Source of the DNA: Magnetovibrio sp.
GTDB lineage: Bacteria > Pseudomonadota > Alphaproteobacteria > Rhodospirillales > Magnetovibrionaceae
Assembly (NCBI RefSeq): GCF_036568125.1
Contig: NZ_DATCTF010000007.1
Span: forward strand, 1 to 64,000
DNA: 64,000 nt
Direction: 5' to 3'
The position numbers were made by a program, and so were the translations under genes. This document shows, piece after piece, positions 1 through 64,000 of the stretch. The notes under the pieces were generated by a model. The model was given only the letters and a program-made list of their open reading frames with translations, searched no databases and was not told the origin of the DNA. Each line of letters starts with the position of its first letter. Position 1 is the stretch's first letter.

Positions 1-140
1 AAATGGTGATGCCGGGCGACAACATCTCGATGGAAGTCGAGCTGATCGCACCGATCGCCATGGACGAAGGTCTGCGCTTCGCTATCCGTGAAGGCGGCCG
101 CACCGTTGGTGCCGGCGTCGTCTCCAAGGTGATTGCTTAA
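1..140 (+). CDS. tuf: Elongation factor Tu, C-terminal fragment
   Basis: The last 45 codons of EF-Tu, the GTPase that carries aminoacyl-tRNA to the ribosome, run in from the left edge. The reading frame begins at position 3 and ends with TAA. The segment matches the C-terminal beta-barrel: it contains the MVMPGDN stretch and the family ending [19 protein letters not shown]. Its position directly before rpsJ is the usual junction of the str and S10 operons in proteobacteria. The start lies outside the window. Confidence 0.95.
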
Positions 141-200
141 TTACGGATCAATCCCCGCCCGGTGAACGGGCGGGGACATCCAACTGGACAGGTTCGAAAA

Positions 201-509
201 ATGGAACACCAGAACATTCGCATCCGGCTCAAGGCCTTCGATCATCGCGTGCTGGATCAGTCCGCAGGCGAGATCGTGAACACCGCCAAGCGCACCGGCG
301 CTGAAGTGCGTGGCCCGATTCCGCTGCCGACCCGGATCGAAAAATTCACCGTTCTGCGCGGCCCGCACATTGATAAAAAGTCGCGTGAGCAGTTTGAAAT
401 CCGTACCCACAAGCGGGTGCTGGACATCGTTGACCCCACCCCGCAGACCGTTGACGCGCTGATGAAGCTCGACCTCGCTGCTGGTGTGGACGTTGAAATT
501 AAACTCTAA
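201..509 (+). CDS. rpsJ: 30S ribosomal protein S10
   Basis: S10 is a small-subunit head protein that also takes part in transcription antitermination as NusE. The protein is 102 residues, the normal length, and carries the conserved [11 protein letters not shown] start and the late GVDVEIKL end. An in-frame ATG at 162 would add 13 residues unlike the family, so the ATG at 201 is chosen. It is the first gene of the S10 operon and lies 60 bases after the tuf stop, so it may be read through from tuf. Confidence 0.97.
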
Positions 510-545
510 CCGTAAGCCCCAGAGAAAAGGCTTAGGAAGGGACCA

Positions 546-1301
546 ATGCGTACCGGATTAATTGCCCAAAAGGTTGGTATGTCCCGCGTCTTTAAAGACG
601 ATGGCACTCACGTTCCCGTGACCGTGCTGAAAGTGGACAATTGCCAAGTCGTGGCGCACAAGACCGAAGAAAAGGATGGCTACACGGCCCTCCAACTCGG
701 TGTCGGCGCTGCCAAAGCCAAACGCCAGACGAAGGCCCAGCGTGGTCATTTCGCCAAAGCGAAGGTTGAACCGAAAAAGAAACTCGTCGAGTTTCGCGTT
801 CCCGCGGATGCGATGGTTGAAGTTGGCGCCGAAATCGCCGCCAGCCACTTCATCGGCGGTCAGTTCGTCGACGTGACGGGCTCGTCCATCGGTAAAGGTT
901 TTGCCGGTGCGATGAAGCGTCACAACTTCGGCGGCCTGCGCGCCTCGCACGGTGTGTCGATTTCGCACCGTTCGCACGGCTCCACCGGCCAATGTCAGGA
1001 CCCCGGCAAGGTGTTCAAGGGCAAGAAAATGGCCGGCCACTTGGGTGCCGAACGCGTCACCACGTTGAACCTCGAAGTCGTCTCCACCGACGACGAACGC
1101 GGTCTGATCTTGGTCAAGGGCTCGGTGCCCGGTTCCAAGGGCGGCTGGGTTTTGGTTCGCGACGCTGTGAAGAAAAACATGCCCGAAGGTCTTCCGTTCC
1201 CCGCTCAAGTGAAGAGCGCCGGCAACGATGCGCCTGTCGCAGAGGAAGCTCCCGCCGAGGAAGCCGCCGCTGTTGAGGCGCCCGAGGCTGAGAAGGAATA
1301 A
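546..1301 (+). CDS. rplC: 50S ribosomal protein L3
   Basis: L3 is an early-assembly protein of the large subunit that binds near the 3' end of 23S rRNA and reaches the peptidyl-transferase centre. The start is well supported by AGGAAGGGA just upstream. The core contains the family [17 protein letters not shown] loop. At 251 residues it is longer than the roughly 210 of E. coli because of an Ala/Glu-rich acidic tail of about 25 residues ([19 protein letters not shown]). Such tails occur in some alphaproteobacteria. It is spaced 5 bases from rplD. Confidence 0.97.
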
Positions 1302-1306
1302 CGATC

Positions 1307-1927
1307 ATGAAACTCGATATGATTAGCCTCGAAAACAAGAAGGCCGGCAGCGTGGACCTCGATGAGTCGATTTTCGGCCTCGACGTTCGTTCCGACCTCC
1401 TGGCGCGTGTGGTCAATTGGCAGCTCGCCAAGCGCCGCGCCGGTACGCATGCAACCAAGGGCCGTTCCGACGTCTCTGGTGGTGGCAAGAAGCCCTTCAA
1501 GCAGAAGGGCACCGGTTCCGCACGTCAAGGTACTTCGCGTTCGCCGAAGCACCGTGGTGGTGGCATCGTCTTCGGTCCGCAGCCGCGCTCTTACGAGCAC
1601 AAGCTGCCGAAGAAGGTTCGTAAATTGGCGCTGAAGACCGCGCTGTCCGCCAAACAGGCTGCTGGTAAGCTTGTCATCGTGGACAACGCCGAACTGAAAG
1701 CGCCGAAGACCGCCGATCTGAGCAAGAAGCTGGCGACCCTCGGTTGGGGTTCCGCTCTGGTCATCGACGGTGCTGAGGTCAACAAGAACTTTGCGCTCGC
1801 CGCTGGCAACATCATCGGTCTCGATGTGCTGCCGACCCAGGGCGCTAACGTCTACGACATCCTGCGTCACGACACGCTCGTGCTGACCCAGGACGCCGTG
1901 GCCAAGTTGCAGGAGCGTCTGAAATGA
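1307..1927 (+). CDS. rplD: 50S ribosomal protein L4
   Basis: L4 binds 23S rRNA domain I and its long loop lines the exit tunnel. In enteric bacteria it also represses its own operon. The protein is 206 residues with the basic loop [19 protein letters not shown] at about 69-87, which is the tunnel extension. The stop overlaps the start of rplW by 4 bases (ATGA), which suggests coupled translation. I saw no obvious L4-binding leader before rpsJ. Confidence 0.97.
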
Positions 1928-2223
1928 GCGTCAGCAAAGAACGGATGTTCGAAGTTGTCCGCCGTCCTCTCATCACCGAGAAGGCGACGCTGATGAGCGA
2001 ACATAACCAAGTGGCGTTCGAAGTTTCGATGGACGCCTCCAAGCCGGAGATCCGCGCCGCGGTTGAAGAACTCTTCAAAGTCAAGGTGACGGGTGTCAAC
2101 ACCCTGATCCAGAAGGGTAAAGCAAAACGCTTCCGTGGACGCCTGGGCAAGCGCGACGATATGAAAAAAGCCATCGTTACGCTCGCTGACGGCGACTCCA
2201 TTGATGTGACCACTGGCGTCTGA
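1924..2223 (+). CDS. rplW: 50S ribosomal protein L23
   Basis: L23 sits at the tunnel exit and is the docking site for trigger factor and SRP. It has 99 residues and the family features [12 protein letters not shown] near the N-terminus and [18 protein letters not shown] in the middle. Translation starts on an ATG that overlaps the rplD stop. It is followed after 11 bases by rplB in the standard S10 order. Confidence 0.97.
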
Positions 2224-2234
2224 GGATTTAAGTC

Positions 2235-3062
2235 ATGGCACTGAAACAATACAAACCGTCGACGCCGAGCCAGCGTAATCTGGTCACGGTCGATCGCTCC
2301 GAGCTTTACAAGGGCAAGCCCGAGAAGAGCTTGACCGAAGGTCTGCGCAAAAACGGCGGCCGCAACAACACCGGACGCATCACCGCGCGTCGTATCGGTG
2401 GCGGTCACAAGCGTCGTTATCGCGTTATCGACTTTAAGCGCAACAAGTTCGACGTTGTCGGCACGGTCGAGCGTTTGGAATACGATCCGAACCGCACCGC
2501 CTTCATCGCACTGGTTTCGTACGAAGACGGCGAAAAGGCGTACATCATTGCGCCCCAACGTCTCGCCGAAGGCGACAAGATCGTTTCCGGCAAGGGTGCG
2601 GACATTAAGCCGGGCAACGCCCTGCCGCTGGCCAACATCCCGGTCGGTACGATCATTCACAACGTCGAGATGAAGCCCGGCAAGGGTGCTCAGATCGCGC
2701 GCAGCGCCGGTACTTACGTCCAGTTGGTCGGTAAGGATCAGGGTTACGCTCAGTTGCGTTTGATGTCCGGCGAACTGCGTTTGGTTCGTGGTGAATGCCT
2801 GGCCGTTATCGGCGCGGTGTCGAACCCCGACCAAAAGAACATCAAGATCGGCAAAGCCGGTCGTAAGCGTTGGCTTGGCAAGCGTCCGAGCGTGCGTGGT
2901 GTTGCAATGAACCCGGTCGATCACCCTCATGGTGGTGGCGAAGGCCGCACTTCCGGTGGCCGTCATCCGGTCACCCCGTGGGGCAAGCCGACTAAGGGCA
3001 AGCGCACTCGTAAGAACAAAAAGACGGACGGCATGATCATGCGCCGCCGTCATGGCAAGTAA
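2235..3062 (+). CDS. rplB: 50S ribosomal protein L2
   Basis: L2 is one of the most conserved large-subunit proteins and is needed for subunit joining and peptidyl-transferase activity. It has 275 residues. The C-terminal motif [18 protein letters not shown] includes the histidine residues associated with activity. A basic tail ([19 protein letters not shown]) completes the protein. It sits between rplW and rpsS as expected. Confidence 0.98.
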
Positions 3063-3076
3063 GTAGGAGAGGCACC

Positions 3077-3355
3077 GTGCCGCGTTCCGTTTGGAAAGGT
3101 CCGTTCGTCGACGGTTATCTGCTCAAGAAAGCAGAAGCCGCTCGTGAAGCCACCCGCAATCAGGTCGTCAAGACCTGGTCGCGTCGTTCCACCATTTTGC
3201 CGCAATTTGTCGGCCTCACCTTTGGTGTCTACAACGGCAAGAAGTTCGTGCCGGTTTTGGTCACCGAAGAAATGATCGGTCACAAATTCGGTGAGTTCTC
3301 GCCGACCCGCACCTATCTGGGTCATGCGGCGGACAAGAAGGGTAAGAGGGGCTAA
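3077..3355 (+). CDS. rpsS: 30S ribosomal protein S19
   Basis: S19 is a head protein that contacts S13 and the A-site tRNA region. The protein is 92 residues and begins [13 protein letters not shown], the family N-terminus. The start codon is GTG, preceded by TAGGAGAGG at good spacing, and no ATG would give the conserved N-terminus. It is separated from rplV by only 2 bases. Confidence 0.97.
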
Positions 3356-3357
3356 TC

Positions 3358-3738
3358 ATGGGTAAGAAAAGCGCTGAGCGCCCTTTGAACGACAATGAAG
3401 CGATGGCTTTCGCGAAGATGATTCGCGTCAGCCCCCAGAAACTGAACCTGGTGTGTGGTTCGATCCGCGGCAAAAGCTGTGAATCGGCCCTCGGCCAGCT
3501 CACCTTCTCCAAGCGCCGCATCGCGGTCGACGTGAAGAAGCTTCTGGAATCGGCCATCGCCAATGCAGAAAACAACCACCAGCTCGACGTTGACCGTCTG
3601 TATGTCGCTGAAGCCACCGTTGGCCGCGCGATGGTCATGAAACGGTGGAAAGCGCGTGCACGTGGTCGTGTAGGCAAAATCCAAAAACCGTTCAGCAATC
3701 TTCGCTTGATTGTGCGTGAGCGCGAGGAGACCGCATAA
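3358..3738 (+). CDS. rplV: 50S ribosomal protein L22
   Basis: L22 lines the exit tunnel with an extended beta-hairpin that is also a macrolide-resistance site. It has 126 residues, with [19 protein letters not shown] near the start and the hairpin near [19 protein letters not shown]. The last base of its TAA stop is shared with the ATG of rpsC, so translation of the two is probably coupled. Confidence 0.97.
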
Positions 3739-4415
3739 TGGGACATAAGATCAACCCGATCGGCTTCCGCCTTGGCATCAACCGTACGTGGGACTCCCGC
3801 TGGTATGCCGAAGACAACTATGCCGAAATGCTCCATGAGGACATCAAGATTCGCGAATTCCTGACTGAAAAGCTCAAGCAGGCCAGCGTTTCCAAGATCA
3901 TCATCGAGCGTCCGGCTAAGAAAGCTCGCGTGACGATCTACTCCGCCCGTCCGGGTGTGGTGATCGGCAAGAAGGGCGCCGATATCGAAAAACTCCGCCA
4001 AGAGGTCGCCAAGATCACGAAAGCGGACGTCAGCCTCAACATCGTTGAAATCCGCAAGCCGGAAATCGACGCTCAGTTGGTCTCTGACAACATCGCGCAG
4101 CAGCTGGAACGTCGCGTTTCCACCCGCCGCGCCTTGAAACGCGCCGTTCAATCGGCTATGCGTCTGGGCGCCGAGGGTATCCGCATCAACTGTGCCGGCC
4201 GTTTGGGCGGCGCAGAAATCGCCCGCACCGTGTGGTATCGCGAAGGCCGCGTGCCTTTGCACACCCTGCGCGCCGAAGTGGATTACGCAACTTCTTCCGC
4301 TCACACCACTTATGGGGTTTGCGGAATCAAAGTTTGGATCTATAAGGGCGACATTCTTGCCCATGATCCGATGGCCACTGAAAAGAAAGCTCAAGCGCAG
4401 CAACCGCAGCGCTGA
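3738..4415 (+). CDS. rpsC: 30S ribosomal protein S3
   Basis: S3 forms part of the mRNA entry channel and has helicase-like activity there with S4 and S5. The protein has 225 residues. It begins [14 protein letters not shown] and contains a type II KH domain with the [13 protein letters not shown] loop at about 74-86. A Lys/Gln-rich tail ends the protein. It precedes rplP by 35 bases. Confidence 0.97.
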
Positions 4416-4450
4416 GCCAACATTAACGATTAAGGTAGGGAACCCAGCCC

Positions 4451-4870
4451 ATGCTGAGCCCCAAACGTACTAAGTTCCGCAAAGCCCATAAGGGCCGCAT
4501 CCATGGCAAAGCCAAGGGTGGATTTACGCTCAATTTCGGTAGCTACGGCCTCAAAGCCATGGCCCCGGATCGCGTGACCGCGCGTCAAATCGAAGCCGCG
4601 CGCCGCGCACTGACCCGTCACATGAAACGTGCCGGTCGCGTGTGGATCCGCATCTTCCCGGATGTGCCTGTTTCCCAGAAACCTGCCGAAGTTCGTCAGG
4701 GTAAGGGTAAGGGCTCGCCGGAATACTGGGCGTGCCGCGTCAAACCCGGCCGTATCCTGTTTGAAGTCGAAGGTGTTCCTCGTGACGTCGCCGAGCGCGC
4801 GTTCGAGCTGGCCGCTGCAAAGCTGCCGATCAGCACCAAGTTCGTGACCCGCTTCGGCGAGGAGGACTAA
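4451..4870 (+). CDS. rplP: 50S ribosomal protein L16
   Basis: L16 organises the A-site side of the peptidyl-transferase centre. It has 139 residues and begins [16 protein letters not shown], the conserved N-terminus. The [17 protein letters not shown] segment in the middle is typical of the family. It lies in the normal S10 order between rpsC and rpmC, with only 3 bases to rpmC. Confidence 0.97.
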
Positions 4871-4873
4871 TCC

Positions 4874-5074
4874 ATGAAAGCAACCGACATCCGCACCAAG
4901 AGCGACGATGAGCTCAAAGCGCAGCTGCTGGACTTGCGTAAAGAGTCCTTCAACCTGCGTTTTCAGGCCGCCAGCGGGCAGATCGAAAACACCGCGCGTA
5001 AGAACTTGATCCGTAAGGACATCGCGCGTATCAAGACGATCCTCGGCGAGCGCACCAGCGCTGCCGCGTCGTAA
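4874..5074 (+). CDS. rpmC: 50S ribosomal protein L29
   Basis: L29 is a small two-helix protein near the tunnel exit, next to L23. The 66-residue protein has the family pattern [16 protein letters not shown] followed by a second helix ending [12 protein letters not shown]. It is followed by rpsQ after 11 bases that carry an AAGGAG ribosome-binding site. Confidence 0.96.
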
Positions 5075-5085
5075 GGAGAACGAGA

Positions 5086-5322
5086 ATGCCTAAACGTGTT
5101 CTTCAGGGCGTCGTGGTGAGCGACAAGCAGGACAAAACCGTTACCGTCCTGGTCGAGCGCCGCGTTATGCACCCGATTTACAAAAAATACGTGCGCAAAT
5201 CTAAAAAGTATGCCGCGCACGACGAAACCAACGTTGTGAAAGAAGGCGAAATCGTTCGCATCCGCGAATGCCGTCCGCTTTCAAAGCGTAAGTGTTGGGA
5301 AGTTGTCACTGAGTCTGCCTGA
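5086..5322 (+). CDS. rpsQ: 30S ribosomal protein S17
   Basis: S17 is a primary 16S rRNA-binding protein with an OB fold. The 78-residue product starts [18 protein letters not shown] and contains the [19 protein letters not shown] stretch that is typical of the family. It ends the S10 part of the cluster, and 49 bases separate it from rplN, the first spc gene. I see no clear terminator in that gap, so transcription may continue. Confidence 0.97.
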
Positions 5323-5371
5323 GCATACCGCTCATCAGCAGAGACCGTGACACAAAATAAAGGATAGACCC

Positions 5372-5740
5372 ATGATTCAAGTCGAATCAAATCTGGAGGT
5401 TGCCGACAATTCGGGCGCTCGCCGGGTGCAATGCATCAAGGTGCTAGGCGGTTCGAAGCGTAAGTATGCTTCCGTTGGCGACGTGATCGTCGTTTCCGTT
5501 AAGGAAGCGATCCCGCGTGGCCGCGTCAAAAAGGGCGATGTGCACCGCGCTGTTGTGGTGCGCACGGCTAAGGACATTCAACGTCCCGATGGCCAGACCA
5601 TTCGCTTTGACTCCAACGCCGCCGTACTTTTGAACAACGCAGGCGAGCCCATCGGCACCCGTATCTTCGGCCCGGTGACGCGCGAACTGCGTAGCAAGAA
5701 GTACATGAAGATCATTTCTTTGGCGCCCGAGGTGTTGTGA
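5372..5740 (+). CDS. rplN: 50S ribosomal protein L14
   Basis: L14 sits at the subunit interface and contacts 16S rRNA helix 14. The 122-residue protein begins [18 protein letters not shown] and contains the family [18 protein letters not shown] stretch. The start is supported by AAAGGA upstream. It opens the spc operon, and its stop codon overlaps the start of rplX by one base. Confidence 0.98.
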
Positions 5741-6051
5741 TGGCGAGCAAAATCAAAAAAGGCGACAAGGTCGTCGTGCTCACCGGTCGTTCCAAAGGTA
5801 AAACCGGTGAAGTGCTGAGTGTCAGCCCCAGCGACAACCGTGCAATCGTGCAGGGCGTGAACGTTGTCAAACGTCACACCCGTCCCACCCAGATGTCCGA
5901 AGGCGGCATTGTTGAGAAAGAAGCGTCTATCGACCTTTCCAACATTGCGCATATCGATCCGAAGGACGGTAAGCCGACCCGCGTCGGTTTCAAGGACGTC
6001 GATGGCCGCAAGGTGCGTTATGCAAAGCGCTCCGGCGAAGCCCTGGACTAA
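5740..6051 (+). CDS. rplX: 50S ribosomal protein L24
   Basis: L24 is an early-assembly initiator that binds the 5' end of 23S rRNA and has a KOW motif. The protein is 103 residues from the ATG at 5740. A GTG three bases earlier would add one residue. The KOW region reads [20 protein letters not shown]. The start overlaps the rplN stop. Confidence 0.96.
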
Positions 6052-6066
6052 GGAAGGGACGAAACA

Positions 6067-6624
6067 ATGGCACGCTTGAAACAAGTGTACAACGAGCAGG
6101 TCGTTCCGAAGCTGAAGGAGGAGTTCAACTACTCGAACCCCATGCAAGTCCCGAAGCTGGAAAAGATCGTTCTCAACATGGGCGTTGGCGACGCATCCCA
6201 AGATAAGAAAAAAATCGATGGGCCCGTTTCCGACTTGACCTTGATCACCGGCCAAAAGCCCGTGACCACCAAAGCCAAAAAGTCGATCGCTGCGTTCAAG
6301 CTGCGCGACGGCATGGTCATCGGCACCAAGGTGACGTTGCGCAAAGAGCGGATGTATGAATTCTACGACCGCTTGGTAAACATCGCGCTGCCGCGCGTGC
6401 GTGACTTCCGTGGCGTGAAAGCCACGGGTTTCGACGGCAATGGCAACTTCGCCATGGGTCTGAAGGAACAGATCGTGTTCCCCGAAATCGACTACGACAA
6501 GGTCGACAAGGTGCGTGGTATGGACATCGTGATCTGCACCACCGCAAAGACCGATGAAGAAGCAAAAGCGCTGCTGCGCCACCTCAATATGCCGTTTGCC
6601 GGCGAGACTGGAGGCAACCAGTAA
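6067..6624 (+). CDS. rplE: 50S ribosomal protein L5
   Basis: L5 binds 5S rRNA and contacts P-site tRNA. The 185-residue product has the family stretches [15 protein letters not shown] and the later [19 protein letters not shown]. The start follows GGAAGGGA. Its TAA stop shares one base with the rpsN ATG. Confidence 0.97.
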
Positions 6625-6929
6625 TGGCTAAGAAAAGCTCTATCGAACGCAACCAGAAGCGCGAGCGCTTGGTGAAGAAATTCGCCGCAAAGCGCGCCCG
6701 TCTGAAAGCCATGACCAAGGACGAAAGCTTGTCCTTGGAAGAACGCTTCCAGGCACAGCTGAAGCTCGCCGAGCTTCCGCGCAACTCTGCTGAGAACCGT
6801 ATTCGTCTGCGTTGTGGCCTGACCGGCCGTCCGCGCGGTAACTATCGTAAATTCAAGCTCTCGCGCATCGCACTGCGTGATCTGGCATCGACGGGTCAGA
6901 TCCCCGGCGTTGTCAAATCGAGCTGGTAA
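6624..6929 (+). CDS. rpsN: 30S ribosomal protein S14, zinc-independent form
   Basis: S14 is a head protein near S3 and S10. At 101 residues, with a single cysteine in place of the two CxxC pairs, this is the long zinc-free (C-minus) form usual in proteobacteria. The conserved C-terminal half is [20 protein letters not shown]. Its start overlaps the rplE stop by one base. Confidence 0.97.
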
Positions 6930-6943
6930 GGGGAGACAGACAC

Positions 6944-7342
6944 ATGTCCATGTCAGATCCTTTGGGTGATATGCTGACCCGTATCCGCAACGGTCAGATG
7001 GCTAAGAAGTCGTCTGTTGTTGCGCCGGCGTCCAAGCTGCGCGCCAACGTTCTTGATGTTCTCAAGCGCGAAGGCTTTATCCGTCACTTCGAAGAGTACG
7101 AAAACCGTCCCGGTATTCGTGAGCTTAAGATCGAACTCAAATACCACGAAGGCGAACCCGCCATTCAGGAAATCGCTCGCGTTTCCAAGCCGGGCCGCCG
7201 CGTGTATTCGAAAATCAAAGACCTCAACAAGGTCTATAACGGTCTTGGTATTTCCATCATCTCCACCCCCCGTGGCGTCATGTCCGACGCCGAGGCCCGT
7301 CAGGCCAACGTGGGCGGTGAAGTTCTTTGCCAAGTCTTCTAA
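6944..7342 (+). CDS. rpsH: 30S ribosomal protein S8
   Basis: S8 is a primary 16S rRNA-binding protein of the platform, and in E. coli it is the translational regulator of the spc operon. The protein is 132 residues. It starts [18 protein letters not shown] and ends with the family [19 protein letters not shown] region. The first ATG (6944) has GGGGAG at 8 bases; the second ATG at 6950 is possible. Confidence 0.97.
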
Positions 7343-7357
7343 GGGGGGATACAGAAC

Positions 7358-7891
7358 ATGTCTCGTATCGGTAAACACCCCGTCCAGATTCCCGATGGCG
7401 TTAGCGTCGCGATGTCTGGTTTGACCGTGACCGCCAAAGGTAAGCTCGGTGAACTGAGCGCGAATTTGACCGACGACGTCGTTATCACGTTGAGCGATAG
7501 CGAAGTGAAGGTCGAACCGCGTGAAGGTGCACCGCGCGCACGCCAGATGTGGGGATTGTCGCGCAGCGTCATCAACAATCTGGTCGAAGGCGTGTCTCAG
7601 GGCTTCACCAAGAAGCTTCTCATCACCGGCGTCGGTTATCGCGCCGCGATGAAGGGCAACGATCTCGTGCTGCAGCTCGGCTTCAGCCACGAAGTTGTCT
7701 ATTCGCTTCCGGAAGGCATCTCCATCAACTGCCCCGATCAGACGACCATCGAAATTTCCGGTGCCGACAAACAGAAAGTCGGCCAGGTGGCATCTGAAAT
7801 TCGCGGATATCGTCCCCCCGAGCCTTACAAAGGCAAGGGCGTTAGGTATGCGGACGAGTTCATCCTGCGTAAGGAAGGCAAGAAGAAGTAA
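7358..7891 (+). CDS. rplF: 50S ribosomal protein L6
   Basis: L6 lies near the factor-binding site at the base of the L7/L12 stalk. The 177-residue protein has the usual two repeats and the conserved C-terminal motif RPPEPYKGKGVRYADE. The start MSRIGKHPVQIP is family-typical and follows an AAGGGGG stretch. It is followed by rplR after 10 bases. Confidence 0.97.
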   Translation: MSRIGKHPVQIPDGVSVAMSGLTVTAKGKLGELSANLTDDVVITLSDSEVKVEPREGAPRARQMWGLSRSVINNLVEGVSQGFTKKLLITGVGYRAAMKGNDLVLQLGFSHEVVYSLPEGISINCPDQTTIEISGADKQKVGQVASEIRGYRPPEPYKGKGVRYADEFILRKEGKKK

Positions 7892-7901
7892 GGTTTGACC
7901 C

Positions 7902-8264
7902 ATGGCTAACGCGAAACAACTCTTTGAGCGCCGCAAGCAACGTGCTCGCGCTCAAATCGCCAAGAAAGCCGCAGGGCGTCCGCGTCTTTCGGTTTTCCGC
8001 TCCGGTAAATACATCTACGCCCAGATCATCGATGATCTGAACGGCCACACTGTGGCTGCGGCGTCGAGCCTCGAGAAGGACCTCAAGTCCAAGCTCAAAT
8101 CCGGCTCCGACAGCGCAGCTGCGGTCGAGGTGGGCAAGCTCGTCGCTGAGCGCGCCGTCAAAGCCGGTATCAAGGACGTGGTCTTCGACCGCGGTGGTTA
8201 CAGGTATCATGGTCGAGTGAAAGCTCTGGCCGACGCAGCCCGCGAAGCCGGTCTGGCGTTCTAA
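7902..8264 (+). CDS. rplR: 50S ribosomal protein L18
   Basis: L18 binds 5S rRNA with L5 and L25 in the central protuberance. The 120-residue protein contains the conserved [20 protein letters not shown] and ends [17 protein letters not shown]. An Arg/Lys-rich N-terminus is typical. It is in normal spc order with 7 bases to rpsE. Confidence 0.97.
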
Positions 8265-8271
8265 GGAGAGT

Positions 8272-8856
8272 ATGATGAATCAGCCCGCTCAAAAGCGTGA
8301 TCGTCAGCGTGGTGGCCGCGACCGCCGCGAACGCGAAGAGGTAGCATCCGATCTGATCGACCGTCTGGTTGGCATTAATCGTGTCTCCAAGGTCGTCAAA
8401 GGTGGCCGTAACTTCTCGTTCGCAGCTCTGGTTGTGGTCGGTGACGGCAAAGGCCGCGTCGGTTTCGGTACCGGTAAAGCCCGCGAAGTCCCGGAAGCCA
8501 TCCGCAAGGCGACCGACACCGCGAAAAAGAACATGGTTCGCATTGCGCTCCGCGAAGGCCGCACTCTGCACCACGACGTGAAAGGCCACTATGGCGCCGG
8601 TCACGTGGTTCTGCGCAGTGCGCCTGCAGGTACCGGCGTGATCGCCGGTGGCCCGATGCGCGCCGTTTTCGAAACCATGGGCGTTCAGGATGTCGTTTGT
8701 AAATCGACCGGCAGCCAGAACCCGCACAACATGATCAAGGCGACCTTCGCCGCGTTGAACAACTGCGCATCTCCGCGTAGCGTCGCTGCGCGCCGTGGTC
8801 TCAAGGTGAGCGATATCATCGCACGCCGTGGCGACACCGCCGAAGGTAAGGAGTAA
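8272..8856 (+). CDS. rpsE: 30S ribosomal protein S5
   Basis: S5 takes part in decoding fidelity and in unwinding mRNA at the entry channel. The 194-residue product carries the double-stranded-RNA-like motif [20 protein letters not shown] and the glycine-rich [16 protein letters not shown]. Two adjacent ATGs (8272, 8275) are equally possible starts after AAGGAGAG. It precedes rpmD by 5 bases. Confidence 0.97.
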
Positions 8857-8861
8857 CTTAG

Positions 8862-9056
8862 ATGGCCGCGACGAAAAAAACCGTCAAAGTGACCCAGACC
8901 GGCAGCCCCATCGGCCGCCCGAAGGATCAGCGCGCGACCCTCAAGGGGCTCGGCTTGAACAAAATGAACCGCACTCGTGAACTGGAAGATACACCGGCCG
9001 TCCGCGGCATGATCAACAAGGTGCATCACCTGGTACGGGTCGAGGAAGCCGGCTAA
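8862..9056 (+). CDS. rpmD: 50S ribosomal protein L30
   Basis: L30 is a small peripheral protein near L5 and 5S rRNA. The product is 64 residues with the family pattern [20 protein letters not shown] followed by [14 protein letters not shown]. Its place between rpsE and rplO confirms the identification. Confidence 0.96.
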
Positions 9057-9084
9057 CGCCGCTTTTCAGATAGGGATAAAGATT

Positions 9085-9594
9085 ATGAACCTCAATCAGA
9101 TCAGCGACAACGCGGGCGCGACCAAAAACCGCAAGCGCATTGGCCGTGGTATCGGCTCCGGCACCGGCAAAACCGGCGGCCGCGGCGTGAAGGGCCAGAA
9201 GTCTCGCTCTGGCGTTTCGCTGCTGGGCTTCGAAGGCGGTCAGATGCCCCTGTATCGGCGCTTGCCGAAACGTGGCTTCACCAACATCTTTGCCAAGACC
9301 TTTGCCGTGTTCAACATCGGCGACCTGCAAAAGGCCGTCGACAACAAAAAGTTGGACACCAAGAAGGTCGTCAACGAAGCGGCTCTGCGTGAAGCGGGCA
9401 TGCTGAAAGGCAATTACGACGGCGTGCGCATCCTGGCGCGCGGCGAAATCTCCGCCAAACTCAACATCGAAGCTGCCGGCGCCTCCAAAGCCGCCGTTGC
9501 CGCCGTTGAAAAGGCCGGTGGTTCGCTTTCCATCGTCGTAGCAACGCCTGCACCGATTGGCAAAGCCGCCGCCAAAGCTAAAGCCGACGCATAA
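9085..9594 (+). CDS. rplO: 50S ribosomal protein L15
   Basis: L15 is a late-assembly hub of the large subunit. The protein is 169 residues. The glycine-rich N-terminal extension [20 protein letters not shown] and the [15 protein letters not shown] motif identify it. The C-terminal tail is Ala/Lys-rich. It is followed 40 bases later by secY. Confidence 0.97.
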
Positions 9595-9634
9595 TCGGTT
9601 TAAATAAACAGTGTAGCCCCGGAGACACTCGAAC

Positions 9635-10972
9635 ATGGCTTCTGCTGCCGAACAAATGGCTCGCAACATGAATTTCAGTGCTTTTCAAAAAAGCACGGAT
9701 CTTCAAAAGCGTATCTGGTTCACCCTGGGTGCGTTGATCGTGTACCGGCTGGGGACATATATCCCCTTGCCGGGCATCGATCCGGTTGCGTTGGAAGACA
9801 TCTTCCGCCAGAACGCAGGCGGCCTGTTGGGCATGTTCGATATGTTTACCGGTGGTGCGCTGTCGCGCATGACCATTTTTGCGCTGAACATTATGCCGTA
9901 CATCTCTGCTTCGATCATCATGCAGCTGATGACGGCGATCTCCCCCTCGCTGGAACAGTTGAAGAAAGAAGGCGAGAGTGGGCGTAAGAAGATCAACCAA
10001 TACACCCGTTACCTGACCGTGCTGATCACGATCATGCAGGCCTACGGCATCTCCGTCGGCTTGGAAAGCATGTCCAGCGGCGCGGCGGTGATGGAAGAGG
10101 GTTGGTTCTTCCGCTTCACCACGGTGGTGACGCTGACCGGCGGCACCATGTTCTTGATGTGGTTGGGCGAACAGATTACCCAACGCGGCGTCGGCAACGG
10201 CATCTCGTTGATCATTTTCGCAGGTATTGTCGCTAACCTCCCCAGCGCCATTGCCGGTACGTTGGAACTGGGCCGCACCGGCGCCCTTTCGACGATTTTC
10301 ATCCTTGGCTTGATGATTATGGCCGTCGGCGTGATCTTCCTGATCGTTTTCATGGAGCGCGCGCAACGTCGGATCATCGTGCAATACCCCAAACGTCAGC
10401 AGGGCAACCGCATGACCGGCGGGGAAAGCAGCCATCTGCCGTTGAAATTGAACACCGCAGGCGTGATTCCGCCGATCTTCGCGGGTTCTATTCTCGGTCT
10501 TCCGGTTACCATTTTGGGCTTCAGCGCTGCAGGTGCTGGGCCGGAGTGGGTGACCACGTTGACGGCCCTGATGGGCCGCGGCCAGCCGGCGTATTTGATC
10601 ATCTATGTGGCATTGATCGTGTTTTTCGCGTTCTTCTACACAGCCGTGGTCTTCAATCCGCATGACACAGCCGAGAACCTGAAAAAGTACGGCGGCTTCG
10701 TGCCCGGCATTCGTCCCGGCAAGAATACCGCGGAATACTTGGACAAAGTGCTGACGCGTCTGACCGTCCTTGGGGCGGCCTATCTGGCGGCGATTTGCTT
10801 GTTGCCGGAAATCCTGATGTCGCAGTACGCCGTCCCGTTTTATTTTGGTGGCACGTCGCTGCTGATCGTCGTGACCGTGACGTTGGATACGGTCGCTCAG
10901 GTGCAGTCCCACATGATGGCACATCAGTACGAGGGACTGATCAAGAAAGCAAAACTTCGGGGGAGGAGTTAG
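9635..10972 (+). CDS. secY: Preprotein translocase subunit SecY
   Basis: SecY is the channel of the Sec translocon in the inner membrane, acting with SecE, SecG and SecA. The 445-residue protein fits the family length and its ten hydrophobic segments. It contains the family GIDPVALE entry loop and the cytoplasmic loop [17 protein letters not shown]. It is the last large gene of the spc operon and ends 1 base before adk, so the two are probably translationally linked. Confidence 0.98.
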
Positions 10973-10973
10973 C

Positions 10974-11618
10974 ATGAATTTGATTTTATTGGGCCCGCCG
11001 GGTGCGGGTAAGGGAACCCAGTCCAAGCGTTTGGAAGACAAGTTTGGCATCACGCAGTTGTCCACCGGTGACATGCTGCGCGCCGAAGTCGCTTCCGGCA
11101 GCGATCTGGGTAAGCAGGCGAAGGACATCATGCAGGCTGGCGGCCTCGTCTCCGACGAGATCATCATCGGTATGATTTCCAATCGCGTCGACCACGATGA
11201 TTGCAAAAACGGATTCATCCTCGACGGCTTCCCGCGCACCGTGCCCCAGGCCGAGGCCCTGGACAAGATGTTGGCTGAGAAATCCCTGAAACTGGATCAC
11301 GTGATCGAGTTGACGGTTGACGACGAAGCCATGGTGGAACGAATTTGCGGCCGCTATACGTGCTCCAAATGCGGTGCCGGATATCACGATTCGTTCCAGA
11401 AACCTGCCACGGAAGGCGTTTGCGACAAGTGCGGTTCTACTGATTTCACCCGCCGCGCTGACGACAATGCCGAAACCGTGCGCAACAGGCTTAATGCCTA
11501 TCATGAACAAACCGCACCGATCGCCACATACTACGGCGAACGCGGTATTTTGAAACAAGTTGACGGGATGGCGGCGATCGACGACGTCACCTCAACTTTA
11601 GAGAACCTGATCGGTTAA
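10974..11618 (+). CDS. adk: Adenylate kinase with zinc-type LID
   Basis: Adenylate kinase interconverts ATP + AMP and 2 ADP in the cytoplasm. The 214-residue protein has the P-loop [10 protein letters not shown] at 7-16 and the AMP-site DGFPRT at 84-89. The LID domain carries four cysteines at 130, 133, 150 and 153 in two CxxC pairs, the zinc-binding form. Most E. coli-like enzymes lack it. Position after secY is standard. Transcription of the next operon appears to restart after this gene. Confidence 0.97.
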
Positions 11619-11639
11619 TAAGGTTAGTGTTCACAAATG

Positions 11640-11667
11640 TTGACAGATAGGCGCGATTTCTTATAAT
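11640..11667 (+). promoter_or_regulatory. Consensus sigma-70 promoter for the alpha operon
   Basis: The sequence has TTGACA at 11640-11645 and TATAAT at 11662-11667 with a 16-base spacer, a full match to both consensus boxes. It lies 66 bases before the rpsM start and 22 bases after the adk stop. This gives rpsM-rpsK-rpoA-rplQ their own start of transcription. The -10 box lies inside a perfect palindrome described separately. Confidence 0.8.
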
Positions 11668-11674
11668 CGCGCCT
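11649..11674. repeat. Perfect inverted repeat across the alpha-operon -10 box
   Basis: AGGCGCGATT (11649-11658) and AATCGCGCCT (11665-11674) are exact reverse complements separated by 6 bases. The repeat spans the spacer and the -10 box of the rpsM promoter. It is not followed by a T run, so a simple terminator is unlikely. It could be an operator for a dimeric repressor, or an RNA hairpin for transcripts coming from adk. Confidence 0.6.
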
Positions 11675-11732
11675 CTTCACCTCATTTGAGAACACGAATC
11701 CTTTGAAATCCAAAGGTTAAGGAGTATCGGCT

Positions 11733-12101
11733 TTGGCTCGAATCGCTGGCGTTAACATTCCGACCGCTAAAAGGGTCGTGATTGCGCTTACCTACATCCA
11801 TGGCATTGGCAACACCAAGGCCCAGCAAATCTGCGCAAAGGTCGGTATTCCGGCCGAGCGTCGCGTCAACGAACTCACGGATGACGAAGTTATCCAGATT
11901 CGTGAAACCATCGACAACGACTACAAGGTCGAAGGCGATCTGCGTCGTGAAGTCGCGATGAACATCAAACGTCTGATGGATCTGGGCTGCTATCGCGGTC
12001 TGCGCCATCGTCGTGGTCTTCCGGTCCGCGGTCAGCGCACCAGCACCAATGCACGTACGCGCAAGGGCCCCGCTAAGCCCATTGCCGGCAAAAAGAAATA
12101 A
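11733..12101 (+). CDS. rpsM: 30S ribosomal protein S13
   Basis: S13 lies in the head at the intersubunit bridge B1. The 122-residue protein begins [15 protein letters not shown], the family N-terminus, and ends with the conserved [20 protein letters not shown]. The start codon is TTG, which is unusual for a highly expressed ribosomal gene. A strong AAGGTTAAGGAG sits just upstream. It is the first gene of an alpha operon that lacks rpsD (S4), as is usual in alphaproteobacteria. Confidence 0.97.
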
Positions 12102-12112
12102 GAGGCTGAGTT

Positions 12113-12505
12113 ATGGCTAAAGCAGCAACCGCGCGTCCCCGTCGCCGCGAACGCAAGAACATTGCTTCCGGCGTCGCGCACGTGAACTCGACGTTCAACA
12201 ACACCATGATCACCATTACTGACGCCCAGGGCAACACCATTTCCTGGTCTTCCGCGGGTGCTCAGGGTTTCAAAGGGTCGCGCAAGTCGACCCCGTACGC
12301 CGCGCAGATGGCGGCCGAAGATGCCGGTAAAAAGGCTCAGGACCACGGCATGCAGACCCTTGAGGTCGAAGTCAAAGGTCCGGGTTCCGGTCGTGAGTCC
12401 GCTCTGCGTGCACTGCAGACCGTTGGGTTCACCATCACGTCCATCCGCGACGTGACGCCGATCCCGCACAATGGGTGCCGCCCGCGTAAACGCCGTCGCG
12501 TTTAA
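12113..12505 (+). CDS. rpsK: 30S ribosomal protein S11
   Basis: S11 is a platform protein near the E site. It has 130 residues, with the conserved core [19 protein letters not shown] and the C-terminal [18 protein letters not shown]. It follows rpsM by 11 bases. The 124-base gap to rpoA holds two RNA hairpins. Confidence 0.98.
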
Positions 12506-12512
12506 TCGGGCA

Positions 12513-12563
12513 GGTCCGGTATCGGACCGATTTATTACCGGTCCCGAGTTCCACTCGGGACCG
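12513..12563 (+). promoter_or_regulatory. Two tandem hairpins between rpsK and rpoA
   Basis: The first hairpin pairs GGTCCG (12513-12518) with CGGACC (12523-12528) over a GTAT loop. The second pairs GGTCCCGAG (12540-12548) with CTCGGGACC (12554-12562) over a 5-base loop. Neither is followed by a run of T, so they do not look like terminators. A role in processing, attenuation or protein binding between ribosomal-protein and polymerase genes is inference. Confidence 0.45.
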
Positions 12564-12629
12564 TGACATTGGGTTAGGGCTCATCCGGGCCCATTAATGC
12601 ATTAACGTGCCAGGCGCGAGGTCACAGCC

Positions 12630-13649
12630 GTGATTCAAAAAAATTGGCAGGAATTGATCAAACCGACGAAGCTTGACGTGGTTCCGGGGCATGATGCCTC
12701 GCGCGCCGCTGTCATTATCGCCGAACCGCTGGAACGCGGCTTCGGCTTGACATTGGGCAATGCGCTTCGCCGTATTTTGCTTTCGTCTCTTCGTGGCGGC
12801 GCCGTTACGGCGATCCACGTTGACGGCGTTCTGCATGAGTTTTCGTCCATTCCGGGCGTACGCGAAGACGTCACCGACATCATTTTGAACATCAAATCCT
12901 TGGGGCTGCGCGTGCATTCCGAAGGTAAGCGCAAAATGACGCTGTCGGTGGAAAAGCCGGGCGAAATTACCGCCGGGATGATCGAAACCGGTTCTGAAAT
13001 CGAAGTCATGGACCCCGATCTGGTTCTCTTCCACTTGGACGAGGGCAAGAAGGTCAACATGGAGTTCACGGTCGAAACCGGAAAAGGCTATGTCGCCGCT
13101 TCCGAAAATCGTCCCGAAGATCCGCCCATCGGTTTGATTCCCATCGATGCGGTGTTCTCGCCGGTTCGCCGTGTCAGCTACAAGATCGAAAACACCCGCG
13201 TCGGTCAGCAGACCGACTTGGACAAGCTGGCGCTTGAGGTTCACACCAACGGTTCCGTTACGCCGGAAGACGCCGTGGCCTTGGCCGCGCGCATCCTGCA
13301 AGACCAGCTGCGTTTGTTCGTCAACTTCGAAGAGCCGGAAGTGGCCAGCGCCGAAGAAGACATTCGCGACGAGCTGCCGTTCAACAAGAACCTGCTGCGC
13401 AAAGTCGACGAATTGGAGCTGTCGGTCCGTTCGGCCAACTGCCTCAAGAACGACAACATCATCTACATAGGCGATCTGGTTCAAAAGACCGAAGCCGACA
13501 TGCTGCGCACCCCCAACTTCGGCCGCAAATCCTTGAACGAAATCAAGGAAGTGTTGGCGCAGATGGGTCTGCACCTGGGCATGGACATCCCCAACTGGCC
13601 GCCTGAGAACATCGAAGACCTGGCCAAGAAGTTGGAAGAGCCTTACTAA
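12630..13649 (+). CDS. rpoA: RNA polymerase alpha subunit
   Basis: The alpha subunit nucleates RNA polymerase assembly and binds promoter UP elements and activators. The 339-residue protein has the N-terminal dimerisation domain (with [19 protein letters not shown]-like sequence at about 33-50) and a C-terminal domain with [12 protein letters not shown], which holds the DNA-contact Arg and Asn. The start codon is GTG at 12630. The only ATG choices come later and would cut the conserved N-terminus. Confidence 0.98.
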
Positions 13650-13666
13650 GCGTTCTTTGAACGTTC

Positions 13667-13681
13667 GGACCACAGTGGTCC
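13667..13681. repeat. Short perfect palindrome between rpoA and rplQ
   Basis: GGACCAC and GTGGTCC are exact reverse complements around a single A. A second, weaker stem (CTGAGGTCC with GGATTTCAG) follows at about 13702-13724. Together they fill much of the 152-base gap before rplQ. There is no T run. They may be processing or mRNA-stability structures, but this is unproven. Confidence 0.35.
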
Positions 13682-13801
13682 ACACCTGTCGTACCCGCCC
13701 CCTGAGGTCCATTTCGGATTTCAGAGGCGAGGCGGCGGGATTTGCAATCGGTCACACCTTTGACACCAAACGGGTGGGGCCAAGACTTTAGGAGAACCGT
13801 C

Positions 13802-14224
13802 ATGCGTCACGGTAAACGTTTACGTAAACTCAATCGCACCGCCAGCCACCGTAAAGCGATGTTTTCGAACATGGCGGTTGCTATCCTCACCCACGAGCAG
13901 ATCAAAACCACGCTGCCCAAAGCCAAGGAAATGCGTTCCATCGCCGATAAGATGATCACGCTGGCCAAGCGCGGCGATCTGCACGCCCGTCGTCAGGCGT
14001 TCGCATACCTGCGCGACGACGCAGCCGTGAAGAAACTGTTCGACGTGTTGGCCGAACGCTACAAAGAGCGTCCGGGCGGTTACACCCGCGTGCTCAAAGC
14101 CGGTTTCCGTTACGGCGACGCCGCCCCGATGGCGTATCTGGAACTGGTCGATCGCGACCCCGAAGCCAAGGGCGCGGACGACAAGTTGCGCGTTGCGGCC
14201 GAATTGGCGGCCAGCGAAGACTAA
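13802..14224 (+). CDS. rplQ: 50S ribosomal protein L17
   Basis: L17 lies near the tunnel exit on the solvent side. The 140-residue product begins [17 protein letters not shown], the family N-terminus, after an AGGAGAA ribosome-binding site. An upstream in-frame start at 13742 would add 20 residues unlike the family. It closes the ribosomal cluster and a strong terminator follows. Confidence 0.97.
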
Positions 14225-14253
14225 GCGCTACACGGATCGTGTTCGAAGAATTG

Positions 14254-14286
14254 AGAGGCAGCCTTATGGGCTGCCTCTTTTCTTTT
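14254..14286 (+). terminator. Rho-independent terminator after rplQ
   Basis: GAGGCAGCC pairs with GGCTGCCTC over a short TTATG-type loop, and a T-rich tail (TTTTCTTTT) follows. It lies 30 bases after the rplQ stop and ends the alpha operon. Confidence 0.85.
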
Positions 14287-14351
14287 CGCGGCCCAGCGCC
14301 ATACAGGCTATGATGGCGCCCGATAAACGAGCACATATATGCAGGGTTGAA

Positions 14352-15470
14352 ATGAGCGCATCTGCCGATACGGGACAGTTGAACGATACGCTGAACGCTC
14401 GACTTGCGACCATTCATGCTGAAATCAAAGCGTGGTTTCCCTTCATCAACCGCATTTCGGTGGCGTTGTACGATACCGATACGGATGTGTTGAAAACGTT
14501 CATCAATTCCTCCGATGACGGCAGCCCGCTGGATCATTACGAAGCCAAGCTCGGCGCTGTGCCGTCGCTTGAGGTCTTGGCGGCACAACGCGCGCCGCGC
14601 ACCATCAACGACTTGGCGGTGCTGTCCGCAGGCGATAGCGTGCACACCAGCCGAATTCTTGAACAGGGCTATTTATCCAGCCACACGGTACCCATCGTTC
14701 ACAATGAACAGTTTCACGGGTTCGTCTTTTTCAATGCGTCCGAGCGCGGTTATTTCACCGATACCGTGGTCTATAAGCTCGGCGTGTATGCACAATTGGT
14801 GGGGTTGCTGTGCATTACCGAATTCAACGCAATCCATACCTTGCAAGCGGCGGTCAAGACGGCGCGCGAAATCAGTCAATATCGTGATGAGGAAACCGGT
14901 TCCCATTTGATACGGATGTCCAATATTTCGCGGATCATTGCCTTGGAAATGGCTCAAAGTCATGATTTAACCGATGAGTTCATCGAGTTTCTGTTTCATT
15001 TCGCGCCGTTGCACGACATCGGCAAGATCGCCATTCCCGACAGCATCTTGCTCAAAGAAGGCGCGTTCAGCGACACCGAGCGCGCCATTATGGAAACTCA
15101 CGTACCCAAGGGCGTGGAAATCGTCGAAAAATTGATCCACGGCTTTAAGATGGAAAGCATGCCCAAGATCGAAATGCTCAAAAACATTGTTCTCGCTCAT
15201 CATGAGGCCTTGGACGGCAGCGGGTATCCGCAAGGCTTGAAGGGCGCCGAAATCCCGTTGGAAGCGCGCATCGTCGCCGTGGCGGACGTGTTCGACGCGC
15301 TGACCAGCGCGCGGCCCTACAAGAAAGCCTGGAGCAACGATGAAGCCTTCGCCTTTCTCAATGCCAAGACCTCCACTATATTCGACCCCGAGTGCGTCGC
15401 GGCCTTGGCCCGTAGGCGCGATCAGGTCGAAGCCATTCAAAAGAGATTCCAAGAAGATGTATTCGGTTAA
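14352..15470 (+). CDS. GAF-like/HD-GYP domain phosphodiesterase
   Basis: The protein probably hydrolyses cyclic di-GMP. From the ATG at 14352 it has 372 residues. Residues of about 10-155 look like a GAF-type sensory domain, and about 165-370 are an HD-GYP domain. Visible motifs are H185, the HD pair at 221-222 in HDIGKIAIPD, HHE at 283-285 and DGSGYP at 288-293, so the metal site and GYP loop are intact. There is no membrane segment. In-frame ATGs lie upstream, but the conserved domain starts after 14352. Its last 14 bases overlap the HtrA gene, which suggests coupling. Confidence 0.88.
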   Translation: MSASADTGQLNDTLNARLATIHAEIKAWFPFINRISVALYDTDTDVLKTFINSSDDGSPLDHYEAKLGAVPSLEVLAAQRAPRTINDLAVLSAGDSVHTSRILEQGYLSSHTVPIVHNEQFHGFVFFNASERGYFTDTVVYKLGVYAQLVGLLCITEFNAIHTLQAAVKTAREISQYRDEETGSHLIRMSNISRIIALEMAQSHDLTDEFIEFLFHFAPLHDIGKIAIPDSILLKEGAFSDTERAIMETHVPKGVEIVEKLIHGFKMESMPKIEMLKNIVLAHHEALDGSGYPQGLKGAEIPLEARIVAVADVFDALTSARPYKKAWSNDEAFAFLNAKTSTIFDPECVAALARRRDQVEAIQKRFQEDVFG

Positions 15471-16887
15471 TGCCTTTCGCACGCTGGCCTTTTGCGCAGC
15501 GTTGATTTTCTCGACCCTGAGCGCCGTCCCCGGTTTTGCGCAAAATAAGGTGGTACCGCAAAACCAAGGCCAGCTGAAATACAGCTACGCGCCGGTGGTC
15601 AAGCAGACGGCGCCCGCCGTGGTCAACATCTTCACCGCCAAGACGGTACGCACCAGCCGCTACGTGCCGTTGTTCGACGATCCGTTCTTTCGCCAGTTCT
15701 TCGGCGACAACGTCCAACGCGCGGTGCCGGGGCCGGAGAAAAAGGTCCAGAATTCTTTGGGTTCAGGGGTGATCATCGATGCCGATGGCTTGGTGGTGAC
15801 CAACAACCACGTGCTTGAAGGCGCCGACGAGATCAAAGTAGTGCTGCATGATCGGCGCGAATTCGGCGCCAAGGTCTTGGGCAAGGACGAACGCACCGAC
15901 ATCGCGGTTCTGAAACTGGACTTGAAGGGCGAAAAACTACCGTTTTTGCGCTTGAGCGATTCCGATCAGCTTGAGGTCGGCGATTTGGTGTTGGCCATTG
16001 GCAACCCGTTCGGCGTCGGCCAAACGGTGACCAGCGGCATCGTATCGGCGTTGGCGCGCACCGCGGCAGGGGTTTCGGACCTCAATTCCTTCATCCAAAC
16101 CGACGCGGCCATCAATCCCGGCAATTCCGGCGGAGCGTTGGTCGATGTCAGCGGCCAATTGGTAGGGGTCAACACCGCGATCTTCACTAAAACCGGTGCG
16201 TCGCACGGCATTGGCTTTGCGATCCCGGCCAATATGGTCAACCGCGTCGTGACCTCGCTGGTCACCAGCGGCAATGTAGTGCGCCCGTGGTTGGGGGCGA
16301 AGGGCCAGGGCGTAACGGCGGAAATCGCCGACAGCCTGGGCATGCCGCGTCCCTACGGGGTGATGATCACCAGCGTCTACGACGGTGGACCGGCGGCGCG
16401 CGGCGGCCTCAAGGTCGGTGACGTGCTGCTGAGCATCGACGGCAAGGAAGTGCGTGACGCCCAGGATTTGCGCTTCCGCATCGCCACGCTGCCGGTCGGC
16501 GGCGCGACCCGGGTGGGGGTGATGCGTCAACGCGGCGAGGTGAGCCTGGATATCGCCCTGGAAGCCCCGCCCGAGATCCCCAAACGCAGCGAAACCTTGT
16601 TGCGCGGGCGTCATCCGTTCGAAGGTGCGGTGGTCGGCAACTTGTCGCCGAAACTCGCCGATGAACTGGGGCTGGAACATGAAAAGACCGGCGTCATCGT
16701 GTTGGCGTTGGACCGCAAGGGCAGTGCGGCGCGCCTCGGCTTCGAGCGCGGCGACATTGTGCTCAAGGTCAACGGCGTCGCGGTCAACAGCGTCCACGAG
16801 TTGTTGGTGATGTTGCGCGAAACCGCCTCGACCTGGATCATTCGCATCGAGCGCGGCGGGCGCGAAAGCAACATCGTGATCAGGTAA
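15457..16887 (+). CDS. Periplasmic serine protease of the HtrA/DegP family
   Basis: This is a 476-residue envelope protease of the DegP/DegQ type, which degrades or refolds damaged periplasmic proteins. A signal peptide ends near GFAQ (29). The catalytic triad is H118 in TNNHVL, D148 in RTDIAVLKL and S224 in NPGNSGGALVD. Two PDZ domains follow, at about 270-360 and 385-475. The ATG at 15457 lies within the end of the HD-GYP gene and gives a good signal peptide. A start further upstream would add a non-family stretch. The exact paralogue (degP, degQ or mucD type) cannot be fixed. Confidence 0.93.
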   Translation: MYSVNAFRTLAFCAALIFSTLSAVPGFAQNKVVPQNQGQLKYSYAPVVKQTAPAVVNIFTAKTVRTSRYVPLFDDPFFRQFFGDNVQRAVPGPEKKVQNSLGSGVIIDADGLVVTNNHVLEGADEIKVVLHDRREFGAKVLGKDERTDIAVLKLDLKGEKLPFLRLSDSDQLEVGDLVLAIGNPFGVGQTVTSGIVSALARTAAGVSDLNSFIQTDAAINPGNSGGALVDVSGQLVGVNTAIFTKTGASHGIGFAIPANMVNRVVTSLVTSGNVVRPWLGAKGQGVTAEIADSLGMPRPYGVMITSVYDGGPAARGGLKVGDVLLSIDGKEVRDAQDLRFRIATLPVGGATRVGVMRQRGEVSLDIALEAPPEIPKRSETLLRGRHPFEGAVVGNLSPKLADELGLEHEKTGVIVLALDRKGSAARLGFERGDIVLKVNGVAVNSVHELLVMLRETASTWIIRIERGGRESNIVIR

Positions 16888-16896
16888 GAGTGTGAA

Positions 16897-18207
16897 TTGA
16901 CGTCTTTGTTTGAAGATCAAGCCCCGCGGCCGCTTGCGGACCGTTTGCGTCCCGCCACCTTGGACGAGGTGGTGGGCCAAGGGCATTTGTTGGCCGATGA
17001 TGGGCCGCTGGGACGCATGGTGCGCGCCGAGCGGCTGTCGAGCTTGATTCTGTGGGGTCCGCCGGGCACCGGCAAGACCACCATTGCGCGGCTGTTGGCA
17101 CAGCACACCCACTTGTATTTCGAGCCGCTGTCGGCGGTGTTTTCCGGCGTCGCGGATCTGAAAAAGATCTTCGCCCGGGCCAAGGAACGTCGTGAAGCAG
17201 GCCAAGGCACGCTGCTGTTTATCGACGAAATCCATCGCTTCAACCGCGCCCAGCAAGACGGGTTTTTGCCCTATGTCGAAAACGGCACGGTGATTTTGGT
17301 CGGCGCGACCACCGAAAACCCATCGTTCGAACTCAACGCGGCGCTTTTGTCGCGCTGTCAGGTGTTGGTGCTCAATCGTTTGGACGACCGCGCCTTGGAA
17401 GAACTGCTCACCCGCGCCGAGGACGATACCGGCAAGGCTTTGCCGGTGGACCTGGACGCCCGCGCCGCGTTGCGCGCCATGGCGGACGGTGACGGGCGCT
17501 ATCTACTTAACCTCGCGGAAGAGCTGCTGGCGATGCCTGAGGGGCAAGAGCCGCTTAAAACCGAAGATTTGGCCCGTGTGGTGCAAAAGCGCCTGCCGCT
17601 CTACGACAAATCCCAAGAGGGCCACTACAACCTCATTTCGGCGCTGCACAAGTCGCTCAGGGGCTCGGATACCGACGCGGCGCTCTATTGGTTCGCGCGC
17701 ATGCTCGACGGCGGCGAGGATCCGCACTTCATTGCCCGTCGCTTGACCCGTTTTGCGGTGGAAGACATCGGTCTGGCCGATCCGAACGCGCTGACCCAGG
17801 CCATCGCCGCGTGGCAGGCCTATGAACGCCTCGGCTCTCCGGAAGGAGAACTGGCGTTGGTGCAGTTGGTGATCTATCTGGGCACCGCGCCAAAGTCCAA
17901 TGCGGCCTATAAGGCGGAAAAATCCGCCAAACGCGCGGCGCAGAGCACCGGCTCGTTGATGCCGCCGATGCACATCCTCAACGCGCCGACCAAGATGATG
18001 AAGGAACTGGGCTACGGCGCGGGCTACAATTACGATCACGACGCAGCGGACGGCTTTTCCGGGCAAAACTACTTTCCCGACGAGATGAACCGCCAGCGGT
18101 TCTATGCGCCCAAAGAGGTGGGCTTCGAGCGCGATATATCCAAACGGCTGGCCTATTGGGATAAACTGCGCGTCAAACGGGCACATGACGGGGAGGAGGG
18201 GGCATGA
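16897..18207 (+). CDS. rarA: Replication-associated AAA+ ATPase RarA
   Basis: RarA (MgsA) is a clamp-loader-like ATPase that acts at stalled replication forks. The 436-residue protein has Walker A GPPGTGKT at 54-61, Walker B LLFIDE at 106-111 and the family C-terminal MgsA domain. The start codon is TTG and GGTAAGAG lies upstream. No nearer in-frame start would keep the N-terminus. It ends in an ATGA overlap with crcB. Confidence 0.93.
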   Translation: MTSLFEDQAPRPLADRLRPATLDEVVGQGHLLADDGPLGRMVRAERLSSLILWGPPGTGKTTIARLLAQHTHLYFEPLSAVFSGVADLKKIFARAKERREAGQGTLLFIDEIHRFNRAQQDGFLPYVENGTVILVGATTENPSFELNAALLSRCQVLVLNRLDDRALEELLTRAEDDTGKALPVDLDARAALRAMADGDGRYLLNLAEELLAMPEGQEPLKTEDLARVVQKRLPLYDKSQEGHYNLISALHKSLRGSDTDAALYWFARMLDGGEDPHFIARRLTRFAVEDIGLADPNALTQAIAAWQAYERLGSPEGELALVQLVIYLGTAPKSNAAYKAEKSAKRAAQSTGSLMPPMHILNAPTKMMKELGYGAGYNYDHDAADGFSGQNYFPDEMNRQRFYAPKEVGFERDISKRLAYWDKLRVKRAHDGEEGA

Positions 18208-18605
18208 ACCCGCAGATGGTGATGTACGTGGCGCTGGGTGGCGCGATCGGCGCGGTGGGGCGTTTTGCGGTGATGAGCGCGATCGGTCATGTCGCGCACG
18301 GCGAAGGGCTGTTCGGCGGTTTTCCGTGGAGCACCCTGACTGTCAATGTGCTGGGGGCCTTTGTTCTGGGTGCGGTGATCGAGATTTCCGCCTTGGCGTG
18401 GTCGCCGTCACCGGAAATCCGCGCCATGATCGTGGTCGGGATGCTGGGCGCGTTCACCACATTTTCGACCTTTTCGATGGATCTCTACTATTTGCTGGAT
18501 CGCGGCGCGTTGATCAGCGCGGCGGTATACGCTGTCGGGTCCGTTTTGCTGTGCTTGGCGGCGTTCGCGCTCGGACTGTCCGTATTTCGCCTGATTTTAT
18601 CCTAA
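18204..18605 (+). CDS. crcB: Fluoride exporter CrcB/Fluc
   Basis: Fluc channels form dimers in the inner membrane and let fluoride out of the cell. The product is 133 residues with four hydrophobic segments. It has the family GGAIGAVGRF N-terminus, the NVLGAF motif and GMLGAFTTFSTFS, which contains the conserved pore phenylalanines. Its start overlaps the rarA stop. I did not recognise a fluoride riboswitch. Confidence 0.92.
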   Translation: MNPQMVMYVALGGAIGAVGRFAVMSAIGHVAHGEGLFGGFPWSTLTVNVLGAFVLGAVIEISALAWSPSPEIRAMIVVGMLGAFTTFSTFSMDLYYLLDRGALISAAVYAVGSVLLCLAAFALGLSVFRLILS

Positions 18606-18745
18606 AGTGGTAAATACCCCGTCCTAAGGCAATCCAAAATGCTTAGGTCGCAGATCAAAGCGATGCGCGTTGACCCCCCTGAGAGGCGAGCATAAGGTTT
18701 TGTGGCGTCAGACGTGATTCGGCCCCCCTAAGCGAAAACGTCACC

Positions 18746-19150
18746 ATGAAAACCATCAAATGGAACCGTGATCTGGCCGTTGGTATCGAAAAAATCGACC
18801 AAGATCACCAAAAGCTCATCAAGCAACTGAACGACCTGCTGGCGGCGTGTTTCGCCGGTCAAGGCCCCGTGATGCTGGGCAAAACCTTGTGCGAGATGCA
18901 GAAATACACGCGTGAACACTTCGCCAACGAAGAAGACATCATGCGTAAAAATGGTTTTCCCGGGCTGGAAGAGCACCGCCAGCTTCACGCCGAACTGATC
19001 AGTGAACTCGATGATTTGATCGAAGAATTCGAAGTCAACGCCGATCACGACTTGAGCAACAAGACCATGCAATTCCTCGAAGATTGGCTGTTGCACCACA
19101 TTCTCATCGAAGACAAGAAGATCGGCCGTCACACCGGCGCGATCGACTGA
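18746..19150 (+). CDS. Bacteriohemerythrin (oxygen-binding di-iron protein)
   Basis: A 134-residue single-domain hemerythrin, probably cytosolic, that would bind oxygen at a non-haem di-iron centre. All the ligands are visible: H21, H58 and E62 in HFANE, H77 and H81, and H118 with D123 in HHILIED. The starting WNRDLAVGIEKIDQDH is the family signature. It stands alone between crcB and rluC, with 140 bases upstream. Oxygen storage, sensing or delivery in microaerobic conditions are all known roles for the family. Confidence 0.93.
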   Translation: MKTIKWNRDLAVGIEKIDQDHQKLIKQLNDLLAACFAGQGPVMLGKTLCEMQKYTREHFANEEDIMRKNGFPGLEEHRQLHAELISELDDLIEEFEVNADHDLSNKTMQFLEDWLLHHILIEDKKIGRHTGAID

Positions 19151-19222
19151 GCAGGACCATTGACGGGTTCAACTGGGGGCCATATGTTGGCGCCGTCTCA
19201 ACCCTGTCGATAGGTAAAAATC

Positions 19223-20215
19223 ATGAGCGGCGTCCAAACCGTAGAGGTCTCGCGCGAAGATGACGGTTTGCGCCTCGACAAGTGGTTCAAGAAGCACTAT
19301 CCGGGGCTAACCTTCGGGCGGTTGCAAAAGCTGCTGCGCACCGGCCAAATCCGCGTTGACGGCAGTAAAGCCAAAGAGCCAAGCTTGCGCCTGGAAGCGG
19401 GGCAAAGTGTGCGCGTACCGCCGTTGGAACGCGAAAAAGACGCCAAACCGATCCAGACCGCCAATCAGCGCCTGACCCGCGACGAGGCCGAGGCGATCCG
19501 TTCGTGGGTGTTGCACCAAGACGATCACGTCATAATTTTGAACAAGCCCGCCGGGTTGGCCGTCCAAGGCGGCAGCGGCACCAAACAGCATGTCGACCGC
19601 TTGCTCGGGGCGTTGAAGGGCGATTATCCTGACAAGCCGCGCTTGGTCCATCGCCTCGACAAAGATACGTCGGGCATATTGGTGTTGGCGCGTACGCAGC
19701 GCGCCGCACAGGCGCTGACCGCTGCGTTTCGCACCAAAGATGTGCGCAAGGCCTATTGGGCGGTGGTGGTCGGCGTACCCGAGATGTCCCAGGGGCGCAT
19801 CGACTTGGCGTTGAGCAAGCGCCACTCCAAAAGCGGTGAGCGGATGGTGGTGGACGAGTTCGAAGGCAAACGCGCGGTGACCGCGTTCAAAACCATCGAT
19901 CAAGCCGGGCGGCGTGCTGTGTGGCTGGAAATGGAGCCCATTACCGGGCGCACCCATCAATTGCGCGTGCACATGCAGGCCATCGGCACGCCCATTCTCG
20001 GCGATGGAAAATACGGCGGTGGGGAAGCCTTCCTGCCCGGGGCAGAGGTGGCCAAGCAATTGCATCTGCATGCCCGCGCGATCCGTTTTCCCCATCCCGC
20101 AGGCGGCATGTTCGAGATCATCGCGCCGTTGCCCGCGCACATGAAAGAGACCTGGGCCTATCTGGGCTTTGACGAAGCCTCGGCGCCGCCGCCGTTCGAA
20201 GAAGATCTCCCCTAA
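19223..20215 (+). CDS. rluC: 23S rRNA pseudouridine synthase, RluC/RluA family
   Basis: The enzyme isomerises uridines in 23S rRNA. The 330-residue protein has an N-terminal S4 RNA-binding domain at about 15-75 and a catalytic domain with HRLDKDTSG at 143-151, whose Asp146 is the catalytic residue. The RTHQLRVHMQAIG motif follows. It most resembles RluC, with sites near 955, 2504 and 2580 in E. coli numbering. RluA-type specificity cannot be excluded. Confidence 0.88.
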   Translation: MSGVQTVEVSREDDGLRLDKWFKKHYPGLTFGRLQKLLRTGQIRVDGSKAKEPSLRLEAGQSVRVPPLEREKDAKPIQTANQRLTRDEAEAIRSWVLHQDDHVIILNKPAGLAVQGGSGTKQHVDRLLGALKGDYPDKPRLVHRLDKDTSGILVLARTQRAAQALTAAFRTKDVRKAYWAVVVGVPEMSQGRIDLALSKRHSKSGERMVVDEFEGKRAVTAFKTIDQAGRRAVWLEMEPITGRTHQLRVHMQAIGTPILGDGKYGGGEAFLPGAEVAKQLHLHARAIRFPHPAGGMFEIIAPLPAHMKETWAYLGFDEASAPPPFEEDLP

Positions 20216-20432
20216 GAGCTTGTGTGTGTTTTGTTCGCAAATTGCAAATGCTTCGCATTGCGCGTTAAGGCGTGGACGAAATAGCATCTCAGACCTTTCC
20301 TGAAGTGATGCTTTAGGTTAAGTTTTGGCAATAACTATCTGATTGTAATAATAACATATTTGTGATCGGTGTGCCTGAATCGGTGGCATACGGCTTGCTC
20401 CTGAAGGGGAAACCCCTCGAAGGAGAAAACAT

Positions 20433-20987
20433 ATGGACCGCACAGCCCTCCGAAATCAGCTCATTTTCACACGCCAACACCGCACGCCGTCATCGCGTGT
20501 TCGAGTCGCTGTCGACCATGGTGAAAATCGCAATCGACTGTTGGCGGTTGCGTTTTGGGCCTCGCTGGCGATTTTGATGTTCGGCGCGCTCGACGCTCAT
20601 GCCAACAGCGGCGAGACGCCTGAACTGGCCGCTGTGCCCAAACCGGTTGCTCCGGTGGTTATGGCTGCGTCAATCAAACAGCCTTTTGAGATGCGGGGCG
20701 CTTGCCGCGACGGGATCGCCGTTTTTACGGTGAAGAACACCACTAAACCGTGGTCGGGACGGGGCCATTTGCGCATTTATGACGGACAGAGCGGTTACAT
20801 GTTGCGTGAACGTTGGCTGCGCTTTGGCGAAGGTCAGAGCGCCTCTTTTCACATCGATCCGAAACTTGCGCCTTCCGCGCGCTATAAAATCAGTGTAACC
20901 CTTCCGGATCGGTCCATGACTTACAAGAAAAGCTTTCGTGGCCAGTGCGCGGTGCCCGTCGTCGAAGCACGCAATGCAAGACGTTGA
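20433..20987 (+). CDS. Secreted two-cysteine protein, paralogue of the gene at 22904
   Basis: A 184-residue protein of unknown function. The start is well supported by AAGGAGAAA 7 bases upstream. A hydrophobic stretch at about 36-56 followed by AHANS suggests a signal peptide with a long N-region or a membrane anchor. The mature part has just two cysteines, C91 and C172, 81 residues apart. The gene at 22904 encodes a protein with the same 81-residue cysteine spacing. A gap-free alignment of the two gives 23 identical positions of 82, including W, G, LR, Y, ER, LR, GQ and SF. The two genes flank a two-component system. I do not recognise the family. Confidence 0.7.
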   Translation: MDRTALRNQLIFTRQHRTPSSRVRVAVDHGENRNRLLAVAFWASLAILMFGALDAHANSGETPELAAVPKPVAPVVMAASIKQPFEMRGACRDGIAVFTVKNTTKPWSGRGHLRIYDGQSGYMLRERWLRFGEGQSASFHIDPKLAPSARYKISVTLPDRSMTYKKSFRGQCAVPVVEARNARR

Positions 20988-21056
20988 AATTCCCACAAAA
21001 CTGGTTCACAGTGGCGCTGCCAGACGTGAAAAATGCCGGAACCCGGCTGGGGTCAC

Positions 21057-21737
21057 ATGCGTATCCTGCTCGTCGAAGATAATCTACGCCTTTCCACATA
21101 TGTGCGGCGCGGTCTTGAAAAAGAAGATTTCACCGTGGATGGAGTCGGTTCCATTGCGGACGCTGAAGCAGCGCTCGACACGGCGCCTTACGATTTGATG
21201 ATCTTGGATCTCGGTCTGCCGGACGGGGATGGCTTGGACCTGCTCAAGCGGTTTCGTGCTAACGACCGCCATTTGCCGGTGCTTGTGCTGACCGCGCGCG
21301 ATGGCGTGGACGATCGCGTCAAAGGCCTAAATGCCGGTGCCGATGACTATCTGCTCAAGCCGTTTGCCGTCGAAGAGTTGACGGCGCGCCTGCGCGCCTT
21401 GCTGCGCCGTCCCGATGGGGTGTTGGGGCTGAGCCTCAAGGCGGGCAACTTGACCTTCGACACCACCGCGCGCGAAGTGCGGGTGGAGAGCAGTTTGCTC
21501 AAAGTCTCCCGCAAGGAGATGAACGTCCTGGAACAGCTAATGCGTCGCGCGGGCAAGGTGGTGCCCAAAGACGTTCTGGAAAGCAAGCTGTACGGCTTTG
21601 ACGAAGACGTGTCCGCAAATTCATTGGAAGCGCACATTTCGCGGCTGCGTAAGCGCTTGAACCAGGCGGGGGCTTCGGTGAGCATTCACACCTTGCGCGG
21701 AGTCGGGTACTTGCTGTCGGATGGTGGGGACAGCTAA
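21057..21737 (+). CDS. OmpR-family response regulator
   Basis: A 226-residue DNA-binding regulator. The receiver domain has D51 as phosphoacceptor in LMILDLGLPDGDGLD, T79 and K101. A winged-helix DNA-binding domain with ISRLRKRL follows. The ATG at 21057 gives MRILLVEDN, the family start; the in-frame ATG at 21033 would add 8 residues. The 3' end overlaps the kinase gene by 17 bases, so the pair is translated together. The upstream neighbour encodes a secreted protein that may be a target or a sensor partner. Confidence 0.93.
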   Translation: MRILLVEDNLRLSTYVRRGLEKEDFTVDGVGSIADAEAALDTAPYDLMILDLGLPDGDGLDLLKRFRANDRHLPVLVLTARDGVDDRVKGLNAGADDYLLKPFAVEELTARLRALLRRPDGVLGLSLKAGNLTFDTTAREVRVESSLLKVSRKEMNVLEQLMRRAGKVVPKDVLESKLYGFDEDVSANSLEAHISRLRKRLNQAGASVSIHTLRGVGYLLSDGGDS

Positions 21738-22641
21738 GGCCGTGGTGACATCTTTCAATCGCGTTTTTAAACTGGCCTCCATCAGTCTTCTGGCGACTTT
21801 CGTGCTGGCGGTCATTTGGGAATTTGCGTTCGAATACCCGCTGTTCATCGGTTTCGGCTGGGTCGATGAGGCCGAGAGCATCGCTTCGCGTTGGGGGCAT
21901 GTGGCCGTTATCATGATTTTCGCCACAATTGCGGTGGTGTTTCTGGCCTTGTTGTCGATCCGCTTGGTGCGGGAATTGAAGGCCAAGGACGAAACCATGC
22001 GTCTCAAGGACGAAGAGCGCATGAACTTTGCCGCCGATGTCGCCCATGAACTGCGTACCCCTTTGGCGGTTCTGCGCGCACATTTGGACAGCCTGGACGA
22101 CGCCGACACCAATTTCCAATTGATTCAAGACGTCGACCGAATCACCCGCATCGTCGAGCAGGTTTTGACCAAATCGCGCATTGAAGCGATTGAGCTCGGC
22201 CCCAATGACAAGGCCGATTTGGCCGAGGTTGCGTCGTCCATGGCGGCGTATCTGGCGCCCTTGGTGATCAAGGAAGGCCGATCCATCGAGGTTGTCGGCG
22301 CGGAAAGCCCGATCATCATCAAAGGAAATACGTTCGCGTTGGAGCAGGCTTTGCGCAATTTGGTCGAAAACGCCATCAAGTACTCGGCTCGGGGCTCCAC
22401 CATCACCATTGAAGTGAGCCAGACGCCGTCCATCCGCGTCATCGATCGCGGCCGTGGCGTTCCCTATGAACAACGCGAAATGATTTTCGAGCGATTCCAC
22501 CGGGCTGACCGGCGCAGCGGTGGCTCGGGGCTGGGATTGTCCATCGTGCGCCGAGTCGCCGAAGCCCATGGCGGATCCGTCGCCATCGAAGACGCACCCG
22601 GAGGTGGTTCTGTGTTCGTTTTAAGTTTTCCTAGACTCTGA
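21721..22641 (+). CDS. Sensor histidine kinase
   Basis: A 306-residue inner-membrane kinase, partner of the preceding regulator. Two hydrophobic segments (about 17-37 and 58-82) leave a periplasmic loop of only about 20 residues, so direct ligand sensing by a large domain is unlikely. The HisKA box is FAADVAHELRTPL with H109. The ATP-binding part has VIDRGRGVP and SGLGLSIV. ATG at 21721 overlaps the regulator. GTG codons at 21742 and 21745 are alternative starts. Confidence 0.92.
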   Translation: MVGTAKAVVTSFNRVFKLASISLLATFVLAVIWEFAFEYPLFIGFGWVDEAESIASRWGHVAVIMIFATIAVVFLALLSIRLVRELKAKDETMRLKDEERMNFAADVAHELRTPLAVLRAHLDSLDDADTNFQLIQDVDRITRIVEQVLTKSRIEAIELGPNDKADLAEVASSMAAYLAPLVIKEGRSIEVVGAESPIIIKGNTFALEQALRNLVENAIKYSARGSTITIEVSQTPSIRVIDRGRGVPYEQREMIFERFHRADRRSGGSGLGLSIVRRVAEAHGGSVAIEDAPGGGSVFVLSFPRL

Positions 22642-22706
22642 AGTAACATGCTTAACTGATTGAATTAAATTGAAACTCATAATTATTTTGGGGGTATTTT
22701 TTTTGC

Positions 22707-22723
22707 TGTCAGGTAATTGTCAG
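22707..22723. promoter_or_regulatory. TGTCAG direct repeat, candidate response-regulator site
   Basis: TGTCAG occurs at 22707-22712 and again at 22718-22723, an 11-base period with a 5-base gap. OmpR-type regulators commonly bind two direct half-sites one helical turn apart. The site lies in the 262-base gap between the kinase and the secreted protein gene at 22904. Assignment to the neighbouring regulator is inference. Confidence 0.4.
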
Positions 22724-22903
22724 CTTGGCTGTGCATAGTCCTGTTTAAGAGCTGATGAGCTAACAATTGGGCCACCCCCCTCATTTAAAAATAACTCACG
22801 GCGAACAAAAACATTAAGTGCACTTCAGGGAAGGGAACGGGACGCCAGGGAGATCTCTACGCGGCTCTTTAAACTCTCGGAAGAATGAATAGGACTTTTC
22901 TCG

Positions 22904-23302
22904 ATGATGCTCTCCAAAACATTAATGGGGTTTTGTGCAGCAGCAATGATGACCATGTCGAACGTGAGCGCCAGTTTGGCGCAGGAGGCTTCTCAGGCTG
23001 AAGTCGCGGTGACACCGCCGACATTTTTGCAGCTCGAAATTACAAGCGCATGCACCGAAGAAGGTGCGGTGTTCAAGATTGTCAATCGCGGCGCAAAGTG
23101 GCCGCGCACGGGTTACCTCAGGCTCTATCACGCCGACAGCAAATCTCTGCTTGGGGAACGTCGTTTGCGTTTGGCGCCCGGCCAGAAGGTTTCCTTCGTG
23201 GTGAAGAAAAAAGTGATGAACGGTCATCCGGTCGCCGTTTGGGTCGAGCCGGAATGGTACAAGCGAGAAATGGAATACGACGCGAGCATCAAGTGTAACT
23301 GA
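22904..23302 (+). CDS. Secreted two-cysteine protein, paralogue of the gene at 20433
   Basis: A 132-residue protein of unknown function with a clear signal peptide ending near SLAQ (24-27). Beyond the signal there are just two cysteines, C50 and C131, 81 residues apart, as in the gene at 20433. The shared core is rich in beta-strand-like sequence, for example GYLRLYHADSK and GERRLRLAPGQKVSF. A compact beta-sandwich closed by one disulfide is a plausible structure. The region upstream is AT-rich and holds a TGTCAG direct repeat. A terminator follows about 120 bases after the stop. Confidence 0.72.
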   Translation: MMLSKTLMGFCAAAMMTMSNVSASLAQEASQAEVAVTPPTFLQLEITSACTEEGAVFKIVNRGAKWPRTGYLRLYHADSKSLLGERRLRLAPGQKVSFVVKKKVMNGHPVAVWVEPEWYKREMEYDASIKCN

Positions 23303-23424
23303 GTGCTCCACAGACAATTCAGTTTCCACGGCCTCTCTCATTGTCTGGCGCCCCATAGGGGTCGTGGATTCCGTCACCGGGCTTCTAGCGTGGGCCGCCA
23401 GGGGCCCGGTGACACCTCATCACG

Positions 23425-23461
23425 AAAAAGCCGAGGACGCGTGCCGTCCTCGGCTTTTTTA
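23425..23461. terminator. Bidirectional terminator between convergent genes
   Basis: CCGAGGACG and CGTCCTCGG form a perfect stem around a small loop, with A-runs on the left and T-runs on the right. It can stop transcription from both sides. It separates the secreted-protein gene (plus) from the DASS transporter (minus). Confidence 0.9.
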
Positions 23462-23481
23462 TCGCCAGCCAAGAACCGACT

Positions 23482-25035
23482 TTAAGGCGCGAACAAGATC
23501 GGCGCCAACATCCACACCAACCCCGTGATCACGGCGATGGCCGCCAAATTGACCATAAAACCGGCGCGCGCCATGTCGGGAATGGTCAAGTGACCGCCAC
23601 CGAAGACGATGGCGTTGGGTGGCGTCGCCACCGGCATCATGAAGGCCATCGACGCGCCCAAGGCGGCAGGCACCAACAACATCATCGGTTCCGTCCCCAT
23701 GGCGGCGGCCAACGCCGCAATCACTGGCAGGAACGTCGCGGTGGTGGCGGTGTTCGACGTCAACTCGGTCAAAAACACGATCACGGTGGTGACCAGAACG
23801 ATGGTGAGCAACAGCGGCAGCGCGGAAAACACCGTCATGGCCTCGCCGATCCAGGCCGCCAAGCCACTGCCTGCTACTTGCGACGCCAAGCTCAAGCCGC
23901 CGCCGAACAGGATCAAAACGCCCCACGGCAAACGCTTGGCCCAATCCCAATTGAGCAAGAATTCCCGGTCTTTGAGGCTGACGGGGATGGCGAACAGCAC
24001 CACGCCGGCCGTAATGGCGATGCCGGCATCGGACAAGCCGCTCAGCCAAGGCATGGCTTTTTGCAGCAACGGGCGGGTCATCCACAGCGTTGCGGTCAAT
24101 CCAAACACCACCGAGACCATTTTTTCTGCTCGTGAAAAGCTTGGCAGGGAGGCGGCTTCTTGGGCGATGGCTTGGGATGCGCCGGGAAGGTCTTCTGCAC
24201 TCAGGCGAAACACCGCGCGGGTGACGATCAGCCAGCCCAACACCAACATCAAAACCATGGTCGGCACACCGATCACCATCCATTGGGCGAAACCGATCTG
24301 TACCCCCAGGTTTGCGGACACGAACCCCGCTAACAGGGCGTTCGGCGGGGTCCCCACCAAGGTCGCGACGCCGCCCATGCTGGCGCCGTAGGCGGTGGCG
24401 ATCAGCAAGGCTTTGGCGAACGGCGAGCCGTCGAAGCCGTCTTTCGCGCCGTTTCCATTGGCGTAGGCGACGATGCCGATGACCGACAGCGCAATCGGCA
24501 GCATCATCACCGTCGAGGCGGTGTTGCTGATCCACATGCTCAACCCCGCCGCGGTGATCATGAACGCGCCGACCAGTTGGCGCGGCCGGGTACCTGCGCG
24601 CGACAGCACGAACAGCGCCATGCGTTTGTGCAACCCCCACCGTTCCACCGCCAACGCGATCAAAAAGCCGCCCAGAAACAGAAAGATCAATGGGTTGGCG
24701 TAGGGCGTGGCGACATCCTTGATCGATCCTTGACCCAGCAGCGGGAACAGCGCCAGCGGCACCAGCGCGGTGGCGGCCACGGGGATCGCCTCGGTCAGCC
24801 ACCAAGTCGCCATCAAGATCGCCACCGCCGCGACCGCCCAGGCGTTGGCCGACATGTCGCCGGGTGGCGGCAGCAGCCGCATGGCGACGAACAGGGCGAT
24901 GCCCAAGACGATCCCGAACCACGCCGGCAAACGCTGGCTGTGGGTGTGGTGGGCGTGACTGGCGGGGATGGTTTCCGGGGAAACGGGGGCATTGGCCGCG
25001 CGATTGGGGGGCGGAGGGTTGCGTTTGTCTGTCAT
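23482..25035 (-). CDS. DASS-family anion (dicarboxylate/sulfate) transporter
   Basis: A 517-residue inner-membrane symporter of the DASS/SLC13 family. Substrates of the family are dicarboxylates, citrate or sulfate, usually with sodium. Both family SNT motifs are visible, in MWISNTAST at 170-172 and ELTSNTATT at 427-429. They form the substrate and sodium sites. The N-terminus is unusually long and rich in Pro and His (ASHAHHTHSQ) before the first membrane segment at about 38. It diverges from the HAD phosphatase gene with a 59-base gap. Confidence 0.9.
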   Translation of the reverse strand: MTDKRNPPPPNRAANAPVSPETIPASHAHHTHSQRLPAWFGIVLGIALFVAMRLLPPPGDMSANAWAVAAVAILMATWWLTEAIPVAATALVPLALFPLLGQGSIKDVATPYANPLIFLFLGGFLIALAVERWGLHKRMALFVLSRAGTRPRQLVGAFMITAAGLSMWISNTASTVMMLPIALSVIGIVAYANGNGAKDGFDGSPFAKALLIATAYGASMGGVATLVGTPPNALLAGFVSANLGVQIGFAQWMVIGVPTMVLMLVLGWLIVTRAVFRLSAEDLPGASQAIAQEAASLPSFSRAEKMVSVVFGLTATLWMTRPLLQKAMPWLSGLSDAGIAITAGVVLFAIPVSLKDREFLLNWDWAKRLPWGVLILFGGGLSLASQVAGSGLAAWIGEAMTVFSALPLLLTIVLVTTVIVFLTELTSNTATTATFLPVIAALAAAMGTEPMMLLVPAALGASMAFMMPVATPPNAIVFGGGHLTIPDMARAGFMVNLAAIAVITGLVWMLAPILFAP

Positions 25036-25094
25036 GTAACCGATCTTATCAATGAGAGTTCAACACGCGTGCCTCACGTGTAAAGGTGACCGAT

Positions 25095-25802
25095 ATGAAT
25101 GACAACCCCCAGTCCTTGCCTCACCCCTCGCCCTTGCGCCTTGCGGTGTTTGACTGCGACGGTACGCTGGTGGACAGTCAGTATTCCATTATCGCGTCGA
25201 TGCACGCGGCGTTCGAACATCACGGTTTCGACATCCCCGAGCCCGAAGCCGTGCGCCGAGTGGTGGGCTTGCCGTTGGAGGTTGCGATCCGTCATCTGGC
25301 GCCGCACATCGACGAGGCCTTTTCCGTCGAGGTCAGCGAGACCTATAAATCGGCGTTTTTCCAATTGCGTCAGGCGGGCGGGGTGCAAGAGCCCATGTTC
25401 GCCGGAATATCCGGGGTTTTGGATCAATTGGACGCCGCGGGGTGGTTGATGGCGGTGGCGACGGGAAAATCTCACCGGGGGCTTATGGCGACGCTCAATC
25501 ATCACAATATCTATGACAGGTTCGTTACCCATCAGACGGCGGACCGCGCCCACGGCAAACCGCATCCCGATATGATGCACAAAGCCATGAACGCGACCGG
25601 GGCCAACCGTGAGGATACGATCATGATCGGCGATACCACGTTCGACATCGAAATGGCGAAAAACGCCGGTGTACGTTCAATCGGCGTCTCCTGGGGCTAT
25701 CACAAACCCCAAGAGTTGCATGATGCCGGGGCCGCGTGCGTGGTCAGTTCGGCCGATGAATTGGCCGCCGCGTTGTTCGCATTGGCGGAGCAAGATGGAT
25801 GA
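25095..25802 (+). CDS. HAD-superfamily phosphatase, phosphoglycolate phosphatase-like
   Basis: A 235-residue hydrolase. Motif I is FDCDGTLVDS with D20 and D22, motif II has ATGKS, and motif III/IV is GKPHPD with IGDTTFDIEMAKNAG. The cap domain is of the Gph type, with phosphoglycolate as the likely but unproven substrate. The ATG at 25095 is chosen because AAAGGTGA lies 7 bases before it; a GTG at 25086 is possible. Its stop overlaps the start of the AsmA-like gene (ATGA). Confidence 0.88.
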   Translation: MNDNPQSLPHPSPLRLAVFDCDGTLVDSQYSIIASMHAAFEHHGFDIPEPEAVRRVVGLPLEVAIRHLAPHIDEAFSVEVSETYKSAFFQLRQAGGVQEPMFAGISGVLDQLDAAGWLMAVATGKSHRGLMATLNHHNIYDRFVTHQTADRAHGKPHPDMMHKAMNATGANREDTIMIGDTTFDIEMAKNAGVRSIGVSWGYHKPQELHDAGAACVVSSADELAAALFALAEQDG

Positions 25803-27892
25803 AAACGACCCTCAAGATTGTCGGCGCCCTGATGGTCTTGATGATCGCCACGGTCGTGGCGTTGGTGTCGGTTTTGTTGTCGTTGGACTATGGGCGCTAT
25901 AAGGCCGACCTGGACAAGATGGTGCAAGACGCCACGGGGCGGGAGTTCACCATCGCCGGCGATCTTGACCTGGCGCTGTCGTTGACGCCCAAACTGACCG
26001 TCACCGACGTGACCCTGGCCAACGCCGGGTGGGGGCGTGACGTGCCGATGATGACGTTCAAGCGCCTCGATGCCCAAGTGGCGCTGCGGCCGCTGCTGTC
26101 GGGACGCCTGGAAATCGACTTCATCGAATTGGATGGGGTGAATTTGGTGCTGCAGACCGATGGCGCGGGCAAGGCCAACTGGGAATTTCCCACCTTAAGC
26201 CAGCAACCCGCCGGCGCTGAGGTTCAAGGCGTGGGGCAAGAATTGAAGCTGACCCCCAGCGTGAGCGCGGTGCGTCTGCGCAACGTGCACGTCACCTACA
26301 TCGACGGCGCAACCGGCGTGGAACTCGAAACAGATCTCAAACGTGCCGATTTCACCGCTGAAAGCGTCGACAGTCCGCTGAAGGGCGATATCGAAGCCGT
26401 GTTCAATGGCGTCGCGGTCGAAGGGCGGGCGGAGCTGGGCTCGCTCGGCTTGTTGATCGCCACCGAAGGCGCGGCTTTTCCGGTCAATTTGAAGCTATCA
26501 GCGGAAGATTTGAGTGCCGACATCGTCGGCACCGTCGATCAACCCAGCGCCGGAATGGCGATCAATGCGCGGGTCCATGCCCAGGCGCCGAACAGCGCCA
26601 CCCTGTCCAAACTGGCCGGGGTGGAATTGCCCGATGTGGGGGCGATCGACGTCCGCGCCAATGTCAGCGGCGCGGGTACGGCCTTCACCTTTAAAGGGCT
26701 CGAGGCGACGCTGGGCAATTCCGATGTGAAGGGTGATGCGGAGGTGAAGTTGTCCGGTGCGCGCCCCAGCGTGACGGCGAAACTGTCGTCGGATTTTCTC
26801 GACGTCAATCAATTGGCGGGGCTGAGCGTCGAGCGTAAAGACGACGACGCGCCGCTGAGCCGGGTGTTTACCACCGAACCGTTGCCTTTCGAGGTGTTGA
26901 AAACCACGGATGCCGACGTGCGTTACAGCGCCAAGCGGTTACGGGTCGACGCGGTGAGCCTGACGTCTTTGAACGCGGTGGCGAAGCTCAACGGCGGCAC
27001 GTTGCGTGTGGCCCCGTTGCAGTTCACCTTCGACGAGGGCCGCGTGAGCGCGCGCATGTCGGTGGATAGTGGCCGCGAGACGCCGGAGGTGACGGTGCGC
27101 GCTTCTTTACGCAGCCTGGATGCGGGTACGTTTCTGGCAATGGCGGGGCAAGGGCGCATCGTGAGCTTGAAGCTCGACGGCGAGGTGAATTTACAAAGCG
27201 CGGGCGCCACGACCCAAACACTCGCCGCGGCTTTGAACGGTTCGGTGAATTTGATCGGGCGCAACGGTCAGATCCATGACGATAAGTTCGCGGACTTGAC
27301 CGAAGGCATCGGCAGCATCATGCCGTGGGCGTCGAACAAGGATGCCAATAAAATTTCCTGCTTTTTGGCCAAATGGCCCATCACCAACGGCGATGCGGTG
27401 GCGGAAACCGTGGTGCTCGACACCAGCGGCGTGTCGGCGCGGGTGACCGGCAATGTCGATCTGCCGGGCGAATTGCTGCATCTGACGGTCAACACCAGTG
27501 CCAAGAAAACCAGCCTCGCCAGTTTCGCTGTGCCGGTGCGCATCAAAGGATCGCTGTTGGAACCGCGCATCGACGTCGATCCGGGCGAAGCGGTGGTCGG
27601 CACGGTCGGCAACATCGTCAAGGCCCCGGCCAAGCTGATCGCCGGGCTGCTCAGCGACACCATCGGTTTGGTCGCCAGTGAAGAGGCGCTCAAAGAGGCT
27701 GCGGACAAGAATGATCCTTGCCTTCAAGCGCTCAGCGGGGGTAAGACCACCCAAACGCCAGCAAACCATACGCCGTCCGCCGAGAAGAAGCCGGACCCGA
27801 AACCGACCACGCCCGCCGACAACACCAAGTCCACGGGCGATCCGCTCAAGGATGTCGAAAAGGTCGGCGAGGCGCTGAAAAAACTCTTTTAG
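25799..27892 (+). CDS. AsmA-family envelope protein
   Basis: A 697-residue protein with one N-terminal hydrophobic segment (about 8-30) and a long, repetitive beta-rich periplasmic region. The N-terminus (FTIAGDLDLALSLTPKLTVTDVTLAN) is the AsmA domain. AsmA-like proteins are part of the bridge system that moves phospholipids between the two membranes. The C-terminal 60 residues are rich in Lys, Pro and Thr. Translation is coupled to the HAD gene by an ATGA overlap. The specific paralogue is not clear. Confidence 0.88.
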   Translation: MKTTLKIVGALMVLMIATVVALVSVLLSLDYGRYKADLDKMVQDATGREFTIAGDLDLALSLTPKLTVTDVTLANAGWGRDVPMMTFKRLDAQVALRPLLSGRLEIDFIELDGVNLVLQTDGAGKANWEFPTLSQQPAGAEVQGVGQELKLTPSVSAVRLRNVHVTYIDGATGVELETDLKRADFTAESVDSPLKGDIEAVFNGVAVEGRAELGSLGLLIATEGAAFPVNLKLSAEDLSADIVGTVDQPSAGMAINARVHAQAPNSATLSKLAGVELPDVGAIDVRANVSGAGTAFTFKGLEATLGNSDVKGDAEVKLSGARPSVTAKLSSDFLDVNQLAGLSVERKDDDAPLSRVFTTEPLPFEVLKTTDADVRYSAKRLRVDAVSLTSLNAVAKLNGGTLRVAPLQFTFDEGRVSARMSVDSGRETPEVTVRASLRSLDAGTFLAMAGQGRIVSLKLDGEVNLQSAGATTQTLAAALNGSVNLIGRNGQIHDDKFADLTEGIGSIMPWASNKDANKISCFLAKWPITNGDAVAETVVLDTSGVSARVTGNVDLPGELLHLTVNTSAKKTSLASFAVPVRIKGSLLEPRIDVDPGEAVVGTVGNIVKAPAKLIAGLLSDTIGLVASEEALKEAADKNDPCLQALSGGKTTQTPANHTPSAEKKPDPKPTTPADNTKSTGDPLKDVEKVGEALKKLF

Positions 27893-27911
27893 GATCACGC
27901 TTAGGACCACC

Positions 27912-28610
27912 ATGACCAAACGGTTTTACAAAAACGCCGCCGTGCTTGGGGTGGACGGCGTTTTCGCCGTCACCTTGGACGATCGCCCCATCAAAACCCC
28001 GGCGGGCAATCCCATGCATATGCCGACCCGCGCGCTGGCCGAGGCCGTGGCCGGGGAATGGAATGCGCAAGGCGACGAGGTCGATCCCAAATCCATGCCT
28101 TTGATGCAATTGTGCGGCACCGCCATCGACCGCGTGCCCGACGTGCGCGATGGTTTGATCGAAGGCATTTTGCGCTACGCCGACACCGATTTGCTGTGCC
28201 ATCGCGCCGCCAGCCCCGCCGATTTGGCTGCCCGCCAAGAGGAAGTCTGGCAGCCGTTGCTCGATTGGGCCAAGGACGCTTACGGGGCGAACCTCAAATC
28301 CGTCGAGGGAGTGATTCCGATCGCCCAGGACCCGCACGCGGGCGACGGTTTCGCCGCCGCGATGGCGGATATGGACAACTGGCAGCTGACCGCGGTGGCG
28401 GAAATGGTCGGCATCAGCGGCTCCATCGTCATCGGCTTCGCGCTCTATGCGGGCCGCTTGGATGCCGAGACGGCGTTCAACGCCTGCCAAGTGGACGAAG
28501 ATCACCAGATCGCGCTGTGGGGCGAAGATTTTGAGGCCACCCAACGCCGCGCCAACGTGCGCGCCGAACTGCTCAACGCCGCGCGTTTCCTAGAGCTTTT
28601 GGGCGACTAA
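27912..28610 (+). CDS. ATP12-type F1-ATPase assembly chaperone
   Basis: ATP12 is the chaperone that binds F1 alpha subunits during ATP synthase assembly in mitochondria, and alphaproteobacteria have the orthologue. The protein is 232 residues and starts MTKRFYKNAAVLGVDG. It has the conserved FAVTLDDRPIKTPAGNPM and, later, the LWGEDFEATQRRANVRAE region. It is soluble with no signal. The gene ends 4 bases into the convergent gene on the other strand. Confidence 0.92.
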   Translation: MTKRFYKNAAVLGVDGVFAVTLDDRPIKTPAGNPMHMPTRALAEAVAGEWNAQGDEVDPKSMPLMQLCGTAIDRVPDVRDGLIEGILRYADTDLLCHRAASPADLAARQEEVWQPLLDWAKDAYGANLKSVEGVIPIAQDPHAGDGFAAAMADMDNWQLTAVAEMVGISGSIVIGFALYAGRLDAETAFNACQVDEDHQIALWGEDFEATQRRANVRAELLNAARFLELLGD

Positions 28611-29584
28611 GCGCCGCGATACAGCAAGCGGCGGAACGGCGCGTCGGGCAGGGCGAGGATCATGCGGCTGAGCGCCACCATGACCACAACCGCGAATACG
28701 AACCGTCCGATCAGCACGCCGGTGACGTCGCCGCCCAACGCCATCATGAACAGCGGATCTTCGATGAGGCTGTGACATAGCGCCATGAAGCTCAGCGACA
28801 ACACGATGTCGCGCGGCGACAAGTTGCCCGCGCGGGCTTCCTTGATGATCAACCCGCCGCCGAACGACAGCCCCAACAAGGTGCCGACCATGGTGATCGA
28901 GGTCGCTGCGGGGCTGATGCCCATCATGCCCAGCAACGGCGACAGCAATCTGGCCAGCAGGTCGGTGATCTTGAGGATCTCGAAGACTTTCAGCAGCGTG
29001 ACCAGGGCGAGGATGATCCAAAACAACCAAAACAGGGACACCGCGCTGTTGAGCGCCCATGTGTCCCAAGTGGGGAGCTGTCCGCCGTCCTGCGGCAGCC
29101 ACGCGATGGTCGCGGGATGTTGCAGCCATTCGCCCCACGTATAGATCGCGTTCAAGATCGCGCCGTAGACCAACGCGCCGCCGAAACGCAGCGTGCTGGA
29201 AAACACGAAACTGATCCCGGCTTTGCGCGATATGGCTTGTTCCAAGGGCAGGGCGTGGGCGATCAGGACCATCGACAGCAGCACGGTGAGTTGCGCGACG
29301 GTGAGTTCCGTGGTCGGTAAAATGCCCATCAGGGCTGCGGCGGCGCCGTAATTGTTGACCAAAATACCGGTGGCCCACACCAGCCCGGTGGAAGCAGGCA
29401 GGCCGACCAGGCTCATCAACGGTTCGAACACCTGCGCCAGCTGATCGATCAAGCCGAACGTGACGCCGATCTGCACCACGATCATCACCGGGACCATGGT
29501 CTTGAGCAGATCCCAATAGAGCGACAGCGCGCTTTTCGCCAAATCGGCGAGTGCGGATTTGAGCCGGACCCAGCGGAGCGTCAT
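28607..29584 (-). CDS. Gate-domain (nucleoside recognition) membrane protein
   Basis: A 325-residue inner-membrane protein with about eight hydrophobic segments and the NxxG-type motifs of the nucleoside-recognition/Gate family. Examples are VNNYGAAAALMGILP and the inverted-repeat GTLLGLSFGGGLI. The same fold is found in spore-maturation proteins and in nucleoside transporters, but the substrate of this group is unknown. It is downstream of yciB on the same strand with 6 bases between them. Confidence 0.75.
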   Translation of the reverse strand: MTLRWVRLKSALADLAKSALSLYWDLLKTMVPVMIVVQIGVTFGLIDQLAQVFEPLMSLVGLPASTGLVWATGILVNNYGAAAALMGILPTTELTVAQLTVLLSMVLIAHALPLEQAISRKAGISFVFSSTLRFGGALVYGAILNAIYTWGEWLQHPATIAWLPQDGGQLPTWDTWALNSAVSLFWLFWIILALVTLLKVFEILKITDLLARLLSPLLGMMGISPAATSITMVGTLLGLSFGGGLIIKEARAGNLSPRDIVLSLSFMALCHSLIEDPLFMMALGGDVTGVLIGRFVFAVVVMVALSRMILALPDAPFRRLLYRGA

Positions 29585-29590
29585 GATGGT

Positions 29591-30151
29591 CTAGGTTTCG
29601 ATTTCGGCCGGCTTGTCTTCGATCTGATGGCGAAAGATCAGAGGCAACTGGGTGAGGCTGAACACGATGGTCAGCGGCATGATGGCGAAGACCTTGAAGT
29701 TGACCCACATGTCGGTGGTCTGGGTGCGCCACACCACTTCGTTGAGCACGGCGAGAGCCAAGAAAAACCACGCCCAACGCCAGGTCAGTTTGCGCCAGCC
29801 CTCGTCGTCGAGCGACAAGGCGGTGTCCAAAACCGATTTCAGGTAGCTCTTTTTGAACATCAAGCCACCGAACAGCACCAACCCGAACAGGGTGTTGACG
29901 ATGGTCGGCTTGATCTTGATGAACATTTCATCTTCCAGATACAGCGTCAAACCGCCGAACACCAACACCACCACGCCGGTCACCAGGGGCAGGGTGGGGA
30001 TGTGTTTGAGCTTGAGGTACGAGTAGCCCAAGCTGACCACGATCGCCACCATGAACACCGCCGTTGCGGCGAAAATGCCCATTTTTGCGTTGACCACGAA
30101 GAACAGAAGTAGAGGGCCGACTTCCAAAGCCATTTTGAGTGCTTGATTCAT
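29591..30151 (-). CDS. yciB: Inner-membrane protein YciB (septation protein A family)
   Basis: A 186-residue protein with five or six hydrophobic segments. It begins MALEVGPLLLFFVVNAKMGIF after a short leader, as in the family, and contains the conserved RKLTWRWAWFFLALAVLNE. YciB has been linked to cell-division and peptidoglycan synthesis in E. coli and was called IspZ in Shigella. Its start faces pccB over a 156-base gap. Confidence 0.9.
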   Translation of the reverse strand: MNQALKMALEVGPLLLFFVVNAKMGIFAATAVFMVAIVVSLGYSYLKLKHIPTLPLVTGVVVLVFGGLTLYLEDEMFIKIKPTIVNTLFGLVLFGGLMFKKSYLKSVLDTALSLDDEGWRKLTWRWAWFFLALAVLNEVVWRTQTTDMWVNFKVFAIMPLTIVFSLTQLPLIFRHQIEDKPAEIET

Positions 30152-30307
30152 TTGGCGTTTATATCAAGCCCCAGATGGGGGGGGAAGCACACATTTTTTT
30201 GCCTTGCGTATTTGTCTTCGCAGGTGCAAAAAAACCGTAACCATGGTAACACTAAAACCTGACAAGGGGACGTTGCCGCAATTGATCAGAGACGTCGGGG
30301 AAAATCA

Positions 30308-31840
30308 GTGCACGATATCATTGAAGAACTTGAAAAGCGCCGTGAGCAAGCTCGTCTCGGAGGCGGCCAGCGCCGCATCGACACGCAGCATGCCAAGGGC
30401 AAACTGACCGCGCGCGAGCGTATCGAGTTGCTGCTTGATCCCGGCAGCTTCGAAGAATGGGATATGTTCGTCGAACACAACTGCACCGATTTTGGGATGG
30501 AGAAGCAATCCATCCCCGGCGACGGCGTGGTGATCGGTTACGGCACCATCAACGGCCGTTTGATCTTTGTGTTCAGCCAAGATTTCACGGTGTTCGGCGG
30601 ATCGCTCAGCCAGACCCATGCGAACAAGATCTGCAAAGTCATGGATCAGGCCCTGAAAGTCGGCGCGCCGGTGATCGGGCTCAACGATTCCGGCGGTGCG
30701 CGCATTCAAGAAGGCATCGACAGCCTGGCCGGGTATGCCGATGTGTTTCAGCGCAATGTTACGGCATCGGGCGTGATCCCGCAGATTTCCGTAATCATGG
30801 GCCCGTGCGCGGGCGGTGCGGTGTATTCGCCCGCGATGACCGACTTCATCTTCATGGTCGAAGACACGTCCTACATGTTCGTCACCGGACCCGAGGTGGT
30901 CAAGACCGTGACCCACGAAGAAGTCACCCAGGAACAACTGGGCGGCGCATCGACGCACACGGCCAAATCCGGCGTGGCGCACAACGCGTTCCCCAACGAC
31001 GCCGAAGCGCTGCTCTATCTGCGCCGTTTCATCGATTTCCTGCCCGCCAACAATCGTGAAAAACCGCCGGTACGCTCTACAGCGGACAGTGCGGACCGGG
31101 TTGAAATGTCGCTGGACACCTTGATCCCCGACAACCCCAACAAGCCCTACGATATGAAGGAGCTGATCGAAAAGGTCGTCGATGAAGGCGATTTCTTCGA
31201 ACTGATGCCCAACTATGCGGGCAACATTCTGATCGGCTTTGCGCGTATGGAAGGTTCCACCGTGGGCATCGTCGCCAACCAGCCGATGGTTCTGGCGGGT
31301 TGTTTGGATATCGATAGCTCCATCAAGGCCGCGCGTTTCGTGCGCTATTGCGACGCCTTCAACATCCCCATCGTGACCTTCGTCGACGTGCCCGGGTTCT
31401 TGCCCGGCACCTCGCAAGAACACGGCGGCATCATCACCCACGGCGCCAAGCTGCTGTACGCATTCGCCGAAGCGACGGTGCCGAAAGTCACGGTCATCAC
31501 CCGCAAGGCTTATGGCGGCGCGTATGACGTGATGAGCTCCAAGCACTTGGGCGGCGACGTCAATTTTGCATGGCCGTCGGCGGAAATCGCGGTGATGGGG
31601 CCCAAGGGCGCGGTGGAAATCATCTTCCGCGCGGACGCAGGCGACCAAGACAAGATCGCCGCGCGCACCGAAGAATACCGCAAAGCCTTCGCCAACCCGT
31701 TCGTCGCGGGCAAGCGCGGTTTCATCGACGATGTGATCATGCCGCACAACACCCGTGTGCGCATCACGCGTTCGTTGCGCATGCTGAAAGACAAAAAAGT
31801 CGATCGCCCGTGGAAAAAGCACGGTAACATTCCGCTCTAA
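30308..31840 (+). CDS. pccB: Propionyl-CoA carboxylase beta subunit
   Basis: The carboxyltransferase subunit, 510 residues, moves the carboxyl group from biotin to propionyl-CoA (or a related acyl-CoA) to give methylmalonyl-CoA. It carries the acyl-CoA site [20 protein letters not shown] at about 121-140 and the biotin-side region [16 protein letters not shown]. The start codon is GTG at 30308. The length matches PccB rather than the longer MccB. The gap upstream contains GTAAC repeated with a 4-base spacer (30237-30250). Confidence 0.93.
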
Positions 31841-31871
31841 GCGGAAGGCGAAAATCCGGGGAGGCGTGCAT

Positions 31872-32090
31872 ATGACGACCGACGATCAAAGACACAAAGA
31901 GAACCTCAAGGAACTGGGCCGTTTTGGTGGCATGGTGGCGCTGTTTTTCGTCGCCGTGTATTTGGCGATTTACGTCAACATCACCTACAATCCCGAAGTT
32001 CCCTGGTTTATCGCGGTGATCATCGTCGGTGGTTATTTCATCGTCCCCAAAGCGAAAAACGTGATGTCGATGTTCAACGACAAAACATGA
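31872..32090 (+). CDS. Small two-helix membrane protein of unknown function
   Basis: A 72-residue protein with hydrophobic segments at about 19-38 and 47-58 and a charged N-terminus. The start at 31872 has GGGGAGG at good distance; a GTG six bases upstream is possible. It lies between the beta and alpha genes of propionyl-CoA carboxylase with short gaps (31 and 61 bases), so it is probably co-transcribed. I do not recognise the family. A role in anchoring the complex or in PHA metabolism would be inference only. Confidence 0.6.
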   Translation: MTTDDQRHKENLKELGRFGGMVALFFVAVYLAIYVNITYNPEVPWFIAVIIVGGYFIVPKAKNVMSMFNDKT

Positions 32091-32151
32091 AGATGAACGT
32101 TCGCGCCCCCCGTTGCGGCGCGGTCTGAAGAGATGAGAAGGGACCTCCCGC

Positions 32152-34302
32152 ATGTCTGCCCCTAAAGCTGCAAAAAAGCCCGCCGCAAAAAAAGCCGCTG
32201 CCGCAAAAGCAACGACCGTGAGACCCGTGGCCAAAAAGCCCGCGCCCAAAAAGATCGTGGCGAAAAAAACTGTGGTCAAAAAAGCCGCGCCCAAACGCGC
32301 CAAGATGTTTAAGAAAATTCTCATCGCCAACCGTGGCGAGATCGCATGCCGGGTGATCAAGACCGCGAAGAAAATGGGCATCAAAACGGTGGCGGTCTAT
32401 TCCGAAGCCGACCGCGACGCCTTGCACGTTCTGCAAGCGGACGAGGCCTATTGCATCGGACCGGCGGCATCGAGCGAGAGCTACCTGCGCGCCGACAAGA
32501 TCATCGAGGTGATCAAGCAAAGCAAGGCCGAGGCGGTGCATCCGGGCTACGGCTTCTTGTCCGAAAACGCCGCCTTTTGCCGCCAATTGAAACGCGCCGG
32601 GATCGCCTTCATCGGCCCCAACGAGCTGGCGATCAAGGCCATGGGCGACAAGATCGAATCCAAAAAGCTGGCTGAAAAAGCGGGCGTCACAACGGTTCCC
32701 GGCTACACCGAAGCGCTGAAGGATTACAAGGAAGCCCACAAGGTCGCCAACGACATCGGCTATCCGGTGATGCTCAAGGCCTCTGCCGGTGGCGGCGGCA
32801 AGGGCATGCGGGTGTGCGAAAACGACGCGGATCTGAAAGAAGCATTCGTCTCGGCGGTGCGCGAAGCCAAGTCGAGCTTCGGCGACGACCGCGTGTTCAT
32901 CGAAAAGTTCATCGTCAATCCGCGCCACATCGAAATTCAGGTGATGGCCGACAGCTTCGGCAACACCCTCTATCTGGGCGAGCGCGAATGCTCCATCCAG
33001 CGTCGCCATCAAAAGGTCATCGAGGAAGCGCCGAGCCCGTTCATCGACGCCGAGACCCGCAAAGCCATGGGTGAAGAAGCGGTGGCGTTGGCCAAGGCGG
33101 TCAAGTACGTGTCGGCCGGTACGGTCGAATTCATCGTCGATCAGGACAAGAACTTCTACTTCCTGGAGATGAACACCCGCTTGCAGGTCGAACACCCGGT
33201 CACCGAACTGGTCACCGGCCTGGATCTGGTCGAGTTGATGATTCGTGTCGCTGCGGGTGAAAAGCTGCCTCTCGGTCAAGACGACGTCAAGCTGGACGGT
33301 TGGGCGATCGAATCACGTGTCTATGCCGAAGATCCGTTCCGCAACTTTTTGCCGTCCATCGGCCGTTTGACCCGCTACCGCGCCCCCGTAGGCGAAGGTG
33401 TGCGCGTGGACACCGGCGTCTATGAAGGCGGCGAAATTTCCATGCACTACGATCCGATGATCGCCAAGTTGATCACCTATGGCGCGGACCGCGATCTCGC
33501 CATCAAGGCCATGCGTCAGGCCTTGGACGGGTATTACATTCGCGGCGTGCAGCACAACATCGCGTTCCTGTCGGCATTGATGAACCGCCCGCGTTTCGTC
33601 GAAGGACGCTTGTCGACGGGCTTCATCGCCGAAGAATATCCCGACGGCTTCCATGCCTCGGACGTGGTCCATGACGACCCGTCGATCCTAGTCGCGGTGG
33701 CTGCCGCGATGCATTACGCCTATCAGGTCCGCGCTGCGGGCATTTCCGGTCAGCACAGCGGTCATGAACGCGACGTGACCAACGAATGGTCGGTTATGCT
33801 GGGCAAGAAAATCGTGCCGGTGTCGGTGGTTCAGGTCGATGGCGGTCACGACGTCGATATTCGCGCGCGCGGCTTCACCAAAGCCACGGTCGAGGTGCGT
33901 TCGAGCTGGACGCTCGGCGAGACCGTGTTCGAAGGTACGGTCAACGGTCAGGATGTGATCATCCAGGCCGAGCGCATGGCGGTCGGCTATCGCTTGTTGC
34001 ATGCCGGTTCGCAAGCGGACATCCGGGTGCTGTCGGCGCAAGGCGCTGAGCTCTATCTGCTGATGCCCGAAAAACAAGCGCCGGATACGTCGAAGCTGTT
34101 GATGTCGCCGATGCCAGGGCTGTTGCTGTCGGTCTCGGTCGAAGCCGGTCAGGAGGTCAAGGCTGGCGAAGAACTGGCGGTGGTCGAAGCGATGAAAATG
34201 GAAAACGTGCTTCGCGCGACGCAAGACGGTACAATCAAGGACATCGCGGCCAAACCGGGCGACAGCCTGGCCGTGGATCAGGTGATCCTCTCGTTTGACT
34301 AG
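32152..34302 (+). CDS. pccA: Propionyl-CoA carboxylase alpha subunit with Lys/Ala-rich N-terminal extension
   Basis: The biotin-carboxylase/carrier subunit, 716 residues. Biotin carboxylase begins at M52 (MFKKILIANRGEIACRV), with ATP-grasp motif SAGGGGKGMRV, and a biotinyl domain ends the protein with K682 in EAMKMEN. The first 51 residues are an extension of AAKKPAAKK-type repeats unlike the family. The 32152 start has GAAGGGA upstream and the ATG at 32305 (M52) has none, so the extension looks translated. It is the fourth piece of evidence that pccB, the small gene and pccA form one operon. Confidence 0.92.
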   Translation: MSAPKAAKKPAAKKAAAAKATTVRPVAKKPAPKKIVAKKTVVKKAAPKRAKMFKKILIANRGEIACRVIKTAKKMGIKTVAVYSEADRDALHVLQADEAYCIGPAASSESYLRADKIIEVIKQSKAEAVHPGYGFLSENAAFCRQLKRAGIAFIGPNELAIKAMGDKIESKKLAEKAGVTTVPGYTEALKDYKEAHKVANDIGYPVMLKASAGGGGKGMRVCENDADLKEAFVSAVREAKSSFGDDRVFIEKFIVNPRHIEIQVMADSFGNTLYLGERECSIQRRHQKVIEEAPSPFIDAETRKAMGEEAVALAKAVKYVSAGTVEFIVDQDKNFYFLEMNTRLQVEHPVTELVTGLDLVELMIRVAAGEKLPLGQDDVKLDGWAIESRVYAEDPFRNFLPSIGRLTRYRAPVGEGVRVDTGVYEGGEISMHYDPMIAKLITYGADRDLAIKAMRQALDGYYIRGVQHNIAFLSALMNRPRFVEGRLSTGFIAEEYPDGFHASDVVHDDPSILVAVAAAMHYAYQVRAAGISGQHSGHERDVTNEWSVMLGKKIVPVSVVQVDGGHDVDIRARGFTKATVEVRSSWTLGETVFEGTVNGQDVIIQAERMAVGYRLLHAGSQADIRVLSAQGAELYLLMPEKQAPDTSKLLMSPMPGLLLSVSVEAGQEVKAGEELAVVEAMKMENVLRATQDGTIKDIAAKPGDSLAVDQVILSFD

Positions 34303-34324
34303 ACGCACGCACAAAAGGGATTAA

Positions 34325-34729
34325 ATGGCGGACGATACCAAGAACGATAACGTTGTGCCTTTTCGCAAACCGCAGCCCCCGCGGCCGCGGCGCGGCCGGG
34401 TCCGCCACCACCAAGGCCCCAAAGTGCAATTCCAGCATCACGACAAAGTGGTGCGTTTGCATGTGCGCGGTCTGGTGCAAAACGACGCCTTCGTGCGCTG
34501 GCTGGTCGAACATGCGACGGCACTTCATCTCGACGGGTGGGCGCGTTCCGCACCCGACAATTCCATGGATATCTTGATCGCCGGCGAAGTGGGCGACGTG
34601 CGCCAAATGCTCGAATTGATCAACGAAGGTCCACGTCCGGTCGATATGCTGCTGGCCGAAGAGGTGGTGCTCAAGGGCGACGAGCCCATGTGGCAAGGCT
34701 TTCACCACTTGTCCCCGCACGGCACATGA
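34325..34729 (+). CDS. Catalytically degenerate acylphosphatase-like protein
   Basis: A 134-residue protein. Residues of about 42-110 align with the acylphosphatase encoded just downstream, but both active-site residues are changed: the catalytic Arg is V57 and the Asn is S75. The N-terminal 35 residues are a basic, Pro/Arg-rich stretch ([15 protein letters not shown]). It ends in an ATGA overlap with the real acylphosphatase gene. It looks like a duplicated, non-catalytic copy. A binding or partner role is inference. A distant non-homologous resemblance is possible because the similarity is modest. Confidence 0.65.
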
Positions 34730-35013
34730 ACGCCACGACCGTCACCGTTCACGCCATCGTTTCGGGCCGCGTGCAAGGCGTGTGGTACCGAGCGTGGACG
34801 CAAAAGACCGCTCAAGGGCTGGGGCTGTCGGGCTGGGTGCGCAATTGTTCCGACGGCACGGTCGAAGCGTTGTTTAGCGGCCCCGGGGATCGGGTTGGCG
34901 AAATGCTGCGGTTGTGCCGCAAGGGACCGATGCTTGCGCGGGTCGACGATGTGCGTCAAACGCCAGCAGAAGCGCCCGAGGCGACGGGCTTTCTGGTGCT
35001 GGAAAACCGCTAA
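34726..35013 (+). CDS. acyP: Acylphosphatase
   Basis: A 95-residue acylphosphatase that hydrolyses carboxyl-phosphate mixed anhydrides such as acetyl phosphate. The GRVQGVWYR motif contains catalytic R22 and GWVRN contains catalytic N40. The start overlaps the upstream stop (ATGA), so translation is coupled. The next gene is convergent, with a gap of only 11 bases. Confidence 0.92.
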
Positions 35014-35024
35014 GATCGCGCCGC

Positions 35025-36446
35025 TCAACGTCCGGTGAAAATGAACGATTCACCGCTGCCCGAACTGCCGTCTTGGCGATAGCGGTTGACGGCGAGCCTC
35101 GGCGGAAAGATCAGCCGCGCGACGGTGCCTTGACCGGGTGTTGAGGTGATTTCCAAATCGCCGCCGTGCAATTCCATCATTGATTTCACCAACGGTAGGC
35201 CCAGTCCTGTGCCCGGTTCATGCTGCACGTCGGGGCCGTGGCGAATTTGTCCAAACGGCTGCATGGCGATCTTGAGATCGTCCGCGCTCATGCCTTTGCC
35301 CTGATCGTGAATGGCGATGGACAGTCCGCCGCCGGAAGTCGGTGCGGCAGTCAGCAAAACCTTGCTGCCGTCGGGCGAAAACTTGATGGCGTTGGACAGC
35401 AGGTTGACGACGCACTGAACCACGCGCCGCCGGTCGACGCGAATTTCGGGTAGATTGTCGGCGATGTCGGTGACGACGTGGACGCTGTAGGTTTCCAGCA
35501 GACCGGCGACCAGACGTTCGGACTGTTCGATGATGGCTGTGATGTCGTGAACGTCGGCGTCCAGTTCGATCTTGTTCGCTTCCGCCTTTGATAGATCGAG
35601 GATGTCGTTGATCAGGTCCAAAAGGTGCTTGCCGCTTTTTTCGATGTCGCCCGCGTATTCTTTGTATTTTGGCGGCAGCGGGCCCATGGTTTCTTGTTCC
35701 ATCATGCCCGAAAAACCGATGATGCCGGTCAGCGGCGTGCGCAATTCGTGGCTCATGTTGGCAAGAAATGAGGATTTCGCCCGGCTGGCCTCTTCGGCGC
35801 GCTGTTCGGCGCTCCGCGCGTGGGCGAGCAATTTACGGATTTGCAAACTTTCGATCACCAGCAACCCGACCATCAATAGCGCGCCGAGTAAGATGACGAC
35901 GACGGAAATTTCCAATTTACGCGTGCGCTCGTCAACGTCTTGGTTGTAAGCCTTCTCGAATTCGCTGGTGTTGGTGACGATCAGCGACGACAGCCTGTTC
36001 AAGCGCGACGAGAACGGCAGCAAAGCATCCTGAATGACGTTCATGGCTTCCCGATCGGTCCTATTGAGGTTTTCGACAATCGGGTCGAGACGCAGCAGGG
36101 TGTGCTTCAAATCGGTAACGGTGTCGTTGATTTCTGTGAAGGAGCGCAGATGCGCGGTGTCGCGGGCGGTCAGGATTGGGGGGACGCGGCTCCACAACAG
36201 GTCGTAACGCAGCATCATTTCCTTGTGTGGCAAAGTGCTGCCGGGTTGCGCGAACATATGCACGGCGTGCAGGGTGCGCTCCAGTTCCAGGGTCAGTTGC
36301 GACATCACCCAAACGTCGGATTGGGCGCGATTGACCTCGAAATTGTGGCGCTGGGTCAAAGAGGTGAAACTGGTGACCGTAAAGATGGCGATGCCGGAAA
36401 AAACCGCGAGAGCCAGGGCGGCGATGAGGAACAGCTTGCGGTCCAT
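35025..36446 (-). CDS. Membrane sensor histidine kinase
   Basis: A 473-residue kinase. Two hydrophobic segments at about 5-25 and 179-200 bracket a helical periplasmic domain of about 150 residues with no obvious ligand motif. The HisKA box is FLANMSHELRTPLTG with H233. The ATP domain has HDQGKGMS and TGLGLPLVK. No receiver gene is adjacent, so it is an orphan kinase. The gene at 36479 encodes a SUOX-fold secreted protein and is probably co-transcribed upstream. An earlier in-frame start at 36509 would overlap that gene. Confidence 0.9.
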   Translation of the reverse strand: MDRKLFLIAALALAVFSGIAIFTVTSFTSLTQRHNFEVNRAQSDVWVMSQLTLELERTLHAVHMFAQPGSTLPHKEMMLRYDLLWSRVPPILTARDTAHLRSFTEINDTVTDLKHTLLRLDPIVENLNRTDREAMNVIQDALLPFSSRLNRLSSLIVTNTSEFEKAYNQDVDERTRKLEISVVVILLGALLMVGLLVIESLQIRKLLAHARSAEQRAEEASRAKSSFLANMSHELRTPLTGIIGFSGMMEQETMGPLPPKYKEYAGDIEKSGKHLLDLINDILDLSKAEANKIELDADVHDITAIIEQSERLVAGLLETYSVHVVTDIADNLPEIRVDRRRVVQCVVNLLSNAIKFSPDGSKVLLTAAPTSGGGLSIAIHDQGKGMSADDLKIAMQPFGQIRHGPDVQHEPGTGLGLPLVKSMMELHGGDLEITSTPGQGTVARLIFPPRLAVNRYRQDGSSGSGESFIFTGR

Positions 36447-36478
36447 AAACGTTTTTCCAGTTCCTGACAGGGCGCTCT

Positions 36479-37033
36479 TTATTTCACGATGATCGTGCGC
36501 AGTTGCCAAACCATGCGATCACGATAGAGATCGGATTGCGCTGGTTTGATCGTATCCAAGGGGTAAATCACCCACAGCGGCCCTTTGTCGCGAACACTCA
36601 TCGGTTTGCCGTTCATCCGGTAAGCGATGATCGCGTTCATCTGGGAAAAGTTCTCAAGCGGTATCCGCACGGTGTAATCGTTGAGGGCGACGAATTCGCC
36701 TTCATGGCCCGTCGGTGCGACGCGGTCGAGCACGTCCTTGACCGCAACGCCCTCGAATCGCACAACGCCCTCGGTCCAGGGGGTCGAGGTTTCGATGGTT
36801 AGAGGTGGCATCGCCATCAACATCGCCAGATCGAAATCTGCGCGTGGTTCGGTGTTGGCGTTGGTGTTGCTGATTTTACCCTCGATGCTCAAAACCACGT
36901 CGTGCGACGGTGCGCGAAGCGTCATGGATTCGTTGGCCACGCTTGCGTTAGCCCCAATGCCGAAAGCCATTATGGCTGCGGTCATGGCAATCGCAGCGCA
37001 CTGTTTGGCCGTAGAAAGTAAAGGGAAGGTCAT
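36479..37033 (-). CDS. Periplasmic SUOX-fold protein without molybdenum ligand
   Basis: A 184-residue protein with a signal peptide (about 1-30). The mature part resembles the molybdopterin-binding fold of sulfite oxidase, for example FEGVAVKDVL and the C-terminal SVRDKGPLWVIYP. The molybdenum-ligating cysteine is absent: the only cysteine is in the signal peptide. The start is the second ATG (37033), with GGGA at good spacing; an ATG six bases earlier is possible. It precedes the histidine kinase by 32 bases, and a sensor-input role for it is plausible but unproven. Confidence 0.75.
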   Translation of the reverse strand: MTFPLLSTAKQCAAIAMTAAIMAFGIGANASVANESMTLRAPSHDVVLSIEGKISNTNANTEPRADFDLAMLMAMPPLTIETSTPWTEGVVRFEGVAVKDVLDRVAPTGHEGEFVALNDYTVRIPLENFSQMNAIIAYRMNGKPMSVRDKGPLWVIYPLDTIKPAQSDLYRDRMVWQLRTIIVK

Positions 37034-37118
37034 AAACATATTCCCGTGCCGCAAGTTGCGGCGAATCATACGCATGTTTGATGGCCCCGTCCACGCGCGA
37101 TAACGCGATAAAGGGGGA

Positions 37119-37787
37119 TCATTCGACATCCTGTGTCTGGCGTTGGAATACCGCTTCGAAAGTTTGTCGCAACACCCGGTCGACTTCATCCAGACTGGTT
37201 TCGACGCCTAAGTCTTGCAGCGATGTGACGCCGTGTTCGGCGATGCCGCACGGCACGATGCCGGAAAAATGGCTCAGGTCGGGCGCGACGTTCAGCGCCA
37301 GACCGTGAAAGCTGACCCATTTGCGCACGCGCACGCCGATGGCGCCGATTTTATCTTCTTTGCCGCCGCCGCGTTGGACCCAGATGCCGACCCGGCCCTC
37401 GCGCCGTTCGCCGGTGACGCCGAACGCGGCAAGGGCGCGGATCATCACCTCTTCGAGCATATGCACATAGGCGCGCACATCGCTGCCGTGACGTTTGAGG
37501 TCGAGCATCACGTAAGCCACCCGCTGACCGGGGCCGTGGTAGGTGTATTGCCCGCCGCGACCGGCCTCGAACACGGGAAACCGTTCGCCATCCAACAGGT
37601 CGCCGGGGTTGGCGCTGGTGCCCGCCGTGTACAACGGCGGGTGCTGCAAAAGCCACACGATTTCGCTTGCCGTTTCGGCGCGGATCTCGCCAACGCGCGT
37701 TTCCATGAAGGTCCGGGCGTCCTCATAAGCAACCAGGGCGTCGGAAACGCGCCATTCGACCGCCGGTAAGTCTTTGTTTTCGGGCAT
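37119..37787 (-). CDS. lipB: Octanoyltransferase LipB
   Basis: LipB transfers octanoyl from acyl carrier protein to lipoyl domains in the lipoate pathway. The protein has 222 residues. It has the family motifs [13 protein letters not shown] at 76-88 and [10 protein letters not shown] at 146-155, with the catalytic cysteine in GIVPCGI at C180. The ORF is complete. A tRNA-Leu gene lies on the other strand, upstream of its start. Confidence 0.95.
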
Positions 37788-37904
37788 TTTAAATTTGTTC
37801 TCGCGCTTATGCGTGTCTTTGCTTGCTTGGGCTGACAGTATTTGCTATTCCCCCCTCAGGCAACGCCTTCGATGGATGGCGTTGTCGTCACGTAAATACC
37901 TTAT

Positions 37905-37992
37905 GCGGTCGTGGCGGAATTGGTAGACGCGCAGCGTTGAGGTCGCTGTGGGAGATAATCCCGTGGAAGTTCGAGTCTTCTCGACCGCACCA
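37905..37992 (+). tRNA. tRNA-Leu (anticodon GAG)
   Basis: The acceptor strand GCGGTCG pairs with CGACCGC at the 3' end, and CCA is encoded. The anticodon stem CAGCG/CGCTG surrounds TTGAGGT, giving anticodon GAG. A long variable arm (TGGGAGATAATCCCGTG) identifies a leucine tRNA. A TTGCTT-N17-TATTCC pair at 37823-37851 is a weak promoter candidate. The last 14 bases of the tRNA body, 37976-37989, occur again at 38799-38812. Confidence 0.95.
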
Positions 37993-37999
37993 AGTTTTA

Positions 38000-38029
38000 A
38001 AAAGCTCGCCCTTCGGGGCGGGCTTTTTT
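38000..38029 (+). terminator. Terminator after tRNA-Leu
   Basis: GCTCGCCC pairs with GGGCGGGC over a TTCG tetraloop, followed by a T run. It lies 8 bases after the encoded CCA. The TTCG loop is a common stable form. Confidence 0.9.
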
Positions 38030-38051
38030 GTTTAAAACTGCGGTGGATCGC

Positions 38052-38246
38052 TTAATCGGAATCAGACGCGGCTTCAATGCGCGCGTTCACGGCTTTGCCG
38101 ATCGCTCGCCACAGGTTGGCCGCGTCGATCTCTTTGGACTTGTCGTGATAGAGCACGCGATCCTCGCAGTAGTCCTGAGCGCCCTCTGCGCCGTGGTGCT
38201 CAATGAGGGCTTTGGCGGTCTTGTCGATTTTCTCGGAGGAGGTCAT
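38052..38246 (-). CDS. Small conserved-looking soluble protein
   Basis: A 64-residue acidic/basic protein with no cysteine pair or membrane segment and a possible helical core (DAANLWRAIGKAVNARIE). AAAGGA at 6 bases before the ATG supports translation. It lies in the interval between tRNA-Leu and the second copy of the tRNA 3' end. I do not recognise the family. Confidence 0.55.
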   Translation of the reverse strand: MTSSEKIDKTAKALIEHHGAEGAQDYCEDRVLYHDKSKEIDAANLWRAIGKAVNARIEAASDSD

Positions 38247-38325
38247 TGCAGTCCTTTAAGTCTCTTCGCTCAATTGCAGCCTTGGCGCCGATAGGCAGGC
38301 GTTCAGGCTTGGTTTGTTGTGTCAT
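38200..38325 (-). CDS. Possible 41-residue peptide overlapping the gene at 38052
   Basis: The minus strand reads MTQQTKPERLPIGAKAAIER then continues to a stop at 38200. The start codon has GTGAGG at 7 bases. It overlaps the start of the 64-residue gene in another frame by 47 bases. It may be a real small gene, or a remnant of a longer protein broken by a frameshift. The evidence is thin. Confidence 0.3.
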   Translation of the reverse strand: MTQQTKPERLPIGAKAAIERRDLKDCNDLLRENRQDRQSPH

Positions 38326-38488
38326 ATCATACCTCACCCACGATCATCTTCAATCATCAGAGTAGGTTAGGGACATCCGCTTGAGCCCTGGATGTTGCAA
38401 ACCCGGAAACATGCCGTCGTTGAACGAGGGGGCTTCCTGGTCGGTCGGGTTATCGGTATGATCCGCGGATCATTTCTAGGAGCACAAG

Positions 38489-38674
38489 ATGCCGAGTATC
38501 GAAGTCAGAGACGCAGATGGTAAGGTCCTTCATACTTATCAGGTCTACGCTGATATGTTTGACAATATCATCACGGAAGAGGCCATGTTCGACATGGTCA
38601 GGCAGAACGCTATCGATGATGATCTCGTCAGCGAAGAAAAGGCCGACACGCTGACCTACAAGATCGTAACGTAG
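38489..38674 (+). CDS. Small acidic protein of unknown function
   Basis: A 61-residue protein starting MPSIEVRDADGKVLHTYQ, with TAGGAG 7 bases before the ATG. It is rich in Asp and Glu and has no signal or membrane segment. It lies in the tRNA-Leu interval. I do not recognise it, and it is too short for family assignment by eye. Confidence 0.5.
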   Translation: MPSIEVRDADGKVLHTYQVYADMFDNIITEEAMFDMVRQNAIDDDLVSEEKADTLTYKIVT

Positions 38675-38798
38675 GGGACGTTCTGCGTTTCATTCCCCGT
38701 CCACCGGGCGGGATTGTGTCTGAAGCGTTATCGCTCCAAGGCTCACAAGTCTACGGCTTCTGCGGCTTAGAGGCTAATTGATTGGAAACCCTTCGGTT

Positions 38799-38812
38799 TC
38801 TTCTCGACCGCA
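38799..38812 (+). repeat. Second copy of the tRNA-Leu 3' end (possible attachment-site remnant)
   Basis: TCTTCTCGACCGCA is identical to 37976-37989 inside tRNA-Leu. It is 823 bases downstream in the same orientation. No other tRNA parts are recognisable near this copy. Such a pair is what integration at the 3' end of a tRNA leaves behind. No integrase gene is present between the copies. Confidence 0.5.
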
Positions 38813-38821
38813 GCACAATCA

Positions 38822-38853
38822 AAAACCACCCTGGGCGAGCGGGGCGGTTTTTT
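38822..38853 (+). terminator. Stem-loop with T run after the tRNA 3'-end copy
   Basis: AACCACCC can pair with GGGCGGTT with one mismatch around a GC-rich loop, followed by TTTTTTT. The arrangement (tRNA end, then terminator) repeats that at 37976-38029. Confidence 0.5.
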
Positions 38854-39002
38854 TCTTGGGCCAACTTGTTGCGGGCGGCTGTTGCGGTGGGGGTGGGAAT
38901 TGTCTAGGTTGGTGCCAAATCGACGCGCGCTTCGAGCGTACACGCGTCGAGAGCACTTTTTTCACCCAGCCTTGCGGGGCCAAGTCGCTGGCGGAGGTCG
39001 TG

Positions 39003-40472
39003 ATGAGCGATCAAAATCAAGAAAATCAACGCCCAGCCGAATCCGCCAAGCCAACCGAGCTTGAGGATATGCTGGCGCATGCGGCCCCGGACAGCGCCTC
39101 CGATCCCAGTGAAATCTACGACGGTCTGCATGTCGGCGACGTCGATGAAATCGTCGAGGCATTGGAAAACGGCGAGATCCACCGGGTGCGCGAACTGGTC
39201 GCGCATATGCACTTCGCCGATGCCGCCGATTTGGTCGAACGCCTCAGCCCCGATCTGCGCCGCGCCCTTATGCTTGCGGCCTACGATGTGCTGGACGCGG
39301 ATTTCTACACCGAGTTGGACGAAACCGTCCGCGAAGAGGTGGTTGAAATCATCGGTCTCGATGCGATGGCCGAAGTCGTTGCCGACCTCGACACCGATGA
39401 CGCGATCGGCATCATCGACGAACTGGACGCGCACGAGCAGCTCCAGGTGCTCGACGCCATTCCGGCCGCTGACCGCACCTTGATCGAAGAAGGCCTGGCC
39501 TACCGCGAATATTCCGCCGGTCGATTGATGCAGCGCGCGGTGATGACCGTGCCGCAGTTTTGGAATGTCGGTGAAACCATCGATTTTATGCGTCAAATCG
39601 CCGATGAGGACGAATGGGAAACGCCCAACGTGTTTTATGACATCGTTGTGGTCGACCCACGCCATAAGCCGGTCGGCACCATCCCGTTGAGCACCTTGCT
39701 GCAAAGCAAGCGCCCGGTGCCGGTGACCGAAATCATGCACGAACGCATGAAGCTGATACCGGTCGACATGGACCAGGAAGAAGTCGCGTTTCTGTTTCGT
39801 CAACGCGATCTGGTCTCGGCCCCGGTGGTCGGCGACGAAGGCCGCTTGGTCGGCATCATCACCATCGACGACGTCGTCGACGTTATCGATGAAGAAGCCG
39901 AGGACGATATCCTGGCTCTGGGTGGTGTGCGAGAGGACGACTTGTATTCCGCCACGTTGGATACCACCCGGCAGCGCTTTTCGTGGCTGTTCGTCAACTT
40001 GCTCACTGCCATTATGGCGTCGGTGGTGATCGGCTTTTTCCAAGGTTCCATCGAACAGGTGGTGGCGTTGGCGGTGCTGATGCCGATTGTCGCGTCGATG
40101 GGTGGCAACGCGGGCACCCAGACGCTGACCGTTGCTGTGCGTGCGCTGGCCACCAAAGAGCTGACCTCGACCAACGCCATGCGCCAAATCGGCAAGGAAA
40201 TTCTGGTCGGCTGCATCAATGGCATCATTTTCGCGGTGTTGATGGGTGTCGTCGCGTGGGGCTGGTTCGGCACCCCGGGGTTGGGGGTGGTGATCGGTCT
40301 GGCGATGATCGTCAATATGATCGTGGCGGGCTTGTTCGGCGCAATCATTCCCATCGCCTTGGACCGTCACGGTATCGACCCGGCGGTGGCGTCGAGCGTC
40401 TTTCTCACCACGGTCACAGATGTGGTTGGCTTCATGGTGTTCTTAGGTCTTGGGGCATGGCTGCTGATGTAG
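39003..40472 (+). CDS. mgtE: Magnesium transporter MgtE
   Basis: MgtE is a homodimeric magnesium channel gated by cytoplasmic domains. The protein is 489 residues from the ATG at 39003, which has GGAGG 5 bases upstream. It has an N-terminal domain (about 55-160) and two CBS domains (about 165-290, with IMHERMKLIPVD in the second). Five membrane segments at the C-terminus contain the family AVLMPIVASMGGNAGTQ pore motif. A longer ORF upstream runs into a tRNA remnant and is not used. Confidence 0.93.
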   Translation: MSDQNQENQRPAESAKPTELEDMLAHAAPDSASDPSEIYDGLHVGDVDEIVEALENGEIHRVRELVAHMHFADAADLVERLSPDLRRALMLAAYDVLDADFYTELDETVREEVVEIIGLDAMAEVVADLDTDDAIGIIDELDAHEQLQVLDAIPAADRTLIEEGLAYREYSAGRLMQRAVMTVPQFWNVGETIDFMRQIADEDEWETPNVFYDIVVVDPRHKPVGTIPLSTLLQSKRPVPVTEIMHERMKLIPVDMDQEEVAFLFRQRDLVSAPVVGDEGRLVGIITIDDVVDVIDEEAEDDILALGGVREDDLYSATLDTTRQRFSWLFVNLLTAIMASVVIGFFQGSIEQVVALAVLMPIVASMGGNAGTQTLTVAVRALATKELTSTNAMRQIGKEILVGCINGIIFAVLMGVVAWGWFGTPGLGVVIGLAMIVNMIVAGLFGAIIPIALDRHGIDPAVASSVFLTTVTDVVGFMVFLGLGAWLLM

Positions 40473-40583
40473 CTTGGTTTGATGGCGGGGGACCGATTTG
40501 CCCCCTTGATTTCGCCCGGCGGATGCTGAACTCTAATAGAAATGAAAAAACAAGATCCGAGGAAGGGATAGGAGCCACGCACC

Positions 40584-41129
40584 ATGCCCCCCAAAAGCAT
40601 GAGCCTAGCTGAAAATCGCATCTCCGCGATGCGCGTGCTGGTCGCGGATCCGTATTCTCAATTGCGCGAGATCATCCGCGATATCTTGTTGCGCGGAATT
40701 GGCGTCGCCGAGGTTTTGGAAGCGCGCAACGGTCGGGAAGCGCTGGATACGTTGCACGATTTGCCCTGTGACGTGGTGATCGCCGACACCGCTATGGACC
40801 CCGTCGGGGCGTTGGAACTGACGCAAAAAATTCGCGGCGGTCACGACGGCATCGACCCCTTCACCCCGATCATCGTGATGTCGGGCAATGCCAATCTGGG
40901 CGAAATTATCGCCGTGCGCGACGCCGGGGCCAACGATTACGTGGCCAAACCGCTGTCGGCGAAAATTCTCGATTTGCGTCTGCACGCGGTGGTTTCGCAA
41001 CCCCGGCCGTTCATTCGTTCCGACGATTTCTTCGGTCCCGACCGCCGTCGCCATATGAACGCGATTTTCCGTGGCGCGGATCGGCGCAATACGGAATCCG
41101 AAACCATCGACCCAGGCGCGCCGTTGTGA
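40584..41129 (+). CDS. Receiver-domain protein with FGPDRR tail (first copy)
   Basis: A 181-residue protein with a receiver domain and no output domain. The phosphoacceptor is D68 in VVIADTAMDP, with S100 and K122 also conserved. The acidic pocket is reduced: ADPY has only one Asp at the usual DD position. The C-terminal tail has FGPDRR at 150-155 and a related FRGADRR at 162-168. AGGAG 9 bases upstream supports the start. Its stop overlaps the DUF1489 gene (GTGA). A partner kinase is not adjacent. Confidence 0.85.
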   Translation: MPPKSMSLAENRISAMRVLVADPYSQLREIIRDILLRGIGVAEVLEARNGREALDTLHDLPCDVVIADTAMDPVGALELTQKIRGGHDGIDPFTPIIVMSGNANLGEIIAVRDAGANDYVAKPLSAKILDLRLHAVVSQPRPFIRSDDFFGPDRRRHMNAIFRGADRRNTESETIDPGAPL

Positions 41130-41557
41130 CAGTCCACCTGATTAAATTGGCGGTCGGCGTTGAAGATTTCGAACATCTGGCACAACTGCAAAAGCAGCGC
41201 ATGGCTCAGTTTCAGGCCCAAGGGCTGTCGGCGAACCCGCGTCATTTCACCCGCATGAAGCCTAAGCGCGAGGCGGAACTGCTCGACGGCGGTTCGATCT
41301 ATTGGGTCATCAAAGGGGCCATCCGCGCCCGCCAGAAACTGGTGGCGTTCGACAGCTACGTCGACGATGAAGGGGGGCGGCGTTGCGCGATCGTTTTGGA
41401 CCCGCAATTGGTGGCGACGCAAAATCGTCCCCATCGCGCCTTTCAAGGGTGGCGATATCTCGCCCCTGCCAAGGCACCTAAGGATTCCAGCGGCGATGAG
41501 GCCGCCGACTTGCCGCCTGAATTGGCCCGGGACCTCGAAGCCTTGGGGTTGTTGTAG
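41126..41557 (+). CDS. DUF1489 family protein
   Basis: A 143-residue soluble protein with HLIKLAVGVEDFE at the N-terminus, TRMKPKREAELLDGGSIYWV and RAFQGWRYL, which are typical of DUF1489, an alphaproteobacterial family of unknown function. The start codon is GTG, which overlaps the upstream stop. It lies between two receiver proteins with related tails. Confidence 0.85.
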   Translation: MTVHLIKLAVGVEDFEHLAQLQKQRMAQFQAQGLSANPRHFTRMKPKREAELLDGGSIYWVIKGAIRARQKLVAFDSYVDDEGGRRCAIVLDPQLVATQNRPHRAFQGWRYLAPAKAPKDSSGDEAADLPPELARDLEALGLL

Positions 41558-41649
41558 GGATATGCACTACACTGTGTGCGGTTATTTTTCCTTTCGGCGC
41601 GTGGTGGAACTCGATATGCTGTAGCTCGCCGTTATAGGCGGGGGCGCCG

Positions 41650-42156
41650 ATGTGGGGGGATATGGTTTCCGTAGATATCACGCAGTTCAATATTTTAATT
41701 GTTGAAGATAACGTGCATTTCCGCACACTGATCCGATCGATCCTTCAGGCTTTGGGCATTACGAAGCTGGAAGAAGCGCGCGATGGAATCGAGGCGCTTG
41801 AAATTCTTGACGCTCCCGATAAATCGAAGCGCGTCGATCTGGTCGTCCTTGATTGGAAGATGGAGGGGATGGACGGTGTCGAATGCGTGCGTCAAATTCG
41901 CCAACTCGAAAGCGAAAGCCGCTCGGTGCCGATCATCATGGTCACCGGGTATACGGAAACCAGCTTGCGTGAAGAAGCCCGCGACGCGGGGGTGAACGAT
42001 TTTCTCGGCAAACCCATTTCCGCACAGTCATTGTTGGGGCGCATCGTCAGCGTCATGGAAAACCCCCGTCCCATGGTCGAGGGCGGCGGATACTTCGGTC
42101 CCGACCGGCGCATCAAGGCCGAACCGTTCAAAGGCTCCAATCAGCGTAAATCATGA
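41650..42156 (+). CDS. Receiver-domain protein with FGPDRR tail (second copy)
   Basis: A 168-residue single-receiver protein. The receiver has D20 in the acidic pocket (VEDN), D68 in VVLDWKMEGMDG, T99 and K121. A tail has FGPDRR at 149-154 and the weaker FKGSNQR at 160-166, as in the gene at 40584. Two ATG starts (41650, 41662) are possible. It looks like a paralogue of the gene two positions upstream, with an intact phosphorylation site. Confidence 0.87.
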   Translation: MWGDMVSVDITQFNILIVEDNVHFRTLIRSILQALGITKLEEARDGIEALEILDAPDKSKRVDLVVLDWKMEGMDGVECVRQIRQLESESRSVPIIMVTGYTETSLREEARDAGVNDFLGKPISAQSLLGRIVSVMENPRPMVEGGGYFGPDRRIKAEPFKGSNQRKS

Positions 42157-42297
42157 TGCACGCCAGCGCCCGCCGGTGCGGTGGAGCGTGGCACGGACGG
42201 CTAAAAATCCTGGCGATGGGGCTGGCTTTGCGTGTAGAGTCCGCTGCGACGATTCCAAGCGATTTCCAGAGCGATTTTCTAAGACAGTGGGGGCTTC

Positions 42298-42792
42298 ATG
42301 GCAGGCAGTGTGAACAAAGTGATTTTGGTCGGCAATCTCGGGCGTGACCCGGAGGTGCGCCACACCCAAGACGGCAAGAAGATCGCGAACCTGTCCGTCG
42401 CGACGTCCGAGAGCTGGAAAGACCGCAACACCGGCGAGCGCAAAGAGCGCACCGAATGGCACCGCGTGGTGATCTTTTCCGAAGGCCTTGCCAACATTGC
42501 CGAGCAGTATCTGCGCAAGGGCTCCAAGGTTTATATCGAAGGCCAACTGCAAACCCGCAAATGGACCGATCAAAGCGGTGTTGAAAAATACACCACCGAA
42601 GTGGTGCTGCAGGGCTTCAACTGCACCCTGACGATGCTCGACGGTCGCGAAGGCGGCGGTGGCGGTGGCGGTTATGGCGGTGGCCAAGGTGGCGGCTTTG
42701 ACAGCGGCTCCAGCGGCGGCGGCGACAGCTTCGGCGGCGGTGGCGGCGGTCCCGCTCCGGGTTCCGATCTGGACGATGAAATCCCGTTCTAG
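42298..42792 (+). CDS. ssb: Single-stranded DNA-binding protein
   Basis: SSB covers single-stranded DNA during replication and repair. The protein is 164 residues. The OB-fold region starts [20 protein letters not shown] flexible Gly-rich linker (about 120-155) leads to the acidic tip DLDDEIPF, which docks partner proteins. It stands alone, with a terminator downstream. Gene context beside gyrA is common. Confidence 0.97.
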
Positions 42793-42839
42793 GGCTATGA
42801 ATTTCGGGGGAGGGGACCTTCGTTTCGAAGGTCAACTCG

Positions 42840-42873
42840 AAAAAGCCGACAGGTCAATCCTGTCGGCTTTTTT
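42840..42873 (+). terminator. Rho-independent terminator after ssb
   Basis: AAAAGCCGACAGG pairs perfectly with CCTGTCGGCTTTT over a 5-base loop and a T run follows. It lies 48 bases after the ssb stop. Confidence 0.9.
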
Positions 42874-43037
42874 CGTGTCGTTTGCAGGCCCGATCCGAAG
42901 GGGAATGAATGATCGTTACAAAGCCGTCATAAGGTTGTTTTCCCCCCCCCGAAATGCTAGATTTTCCGGGTCGGAAGGCGGTCTGAAGAGGCCGCTTTTG
43001 ACTTATGTTAATGTATTGATTTTGCAAGGATAATTCT

Positions 43038-45899
43038 TTGACGTCCGAATCGCCCACGCCGCCGCCTTCGCCAGCCGAAGGATTCGAAACCATCGCCATC
43101 GAAGAGGAGATGAAAAGCTCCTACCTCGATTATGCGATGAGCGTGATCGTGAGCCGCGCTCTGCCCGACGTGCGCGACGGTTTGAAGCCGGTCCACCGGC
43201 GCATCGTGCATGCGATGAACGAGAACGGTTACGACGCCAACAAGCCGTACCGCAAGTCGGCGCGCATCGTTGGTGACGTCATGGGTAAATACCACCCCCA
43301 CGGCGACAGCGCGATCTACGACGCGATGGTGCGTATGGCGCAGGATTTCTCGTTGCGGCTGCCGCTGATCGACGGTCAGGGTAATTTCGGCTCGATGGAC
43401 GGCGACCGCGCTGCCGCGATGCGATACACCGAAGCGCGCATGGCCAAATCGGCTCACGCGCTGATTGACGACATCGACAAGGACACCGTCGACTTCCAAC
43501 CCAACTACGACGACACCCAGCGCGAACCGAAGGTTCTGCCGGCACGGTTCCCCAACCTGTTGGTCAACGGCGCAGGCGGCATCGCGGTGGGTATGGCGAC
43601 CAACATCCCGCCGCATAATCTGGGTGAGGTGTTGGATGGTTGCATGGCGGTGATCGACGACCCGTACATCACCATCGAAGGCCTAATGCAGTACGTCAAA
43701 GCCCCCGATTTCCCGACCGGCGGCCTGATCATGGGCAAGCAGGGCATTCATTCGGCGTTCCACACCGGACGCGGTTCCGTGATCATGCGCGGACGTACCG
43801 AGATTGAGGAACGCGCCAAGGGCCGCGAAGCGATCGTCATCACCGAAGTGCCCTATCAGGTTAACAAGGCGCGCATGGTCGCGACCATGGCCGAGTGCGT
43901 GCGCGACAAACGGATCGAAGGCATTTCCGACATTCGCGATGAATCCGATCGTCACGGCGTGCGGGTGGTGGTCGAAATCAAACGCGACGCGATGGCCGAG
44001 GTGGTGCTGAACCAACTGTTCAAGCATACCCCGTTGCAGACCTCGTTCGGCGTCAACATGCTGGCGCTCAATGGTGGCCGCCCGCAGTTGATGAACTTGA
44101 AAGAGATCCTTCAGGCGTTCGTCAATTTCCGCGAAGAGGTCATCCGCCGCCGCACCATTTTCTTGCTTGGCAAGGCGCGAGACAAGGCGCACGTGTTGGT
44201 CGGTCTGGCCATCGCAGTCGCCAACATCGACGAAGTGATCGCCTTGATCCGCAGGGCCCCCAATCCGCAAGTGGCGCGCGAAGAATTGATGGCGCGGGAC
44301 TGGCCGGCGGGTGAAGTGGTGCCGTTGATCGAACTGATCGACGAGCCCGGCCGTTTGGTCGACGCCAATGGCAATTACAAACTGTCCGAAACGCAAGCGC
44401 GCGCCATCTTGGAACTGCGCCTGCACCGCTTGACCGGTCTGGAACGCGACAAGATCGCGGATGATCTGCGCGCCCTCGGCGATGAAATCAAGGAATTGCT
44501 GGCGATTTTGGGTTCGCGCGAACGGCTTTACGAAGTGCTGCGTGCTGAGCTTGAAGAAATGCGCGAGCAGTTCGCCACCCCGCGCCGCACGTCTTTGGAA
44601 GAGGCCGAATTCGAACACGACATCGAAGACCTGATCCAGCGCGAAGATATGGTCGTGACGGTGACCAACACCGGCTACATCAAACGCGTGCCGCTGTCGA
44701 CTTATCGCGCTCAGCGCCGCGGCGGCAAGGGCCGTTCGGGCATGTCGATGCGCGACGAGGATTTCGTCAGCCAGGTGTTCGTGGTCAACACCCACACCCC
44801 GGTGTTGTTCTTCTCAAGCACCGGCATCGTCTACAAGATGAAGGTCTACAAACTGCCGTTGGGCGGGCCGACCGCGCGCGGTCAGGCGATGGTCAACATT
44901 TTACCGCTGGAACAAGGCGAAACCATTTCGACCATGATGCCGTTGCCCGAAGACGAAAGCACCTGGAACGAAATGTTCGTGATGTTCTCCACCGCCTCTG
45001 GCGGAGTGCGCCGCAACTCGCTGTCGGATTTCACCAACGTCATGGCCAACGGCAAGATCGCCATGAAGCTGGACGAGGGCGACCGTCTGGTCGGCGTGCA
45101 GGTGTGTACGGAAGACGACGACGTTCTGTTGGCGGCCAAGAACGGCAAGTGCATCCGCTTCCCGGTTTCCAAGAAAGACGAGGCCGGAAACGAAAAAGGC
45201 GTGCGCGTGTTCGCCAGCCGCGCCTCTACGGGCGTGCGCGGCATGCGCTTGGCCAAGGGCGACGAAGTCATTTCCATGTCGATCCTGCGCCATGTCGATT
45301 TTTCGACTGAGGAACGCGACGCGTACCTTAAGGTCCAATCTGCGCGGCGTCGCGCCGAAGGTGCCAGTGAAGGCGAGGTTGGCGAAGACCTGATCACCGA
45401 CCCCACCCAACTGGGCTTGTCCGAGGAGCGCTTCGCCGAGATGGAGGCGATGGAGGACTTCATCCTCACCATCACCGAAAACGGCTATGGCAAACGTACC
45501 TCGGCCTACGAATACCGCATCGCCGGTCGCGGTGGGCAAGGCATCACCAACATCGAAACCAACAAGCGCAACGGTGGCGTGGTCGCTTCGTTCCCGGTGG
45601 AAAGCGAAGACCAGTTGGTGATGGTGTCCGACGGCGGTCAGTTGATCCGCACCACGGTGGTCGATATCCGTATCGCCGGGCGCAACACCCAGGGCGTGAC
45701 GCTGTTTAAGACCGCCGAAGGTGAACATGTGGTGTCCGTCACCCGGTTGAGCGATGTCGAGGACGACGAGGACATGGATACTGCGGAGGGTAACGAGGGC
45801 GACAGCGGCGAAAACACGGCCGCAAGCGGACCTCATGACGCTTCTGAAACCCCCGCCGAGGATCGCGTTGAAGATCCCGGCGACGCACAAGACGAATAA
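43038..45899 (+). CDS. gyrA: DNA gyrase subunit A
   Basis: The A subunit carries the DNA breakage-reunion site. The protein is 953 residues. The start is TTG at 43038, needed to include the conserved N-terminal helix [25 protein letters not shown] precedes it. The catalytic Tyr is Y130 ([10 protein letters not shown]). The quinolone-resistance residues are the sensitive type, S91 and D95 in [10 protein letters not shown]. The GyrA box QRRGGKG is present. The last 45 residues are an acidic, low-complexity tail. Confidence 0.96.
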
Positions 45900-45913
45900 C
45901 GGAGCCTCCCCTC

Positions 45914-46426
45914 ATGTCCTCAGCCAAGCAACGCACCGGCGTGTATCCAGGTACTTTCGATCCGCCGACCAACGGTCATATGGACATCATCACCCGTGCC
46001 ACCCGGGTGGTCGACCACTTGATCGTCGCGGTGGCCGTCAATGCGGGCAAGGAGCCCCTGTTTACGTTGGATGAGCGCGTCGCCATGGTCGAGGCCGAAT
46101 TGGCCAGTTCCAAGCTGCAAGCGGGCGTGACCGTCGAGGTTCGTCCGTTCGACAATTTGTTGGTCGAATTCGTCGCCGATGTCGGCGCCAGCGTCATCTT
46201 GCGCGGTTTGCGCGCGGTATCTGATTTCGAATACGAGTTCCAGATGGCGGGCATGAATTCGCGCTTAAGCCCCGAATTGGAGACCGTGTTCTTGATGGCG
46301 TCTGACAAAAACCAGTTTATTTCCAGTCGCTTCGTCAAGGAAATCGGGCGTCTGGGTGGGGATGTGCGCCATTTCGTTTCGGCCCAAGTGGCGGCGCGGT
46401 TGGACCAGCGTTTCGACGACGAATAA
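45914..46426 (+). CDS. coaD: Phosphopantetheine adenylyltransferase
   Basis: CoaD makes dephospho-CoA from phosphopantetheine and ATP, the fourth step of CoA synthesis. The 170-residue protein has the nucleotidyl-transferase motif TFDPPTNGHMDI at 14-25 and the late ISSRFVKEI. Start ATG at 45914 follows GGAGCC. It is 14 bases from the gyrA stop and probably co-transcribed. Confidence 0.95.
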   Translation: MSSAKQRTGVYPGTFDPPTNGHMDIITRATRVVDHLIVAVAVNAGKEPLFTLDERVAMVEAELASSKLQAGVTVEVRPFDNLLVEFVADVGASVILRGLRAVSDFEYEFQMAGMNSRLSPELETVFLMASDKNQFISSRFVKEIGRLGGDVRHFVSAQVAARLDQRFDDE

Positions 46427-46477
46427 GGCCGCATAGAAGTTTATGCAAAATTAGTTTCTTTTTGTCGCGACAGGGGC

Positions 46478-46505
46478 TTGACCCGGACGCCCCCGGGCCT
46501 TAAGT
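46478..46505 (+). promoter_or_regulatory. Candidate promoter for tRNA-Lys
   Basis: CTTGACC includes TTGACC at 46478-46483, and TTAAGT lies at 46500-46505 with a 16-base spacer. The pair is 43 bases before the tRNA. A CTTGAC -35 is a common alphaproteobacterial form. The -10 match is weak. Confidence 0.35.
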
Positions 46506-46548
46506 TCCGCCCCGCACCCCGCCAGCGTGTCTGGATTCCGTGCCTTGG

Positions 46549-46624
46549 GGGCTCTTAGCTCAGCTGGTAGAGCATTCGACTTTTAATCGAACGGTCGTGA
46601 GTTCGAATCTCACAGAGCCCACCA
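46549..46624 (+). tRNA. tRNA-Lys (anticodon TTT)
   Basis: Acceptor strands GGGCTCT and AGAGCCC pair, and CCA is encoded. The anticodon stem TTCGA/TCGAA encloses CTTTTAA, giving anticodon TTT. The D-arm (TAGCTCAGCTGGTAGAGC) and T-arm (GTTCGAATC) are standard. Confidence 0.97.
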
Positions 46625-46628
46625 ATCA

Positions 46629-46666
46629 AAAACCCCGGTTCCAAATCTGGAGCCGGGGTTTTTTTA
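46629..46666 (+). terminator. Terminator after tRNA-Lys
   Basis: A 13-base stem beginning AACCCCGG and ending CCGGGGTT, over an AATC loop, is followed by seven Ts. It could also end the convergent gene on the minus strand at 46682. Confidence 0.88.
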
Positions 46667-46681
46667 TGGTCGACAAGGGGA

Positions 46682-47038
46682 TTAGGACAGCAACTCGATG
46701 ATTTGCTGGGCCTGTTGGCGCAAGCGGTTGGTGAACGATTGCATCAACAAACTGATCACGGGATCTGACTTGCTCAACCGCTTTTGAAATTCCTCCTTGG
46801 AAACCACCAAAACCTCGGTCGGTGCCAACACGATGGCGGATGCGGCGCGCGGCTTGTCGTCGATCAGCGCCATTTCGCCGATGATGTTGCCGGTTTTGAC
46901 CGTGGCGATGGTGCGGGGCGTTTCATCCTTGGCGATTTTGGTGATTTTCACTTCGCCGGATTTGATCAGGTAGGCTTCCTCGCCTGCATCGCCTTCGGTG
47001 AAGATCATATCCCCAATGCGGTAAGTTCGACTTTCCAT
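46682..47038 (-). CDS. Cyclic nucleotide-binding domain protein
   Basis: A 118-residue protein made almost wholly of a cyclic-nucleotide-binding fold, with no DNA-binding domain. It shows the IIGEMALIDDKPRAASAIV phosphate-binding cassette. RTYRIGDMIFTEGD is the first strand pair. Starts at 47074 and 47101 are possible; the one at 47038 begins right before the domain. It diverges from the DUF350 gene. It may be a regulatory module for a partner, or a small sensor in its own right. Confidence 0.8.
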   Translation of the reverse strand: MESRTYRIGDMIFTEGDAGEEAYLIKSGEVKITKIAKDETPRTIATVKTGNIIGEMALIDDKPRAASAIVLAPTEVLVVSKEEFQKRLSKSDPVISLLMQSFTNRLRQQAQQIIELLS

Positions 47039-47121
47039 GGAACATTGCTTTCGGTCGAAAAAATGCCTACTCATTTTGAAATGATTTAGCGCTGTAATCA
47101 AAGCAAAATGACTGGATAGAC

Positions 47122-47535
47122 ATGGAACACATTTGGCAAACCATTCAGGTCGGCTTTCCCGTTCTGCTGGTGCATTTGGGGCTGACTCTCGGCTTGTTCA
47201 TTTTCGGCGTGTTCGTTTACGTCAAGGTCACGCCCCACCACGAATTCAAGCTGGTGCGCGAAAACAACGCAGCCGCAGGGTTGTCGTTGGCAGGCGTGGT
47301 GATCGGCATGGCGATGCCGTTGGCGTTTTCGCTAGCGGCCAGCGTCAACGAATTGGACATTTTGCTGTGGGGCCTGATCGTCGTGGTTCTACAACTGGTG
47401 GCGTTTGCCGCCGCGCATGTGGTGTTGCGCGACCTTTCGACGCGCATCGAAAACGGTGAAATGGGCGCGGCCTGGGTGCTGCTCAGCTTCAACATGGCGC
47501 TGGCGATGTTCCTATCTGCGGCGATCTCTGGATAA
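47122..47535 (+). CDS. DUF350 family membrane protein
   Basis: A 137-residue inner-membrane protein with four hydrophobic segments. The GLSLAGVVIGMAMPLA and LLSFNMALAMFL stretches match the DUF350 pattern. It is followed after 9 bases by a trypsin-like protease gene. Its function is unknown; DUF350 genes are often next to membrane-stress or polyamine-related genes, but I see no such genes here. Confidence 0.8.
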   Translation: MEHIWQTIQVGFPVLLVHLGLTLGLFIFGVFVYVKVTPHHEFKLVRENNAAAGLSLAGVVIGMAMPLAFSLAASVNELDILLWGLIVVVLQLVAFAAAHVVLRDLSTRIENGEMGAAWVLLSFNMALAMFLSAAISG

Positions 47536-47544
47536 GGTCTGAGC

Positions 47545-48384
47545 ATGCGCAAGATCGACCGGATATTGCTGACGGTATTGTTTGTCGCGTTGTTCGCCCG
47601 GTTGGGCGAGCAGATGCTGTTCAATTCCGAAGGCGCGACGCTGCGCAATCCCTTGGTCGTACAGGCGGCCTTGGACGTGCAGCCGCAAGCGATTCCGATC
47701 AGCTTGAACGACAGCTTCATCGAACCGTCTCCGCCCAAAGCCAACAGCCGCTACACCGGCAGCGCATTCGCCTTGTCGCGCGACGGCCATTGGGCCACGG
47801 CGACCCACGTCACCGACGGATGCAAGCGGCTGGACCTCTTGCAAGAAACGTCCAATGGCAAATTCCGCCGCGTACCGGTCAGTGGCTGGCGGGCGTTGAA
47901 GGACAAGGACGTGTCGATCATGGACAGCGCCCAAGGCGAGCCGGGACTGGTTCTGGCATCTAACTTGGCGCAGGTGAACGACGTGGGCTATTTCTTCGGT
48001 TATCCCAAAGGCAAGGCCAGTGCGGGCTATGCGGTGAATTTGGGGCGTTCGCGGATGGTCCGTCAAAACGGCCGAGCCCGGATCAAGGAAATCAGCGACG
48101 AATGGGCCATCTATGAGATGCTGCCAGGCAAGAAGATCGCCCTGGGCGGCAACAGCGGCGGGCCGATGCTCAATGCCCAAGGCGAAGTGGTCGGCGTGGT
48201 CTCGGCAGGTTCTGATCGACGCGGACGGGTCAATACCTCGATCGTGCCCAGCCTCGAGCCGTTACGGCGTTTTTCCAAGCCTGAGCAACAACTTAACCAG
48301 CCCCTGACACGGAAAAATTACGTCGCCTACGGCCAAGCCTTGCGCCGTGCAGGCTTGGTCAGCAAGGTCGATTGTCGTACCTAA
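47545..48384 (+). CDS. Trypsin-like serine protease, membrane-anchored
   Basis: A 279-residue protein with an N-terminal hydrophobic segment (about 7-20), so probably anchored or secreted. The catalytic triad is H88 in ATATHVTDGC, D122 in DKDVSIMD and S204 in GGNSGGPML. The domain is of the chymotrypsin fold with no PDZ domain. The gap to the DUF350 gene is only 9 bases. The substrate is unknown. Confidence 0.83.
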   Translation: MRKIDRILLTVLFVALFARLGEQMLFNSEGATLRNPLVVQAALDVQPQAIPISLNDSFIEPSPPKANSRYTGSAFALSRDGHWATATHVTDGCKRLDLLQETSNGKFRRVPVSGWRALKDKDVSIMDSAQGEPGLVLASNLAQVNDVGYFFGYPKGKASAGYAVNLGRSRMVRQNGRARIKEISDEWAIYEMLPGKKIALGGNSGGPMLNAQGEVVGVVSAGSDRRGRVNTSIVPSLEPLRRFSKPEQQLNQPLTRKNYVAYGQALRRAGLVSKVDCRT

Positions 48385-48425
48385 GTTCAGCCAACGGACA
48401 ACGGATTTGCCCGTTGGCAAGCATG

Positions 48426-48995
48426 TTAATTTTTAGCCGTAATCAGGTTGGCGCAGAATTCCTTGCTCATGCCGCGTTTCTGAATTTCGGAAACGTATGG
48501 CGCAGCCGTGGTGTCGAGATACCAATCGCGATGCTTGGGGTCGTAGCCTGTTTTGCACAATGCCAATGCGCCCAAGGTCGCGACATCCATATTGATACGG
48601 TCCTGAGGAAGGTGGGCTTTCAACTCATCCAATGTATAGGCTTCGCCATTGTCTTTCTGCCACACGATGCGGCGGCTGATGGCCAGAAGTCGGCACGGCG
48701 CATTGCTGCGTTTTTCACAGTTGTCGAGTACGTTTTGATAGGTCGAGACCGTGTCGCGACATTTGCTGCTTTGACAGTAAAAATAAGAATACCCACGGCC
48801 ATTGGTCGAAGCGGCGAAAATCGTCGGATACATTTTGTCCATGTAGCTCTGCAGGCCTTGCTTGGTGCTGGCACTGAGGGTCAGGTCGCCCTTGCCAGCC
48901 CGCGAATTGGTTTGGCAAGCGCTGAGCACGGTCATGGTCAACAGACCAAGCACGGCGGTCTTGAAAAAATATGATAATTTCGATTGAGCAGTCAT
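48426..48995 (-). CDS. Six-cysteine lipoprotein of unknown function
   Basis: A 189-residue protein with a lipobox TVLSAC (C27), so it is lipid-anchored, with Q at +2 favouring the outer membrane. The mature part has six cysteines (C74, C79, C93, C101, C147 and C181), enough for three disulfides. I do not recognise the family. The ribosome-binding region lies inside one arm of a 13-base inverted repeat. Its gene follows the lysozyme-like gene in the same direction. Confidence 0.7.
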   Translation of the reverse strand: MTAQSKLSYFFKTAVLGLLTMTVLSACQTNSRAGKGDLTLSASTKQGLQSYMDKMYPTIFAASTNGRGYSYFYCQSSKCRDTVSTYQNVLDNCEKRSNAPCRLLAISRRIVWQKDNGEAYTLDELKAHLPQDRINMDVATLGALALCKTGYDPKHRDWYLDTTAAPYVSEIQKRGMSKEFCANLITAKN

Positions 48996-49001
48996 GACGG
49001 G

Positions 49002-49042
49002 TTCTCTTTATGGTAGCCTGTGTTGATCCACCATAAAGAGAA
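49002..49042. promoter_or_regulatory. 13-base perfect inverted repeat over the lipoprotein's ribosome-binding region
   Basis: TTCTCTTTATGGT (49002-49014) and ACCATAAAGAGAA (49030-49042) are exact reverse complements separated by 15 bases. On the minus strand, the copy next to the start codon (48995) contains AAAGAGAA, the likely Shine-Dalgarno region. An RNA stem would hide it. A protein operator over the promoter is the alternative. Confidence 0.55.
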
Positions 49043-49081
49043 ATGGGGGTAAGAAAAGTATATTTATTCGTTGTGCTGCAT

Positions 49082-49570
49082 TTATGAGGCCACCACGTAT
49101 TTTTGATAGTTTTCGACCCATTCATCGGCCGTGCCGGCACCGCCGGCGGTGTTGTAATGTTGTTTCCAGTACTGCCCCAATGCGTTGAGATTGTTCGGAT
49201 CCGTTGGCATCGGCGCGGATTGACGCCAAAAAACCAGCCGTGCGATGGCGATGGAATAGCCCATGTTCCAGGGCAGTTGGTCGGCGGACCGGCTGTTGCC
49301 CGCCGACAGCTCTAGGACAATCTGCGCGAGATCGTTGCGGTAGGCGAGGTAGTTGGTCCACACATCGTCGTGGGTGGCCGGTTCGATTTGCATGACGCCC
49401 AAGGCCGGCCCACCGCTCAATTGCGCCAGATAGGTGAGGTGGCTTTCCTGTACGGCGGTTCCCACCAGCAGATTTTCCGCCGCTGGTGAATTCATCGCCG
49501 CATTCCACCCCGCCAAGGTTTCGAGCACCGGCTGCACGGCTTTGTTGCGAAATTGGTTCACGTCGATCAC
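49082..49570 (-). CDS. Lysozyme-like (transglycosylase-type) protein
   Basis: A 162-residue protein without a signal peptide. The stretch VQESHLTYLAQLSGGPALGVMQIEP has the pattern of lytic transglycosylases, with a candidate catalytic Glu (E42) and the GVMQ motif. Similar small proteins occur in phages and in bacterial secretion clusters. There is no phage gene nearby. The absence of a signal suggests a cytoplasmic or holin-like or tail-associated release route, which is not seen here. Confidence 0.65.
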   Translation of the reverse strand: MIDVNQFRNKAVQPVLETLAGWNAAMNSPAAENLLVGTAVQESHLTYLAQLSGGPALGVMQIEPATHDDVWTNYLAYRNDLAQIVLELSAGNSRSADQLPWNMGYSIAIARLVFWRQSAPMPTDPNNLNALGQYWKQHYNTAGGAGTADEWVENYQKYVVAS

Positions 49571-49890
49571 GGTCTGCGTTTCCCTAAATTTGGTTGTCGG
49601 CTATAGGGATTGACGTTCGGTATCCGGTGCTGTGAAAGGGCGGTGCGGAAAGTGTTTCCAAAGAGCAACACTTCGAATACTTAATGATCAGCAAGTTGGC
49701 GAAACGCTTTGACTTGTTGAAAAGCTTTGTTAACGATTTATGACCACAATTGTGGTGCGTGTTTTTCCGGTGTGAGCGGAAACCACGGAAATGCGGTTAG
49801 CCATGCGGGCTAACACTACGGGCAACGTTTCGTGATGTCGCTGAGCAGAGCGCATCTAGGGCGGTTAGAGCGTGAAGAAGGGGACAGGGG
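49571..49890. other. 320-base intergenic region with two small repeats
   Basis: There is no gene I can support. The region is more AT-rich than its surroundings. A perfect 14-base palindrome ACCACAATTGTGGT lies at 49743-49756. A second inverted repeat, GTTAGCC with GGCTAAC (49796-49814), follows. It separates the divergent lysozyme-like and small-protein genes and may hold both promoters. Confidence 0.5.
49743..49756. promoter_or_regulatory. 14-base perfect palindrome, candidate operator
   Basis: ACCACAATTGTGGT is its own reverse complement. It lies in the gap between divergent genes at 49082 and 49891, where an operator for a dimeric repressor would be expected. No regulator gene is next to it. 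Confidence 0.35.
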
Positions 49891-50121
49891 ATGTTGAATC
49901 CCAGTTTGAGCCAGGTTTTTCTGGTGAAGTTCTATAACAAGGCCGTACGCGCCCTGGTCAAAGAAAACCGGAGCCATTCCTTTTTCGAAGATCATTGGGC
50001 AGATGTTCACACTCAAGACGTGGTCGCTTCCACCGAAGCCGAGGCCCGTTCTAAAATCGCCAAACGGTTTCCGCCGGAAGACGGATTCGTGATCGAAACG
50101 GTGCTGACCGTCACCCATTGA
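49891..50121 (+). CDS. Small protein of unknown function
   Basis: A 76-residue soluble protein. Features are the run VKFYNKAVRALVKEN and a later acidic helix (STEAEARSKIAKRF). AGGGG lies just before the ATG. It is followed after 30 bases by a YjbR-family gene, so they may be co-transcribed. I do not recognise the family. Confidence 0.55.
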   Translation: MLNPSLSQVFLVKFYNKAVRALVKENRSHSFFEDHWADVHTQDVVASTEAEARSKIAKRFPPEDGFVIETVLTVTH

Positions 50122-50151
50122 TCCGCCGTTTCAAGCCCGAGGGCCTGGCGC

Positions 50152-50520
50152 ATGACGCGTGAAGACTTCGACGCCTATTGCGCGTCACTCAAGTCCGTGA
50201 CCCATGTGGTGCAATGGGGCGATGCGTCTGTCTGGAAAGTCGGCGGTAAAATTTTCGCCATTTGTTCGGACTGGGGGCCAAGCACGTCGGACGACGACGA
50301 ACACCCCAAAATCAGCTTCAAATGCAGCGATCTCAGCTATGACATCTTGCGCCGTCAAGACGGCATCGTACCCGCGCCGTATCTGGCGCGCGCCAAATGG
50401 GTTCAGGTGCAAAACCCGGACGCGATGAGCGACGATGACCTGCGCGGTTACATCGATGACGCCCACGCCCTGATTTCAGCCAAATTGACCAAAGCGAAAC
50501 GAGCCGAATTGGAGCTTTGA
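50152..50520 (+). CDS. YjbR/MmcQ family protein
   Basis: A 122-residue protein of the YjbR fold, a small CyaY-like DNA-binding domain. The family features are TREDFDAYCASLKSV at the N-terminus and the ISFKCSDLSYDIL strand with the PYLARAKWVQVQ stretch. Its function is unknown in most bacteria. It is convergent with the glycosidase-like gene (7 bases apart). Confidence 0.85.
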   Translation: MTREDFDAYCASLKSVTHVVQWGDASVWKVGGKIFAICSDWGPSTSDDDEHPKISFKCSDLSYDILRRQDGIVPAPYLARAKWVQVQNPDAMSDDDLRGYIDDAHALISAKLTKAKRAELEL

Positions 50521-50527
50521 TAGGGGT

Positions 50528-51565
50528 TTATTGCTCTTCGCCGCCGCTTTCGTAGTAGCGCCAGCCGTCGACCCCTTTGAGCACCACGCCGTCGAATCCA
50601 AGGTCGAAAATCCCATATAAATACGACGCCGTGCCGCCGACCAGCACGCTTTGCCATGCGGGGTCCCAATAGTGGGTGCGGTGACGGTCGGGGTCTTCAC
50701 GAACCGCCAAGTCGATAAAGGCGGGCGAGCCCTTGGTCCAGTCCGGTTGCCAGAAATAGTCGTAGGTGGCCGCGGTCGAGATATCGAGTTCCGCCAACAC
50801 CAACCGGCGCGCGCCGAGTTTTTTGTACTTCAGGCGCTCCACATCCAATTTGCTCAGCGGCGCGCGGCCGTGAAACACACCGGTGATGACGATGTCGTGG
50901 TTGGTGCCGCTCAGCGCCTGGACGAAATCGCGGGTGACGCCGAAGCCCTGGGAATGGGCGATGTAGAGGAAATTCTTCGCCTGGGTCGGGTCGCTCAACG
51001 ATGTCGGGTTGGCGTTGTAGGCCGCGCGCGGATGGGCGGGAATGCGCCCCAGCACCGGGCTGGCGGCGACAAACGGGGTGAAGCCTTGTTGGGCGCTGGC
51101 GGCGTAGAGCTTGTCGATTTCGTCAGGTTTCGTGGAGAATTCGAGGTTGAGGATATCGACGCCCATGGCTTTCGCGGTCGCGGCGTTGGCGATCAGCCGG
51201 TTGCGCGCTGTGGTGACGGCGGGGTCTTCCTTAGGGTCGGCACTCTGCAAGGTCCTGGTCAGATTGGGTTGCAGCACGCCGTCGATGGCGCGGATGTACG
51301 CTTGGGCCGGGAACAGCAGGGTGTCGTCTTGGGGATCTGGCTTGCTGACCAGATCGAGGCCATTTTCGGCAATGACGATGAAATTGGGGTTGAGGCTGCG
51401 GCCATAGGCGCTGATGGCCTGCACCCATTGGCGCATGCTTTCGCGAAAATCAATCGTCACATCGCCGGGGCCGAGCGGCCCCTGCGCCAGACTTTGAACC
51501 GGCATCACCAGGGCGGACAGGGCAAACGCCGCGGCCGCCAATCCCGCCTTTATTTTCGTGTTCAA
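50528..51565 (-). CDS. Secreted GH114-like endo-polygalactosaminidase-type protein
   Basis: A 345-residue protein with a signal peptide (about 1-28). The core is a TIM barrel of the TM1410 type. The motifs LVLAELDIST, YWDPAWQSVL and LGFDGVVLKGVD are typical of the group related to alpha-1,4-polygalactosaminidase. It may act on a secreted polysaccharide, but the substrate cannot be read from the sequence. It is divergent from the MipZ-like gene. Catalytic acids are not assigned. Confidence 0.75.
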   Translation of the reverse strand: MNTKIKAGLAAAAFALSALVMPVQSLAQGPLGPGDVTIDFRESMRQWVQAISAYGRSLNPNFIVIAENGLDLVSKPDPQDDTLLFPAQAYIRAIDGVLQPNLTRTLQSADPKEDPAVTTARNRLIANAATAKAMGVDILNLEFSTKPDEIDKLYAASAQQGFTPFVAASPVLGRIPAHPRAAYNANPTSLSDPTQAKNFLYIAHSQGFGVTRDFVQALSGTNHDIVITGVFHGRAPLSKLDVERLKYKKLGARRLVLAELDISTAATYDYFWQPDWTKGSPAFIDLAVREDPDRHRTHYWDPAWQSVLVGGTASYLYGIFDLGFDGVVLKGVDGWRYYESGGEEQ

Positions 51566-51727
51566 GCCTTAAGCCCCTTTATCCTTTTATCCCTTTTATC
51601 CGATTCTCACGTTTGATGGTACGGCTTCCTTTGCACAGGGTTGGGCGATGAGGGGGAAAGCGCAGGTATTCCAACGCCAATTCGGAAGCTCTTCCCAACG
51701 TCGAGGCCCGGCCCTAAAGTGCGCCGC

Positions 51728-52516
51728 ATGAAGACACATGTGATCGTGATCGGAAATGAAAAAGGCGGCAGTGGCAAGTCCACCACCGTGATGCATTTGG
51801 CCGTCGGTTTGCTGCGGTTGGGCAAACGCGTCACGGTCATCGACTTGGATGCGCGCCAGGGCACCATCAGCCGCTATTTCGAAAATCGCCAGCACCATAT
51901 CGACAAGACCGGGCTCAATCTGCCGATGCCGGAACTGTTGACCTTGCGTCCCCAAGACGGTGGTGGTGATGAAGAAGGCATCGAGGCGCTATTGGCGGGC
52001 GTGTTCGAAGATGCCGGCGACACCGCCGACGTGGTCATCGTCGACACCCCGGGGTCCGATACCGCCATGTCGCGCCTGGCCCATTCGTTCGCCGACACCT
52101 TGATCACGCCGATCAACGACAGTTTCATCGATTTGGACGTGTTGGCGAAAATCGATCCCGCCACCATGACCATCAAAAGCCCCAGCCACTATGCCGAGCT
52201 GGTGTGGCAGCAGCGGCTGGTGCGCGCCAAGCGTGGGCAAAAAGCCGCCGATTGGATCGTCATGCGCAACCGCATGGGCCACACCGACAGCAAAAACAAA
52301 CGCGAAATCGAGCGTCTGGTGACGGAATTGGCCAAACGCGTCAGTTTTCGCACCGTGCCGGGCTTTTCCGAACGGGTGATCTTTCGCGAACTGTTCCACC
52401 AGGGCCTGACGCTGATGGACGTGGCCGAGGTGCAGGGCGAAAGCGCGCTGAGCATGTCCCACGTTGCAGCGCGCCAGGAAGTGCGCGCCTTGGTCGAGGC
52501 GATCAAGCTTTCCTAA
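51728..52516 (+). CDS. mipZ: MipZ-like ParA-family ATPase
   Basis: MipZ is the alphaproteobacterial ATPase that positions the division ring by inhibiting FtsZ near the chromosome origin. The protein is 262 residues from the ATG at 51728, with MKTHVIVIGNEKGGSGKSTT as its start. This has the deviant Walker A GNEKGGSGKSTT. The later IDLDARQGT and VIVDTPGSD are typical. The in-frame ATG at 51641 would add 29 residues unlike the family. A generic ParA is the alternative. Confidence 0.87.
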   Translation: MKTHVIVIGNEKGGSGKSTTVMHLAVGLLRLGKRVTVIDLDARQGTISRYFENRQHHIDKTGLNLPMPELLTLRPQDGGGDEEGIEALLAGVFEDAGDTADVVIVDTPGSDTAMSRLAHSFADTLITPINDSFIDLDVLAKIDPATMTIKSPSHYAELVWQQRLVRAKRGQKAADWIVMRNRMGHTDSKNKREIERLVTELAKRVSFRTVPGFSERVIFRELFHQGLTLMDVAEVQGESALSMSHVAARQEVRALVEAIKLS

Positions 52517-52578
52517 CGCCAAAACCGAGACTATCTTTAGCTTGTTGTTTTAAACCCGAACGAGCTGAGGAGTTTATC

Positions 52579-53193
52579 ATGTCCATCGAAAGCGCCCTTG
52601 CGCTGGTCGTCGCGATTTTCGTGCTGGGCATCACCCCGGGACCGGGTGTGTTTGCCATCGTCGCGCGCGCCTTGGCGCTGGGCTTTCGCCCCACGTTGGT
52701 GTTTATCGTCGGCGTGATCGTTGGCGATCTGGTGTATTTGGTGTTGGCGGCGTTGGGCCTCAGCGTGATCGCCACACAATACAGCGCGGCGTTCGGGTTG
52801 CTGAAAATCGCCGGTGGGCTGTATCTGATTTATTTGGGCATTCAGACGTGGCGTTCGGCCAAGCACGTCGACACCGGTTTGACGCCGACCCCGGAACGCG
52901 GCGGCGGACGCAGCTTTTTATCCGGCCTCAGCCTAACCCTGGGCAATCCCAAAGTGGTGGTGTTCTACGTCGCCTTTTTGCCCGCGTTCATGGATCTCGG
53001 CGCGCTCAGCACCGGCGGCCTGATCAGCGCCGCGGTGGTGGTCAGCGTGACCTTGTTCGCGGTGATGGCGGGCTATGCGTGGATGGCGTCCAGAGCCCGT
53101 GCGCTGTTTCGGTCCAACCGCGCGGTGAAGAACCTGCACCGCGGTGCGGGCGGCTTGATGATCGGCGCTGGCGGGGCCGTCGCGGTCAGCTGA
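52579..53193 (+). CDS. LysE/RhtB-family amino-acid exporter
   Basis: A 204-residue inner-membrane protein with six hydrophobic segments. The GITPGPGVFAIVARAL stretch at the start and the later LSLTLGNPKVVVFYVAFLP are family-specific. The substrate (for example threonine or homoserine lactone) is not clear. GAGGAG precedes the ATG. A much longer ORF in the same frame reaches into mipZ and is not used. It is 4 bases from the VWA gene. Confidence 0.88.
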   Translation: MSIESALALVVAIFVLGITPGPGVFAIVARALALGFRPTLVFIVGVIVGDLVYLVLAALGLSVIATQYSAAFGLLKIAGGLYLIYLGIQTWRSAKHVDTGLTPTPERGGGRSFLSGLSLTLGNPKVVVFYVAFLPAFMDLGALSTGGLISAAVVVSVTLFAVMAGYAWMASRARALFRSNRAVKNLHRGAGGLMIGAGGAVAVS

Positions 53194-53197
53194 CGAG

Positions 53198-53920
53198 ATG
53201 ACGAACGACGACAACCATCTGCCGACATCGGCGTCAAAAGGCGCAGCGATCGATGCGTTTCTCGACGACCTGAACAAGACCCCGGTGCCGTTCGCGGGCG
53301 GCCGGGGCGGTCGCTTGCTGTTCGCCATGGATGCCACCGCGTCGCGCGAACCCACCTGGGACATGGCCGCACAGATCCAAGGCGAGATGTTCGAAGCCAC
53401 CCGCGACATCGGCGGTTTGGCGGTGCAGTTGGCGTTTTTTCGCGGTTTCGGCGAATTCAAGGTCACCGGTTGGCTGTCCAGCGCCCAAGACATCCATCGC
53501 TTGATGAGCAAGGTGTTCTGCCTGGCGGGGGAAACCCAGGTGGAAAAGGTGCTCAAGCACGCACGCAACGAAGCCACCCGTTCGGCTGTGCGCGCCGTGG
53601 TCTACGTCGGCGATTGTTTCGAAGAAAATATCGACCATGTCGGCCAGGTGGCGGGGGAACTGGGCTTGCTGGGCGTGCCGGTGTTCGTCTTTCACGAAGG
53701 CTTCGATGCCCATGCTGAGCGCGCCTTTCGCCACATCGCCAAGCTCAGCGGCGGCGCTTATGCGCGCTTTGACGCCGGCAGCGCCGAAATGCTGAAAAAG
53801 CTGCTCGGCGCCGTGGCGGTGTTCGCTGCGGGCGGTCGCGGCGCCTTGGATGCATACGCCAAGGTGCAAGGCGGCGACATCTTGCGCATCACCGAACAAA
53901 TGCGCGGAGGTGGCCAATGA
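53198..53920 (+). CDS. VWA-domain protein
   Basis: A 240-residue soluble protein with a von Willebrand factor A-like fold. LLFAMDATASREPTW (D45-x-T-x-S) is a metal-site motif, and VVYVGDCFEEN another strand. Its stop overlaps the J-domain gene by 4 bases, so the two are translated together. It has no signal peptide and probably works in the cytosol. The partner and role are unknown. Confidence 0.78.
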   Translation: MTNDDNHLPTSASKGAAIDAFLDDLNKTPVPFAGGRGGRLLFAMDATASREPTWDMAAQIQGEMFEATRDIGGLAVQLAFFRGFGEFKVTGWLSSAQDIHRLMSKVFCLAGETQVEKVLKHARNEATRSAVRAVVYVGDCFEENIDHVGQVAGELGLLGVPVFVFHEGFDAHAERAFRHIAKLSGGAYARFDAGSAEMLKKLLGAVAVFAAGGRGALDAYAKVQGGDILRITEQMRGGGQ

Positions 53921-54696
53921 TTTCCTATTTCATCCTCGGCATCGCGCTGTTGATCGCGATGATTTTGCTGTCGCGCTGGTACGTATCGACGTCGCCGAAA
54001 ACGCTGCTGAAGGGATTGAAGTGGATCGGTTTCACGGTCGTGGTGGTGGTGGTCGCGTGGCTGGCGCTGACGGGCCGGTTGTGGGCGGCGGTGGCGGCGT
54101 TGCCGGCGATCTTGATGTGGTTCTTGCGCATGTTCACAGGCCTGCGATATGCGCAGATGTTCGCGCGCTTGTTCGGCTTGGGTGGTGGACTTGGTGGGGG
54201 GCTGGGCGGTGGCGGTTGGCAAACCCCGGGTGGTGGCGGCAATCCCGGCGCGGGACAGGGATCCGACGTGCATACGCGATTTGTTTCGATGCACCTCGAT
54301 CATGCCTCGGGTCATGTTTCGGGCCAGGTTTTGGATGGGCGCTTTATGGGCCGGGCACTGGAAAGCCTGAACCGCGAGGAATTGTTCGACCTCTACCGCG
54401 AGGCTCAAGCCGACCCCGATAGCGCGCGGGTGGTCGAAGGTTATCTCGATCGCCGCGAACCGGGATGGCGCAACCAAGATCAAGGCGGCGAGGGCCACAC
54501 GTCCGCCCACGCCGACCCGGGCGCCATGGGGCGGGAAGAGGCTTACAAGGTCCTCGGCCTGAAGCCGGGCGCCAGCGAAACCGACATCAAAGCCGCGCAT
54601 CGCCGCTTGATGTCCAACCTGCATCCCGATAAGGGCGGTTCGGATTATCTGGCCCAGCAGATCAACCGCGCCAAGGACGTGTTGTTGGGCCACTGA
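53917..54696 (+). CDS. Membrane protein with C-terminal J domain
   Basis: A 259-residue protein with three hydrophobic segments (about 2-20, 34-52 and 54-72), a Gly-rich linker (GLGGGLGGGLGGGGW) and a C-terminal J domain. The J domain starts AYKVLGLKPGASETDIK and has the HPD tripeptide in NLHPDKGGSD. The layout recalls Tim14/Pam18, which recruits Hsp70 to a membrane. The start overlaps the VWA stop (ATGA). Confidence 0.82.
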   Translation: MISYFILGIALLIAMILLSRWYVSTSPKTLLKGLKWIGFTVVVVVVAWLALTGRLWAAVAALPAILMWFLRMFTGLRYAQMFARLFGLGGGLGGGLGGGGWQTPGGGGNPGAGQGSDVHTRFVSMHLDHASGHVSGQVLDGRFMGRALESLNREELFDLYREAQADPDSARVVEGYLDRREPGWRNQDQGGEGHTSAHADPGAMGREEAYKVLGLKPGASETDIKAAHRRLMSNLHPDKGGSDYLAQQINRAKDVLLGH

Positions 54697-54740
54697 GGTG
54701 AAGAAGTGACAACGCCTGAGAGCTGTGGCACAAAACGCCT

Positions 54741-55793
54741 ATGACGTTTTCAGCATTCCTATCCCATCTTGGCTTCGGCACGGCGTTGTGTGCGTTGTCG
54801 GCGTTCTTGACGTGGCTTTTGATGAAGCGCGTGCGCATCATCGACGTGCCCAATGAACGCTCCTCGCACACCCGGCCCACCCCACGGTCCGGCGGCATCG
54901 CCATCGTCGCGACCTTTTTCGTTGGGTTGCTCGGGCTGTGGGTGTTCGGCGACGATCCGGTGCTCACGCAGAGCTATTTCTGGGCCTTTTGCGCGACCGC
55001 GTTGCTGATTGCGGTGGTGTCGATCGTCGACGATCTTTCGGGGTTGAGCTTTCGCGCCAAGCTGTTGCTGCAAATCGCATGTGCCATTGCGGTGATGGCC
55101 TTGGGCGTGGTGGTCGATCAGATCAGTTTGCCGGTGGTGGGCGTTTGGCATTTGGGCTGGCTGGCCTACCCGCTGACACTGGTGTGGATTGTCGGGCTGA
55201 CCAACGCGTTCAACTTCATGGACGGCATCGACGGCATTTCCGGCGGCACGGCGGTGGTTGCGGCGGGCTTTTTCGCCGCCATCACCTTTTCGCAAGGCAG
55301 CACCTTTATCTATCTGGTCAGCGTCATCATCGTTTGGGCGTCGCTGGGGTTCTTGTTGTGGAACTGGCAACCGGCAAAAATTTTCATGGGCGACAGCGGT
55401 AGCCAGTTTCTGGGCTTCGTGTTGGCCGTGTTGGCGGTGATGGCGGGGCGTTTTGATGCCTCGCACGTTTCATATTTTGTCATGCCGCTGCTGTTTTTTC
55501 ACTACATCTGGGACACCGTGTACACCTTTATACGCCGGTTGCGGGCGGGCGAGCGGGTTACCGAGGCGCACCGCAGTCATCTCTATCAGTTGATGAACCG
55601 CCTGGGCCTCAGCCATGCGCGGGTGACGTCGATCTATCTGATCATCGGAACATTGCAGGGACTGGGGTCACTGCTGTTGGTGCACTTGGACGGGGCATTG
55701 CGCATTTTGGTTTTTGTGCCGTTCATCGTCTTGCAGATGTTCTTGACCGTCGGCGTGGCCCAGCGCGCCCGGGCCGCGGGGCTTATTGCGTAA
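54741..55793 (+). CDS. WecA/MraY-type polyprenyl-phosphate sugar-1-phosphate transferase
   Basis: A 350-residue inner-membrane glycosyltransferase of family 4. It transfers a sugar-1-phosphate, probably GlcNAc or a similar amino sugar, to undecaprenyl phosphate, the first step of O-antigen or exopolysaccharide units. Motifs seen are SIVDDLSGL, NAFNFMDGIDGISGG, IFMGDSGSQF and a C-terminal HRSHLYQ. The family position of the acidic residues is complete. It is followed by nucleotide-sugar genes. Confidence 0.88.
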   Translation: MTFSAFLSHLGFGTALCALSAFLTWLLMKRVRIIDVPNERSSHTRPTPRSGGIAIVATFFVGLLGLWVFGDDPVLTQSYFWAFCATALLIAVVSIVDDLSGLSFRAKLLLQIACAIAVMALGVVVDQISLPVVGVWHLGWLAYPLTLVWIVGLTNAFNFMDGIDGISGGTAVVAAGFFAAITFSQGSTFIYLVSVIIVWASLGFLLWNWQPAKIFMGDSGSQFLGFVLAVLAVMAGRFDASHVSYFVMPLLFFHYIWDTVYTFIRRLRAGERVTEAHRSHLYQLMNRLGLSHARVTSIYLIIGTLQGLGSLLLVHLDGALRILVFVPFIVLQMFLTVGVAQRARAAGLIA

Positions 55794-55838
55794 GGCTCAT
55801 GTCTATGGCACAAAGGCCCCATTCAATATGGAAGACAC

Positions 55839-56711
55839 ATGACGACAGCGATCACAAAAGTGGTGTTTCCGGTTGCCGGGCTGGGTACACGGTTTCTGCC
55901 TGCGACCAAGGCAATCCCAAAGGAAATGCTGCCGGTCGCGGACCAGCCGCTGATTCAATACGCCGTGCAGGAAGCGCAGCAAGCGGGCATCACCGAGTTC
56001 ATCTTCGTCACCAACCCGACCAATCGCGCGATTCTCGAATCTCATTTCGGCGCCAACGACGCGTTGGAAAGCATGCTGTTGGAACGCGGCAAGACGGCGG
56101 AATTGAAAATCGTCGCGGAAACCACCTTGCCAGAGGGGCAGGTCAAGTTTTGCTATCAAGATGAGCCCTTAGGCCTTGGTCACGCAGTGTGGTGCGCGCG
56201 CGAATTCGTTTCCGATGGCTCGTTCGCGGTGGTTTTGCCTGACGATCTGATTATGGCCAAAACCGGCTGCCTGAAACAAATGGTCGATGTTTACGCCCGT
56301 TTTGGCGGCAACGTCGTCGCGGTGGAAGAGGTGCCGCGCGACCTGACCAGCCGTTATGGGATCTTGGATGTGGATCAAGACGACGGGGAGATCGTTTCGG
56401 CCAAGGGCTTGGTTGAAAAACCCGCCCCCGAAGACGCGCCCTCGACGCTTTCCATTATTGGGCGCTATATCCTCGATGGCCGGGTTTTCGGGCATTTGGA
56501 CAAAAAAGTGACCGGTGCGGGCGGTGAAATCCAGTTGACCGACGCCATTTCTGCGACCATCGGCGAAGTGCCGTTTCACGGCTTGCGGTTTGACGGCACG
56601 CGCTTCGATTGCGGTTCCATGAACGGCTTCGTCGAGGCCAACGTGGCGTTCGGCCTCGAACGCTCCCACCACGAGAGCGATCTGCGCAGTTATCTCAAGA
56701 GCCACCTTTAG
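55839..56711 (+). CDS. galU: UTP-glucose-1-phosphate uridylyltransferase
   Basis: GalU makes UDP-glucose from UTP and glucose-1-phosphate. The protein is 290 residues. The nucleotide-binding motif GLGTRFLPATKAIPKEMLP is complete, and LVEKPAPEDAPS is typical. It is 45 bases after the WecA-like gene and 105 bases before the UDP-glucose dehydrogenase gene, which uses its product. Confidence 0.94.
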   Translation: MTTAITKVVFPVAGLGTRFLPATKAIPKEMLPVADQPLIQYAVQEAQQAGITEFIFVTNPTNRAILESHFGANDALESMLLERGKTAELKIVAETTLPEGQVKFCYQDEPLGLGHAVWCAREFVSDGSFAVVLPDDLIMAKTGCLKQMVDVYARFGGNVVAVEEVPRDLTSRYGILDVDQDDGEIVSAKGLVEKPAPEDAPSTLSIIGRYILDGRVFGHLDKKVTGAGGEIQLTDAISATIGEVPFHGLRFDGTRFDCGSMNGFVEANVAFGLERSHHESDLRSYLKSHL

Positions 56712-56816
56712 GCTGTTTTCCTTGCAAGCCGTGAGGCCATCGCCTAAAAAGCCTCAAGCCTATGCGGCGTGCGGGATTCGTCCCTGCGGCTCACTACCAG
56801 AAATAGGATTTGAACG

Positions 56817-58130
56817 ATGCATGTAGCAATGATCGGCACCGGATATGTCGGCTTGGTTTCAGGGGCGTGTTTCTCTGAATTCGGCGTTGATGTGGCATGC
56901 GTCGACAAAGATGAAAAAAAGATCGAGATGCTCAAAAACGGCGTGATGCCGATTTACGAGCCGGGTCTCGACAATCTGGTCGAAACCAACGTCAACGCTG
57001 GACGCCTCACCTTCACCACCGAATTGGCCGATGCGGTGAAAAACGCCGATGCGGTGTTCATCGCGGTGGGCACCCCGACGCGGCGCGGCGATGGCCACGC
57101 GGATTTGAGCTATGTCTACGCCGCCGCCAAGGAAATCGCCGAAAACATGAACGGCTACACCGTGGTGGTGACCAAATCGACGGTGCCGGTCGGAACCGGC
57201 GACGAGGTTGAGCGGATCATCCGCGAAACCCGTCCCGATGCGGACTTCGATGTGGTTTCCAACCCCGAATTCCTGCGCGAAGGTTCCGCCATCGCCGATT
57301 TCACGCATCCCGACCGGGTGGTCATCGGCACCGACAGCGAACGTGCCCGCGAGGTCATGCGTCTGTTGTACCGTCCGCTGTCGCTGATCGAAGCGCCGAT
57401 CCTGTTCACCTCGCGGACCTCTTCGGAACTGATCAAATACGCCGCCAACACGTTCCTGGCGACCAAGATCACCTTCATCAACGAAGTCGCCGATCTGTGC
57501 GAAAAGGTCGGCGCGGATGTGCACGACGTCGCCAAGGGCATCGGTCTTGATGGTCGCATCGGCAAGAAGTTTCTGCACGCTGGCCCCGGTTACGGCGGTT
57601 CGTGCTTCCCCAAAGACACCTTGGCGTTGGTGCACACGGCGCAAGATGTCGGTTCGCCCTTGCGCATCGTCGAAGCGGTGGTGGACATCAACGACAAACG
57701 CAAAAAAGCCATGGCCGCGCGCGTCATCGACGCTTGTGGCGGTTCGGTAGACGGCAAGACCGTGGCGGTTTTGGGCGTGACCTTTAAACCCAACACCGAC
57801 GACATGCGCGATGCGCCGAGCCTCGACATCATTCCCGCGCTGCTCAAAGCGGGCGCCCGTGTGCGCGCATTCGACCCAGAAGGCATGGAAGAGGCCAAGC
57901 ACATGTTGCCCGGCGTCGAGTGGTGCGAAGACACCTACGCGACCTTGGATGGTGCGGACGTCTTGACCATTATCACCGAATGGAATGCGTTCCGTGGACT
58001 GGATTTGGACCGCGTGAAAGCGTTGCTCAAAGCCCCGGTCATGGTCGACTTGCGCAACATTTACGAGCCTGCCGAAATGGCCGAAGCCGGGTTCGATTAC
58101 CACTGCATCGGTCGCAATGTAAAAGGCTGA
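56817..58130 (+). CDS. ugd: UDP-glucose 6-dehydrogenase
   Basis: The enzyme oxidises UDP-glucose to UDP-glucuronate using NAD. The 437-residue protein starts with a Rossmann motif GTGYVGLVSGACF at 7-19, and the catalytic cysteine is C263 in GYGGSCFPKDT. It is the natural next step after galU for acidic exopolysaccharide. GDP-mannose dehydrogenase is excluded by the overall sequence pattern, though the two are related. Confidence 0.93.
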   Translation: MHVAMIGTGYVGLVSGACFSEFGVDVACVDKDEKKIEMLKNGVMPIYEPGLDNLVETNVNAGRLTFTTELADAVKNADAVFIAVGTPTRRGDGHADLSYVYAAAKEIAENMNGYTVVVTKSTVPVGTGDEVERIIRETRPDADFDVVSNPEFLREGSAIADFTHPDRVVIGTDSERAREVMRLLYRPLSLIEAPILFTSRTSSELIKYAANTFLATKITFINEVADLCEKVGADVHDVAKGIGLDGRIGKKFLHAGPGYGGSCFPKDTLALVHTAQDVGSPLRIVEAVVDINDKRKKAMAARVIDACGGSVDGKTVAVLGVTFKPNTDDMRDAPSLDIIPALLKAGARVRAFDPEGMEEAKHMLPGVEWCEDTYATLDGADVLTIITEWNAFRGLDLDRVKALLKAPVMVDLRNIYEPAEMAEAGFDYHCIGRNVKG

Positions 58131-58138
58131 TTGAGTTC

Positions 58139-59533
58139 ATGAGCCACTCGGACGCACGCACCCTCGACCCTGAAATATTGCGCGAGTACGACATTCGCGG
58201 CATCACCACGGGTAATTTCACGGCCAAGGATGTGTTCGTCATCGGTCGGGCGTTCGCTGCCATGTTGGCGGGCAAGGGCGGTCGCAGTTGTGTGGTGGGA
58301 TATGACGGACGGCTCAGTTCGCCCGAACTGGAAGCGGCTCTGGTCGACGGCTTGATCAATAGCGGCATCGATGTGGTGCGCGTCGGGCGTGGTCCGACGC
58401 CGATGCTGTATTACGCCGGCGCGACCCAGGGCGTCGATGCGGCCTTGATGATCACCGGCAGCCACAATCCGTCTGAATACAACGGCATCAAGATGACCGT
58501 CGGCGGCAAATCGTTTTACGGCGAAGACATTCAGAAACTGGGCCAAGTCGCGGCCTCGGGCGCGTTCGTCGACGGCAATGGCGCGGCCCGCGAACTCAGC
58601 GTGTTCGGAGATTATGTCGCGCGGGTGTTCCAAGATTACCGCGGCGACAAAGAACTCACCGTGGCGTGGGATCCCGGCAACGGCGCGGCAGGTGAGGTCA
58701 TTTCGGATCTGGTCAAGCGCTTGCCCGGCACCCACCATGTGATCAACGCTGAAATCGACGGCACCTTTCCCGCCCACCACCCGGACCCGACGGTGGAAAA
58801 GAATCTCGACCAGTTGAAGGCCTTGGTGGCGGAGCACAATTGCGATCTCGGCTTCGGTTTCGACGGCGACGGCGATCGGATCGGCGTGATCGACGGCCAC
58901 GGCCGGGTGCTGTGGGGCGACCAGATCATGGTCATCGCCGCGCGCGAAGTGCTGGCGGACGAACCCGGCGCGACCATCATCGCCGACGTCAAAGCCAGCC
59001 AGGTGTTCATCGACGAGATCGAGCGCCTGGGCGGTAAGCCAATGATCTGGAAAACCGGGCACAGCCACATCAAGGCGAAGATGCAGGAAACCGGTGCGCC
59101 GCTGGCGGGCGAAATGAGCGCGCACATCTTCTTCAAGCACCGCTATTACGGTTTTGACGATGCGGTTTATACGGCGGTTCGGTTGCTCAGCGTTGTGGCC
59201 GGGAGCGCCGAAAGCCTGGCCGACATGTACGACGCCATGCCGCGTATGATCAACACCCCGGAAATTCGCATCGACTGTTCCGAAGCGCGCAAGTTTCAGA
59301 TCATCGAAGAAGTACGGGTGCGGTTGAAAACGCAAACCGGCATTTCCGTCAACGAGATCGATGGCGTGCGCGTCAGCACCGAAGACGGTTGGTGGCTGTT
59401 GCGGGCGTCCAACACCCAGGCGGTGCTGGTGGCGCGTTGCGAAAGCGAGACCGAGCAGGGGCTCGAGCGTCTGAAAGACCTCTTGCGTGCTCAACTCGTC
59501 GCCAGCGACGTGAGCGCGCCCGATCTCGGCTAA
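58139..59533 (+). CDS. Phosphomannomutase/phosphoglucomutase
   Basis: A 464-residue mutase of the AlgC/ManB type that interconverts hexose-6- and hexose-1-phosphates. The phosphoserine is S108 in TGSHNP. The metal loop FDGDGDRIG and the sugar-binding GEMSAHIFF follow. The start ATG at 58139 is 8 bases after the ugd stop; the longer ORF starting inside ugd is not used. It provides glucose-1-phosphate or mannose-1-phosphate for the preceding enzymes. Confidence 0.92.
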   Translation: MSHSDARTLDPEILREYDIRGITTGNFTAKDVFVIGRAFAAMLAGKGGRSCVVGYDGRLSSPELEAALVDGLINSGIDVVRVGRGPTPMLYYAGATQGVDAALMITGSHNPSEYNGIKMTVGGKSFYGEDIQKLGQVAASGAFVDGNGAARELSVFGDYVARVFQDYRGDKELTVAWDPGNGAAGEVISDLVKRLPGTHHVINAEIDGTFPAHHPDPTVEKNLDQLKALVAEHNCDLGFGFDGDGDRIGVIDGHGRVLWGDQIMVIAAREVLADEPGATIIADVKASQVFIDEIERLGGKPMIWKTGHSHIKAKMQETGAPLAGEMSAHIFFKHRYYGFDDAVYTAVRLLSVVAGSAESLADMYDAMPRMINTPEIRIDCSEARKFQIIEEVRVRLKTQTGISVNEIDGVRVSTEDGWWLLRASNTQAVLVARCESETEQGLERLKDLLRAQLVASDVSAPDLG

Positions 59534-59560
59534 ATCAAAGCTTACAATTAAATTTGCAGA

Positions 59561-60769
59561 CTAATTCAACGACGCGACTTCCAAGTGCTCGGTCGTTTTC
59601 AGCGGCATGCAGCCGTACTTTTTCTGCTTCAGGAATTTGCACGCCCGGTAAGCCTGGGTTTTGCTGATGCCCATGACCCGACCGCGATAAAGCACGCGGC
59701 CGTTTTTCTTTTCCAAGGGCGCCACCGTGATGTCGCCATCGGCCAAGTAGCTGGGCGCCAAGCTCACGGCTTTCACGGCGATTTCATAGGCCGGGTCGTA
59801 TGCCTTGTAGGCGCCGATCTGCACGCCCCAGACGGCCTTGGCGCTGCTGTCGGTCGTGGTGGTGGAGGGGCGGTTCGGCGATTTGGCTGGCGTATTGGCG
59901 GCGGTTTTCAATTCGGTTTTGCCTTGCGCTTGGGCGACGGCCATCTGCGGATCGACCTTGGACCAGCCCTTGTCCAGCAGCTTGACCATGTGGTTGTTGC
60001 GCGTGGTGGAGTTTTTCGCCCCGAACACCACCCCGATCAGACGTTTTTCGCCGCGTTTCACCGATGCCACCAGATTGAAGCCCGAGGCGCGGATGTAGCC
60101 GGTTTTGATGCCGTCGGTACCTTCGTAGTTGGTCAGCAACTGGTTGTGGGTCTTGTAGGTCTTGCCCGAATACTCGAACGCGGATTCCGAAAAATAATGA
60201 TAGCGATGGGGGAAGTGCATCAGCAAGGCGCGCGCCAGCTTCGACATGTCGCGCGCGGTGGACATCTGGGCGCGGTGGGGCAGGCCTGATGCGTTGCGGA
60301 AAGTGGTGCTGGTCATGCCCAAGGTGCGCGCCTTGGCGGTCATCAACAGGGCGAATTGGCGTTCGGTGCCGGCCAAGTGTTCGGACACGGCGGCGGCGAC
60401 GTCGTTGGCGGATTTGATCGCCAGAGCGCGGATGGCGTCTTCGACGCTGAGCGTCTGGCCAGGCTTGAGGCCCAGCTTGGACGGCGGTTGATTGGCGGCG
60501 CGGCGCGACATCATGATACGGTCGTCCATGCGCAGGCGGCCGTCTTCCAGGGCCTCGAAGACCATGTAAAGGGTCATCATCTTGGTCAGGGATGCGGGGT
60601 AATTGCGCGTATCGGCATTGATTTCGTGTAAAACCTCGCCGGTTTTGGCGTCGATCACCAGCGAAGCGTATTTGGCGTGGGCGAGGGTGGGGCTGAACAG
60701 GGTCGCCAACAACAGCACGAGTGCCGCCAGCGCAAACGCAGCGCTCGATCGCGGCATCTTGAAAGGCAT
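59561..60769 (-). CDS. D-alanyl-D-alanine carboxypeptidase with SPOR-like tail
   Basis: A penicillin-binding protein of the DacA/PBP5 type, 402 residues from the ATG at 60769. It removes the last D-Ala from peptidoglycan stem peptides. A signal peptide ends near AHA (30-32). Active-site motifs are SLTK at 60-63, SAN at 120-122 and DGIKTG. A C-terminal domain (about 320-395) has the VQIGAYKAYDPAYEI pattern of SPOR domains, which bind denuded glycan. Other ATG starts (60757, 60844) are possible. Confidence 0.88.
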   Translation of the reverse strand: MPFKMPRSSAAFALAALVLLLATLFSPTLAHAKYASLVIDAKTGEVLHEINADTRNYPASLTKMMTLYMVFEALEDGRLRMDDRIMMSRRAANQPPSKLGLKPGQTLSVEDAIRALAIKSANDVAAAVSEHLAGTERQFALLMTAKARTLGMTSTTFRNASGLPHRAQMSTARDMSKLARALLMHFPHRYHYFSESAFEYSGKTYKTHNQLLTNYEGTDGIKTGYIRASGFNLVASVKRGEKRLIGVVFGAKNSTTRNNHMVKLLDKGWSKVDPQMAVAQAQGKTELKTAANTPAKSPNRPSTTTTDSSAKAVWGVQIGAYKAYDPAYEIAVKAVSLAPSYLADGDITVAPLEKKNGRVLYRGRVMGISKTQAYRACKFLKQKKYGCMPLKTTEHLEVASLN

Positions 60770-61135
60770 CCCCCAGGTGTGGCCCGTTGCAAGCCCGGTG
60801 GCGGGTCCGGCGGTGGGCGCGTCGGCGTCCGTATGGCTCCTCAAAGCGCGCTCTTCCCTTTATCTGCAGTTCTGACCGGGGCTTCGTTTGGTGTGGGGCG
60901 ACGTTCGACCGCGCCTCCTTAAAGCCCTGTTTTAAACCGGGAACCCACTATTTGTGCGGGAAACCGGGCGCGACCGCAAGTGGAAAGCATGCCCCCAACT
61001 GCGTTCATGTCCGATTCTCTCCCGCTTCGGTCTAAAAATTGGTTAAGACTCAACGCAATGGATCATCATTTTGTGCGCGCTCACGTCGGGCGAGCGAAAC
61101 ATGACGGGCATGTGGACCTTTTATGAAGAAATTGT

Positions 61136-61179
61136 GCACTGCAAAATAATCATTGACTAATGTTGCGGTGCAGCATAAA
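61136..61179 (+). promoter_or_regulatory. Two TGC-rich repeats, candidate PhaR operator
   Basis: GCACTGCAAAATAAT (61136-61150) and GCGGTGCAGCATAAA (61165-61179) match at 10 of 15 positions and lie 29 bases apart. The second covers the spacer and -10 of the phasin promoter. PhaR repressors of alphaproteobacteria bind TGC-rich sequences ahead of phasin genes, so an operator is plausible. The assignment is inference. Confidence 0.45.
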
Positions 61180-61181
61180 TT
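61153..61181 (+). promoter_or_regulatory. Phasin gene promoter
   Basis: TTGACT at 61153-61158 and TAAATT at 61176-61181 are separated by 17 bases, a good sigma-70 match. It leaves a leader of about 105 bases before the phasin start. Confidence 0.6.
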
Positions 61182-61293
61182 AAACCTGTAAATCGGACTC
61201 GTGTGGCACATCGGGTCCTGATATCGCCAAGTGTAGCTTTGGGTAGAAGTTCCGGCGATCAAGAGCCCGTATCCCGTTTAGGAGTGATGAGTG

Positions 61294-61785
61294 ATGAGCA
61301 CCGCAAAGAAAAAAGCCGATCCCGCAATCAGCGCCATCGACGCTGTTGCCGAAAATTTTGAAGCCACCGCCGACATGATCAAAGACGGCCTCGACGCCGC
61401 CATCAAAGCCGGTACCGAGCAGAACCAAGCCGCGAAAGCTTTCGAAGGCATGGATTTCCCCGGCCGTGAAAACTTCGACGCCGCTGTGAAAGCTGGCGAA
61501 GCCTATGTCGCCGGCTTCCAGGAACTCAACGGTCTGTTCTTCCAGGCTGCCAAGGCCGCGGTTCGCTTCAACAGCGAAGCCGCCAAGACCCTGAGCGCTT
61601 GCAAAACCCCCGAAGAGTTGACCTCGGCACAATCCAAGCTGGTTAAGGCCGGCTTCGAAACCGCCGTCGAAACCAGCACCACCATCGGCCAGACCGCGCT
61701 GAAGGTTGCTGGCGACGTGAGCGCACCGCTCAGCGGTCAGTTCGGCGCCGTCTACAACGATTTCGTTGCCAAGACCGCAGCTTAA
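61294..61785 (+). CDS. Phasin (PHA granule-associated protein)
   Basis: A 163-residue helical protein, rich in Ala, Glu and Lys, with the phasin-2 pattern (KAFEGMDFPGRENFDAAVKA and the final ALKVAGDVSAPLSG). Phasins coat polyhydroxyalkanoate granules. GGAG lies 9 bases before the ATG at 61294; a GTG just before it would add one residue. The promoter region has TGC-rich repeats. The next gene is an unrelated efflux operon after a terminator. Confidence 0.88.
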   Translation: MSTAKKKADPAISAIDAVAENFEATADMIKDGLDAAIKAGTEQNQAAKAFEGMDFPGRENFDAAVKAGEAYVAGFQELNGLFFQAAKAAVRFNSEAAKTLSACKTPEELTSAQSKLVKAGFETAVETSTTIGQTALKVAGDVSAPLSGQFGAVYNDFVAKTAA

Positions 61786-61828
61786 AGCTCCCAAGGCTCC
61801 CAATCCTCCCTGTTTGGGCAGCAACTCG

Positions 61829-61861
61829 AAAGGCCCGGTGGTTTTCCGCCGGGCCTTTTTT
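61829..61861 (+). terminator. Terminator after the phasin gene
   Basis: AGGCCCGGTGG pairs with CCGCCGGGCCT with one G-T pair over a TTTT loop, followed by T's. It lies 44 bases after the phasin stop. Confidence 0.88.
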
Positions 61862-61963
61862 GCGTCTTGAAACATTCGGTTACGCAATTGTGATTGCTTT
61901 CAAAAATTCCCAAGGCCACGATGTACAAATCTTGTTTCGGTTCTGCGATAGGGTTCTGACGTC

Positions 61964-63301
61964 ATGCGTGCTTTGCCTCAAAAATTTTGGATTGTCCCGC
62001 CGGTACTGATCGGCATTGCGGCGTTGTTCGCGGCCACGATGATCAAATCGGGGCCGCAACCAGCGACCAGAGAAGAGCGCGCTGCCAAGGTGCGCGTCAT
62101 CAAGGTGTCCAAATTGGATGTCGTGCCGCATGTTTCCGGTTATGGCGCTGCCCAACCCGGGCGGGTGTGGAGCGCAGTGGCCGAAGTCGCGGGGCCGATC
62201 GTGTGGGTTTCGCCCAATCTGGAAAATGGCAAACAAATCGCGGCGGGCGAGGAGGTTCTGCGCATCGACGAGGCCAGCTACCGCCTGAACCGCGCGCAGA
62301 TCGACGCGCAGATGCGCGCGTCCGAGATCAAGGACAAGACCACCGCAGCCTCCCTGGCCATCGCCGAGCGGGATCTGAAGCTGTTGCGCGACGATTATGC
62401 GCGCAAAAAGGAACTGGCCGCCAAGGGCGCGGTGTCGAAAACCAGCCTCGAAGCCGCTGAACGCCAGATGTTGAGCGGCGAAACTCAGGTGCAGAACCTG
62501 AAAAACAATTTGGCCGTCAACGCCGCCGACCGCGAGGTCCTGGCCTCGCAATATGCATTGGCCGAGCTGGATTTGAGCCACACCCTGATCACCGCGCCGT
62601 TCGACGTGCGCATCACCCAGGTCAACGCCGATCTGGCGCAGTACGCCAGCAAGGGGCAGACGTTGTTCCAAGGCGACGGCACGGACATGGCCGAGGTCGA
62701 GGCACAGTTTCCCATCGGTTCACTGCGTCCGCTGATCGCCGGGCGACAAATTGCCCAAGGCGGCACGCCTTCGGCGCTATCGCCCATGCAAGGCGCGTTG
62801 GGCTTGGACGCGACGATTCGCCTGAATGCGGGTACCCATACGGTCGAATGGCCGGCCAAGGTGACGCGGGTGTCGGGCACCATCGACGCCGCGACGCAGT
62901 CCGTGGGCATCGTCGCCAGCGTTGCCGATCCCTACCAGCAAGCCAGCCCCGGCCAGCGCCCGCCCTTGGTGCGCGGCACCTTTGTCGAGGTCAAACTGCA
63001 GGGTGCGCCGATCGAAGGGCAACTCGCGGTGCCCGCCGAAGCGGTGCGACAAGGCAAGGTCTATGTGGTCGGCGAAGACAACAGACTGGTCATACAGCCG
63101 GTCGAGGTCGCCTTCACCCAGGCGGGTTTCAGCGTTCTGTCCAAGGGGCTCAAGCCCGGCAGTCTGCTGGTGGTCAGCGATCTGGTGCCGGCCATCGCGG
63201 GCATGTTGCTCGATCCCGTCGAGGACAAGAAAACTAAAATGAAGCTGGTCGCGGATGCGACCGGGCAACAACCCGATCCGTCCAAACGCCAGAAGCAGTA
63301 G
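61964..63301 (+). CDS. RND efflux periplasmic adaptor (membrane fusion protein)
   Basis: A 445-residue periplasmic adaptor. An N-terminal hydrophobic segment (about 8-25) anchors it. The lipoyl half-motif GPIVWVSPNLENGKQIAAGE, the long helical hairpin (about 110-190) and a beta-barrel region follow. It feeds an RND pump. It precedes the pump gene by 9 bases. The substrate class cannot be set from the adaptor. Confidence 0.88.
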   Translation: MRALPQKFWIVPPVLIGIAALFAATMIKSGPQPATREERAAKVRVIKVSKLDVVPHVSGYGAAQPGRVWSAVAEVAGPIVWVSPNLENGKQIAAGEEVLRIDEASYRLNRAQIDAQMRASEIKDKTTAASLAIAERDLKLLRDDYARKKELAAKGAVSKTSLEAAERQMLSGETQVQNLKNNLAVNAADREVLASQYALAELDLSHTLITAPFDVRITQVNADLAQYASKGQTLFQGDGTDMAEVEAQFPIGSLRPLIAGRQIAQGGTPSALSPMQGALGLDATIRLNAGTHTVEWPAKVTRVSGTIDAATQSVGIVASVADPYQQASPGQRPPLVRGTFVEVKLQGAPIEGQLAVPAEAVRQGKVYVVGEDNRLVIQPVEVAFTQAGFSVLSKGLKPGSLLVVSDLVPAIAGMLLDPVEDKKTKMKLVADATGQQPDPSKRQKQ

Positions 63302-63310
63302 GCCGTCGCC

Positions 63311-64000
63311 ATGATCCGTTATTTTGCGCAGCATCCGACGGCGGCCAATCTGATGATGGCGGCGGTCCTCATTCTCGGTTTTACGGCGCTGCCGAAATTG
63401 CAGCGCGACACCTTTCCGACCATACCCGCGACCGAGGTCGAAATTCGTGTCGCATACCCCGGCGCGACCCCGGCCGAGGTCGAGGACGCGGTTTGCCAGC
63501 GCATCGAAGACGCACTCGAAAGCGTCACCGACCTGGTCGAGGTGCGGTGCGATGCGCGTGAGAACGTCGCCATCGGCGTTGCCGAAATGCGCGAAGGCGC
63601 GGACCTGGGCACCTTTTACGACGATGTGAAATCGCAGATCGAAGCGATCACCAGCTTTCCCGCCGAGGCCAAGTCGCCGTCGGTGATCAAGCTGGAGCGC
63701 ACTGCCGTGGTTGCCTCCATCGCCATTACCGGCGACATGGAACCGCGCATGCTCAAGGCCTATGCCGAAAAGGTCAAAGACCGCATCAAGCGCGACGGCC
63801 GCATCGCCCAGGTGGTGGTGAAGGGCTTTTCCGATCAAAACATCGCCATCGAGCTGCCGGTAGAGGTGCTGCGCCGGTACGGGTTGTCCATTTCCGACGT
63901 CACCGCCGCGCTGGAACGCCAAAGCCTGGATCTGCCCGCCGGGGTGATGCAGGCCCAAGGCGGTGATTGGATCGTGCGCTTCACCGGCCAGCGGCGCGTG
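63311..64000 (+). CDS. RND efflux pump permease, N-terminal part
   Basis: The first 230 codons of an RND-superfamily pump, cut by the right edge. It begins MIRYFAQHPTAANLMM, with one membrane helix at about 13-32, then the porter-domain stretches TEVEIRVAYPGATPAEVEDAV. The sequence resembles the hydrophobe/amphiphile or AcrB-like group. It lies in an operon with the adaptor. Confidence 0.88.
   Translation, partial: MIRYFAQHPTAANLMMAAVLILGFTALPKLQRDTFPTIPATEVEIRVAYPGATPAEVEDAVCQRIEDALESVTDLVEVRCDARENVAIGVAEMREGADLGTFYDDVKSQIEAITSFPAEAKSPSVIKLERTAVVASIAITGDMEPRMLKAYAEKVKDRIKRDGRIAQVVVKGFSDQNIAIELPVEVLRRYGLSISDVTAALERQSLDLPAGVMQAQGGDWIVRFTGQRRV

Follow-up and report, generated by a model that had tools for sequence, protein, structure and literature searches.

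A conserved direct repeat points to an exported FAM-domain protein as the probable output of an adjacent OmpR-type two-component system in Magnetovibrio

The window, a 64,000-nucleotide stretch of Magnetovibrio DNA, carries an OmpR-type response regulator and a sensor histidine kinase between the genes of two FAM-domain proteins, P0001 and P0002. It is likely that the P0002 gene is switched on by the adjacent regulator through a direct repeat upstream of it, and that P0001 is at most accessory. The predicted operator provides a first functional handle on two periplasmic domain families, FAM and its partner GDW, that are undescribed in the libraries searched. The features of the locus are as follows.

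19223..20215, forward strand: RluC-type pseudouridine synthase, left anchor of the conserved site (Pfam PF00849; synteny)
20433..20987, forward strand: P0001, FAM-domain protein of 184 aa; open reading frame with a long N-terminus and then a hydrophobic segment
21033..21737, likely start 21057, forward strand: OmpR-type response regulator, REC and winged helix (Pfam PF00072, PF00486)
21721..22641, forward strand: sensor histidine kinase with two membrane segments (Pfam HisKA, HATPase_c; alignment; hydropathy)
22707..22723, forward strand: predicted operator, direct repeat TGTCAG-GTAAT-TGTCAG, half-sites 11 bp apart
22734..22739, forward strand: -10-like hexamer CATAGT, 10 bp past the second half-site, putative promoter element
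22904..23302, forward strand: P0002, exported FAM-domain protein of 132 aa, predicted output of the regulator
25086..25802, forward strand: HAD-type hydrolase, right anchor of the conserved site (named from sequence, not from a library; synteny)
25799-27892: AsmA, after the HAD-type hydrolase (Pfam)

P0001 and P0002 are homologous. The gap-free core of 82 residues proposed in the first-pass annotation was recovered, with C91 and C172 of P0001 in register with C50 and C131 of P0002 and 23 of 82 positions identical. Shuffled cores gave a mean of 4.7 identities and a maximum of 14 in 20,000 shuffles. The Smith-Waterman score of the two proteins is 105 against 27.7 +/- 4.5 for shuffled sequences, none of 5000 shuffles scoring as high, and BLASTP aligned only 51 residues (39% identity, E 1e-9). 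Their description as two-cysteine proteins fits the core pair, but P0002 has a third cysteine, C11, in its presumed signal peptide. They had also both been called secreted; from its sequence P0002 is predicted to be exported. P0001, however, may be anchored rather than secreted, because an AGGAG precedes its ATG at 20433 and about 35 residues lie ahead of the hydrophobic stretch. A third paralogue, 50% identical to P0002, is encoded on contig C14 of the same genome. In a tree of 70 rows and few columns, the C14 copies group with P0002 and its orthologues, and the four P0001 orthologues form a supported, long-branched clade of unsure position. In the stretch L034:1886-7641 the C14 copy lies immediately upstream of a PAS-GAF-GGDEF protein, an arrangement common to the five genomes of the genus that were compared. 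Farther along, similarity or reading by eye suggests a hemerythrin, a HEAT-like protein and one resembling a receiver-phosphatase.

The family was not recognised at first pass, and it has no entry in Pfam, NCBIfam or the other libraries searched. P0001 and P0002 gave no significant match in Pfam or NCBIfam, and in a Pfam scan of 29 FAM and 23 GDW members no model hit more than three members (best E-value 0.0042). CopC (NCBIfam NF033814) scored 13.4 bits against a cut-off of 95 bits. A remote sequence search yielded no PDB relative (best E 1.8 and 0.33), a PHROGs search nothing significant, and searches of plasmids (queries P0002 and a fused GDW-FAM protein) and phages (query P0002) no match. 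The FAM profile A1, built from 29 rows in which both cysteines, F57, N61, W66, R86 and P116 (P0002 numbering) are invariant, detects the domain in 69 of 297 genomes of one alphaproteobacterial order and in 4 of 385 across the class, the window's genome among the latter. FAM is thus mainly confined to one alphaproteobacterial order.

Pfam confirmed the two genes between the FAM genes as an OmpR-type regulator (REC and Trans_reg_C) and a kinase (HisKA and HATPase_c). The regulator has its phospho-acceptor Asp, and together with the HisKA/HATPase_c kinase beside it shows the arrangement of an OmpR-family two-component system. The regulator probably starts at 21057 (MRILLVEDN) rather than at 21033, 69 bp after the end of P0001. 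P0001, regulator and kinase probably form one operon with P0001 as its first gene. The gene order RarA-CrcB-RluC-[regulator-kinase]-FAM-HAD-AsmA occurs in three genera of the window's family; the names RluC, AsmA, regulator and kinase rest on Pfam, and RarA, CrcB, HAD, HEAT and ATP12 were read by eye from the sequences. The suspected pairing of FAM with the regulator therefore recurs in relatives, and the two proteins do not fall into unrelated families. P0001 orthologues are present in four of the five genus genomes in which the RluC-regulator interval was read (G000, G002, G003 and G005, absent from G004). Upstream of P0001, at 20216-20432 of the window, a TTYGCAWWTTGC-like stretch is common to four genomes. 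An orthologous regulator directly follows RluC in 13 of 40 further RluC loci surveyed, some of the others being cut by contig ends, from which we infer an old origin of this regulator within the order. Across 18 orthologues from several families, the recognition helix V[ST].NS[LV]..[HN][IV]SRLRKRL hardly varies.

Alignment of the sequences upstream of P0002 revealed a single conserved element, TGTCAGGTNNNTGTCAG, in 11 of 11 genomes of the family, the window included. TGTCAG-N5-TGTCAG is exact in all 11 genomes of family f1 that were read with P0002 at the site; 14 of its 17 columns are invariant, and most flanking columns carry less than 1 bit. In the window it lies 65 bp past the kinase and 180 bp ahead of P0002 and is the sole exact copy. 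The position of the -10-like hexamer is kept across the 11 genomes, with its last T in 10 and its second-position A in 9. This predicted operator has the form expected of an OmpR-family system, a direct repeat near the target promoter. Among the upstream alignments listed, none showed a conserved repeat before P0001 or the regulator.

The repeat is also enriched at the family. The window's own genome holds five exact copies, and 18 f1 genomes contain 33 exact sites against 1 for the reversed pattern. The genes behind 31 of these 33 sites were examined: 11 sites precede FAM genes and four precede HU genes, and the remainder precede DUF4402, hemerythrin, FecR/BapA-like or Sel1 proteins or genes without a name. 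Of 103 FAM or GDW genes, 15 carry YGTCAG-N5-YGTCAG in their own orientation, C having been admitted at the first base after near-sites were seen in family f27. Only 3 of 3263 other ORFs do so (Fisher 5e-21), these being all ORFs of at least 100 aa in the same loci, spurious ones included. One further gene of the 103 has the repeat on the opposite strand. Upstream of an HU gene, the TGTCAG repeat occurs in four genomes of the window's genus (L206, L235, L236 and L237; HU by Pfam in L206). In the window's own genome, L207:1476-1783 carries two exact repeats, one in each direction, with an exported DUF4402 protein on one side and a divergent large protein on the other.

The occurrence of the repeat follows the regulator. 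Of 23 genomes with a regulator orthologue, 16 carry it at a FAM or GDW gene (one of them on the opposite strand); of 12 without, none does. When f1 is set aside, 4 of 10 remain against 0 of 12 (p 0.03, for related genomes and uncorrected for kinship). The presence/absence lists were compiled by hand from locus surveys of mostly fragmented genomes, leaving out G034 (contig end), G022 (broken system) and G575 (site unsurveyed); G575 has two FAM genes with one-mismatch or Y-type sites. G014 and G585 were counted as regulator-positive despite regulator frames that the assembly shows interrupted (15 of 21 without both), and G042 was scored negative from no more than about 1.5 kb past RluC. A strict-pattern site is absent from seven of the 23 regulator-bearing genomes: G006, G458, G446, G480, G043, G493 and G585. 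G493 was counted as site-negative because its site is a one-mismatch form and its divergent regulator has another recognition helix. At individual genes, the repeat is missing from the GDW genes next to the regulator in L142 and L143, one of three in L197 has it, and in L130 the FAM neighbour of the regulator carries just a two-mismatch form.

Taken together, we propose that the phosphorylated regulator would bind head-to-tail to TGTCAG-N5-TGTCAG over the -35 region and recruit RNA polymerase to the -10 box 10 bp downstream, as PhoB-type activators do. P0002 would then be made on regulator activation as an exported, probably disulphide-bonded protein with a putative role in the envelope. P0001 would be a fast-diverging paralogue produced together with regulator and kinase, accessory at most. 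P0002 as an output would account for the conserved operator upstream of its gene. That the adjacent regulator rather than another OmpR-type one binds the repeat, and that the effect is activation, we infer from these sequence patterns.

The first-pass annotation had tied the exported proteins to two-component signalling in the opposite sense, suggesting that one or both carry the signal to the kinase. We consider it rather unlikely that FAM proteins bind the membrane loop of the kinase and carry the signal, or that P0002 feeds back as CpxP does on CpxA. Such an input role would suit the adjacency of FAM and the system in three genera, the probable operon of P0001 with regulator and kinase, and a kinase that lacks a sensor domain; a feedback loop would also agree with induction of P0002 by the regulator. 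Hydropathy confirmed the short loop, with two membrane segments (windows starting at residues 13-27 and 54-70) and a short stretch between them. However, a conserved ligand-binding loop was sought in the kinase alignment and not found, the short loop varying even inside the window's family, in most of which the kinase has 304-323 aa. Kinases elsewhere have 356-494 aa with a HEAT-like protein before them, or lie in open frames of 678-757 aa; both longer kinases checked among those paired with orthologous regulators contain PAS domains, which also speaks against input through FAM. So do three loci in which FAM directly follows RluC and the two-component system is absent (L053, L057 and L131; genomes G018, G028 and G471). 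In G007 and G012 the kinase is absent at the site, yet the regulator, the FAM gene and its operator remain, the repeat being exact in G012 and having one mismatch in G007, where the FAM gene has moved to another contig. The G007 regulator (L136:1622-2293) has Glu in place of the phospho-acceptor Asp, a phosphomimetic-like change, and no kinase gene at the site. Since the FAM repeat is kept in these two genomes without a kinase at the site, with this Asp-to-Glu change in G007, and the kinase loop is unconserved, an output role is favoured over an input role for P0002. The link of FAM to two-component signalling is real, but its direction is probably the reverse of that first suggested, given the unconserved loop and the operator at P0002. 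P0001 may be either an accessory or an input.

The main alternative binder of the repeat would be PhoB, as the Pho box has a similar half-site core and unit length. We regard it as improbable that the repeat is a Pho box and that P0002 belongs to the PhoB phosphate regulon rather than to that of the adjacent regulator. Pho-box promoters have a 10-bp spacing to the -10 box, and the window's own genome encodes two proteins above the PhoB cut-off. The TGTCA core and the 11-nt unit are also those of E. coli Pho boxes, as described in the portions available of PMC4415409 and PMC10294691. However, every one of the 22 half-sites from the 11 f1 genomes has a terminal G rather than T or C. The pst promoter of the window's own genome lies off the contig, and the local Pho box may differ from that of E. 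coli. TGTCAY repeats give 14 sites in the same 18 genomes (reversed control 4), none before FAM among the ORFs readable, and the TGTCAG site tracks the presence of the RluC-linked regulator.

FAM has a partner domain. In the loci first read, 14 FAM proteins carry FAM C-terminal to a second two-cysteine domain, GDW (named for its motif), often through a TAAG-type linker, and five further ORFs, in four loci, are neighbouring genes for GDW or fragments of it. GDW occurs in 68 of 294 genomes of the order but in none of the 18 from the window's family; for the class as a whole the count is 2 of 337. In G458, G446 and G049, GDW genes lie between kinase and HAD, the place of FAM in the window's family, and in G022 they lie beside the broken two-component system. 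Mere chance neighbourhood, with FAM part of an old RluC-HAD block that happens to enclose the two-component system, would fit the three RluC-FAM loci without the system and the presence of the system without FAM at the RluC site in several families, but is very unlikely given a repeat conserved and enriched at FAM and GDW genes and the replacement of FAM by its fusion partner at the same place.

GDW is also found fused to receivers. The 41 loci collected chiefly on account of GDW encode 43 GDW proteins, of which 21, from 17 genomes, consist of a receiver, one hydrophobic span and GDW; this proportion is not a frequency, because the loci were chosen partly for long open frames. The loci are L181, L187, L189, L190, L192-L195, L253-L255, L257, L259 and L262-L269. 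Pfam confirmed the receiver in all five receiver-GDW proteins tested, and of 20 that were aligned, 19 have the acceptor Asp. One other tested protein combines GDW with cytochrome c and another with Sel1 repeats. GDW proteins with one or two CxxCH motifs occur in L179, L183, L196, L258, L260 and L270-L272, with cytochrome c recognised by Pfam in just one of these, L179; the motifs hint at a role in redox processes or in the envelope. The receiver-span-GDW proteins would be response regulators with the membrane between receiver and output domain, GDW being presumably periplasmic. They pose the question whether a response regulator can signal outward across the membrane; a literature search for response regulators that are membrane-anchored or have such an output found none among the papers listed, which is weak evidence of absence given its incomplete coverage. 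We tentatively suggest that FAM and GDW might form one periplasmic signalling module of the order, wired both as the output of OmpR-type regulators and through receiver-span-GDW fusions that would pass phosphorylation outward, with FAM binding GDW.

Among known systems, PmrA/BasR gives the window regulator its best NCBIfam score, 229 bits, but this lies below the cut-off of 330 bits, as does the kinase at 142.6 against 314 bits. PmrA boxes are TTAA-like. CpxP is a small exported protein induced by the two-component system CpxA-CpxR, as is predicted for P0002; in contrast to that system, the window kinase lacks a periplasmic sensor and FAM is kept where the kinase is absent at the site. CpxP-like accessory proteins carry an LTXXQ motif. 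No Pfam match to LTXXQ/LTxxQ was found in P0001 or P0002, none of the matches of the 29 members is so named, and P0002 contains no LT. CenK-CenR of Rhodobacter sphaeroides likewise pairs an alphaproteobacterial OmpR-type regulator with tandem repeats and envelope genes, but in the portion available of the report its motif is TGA-N8-TGA (PMC9275681), against TGTCAG-N5-TGTCAG in the window. PhoB differs from the window regulator, which scores 161 bits against the PhoB cut-off of 296, in half-sites that in the window end in G, and in a target that here is an undescribed exported protein. It shares with that regulator the OmpR type and head-to-tail 11-nt repeats with a TGTCA core, according to the parts of PMC4415409 and PMC10294691 at hand. 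In Pho-box promoters, as in that of P0002, the repeat apparently replaces the -35 box.
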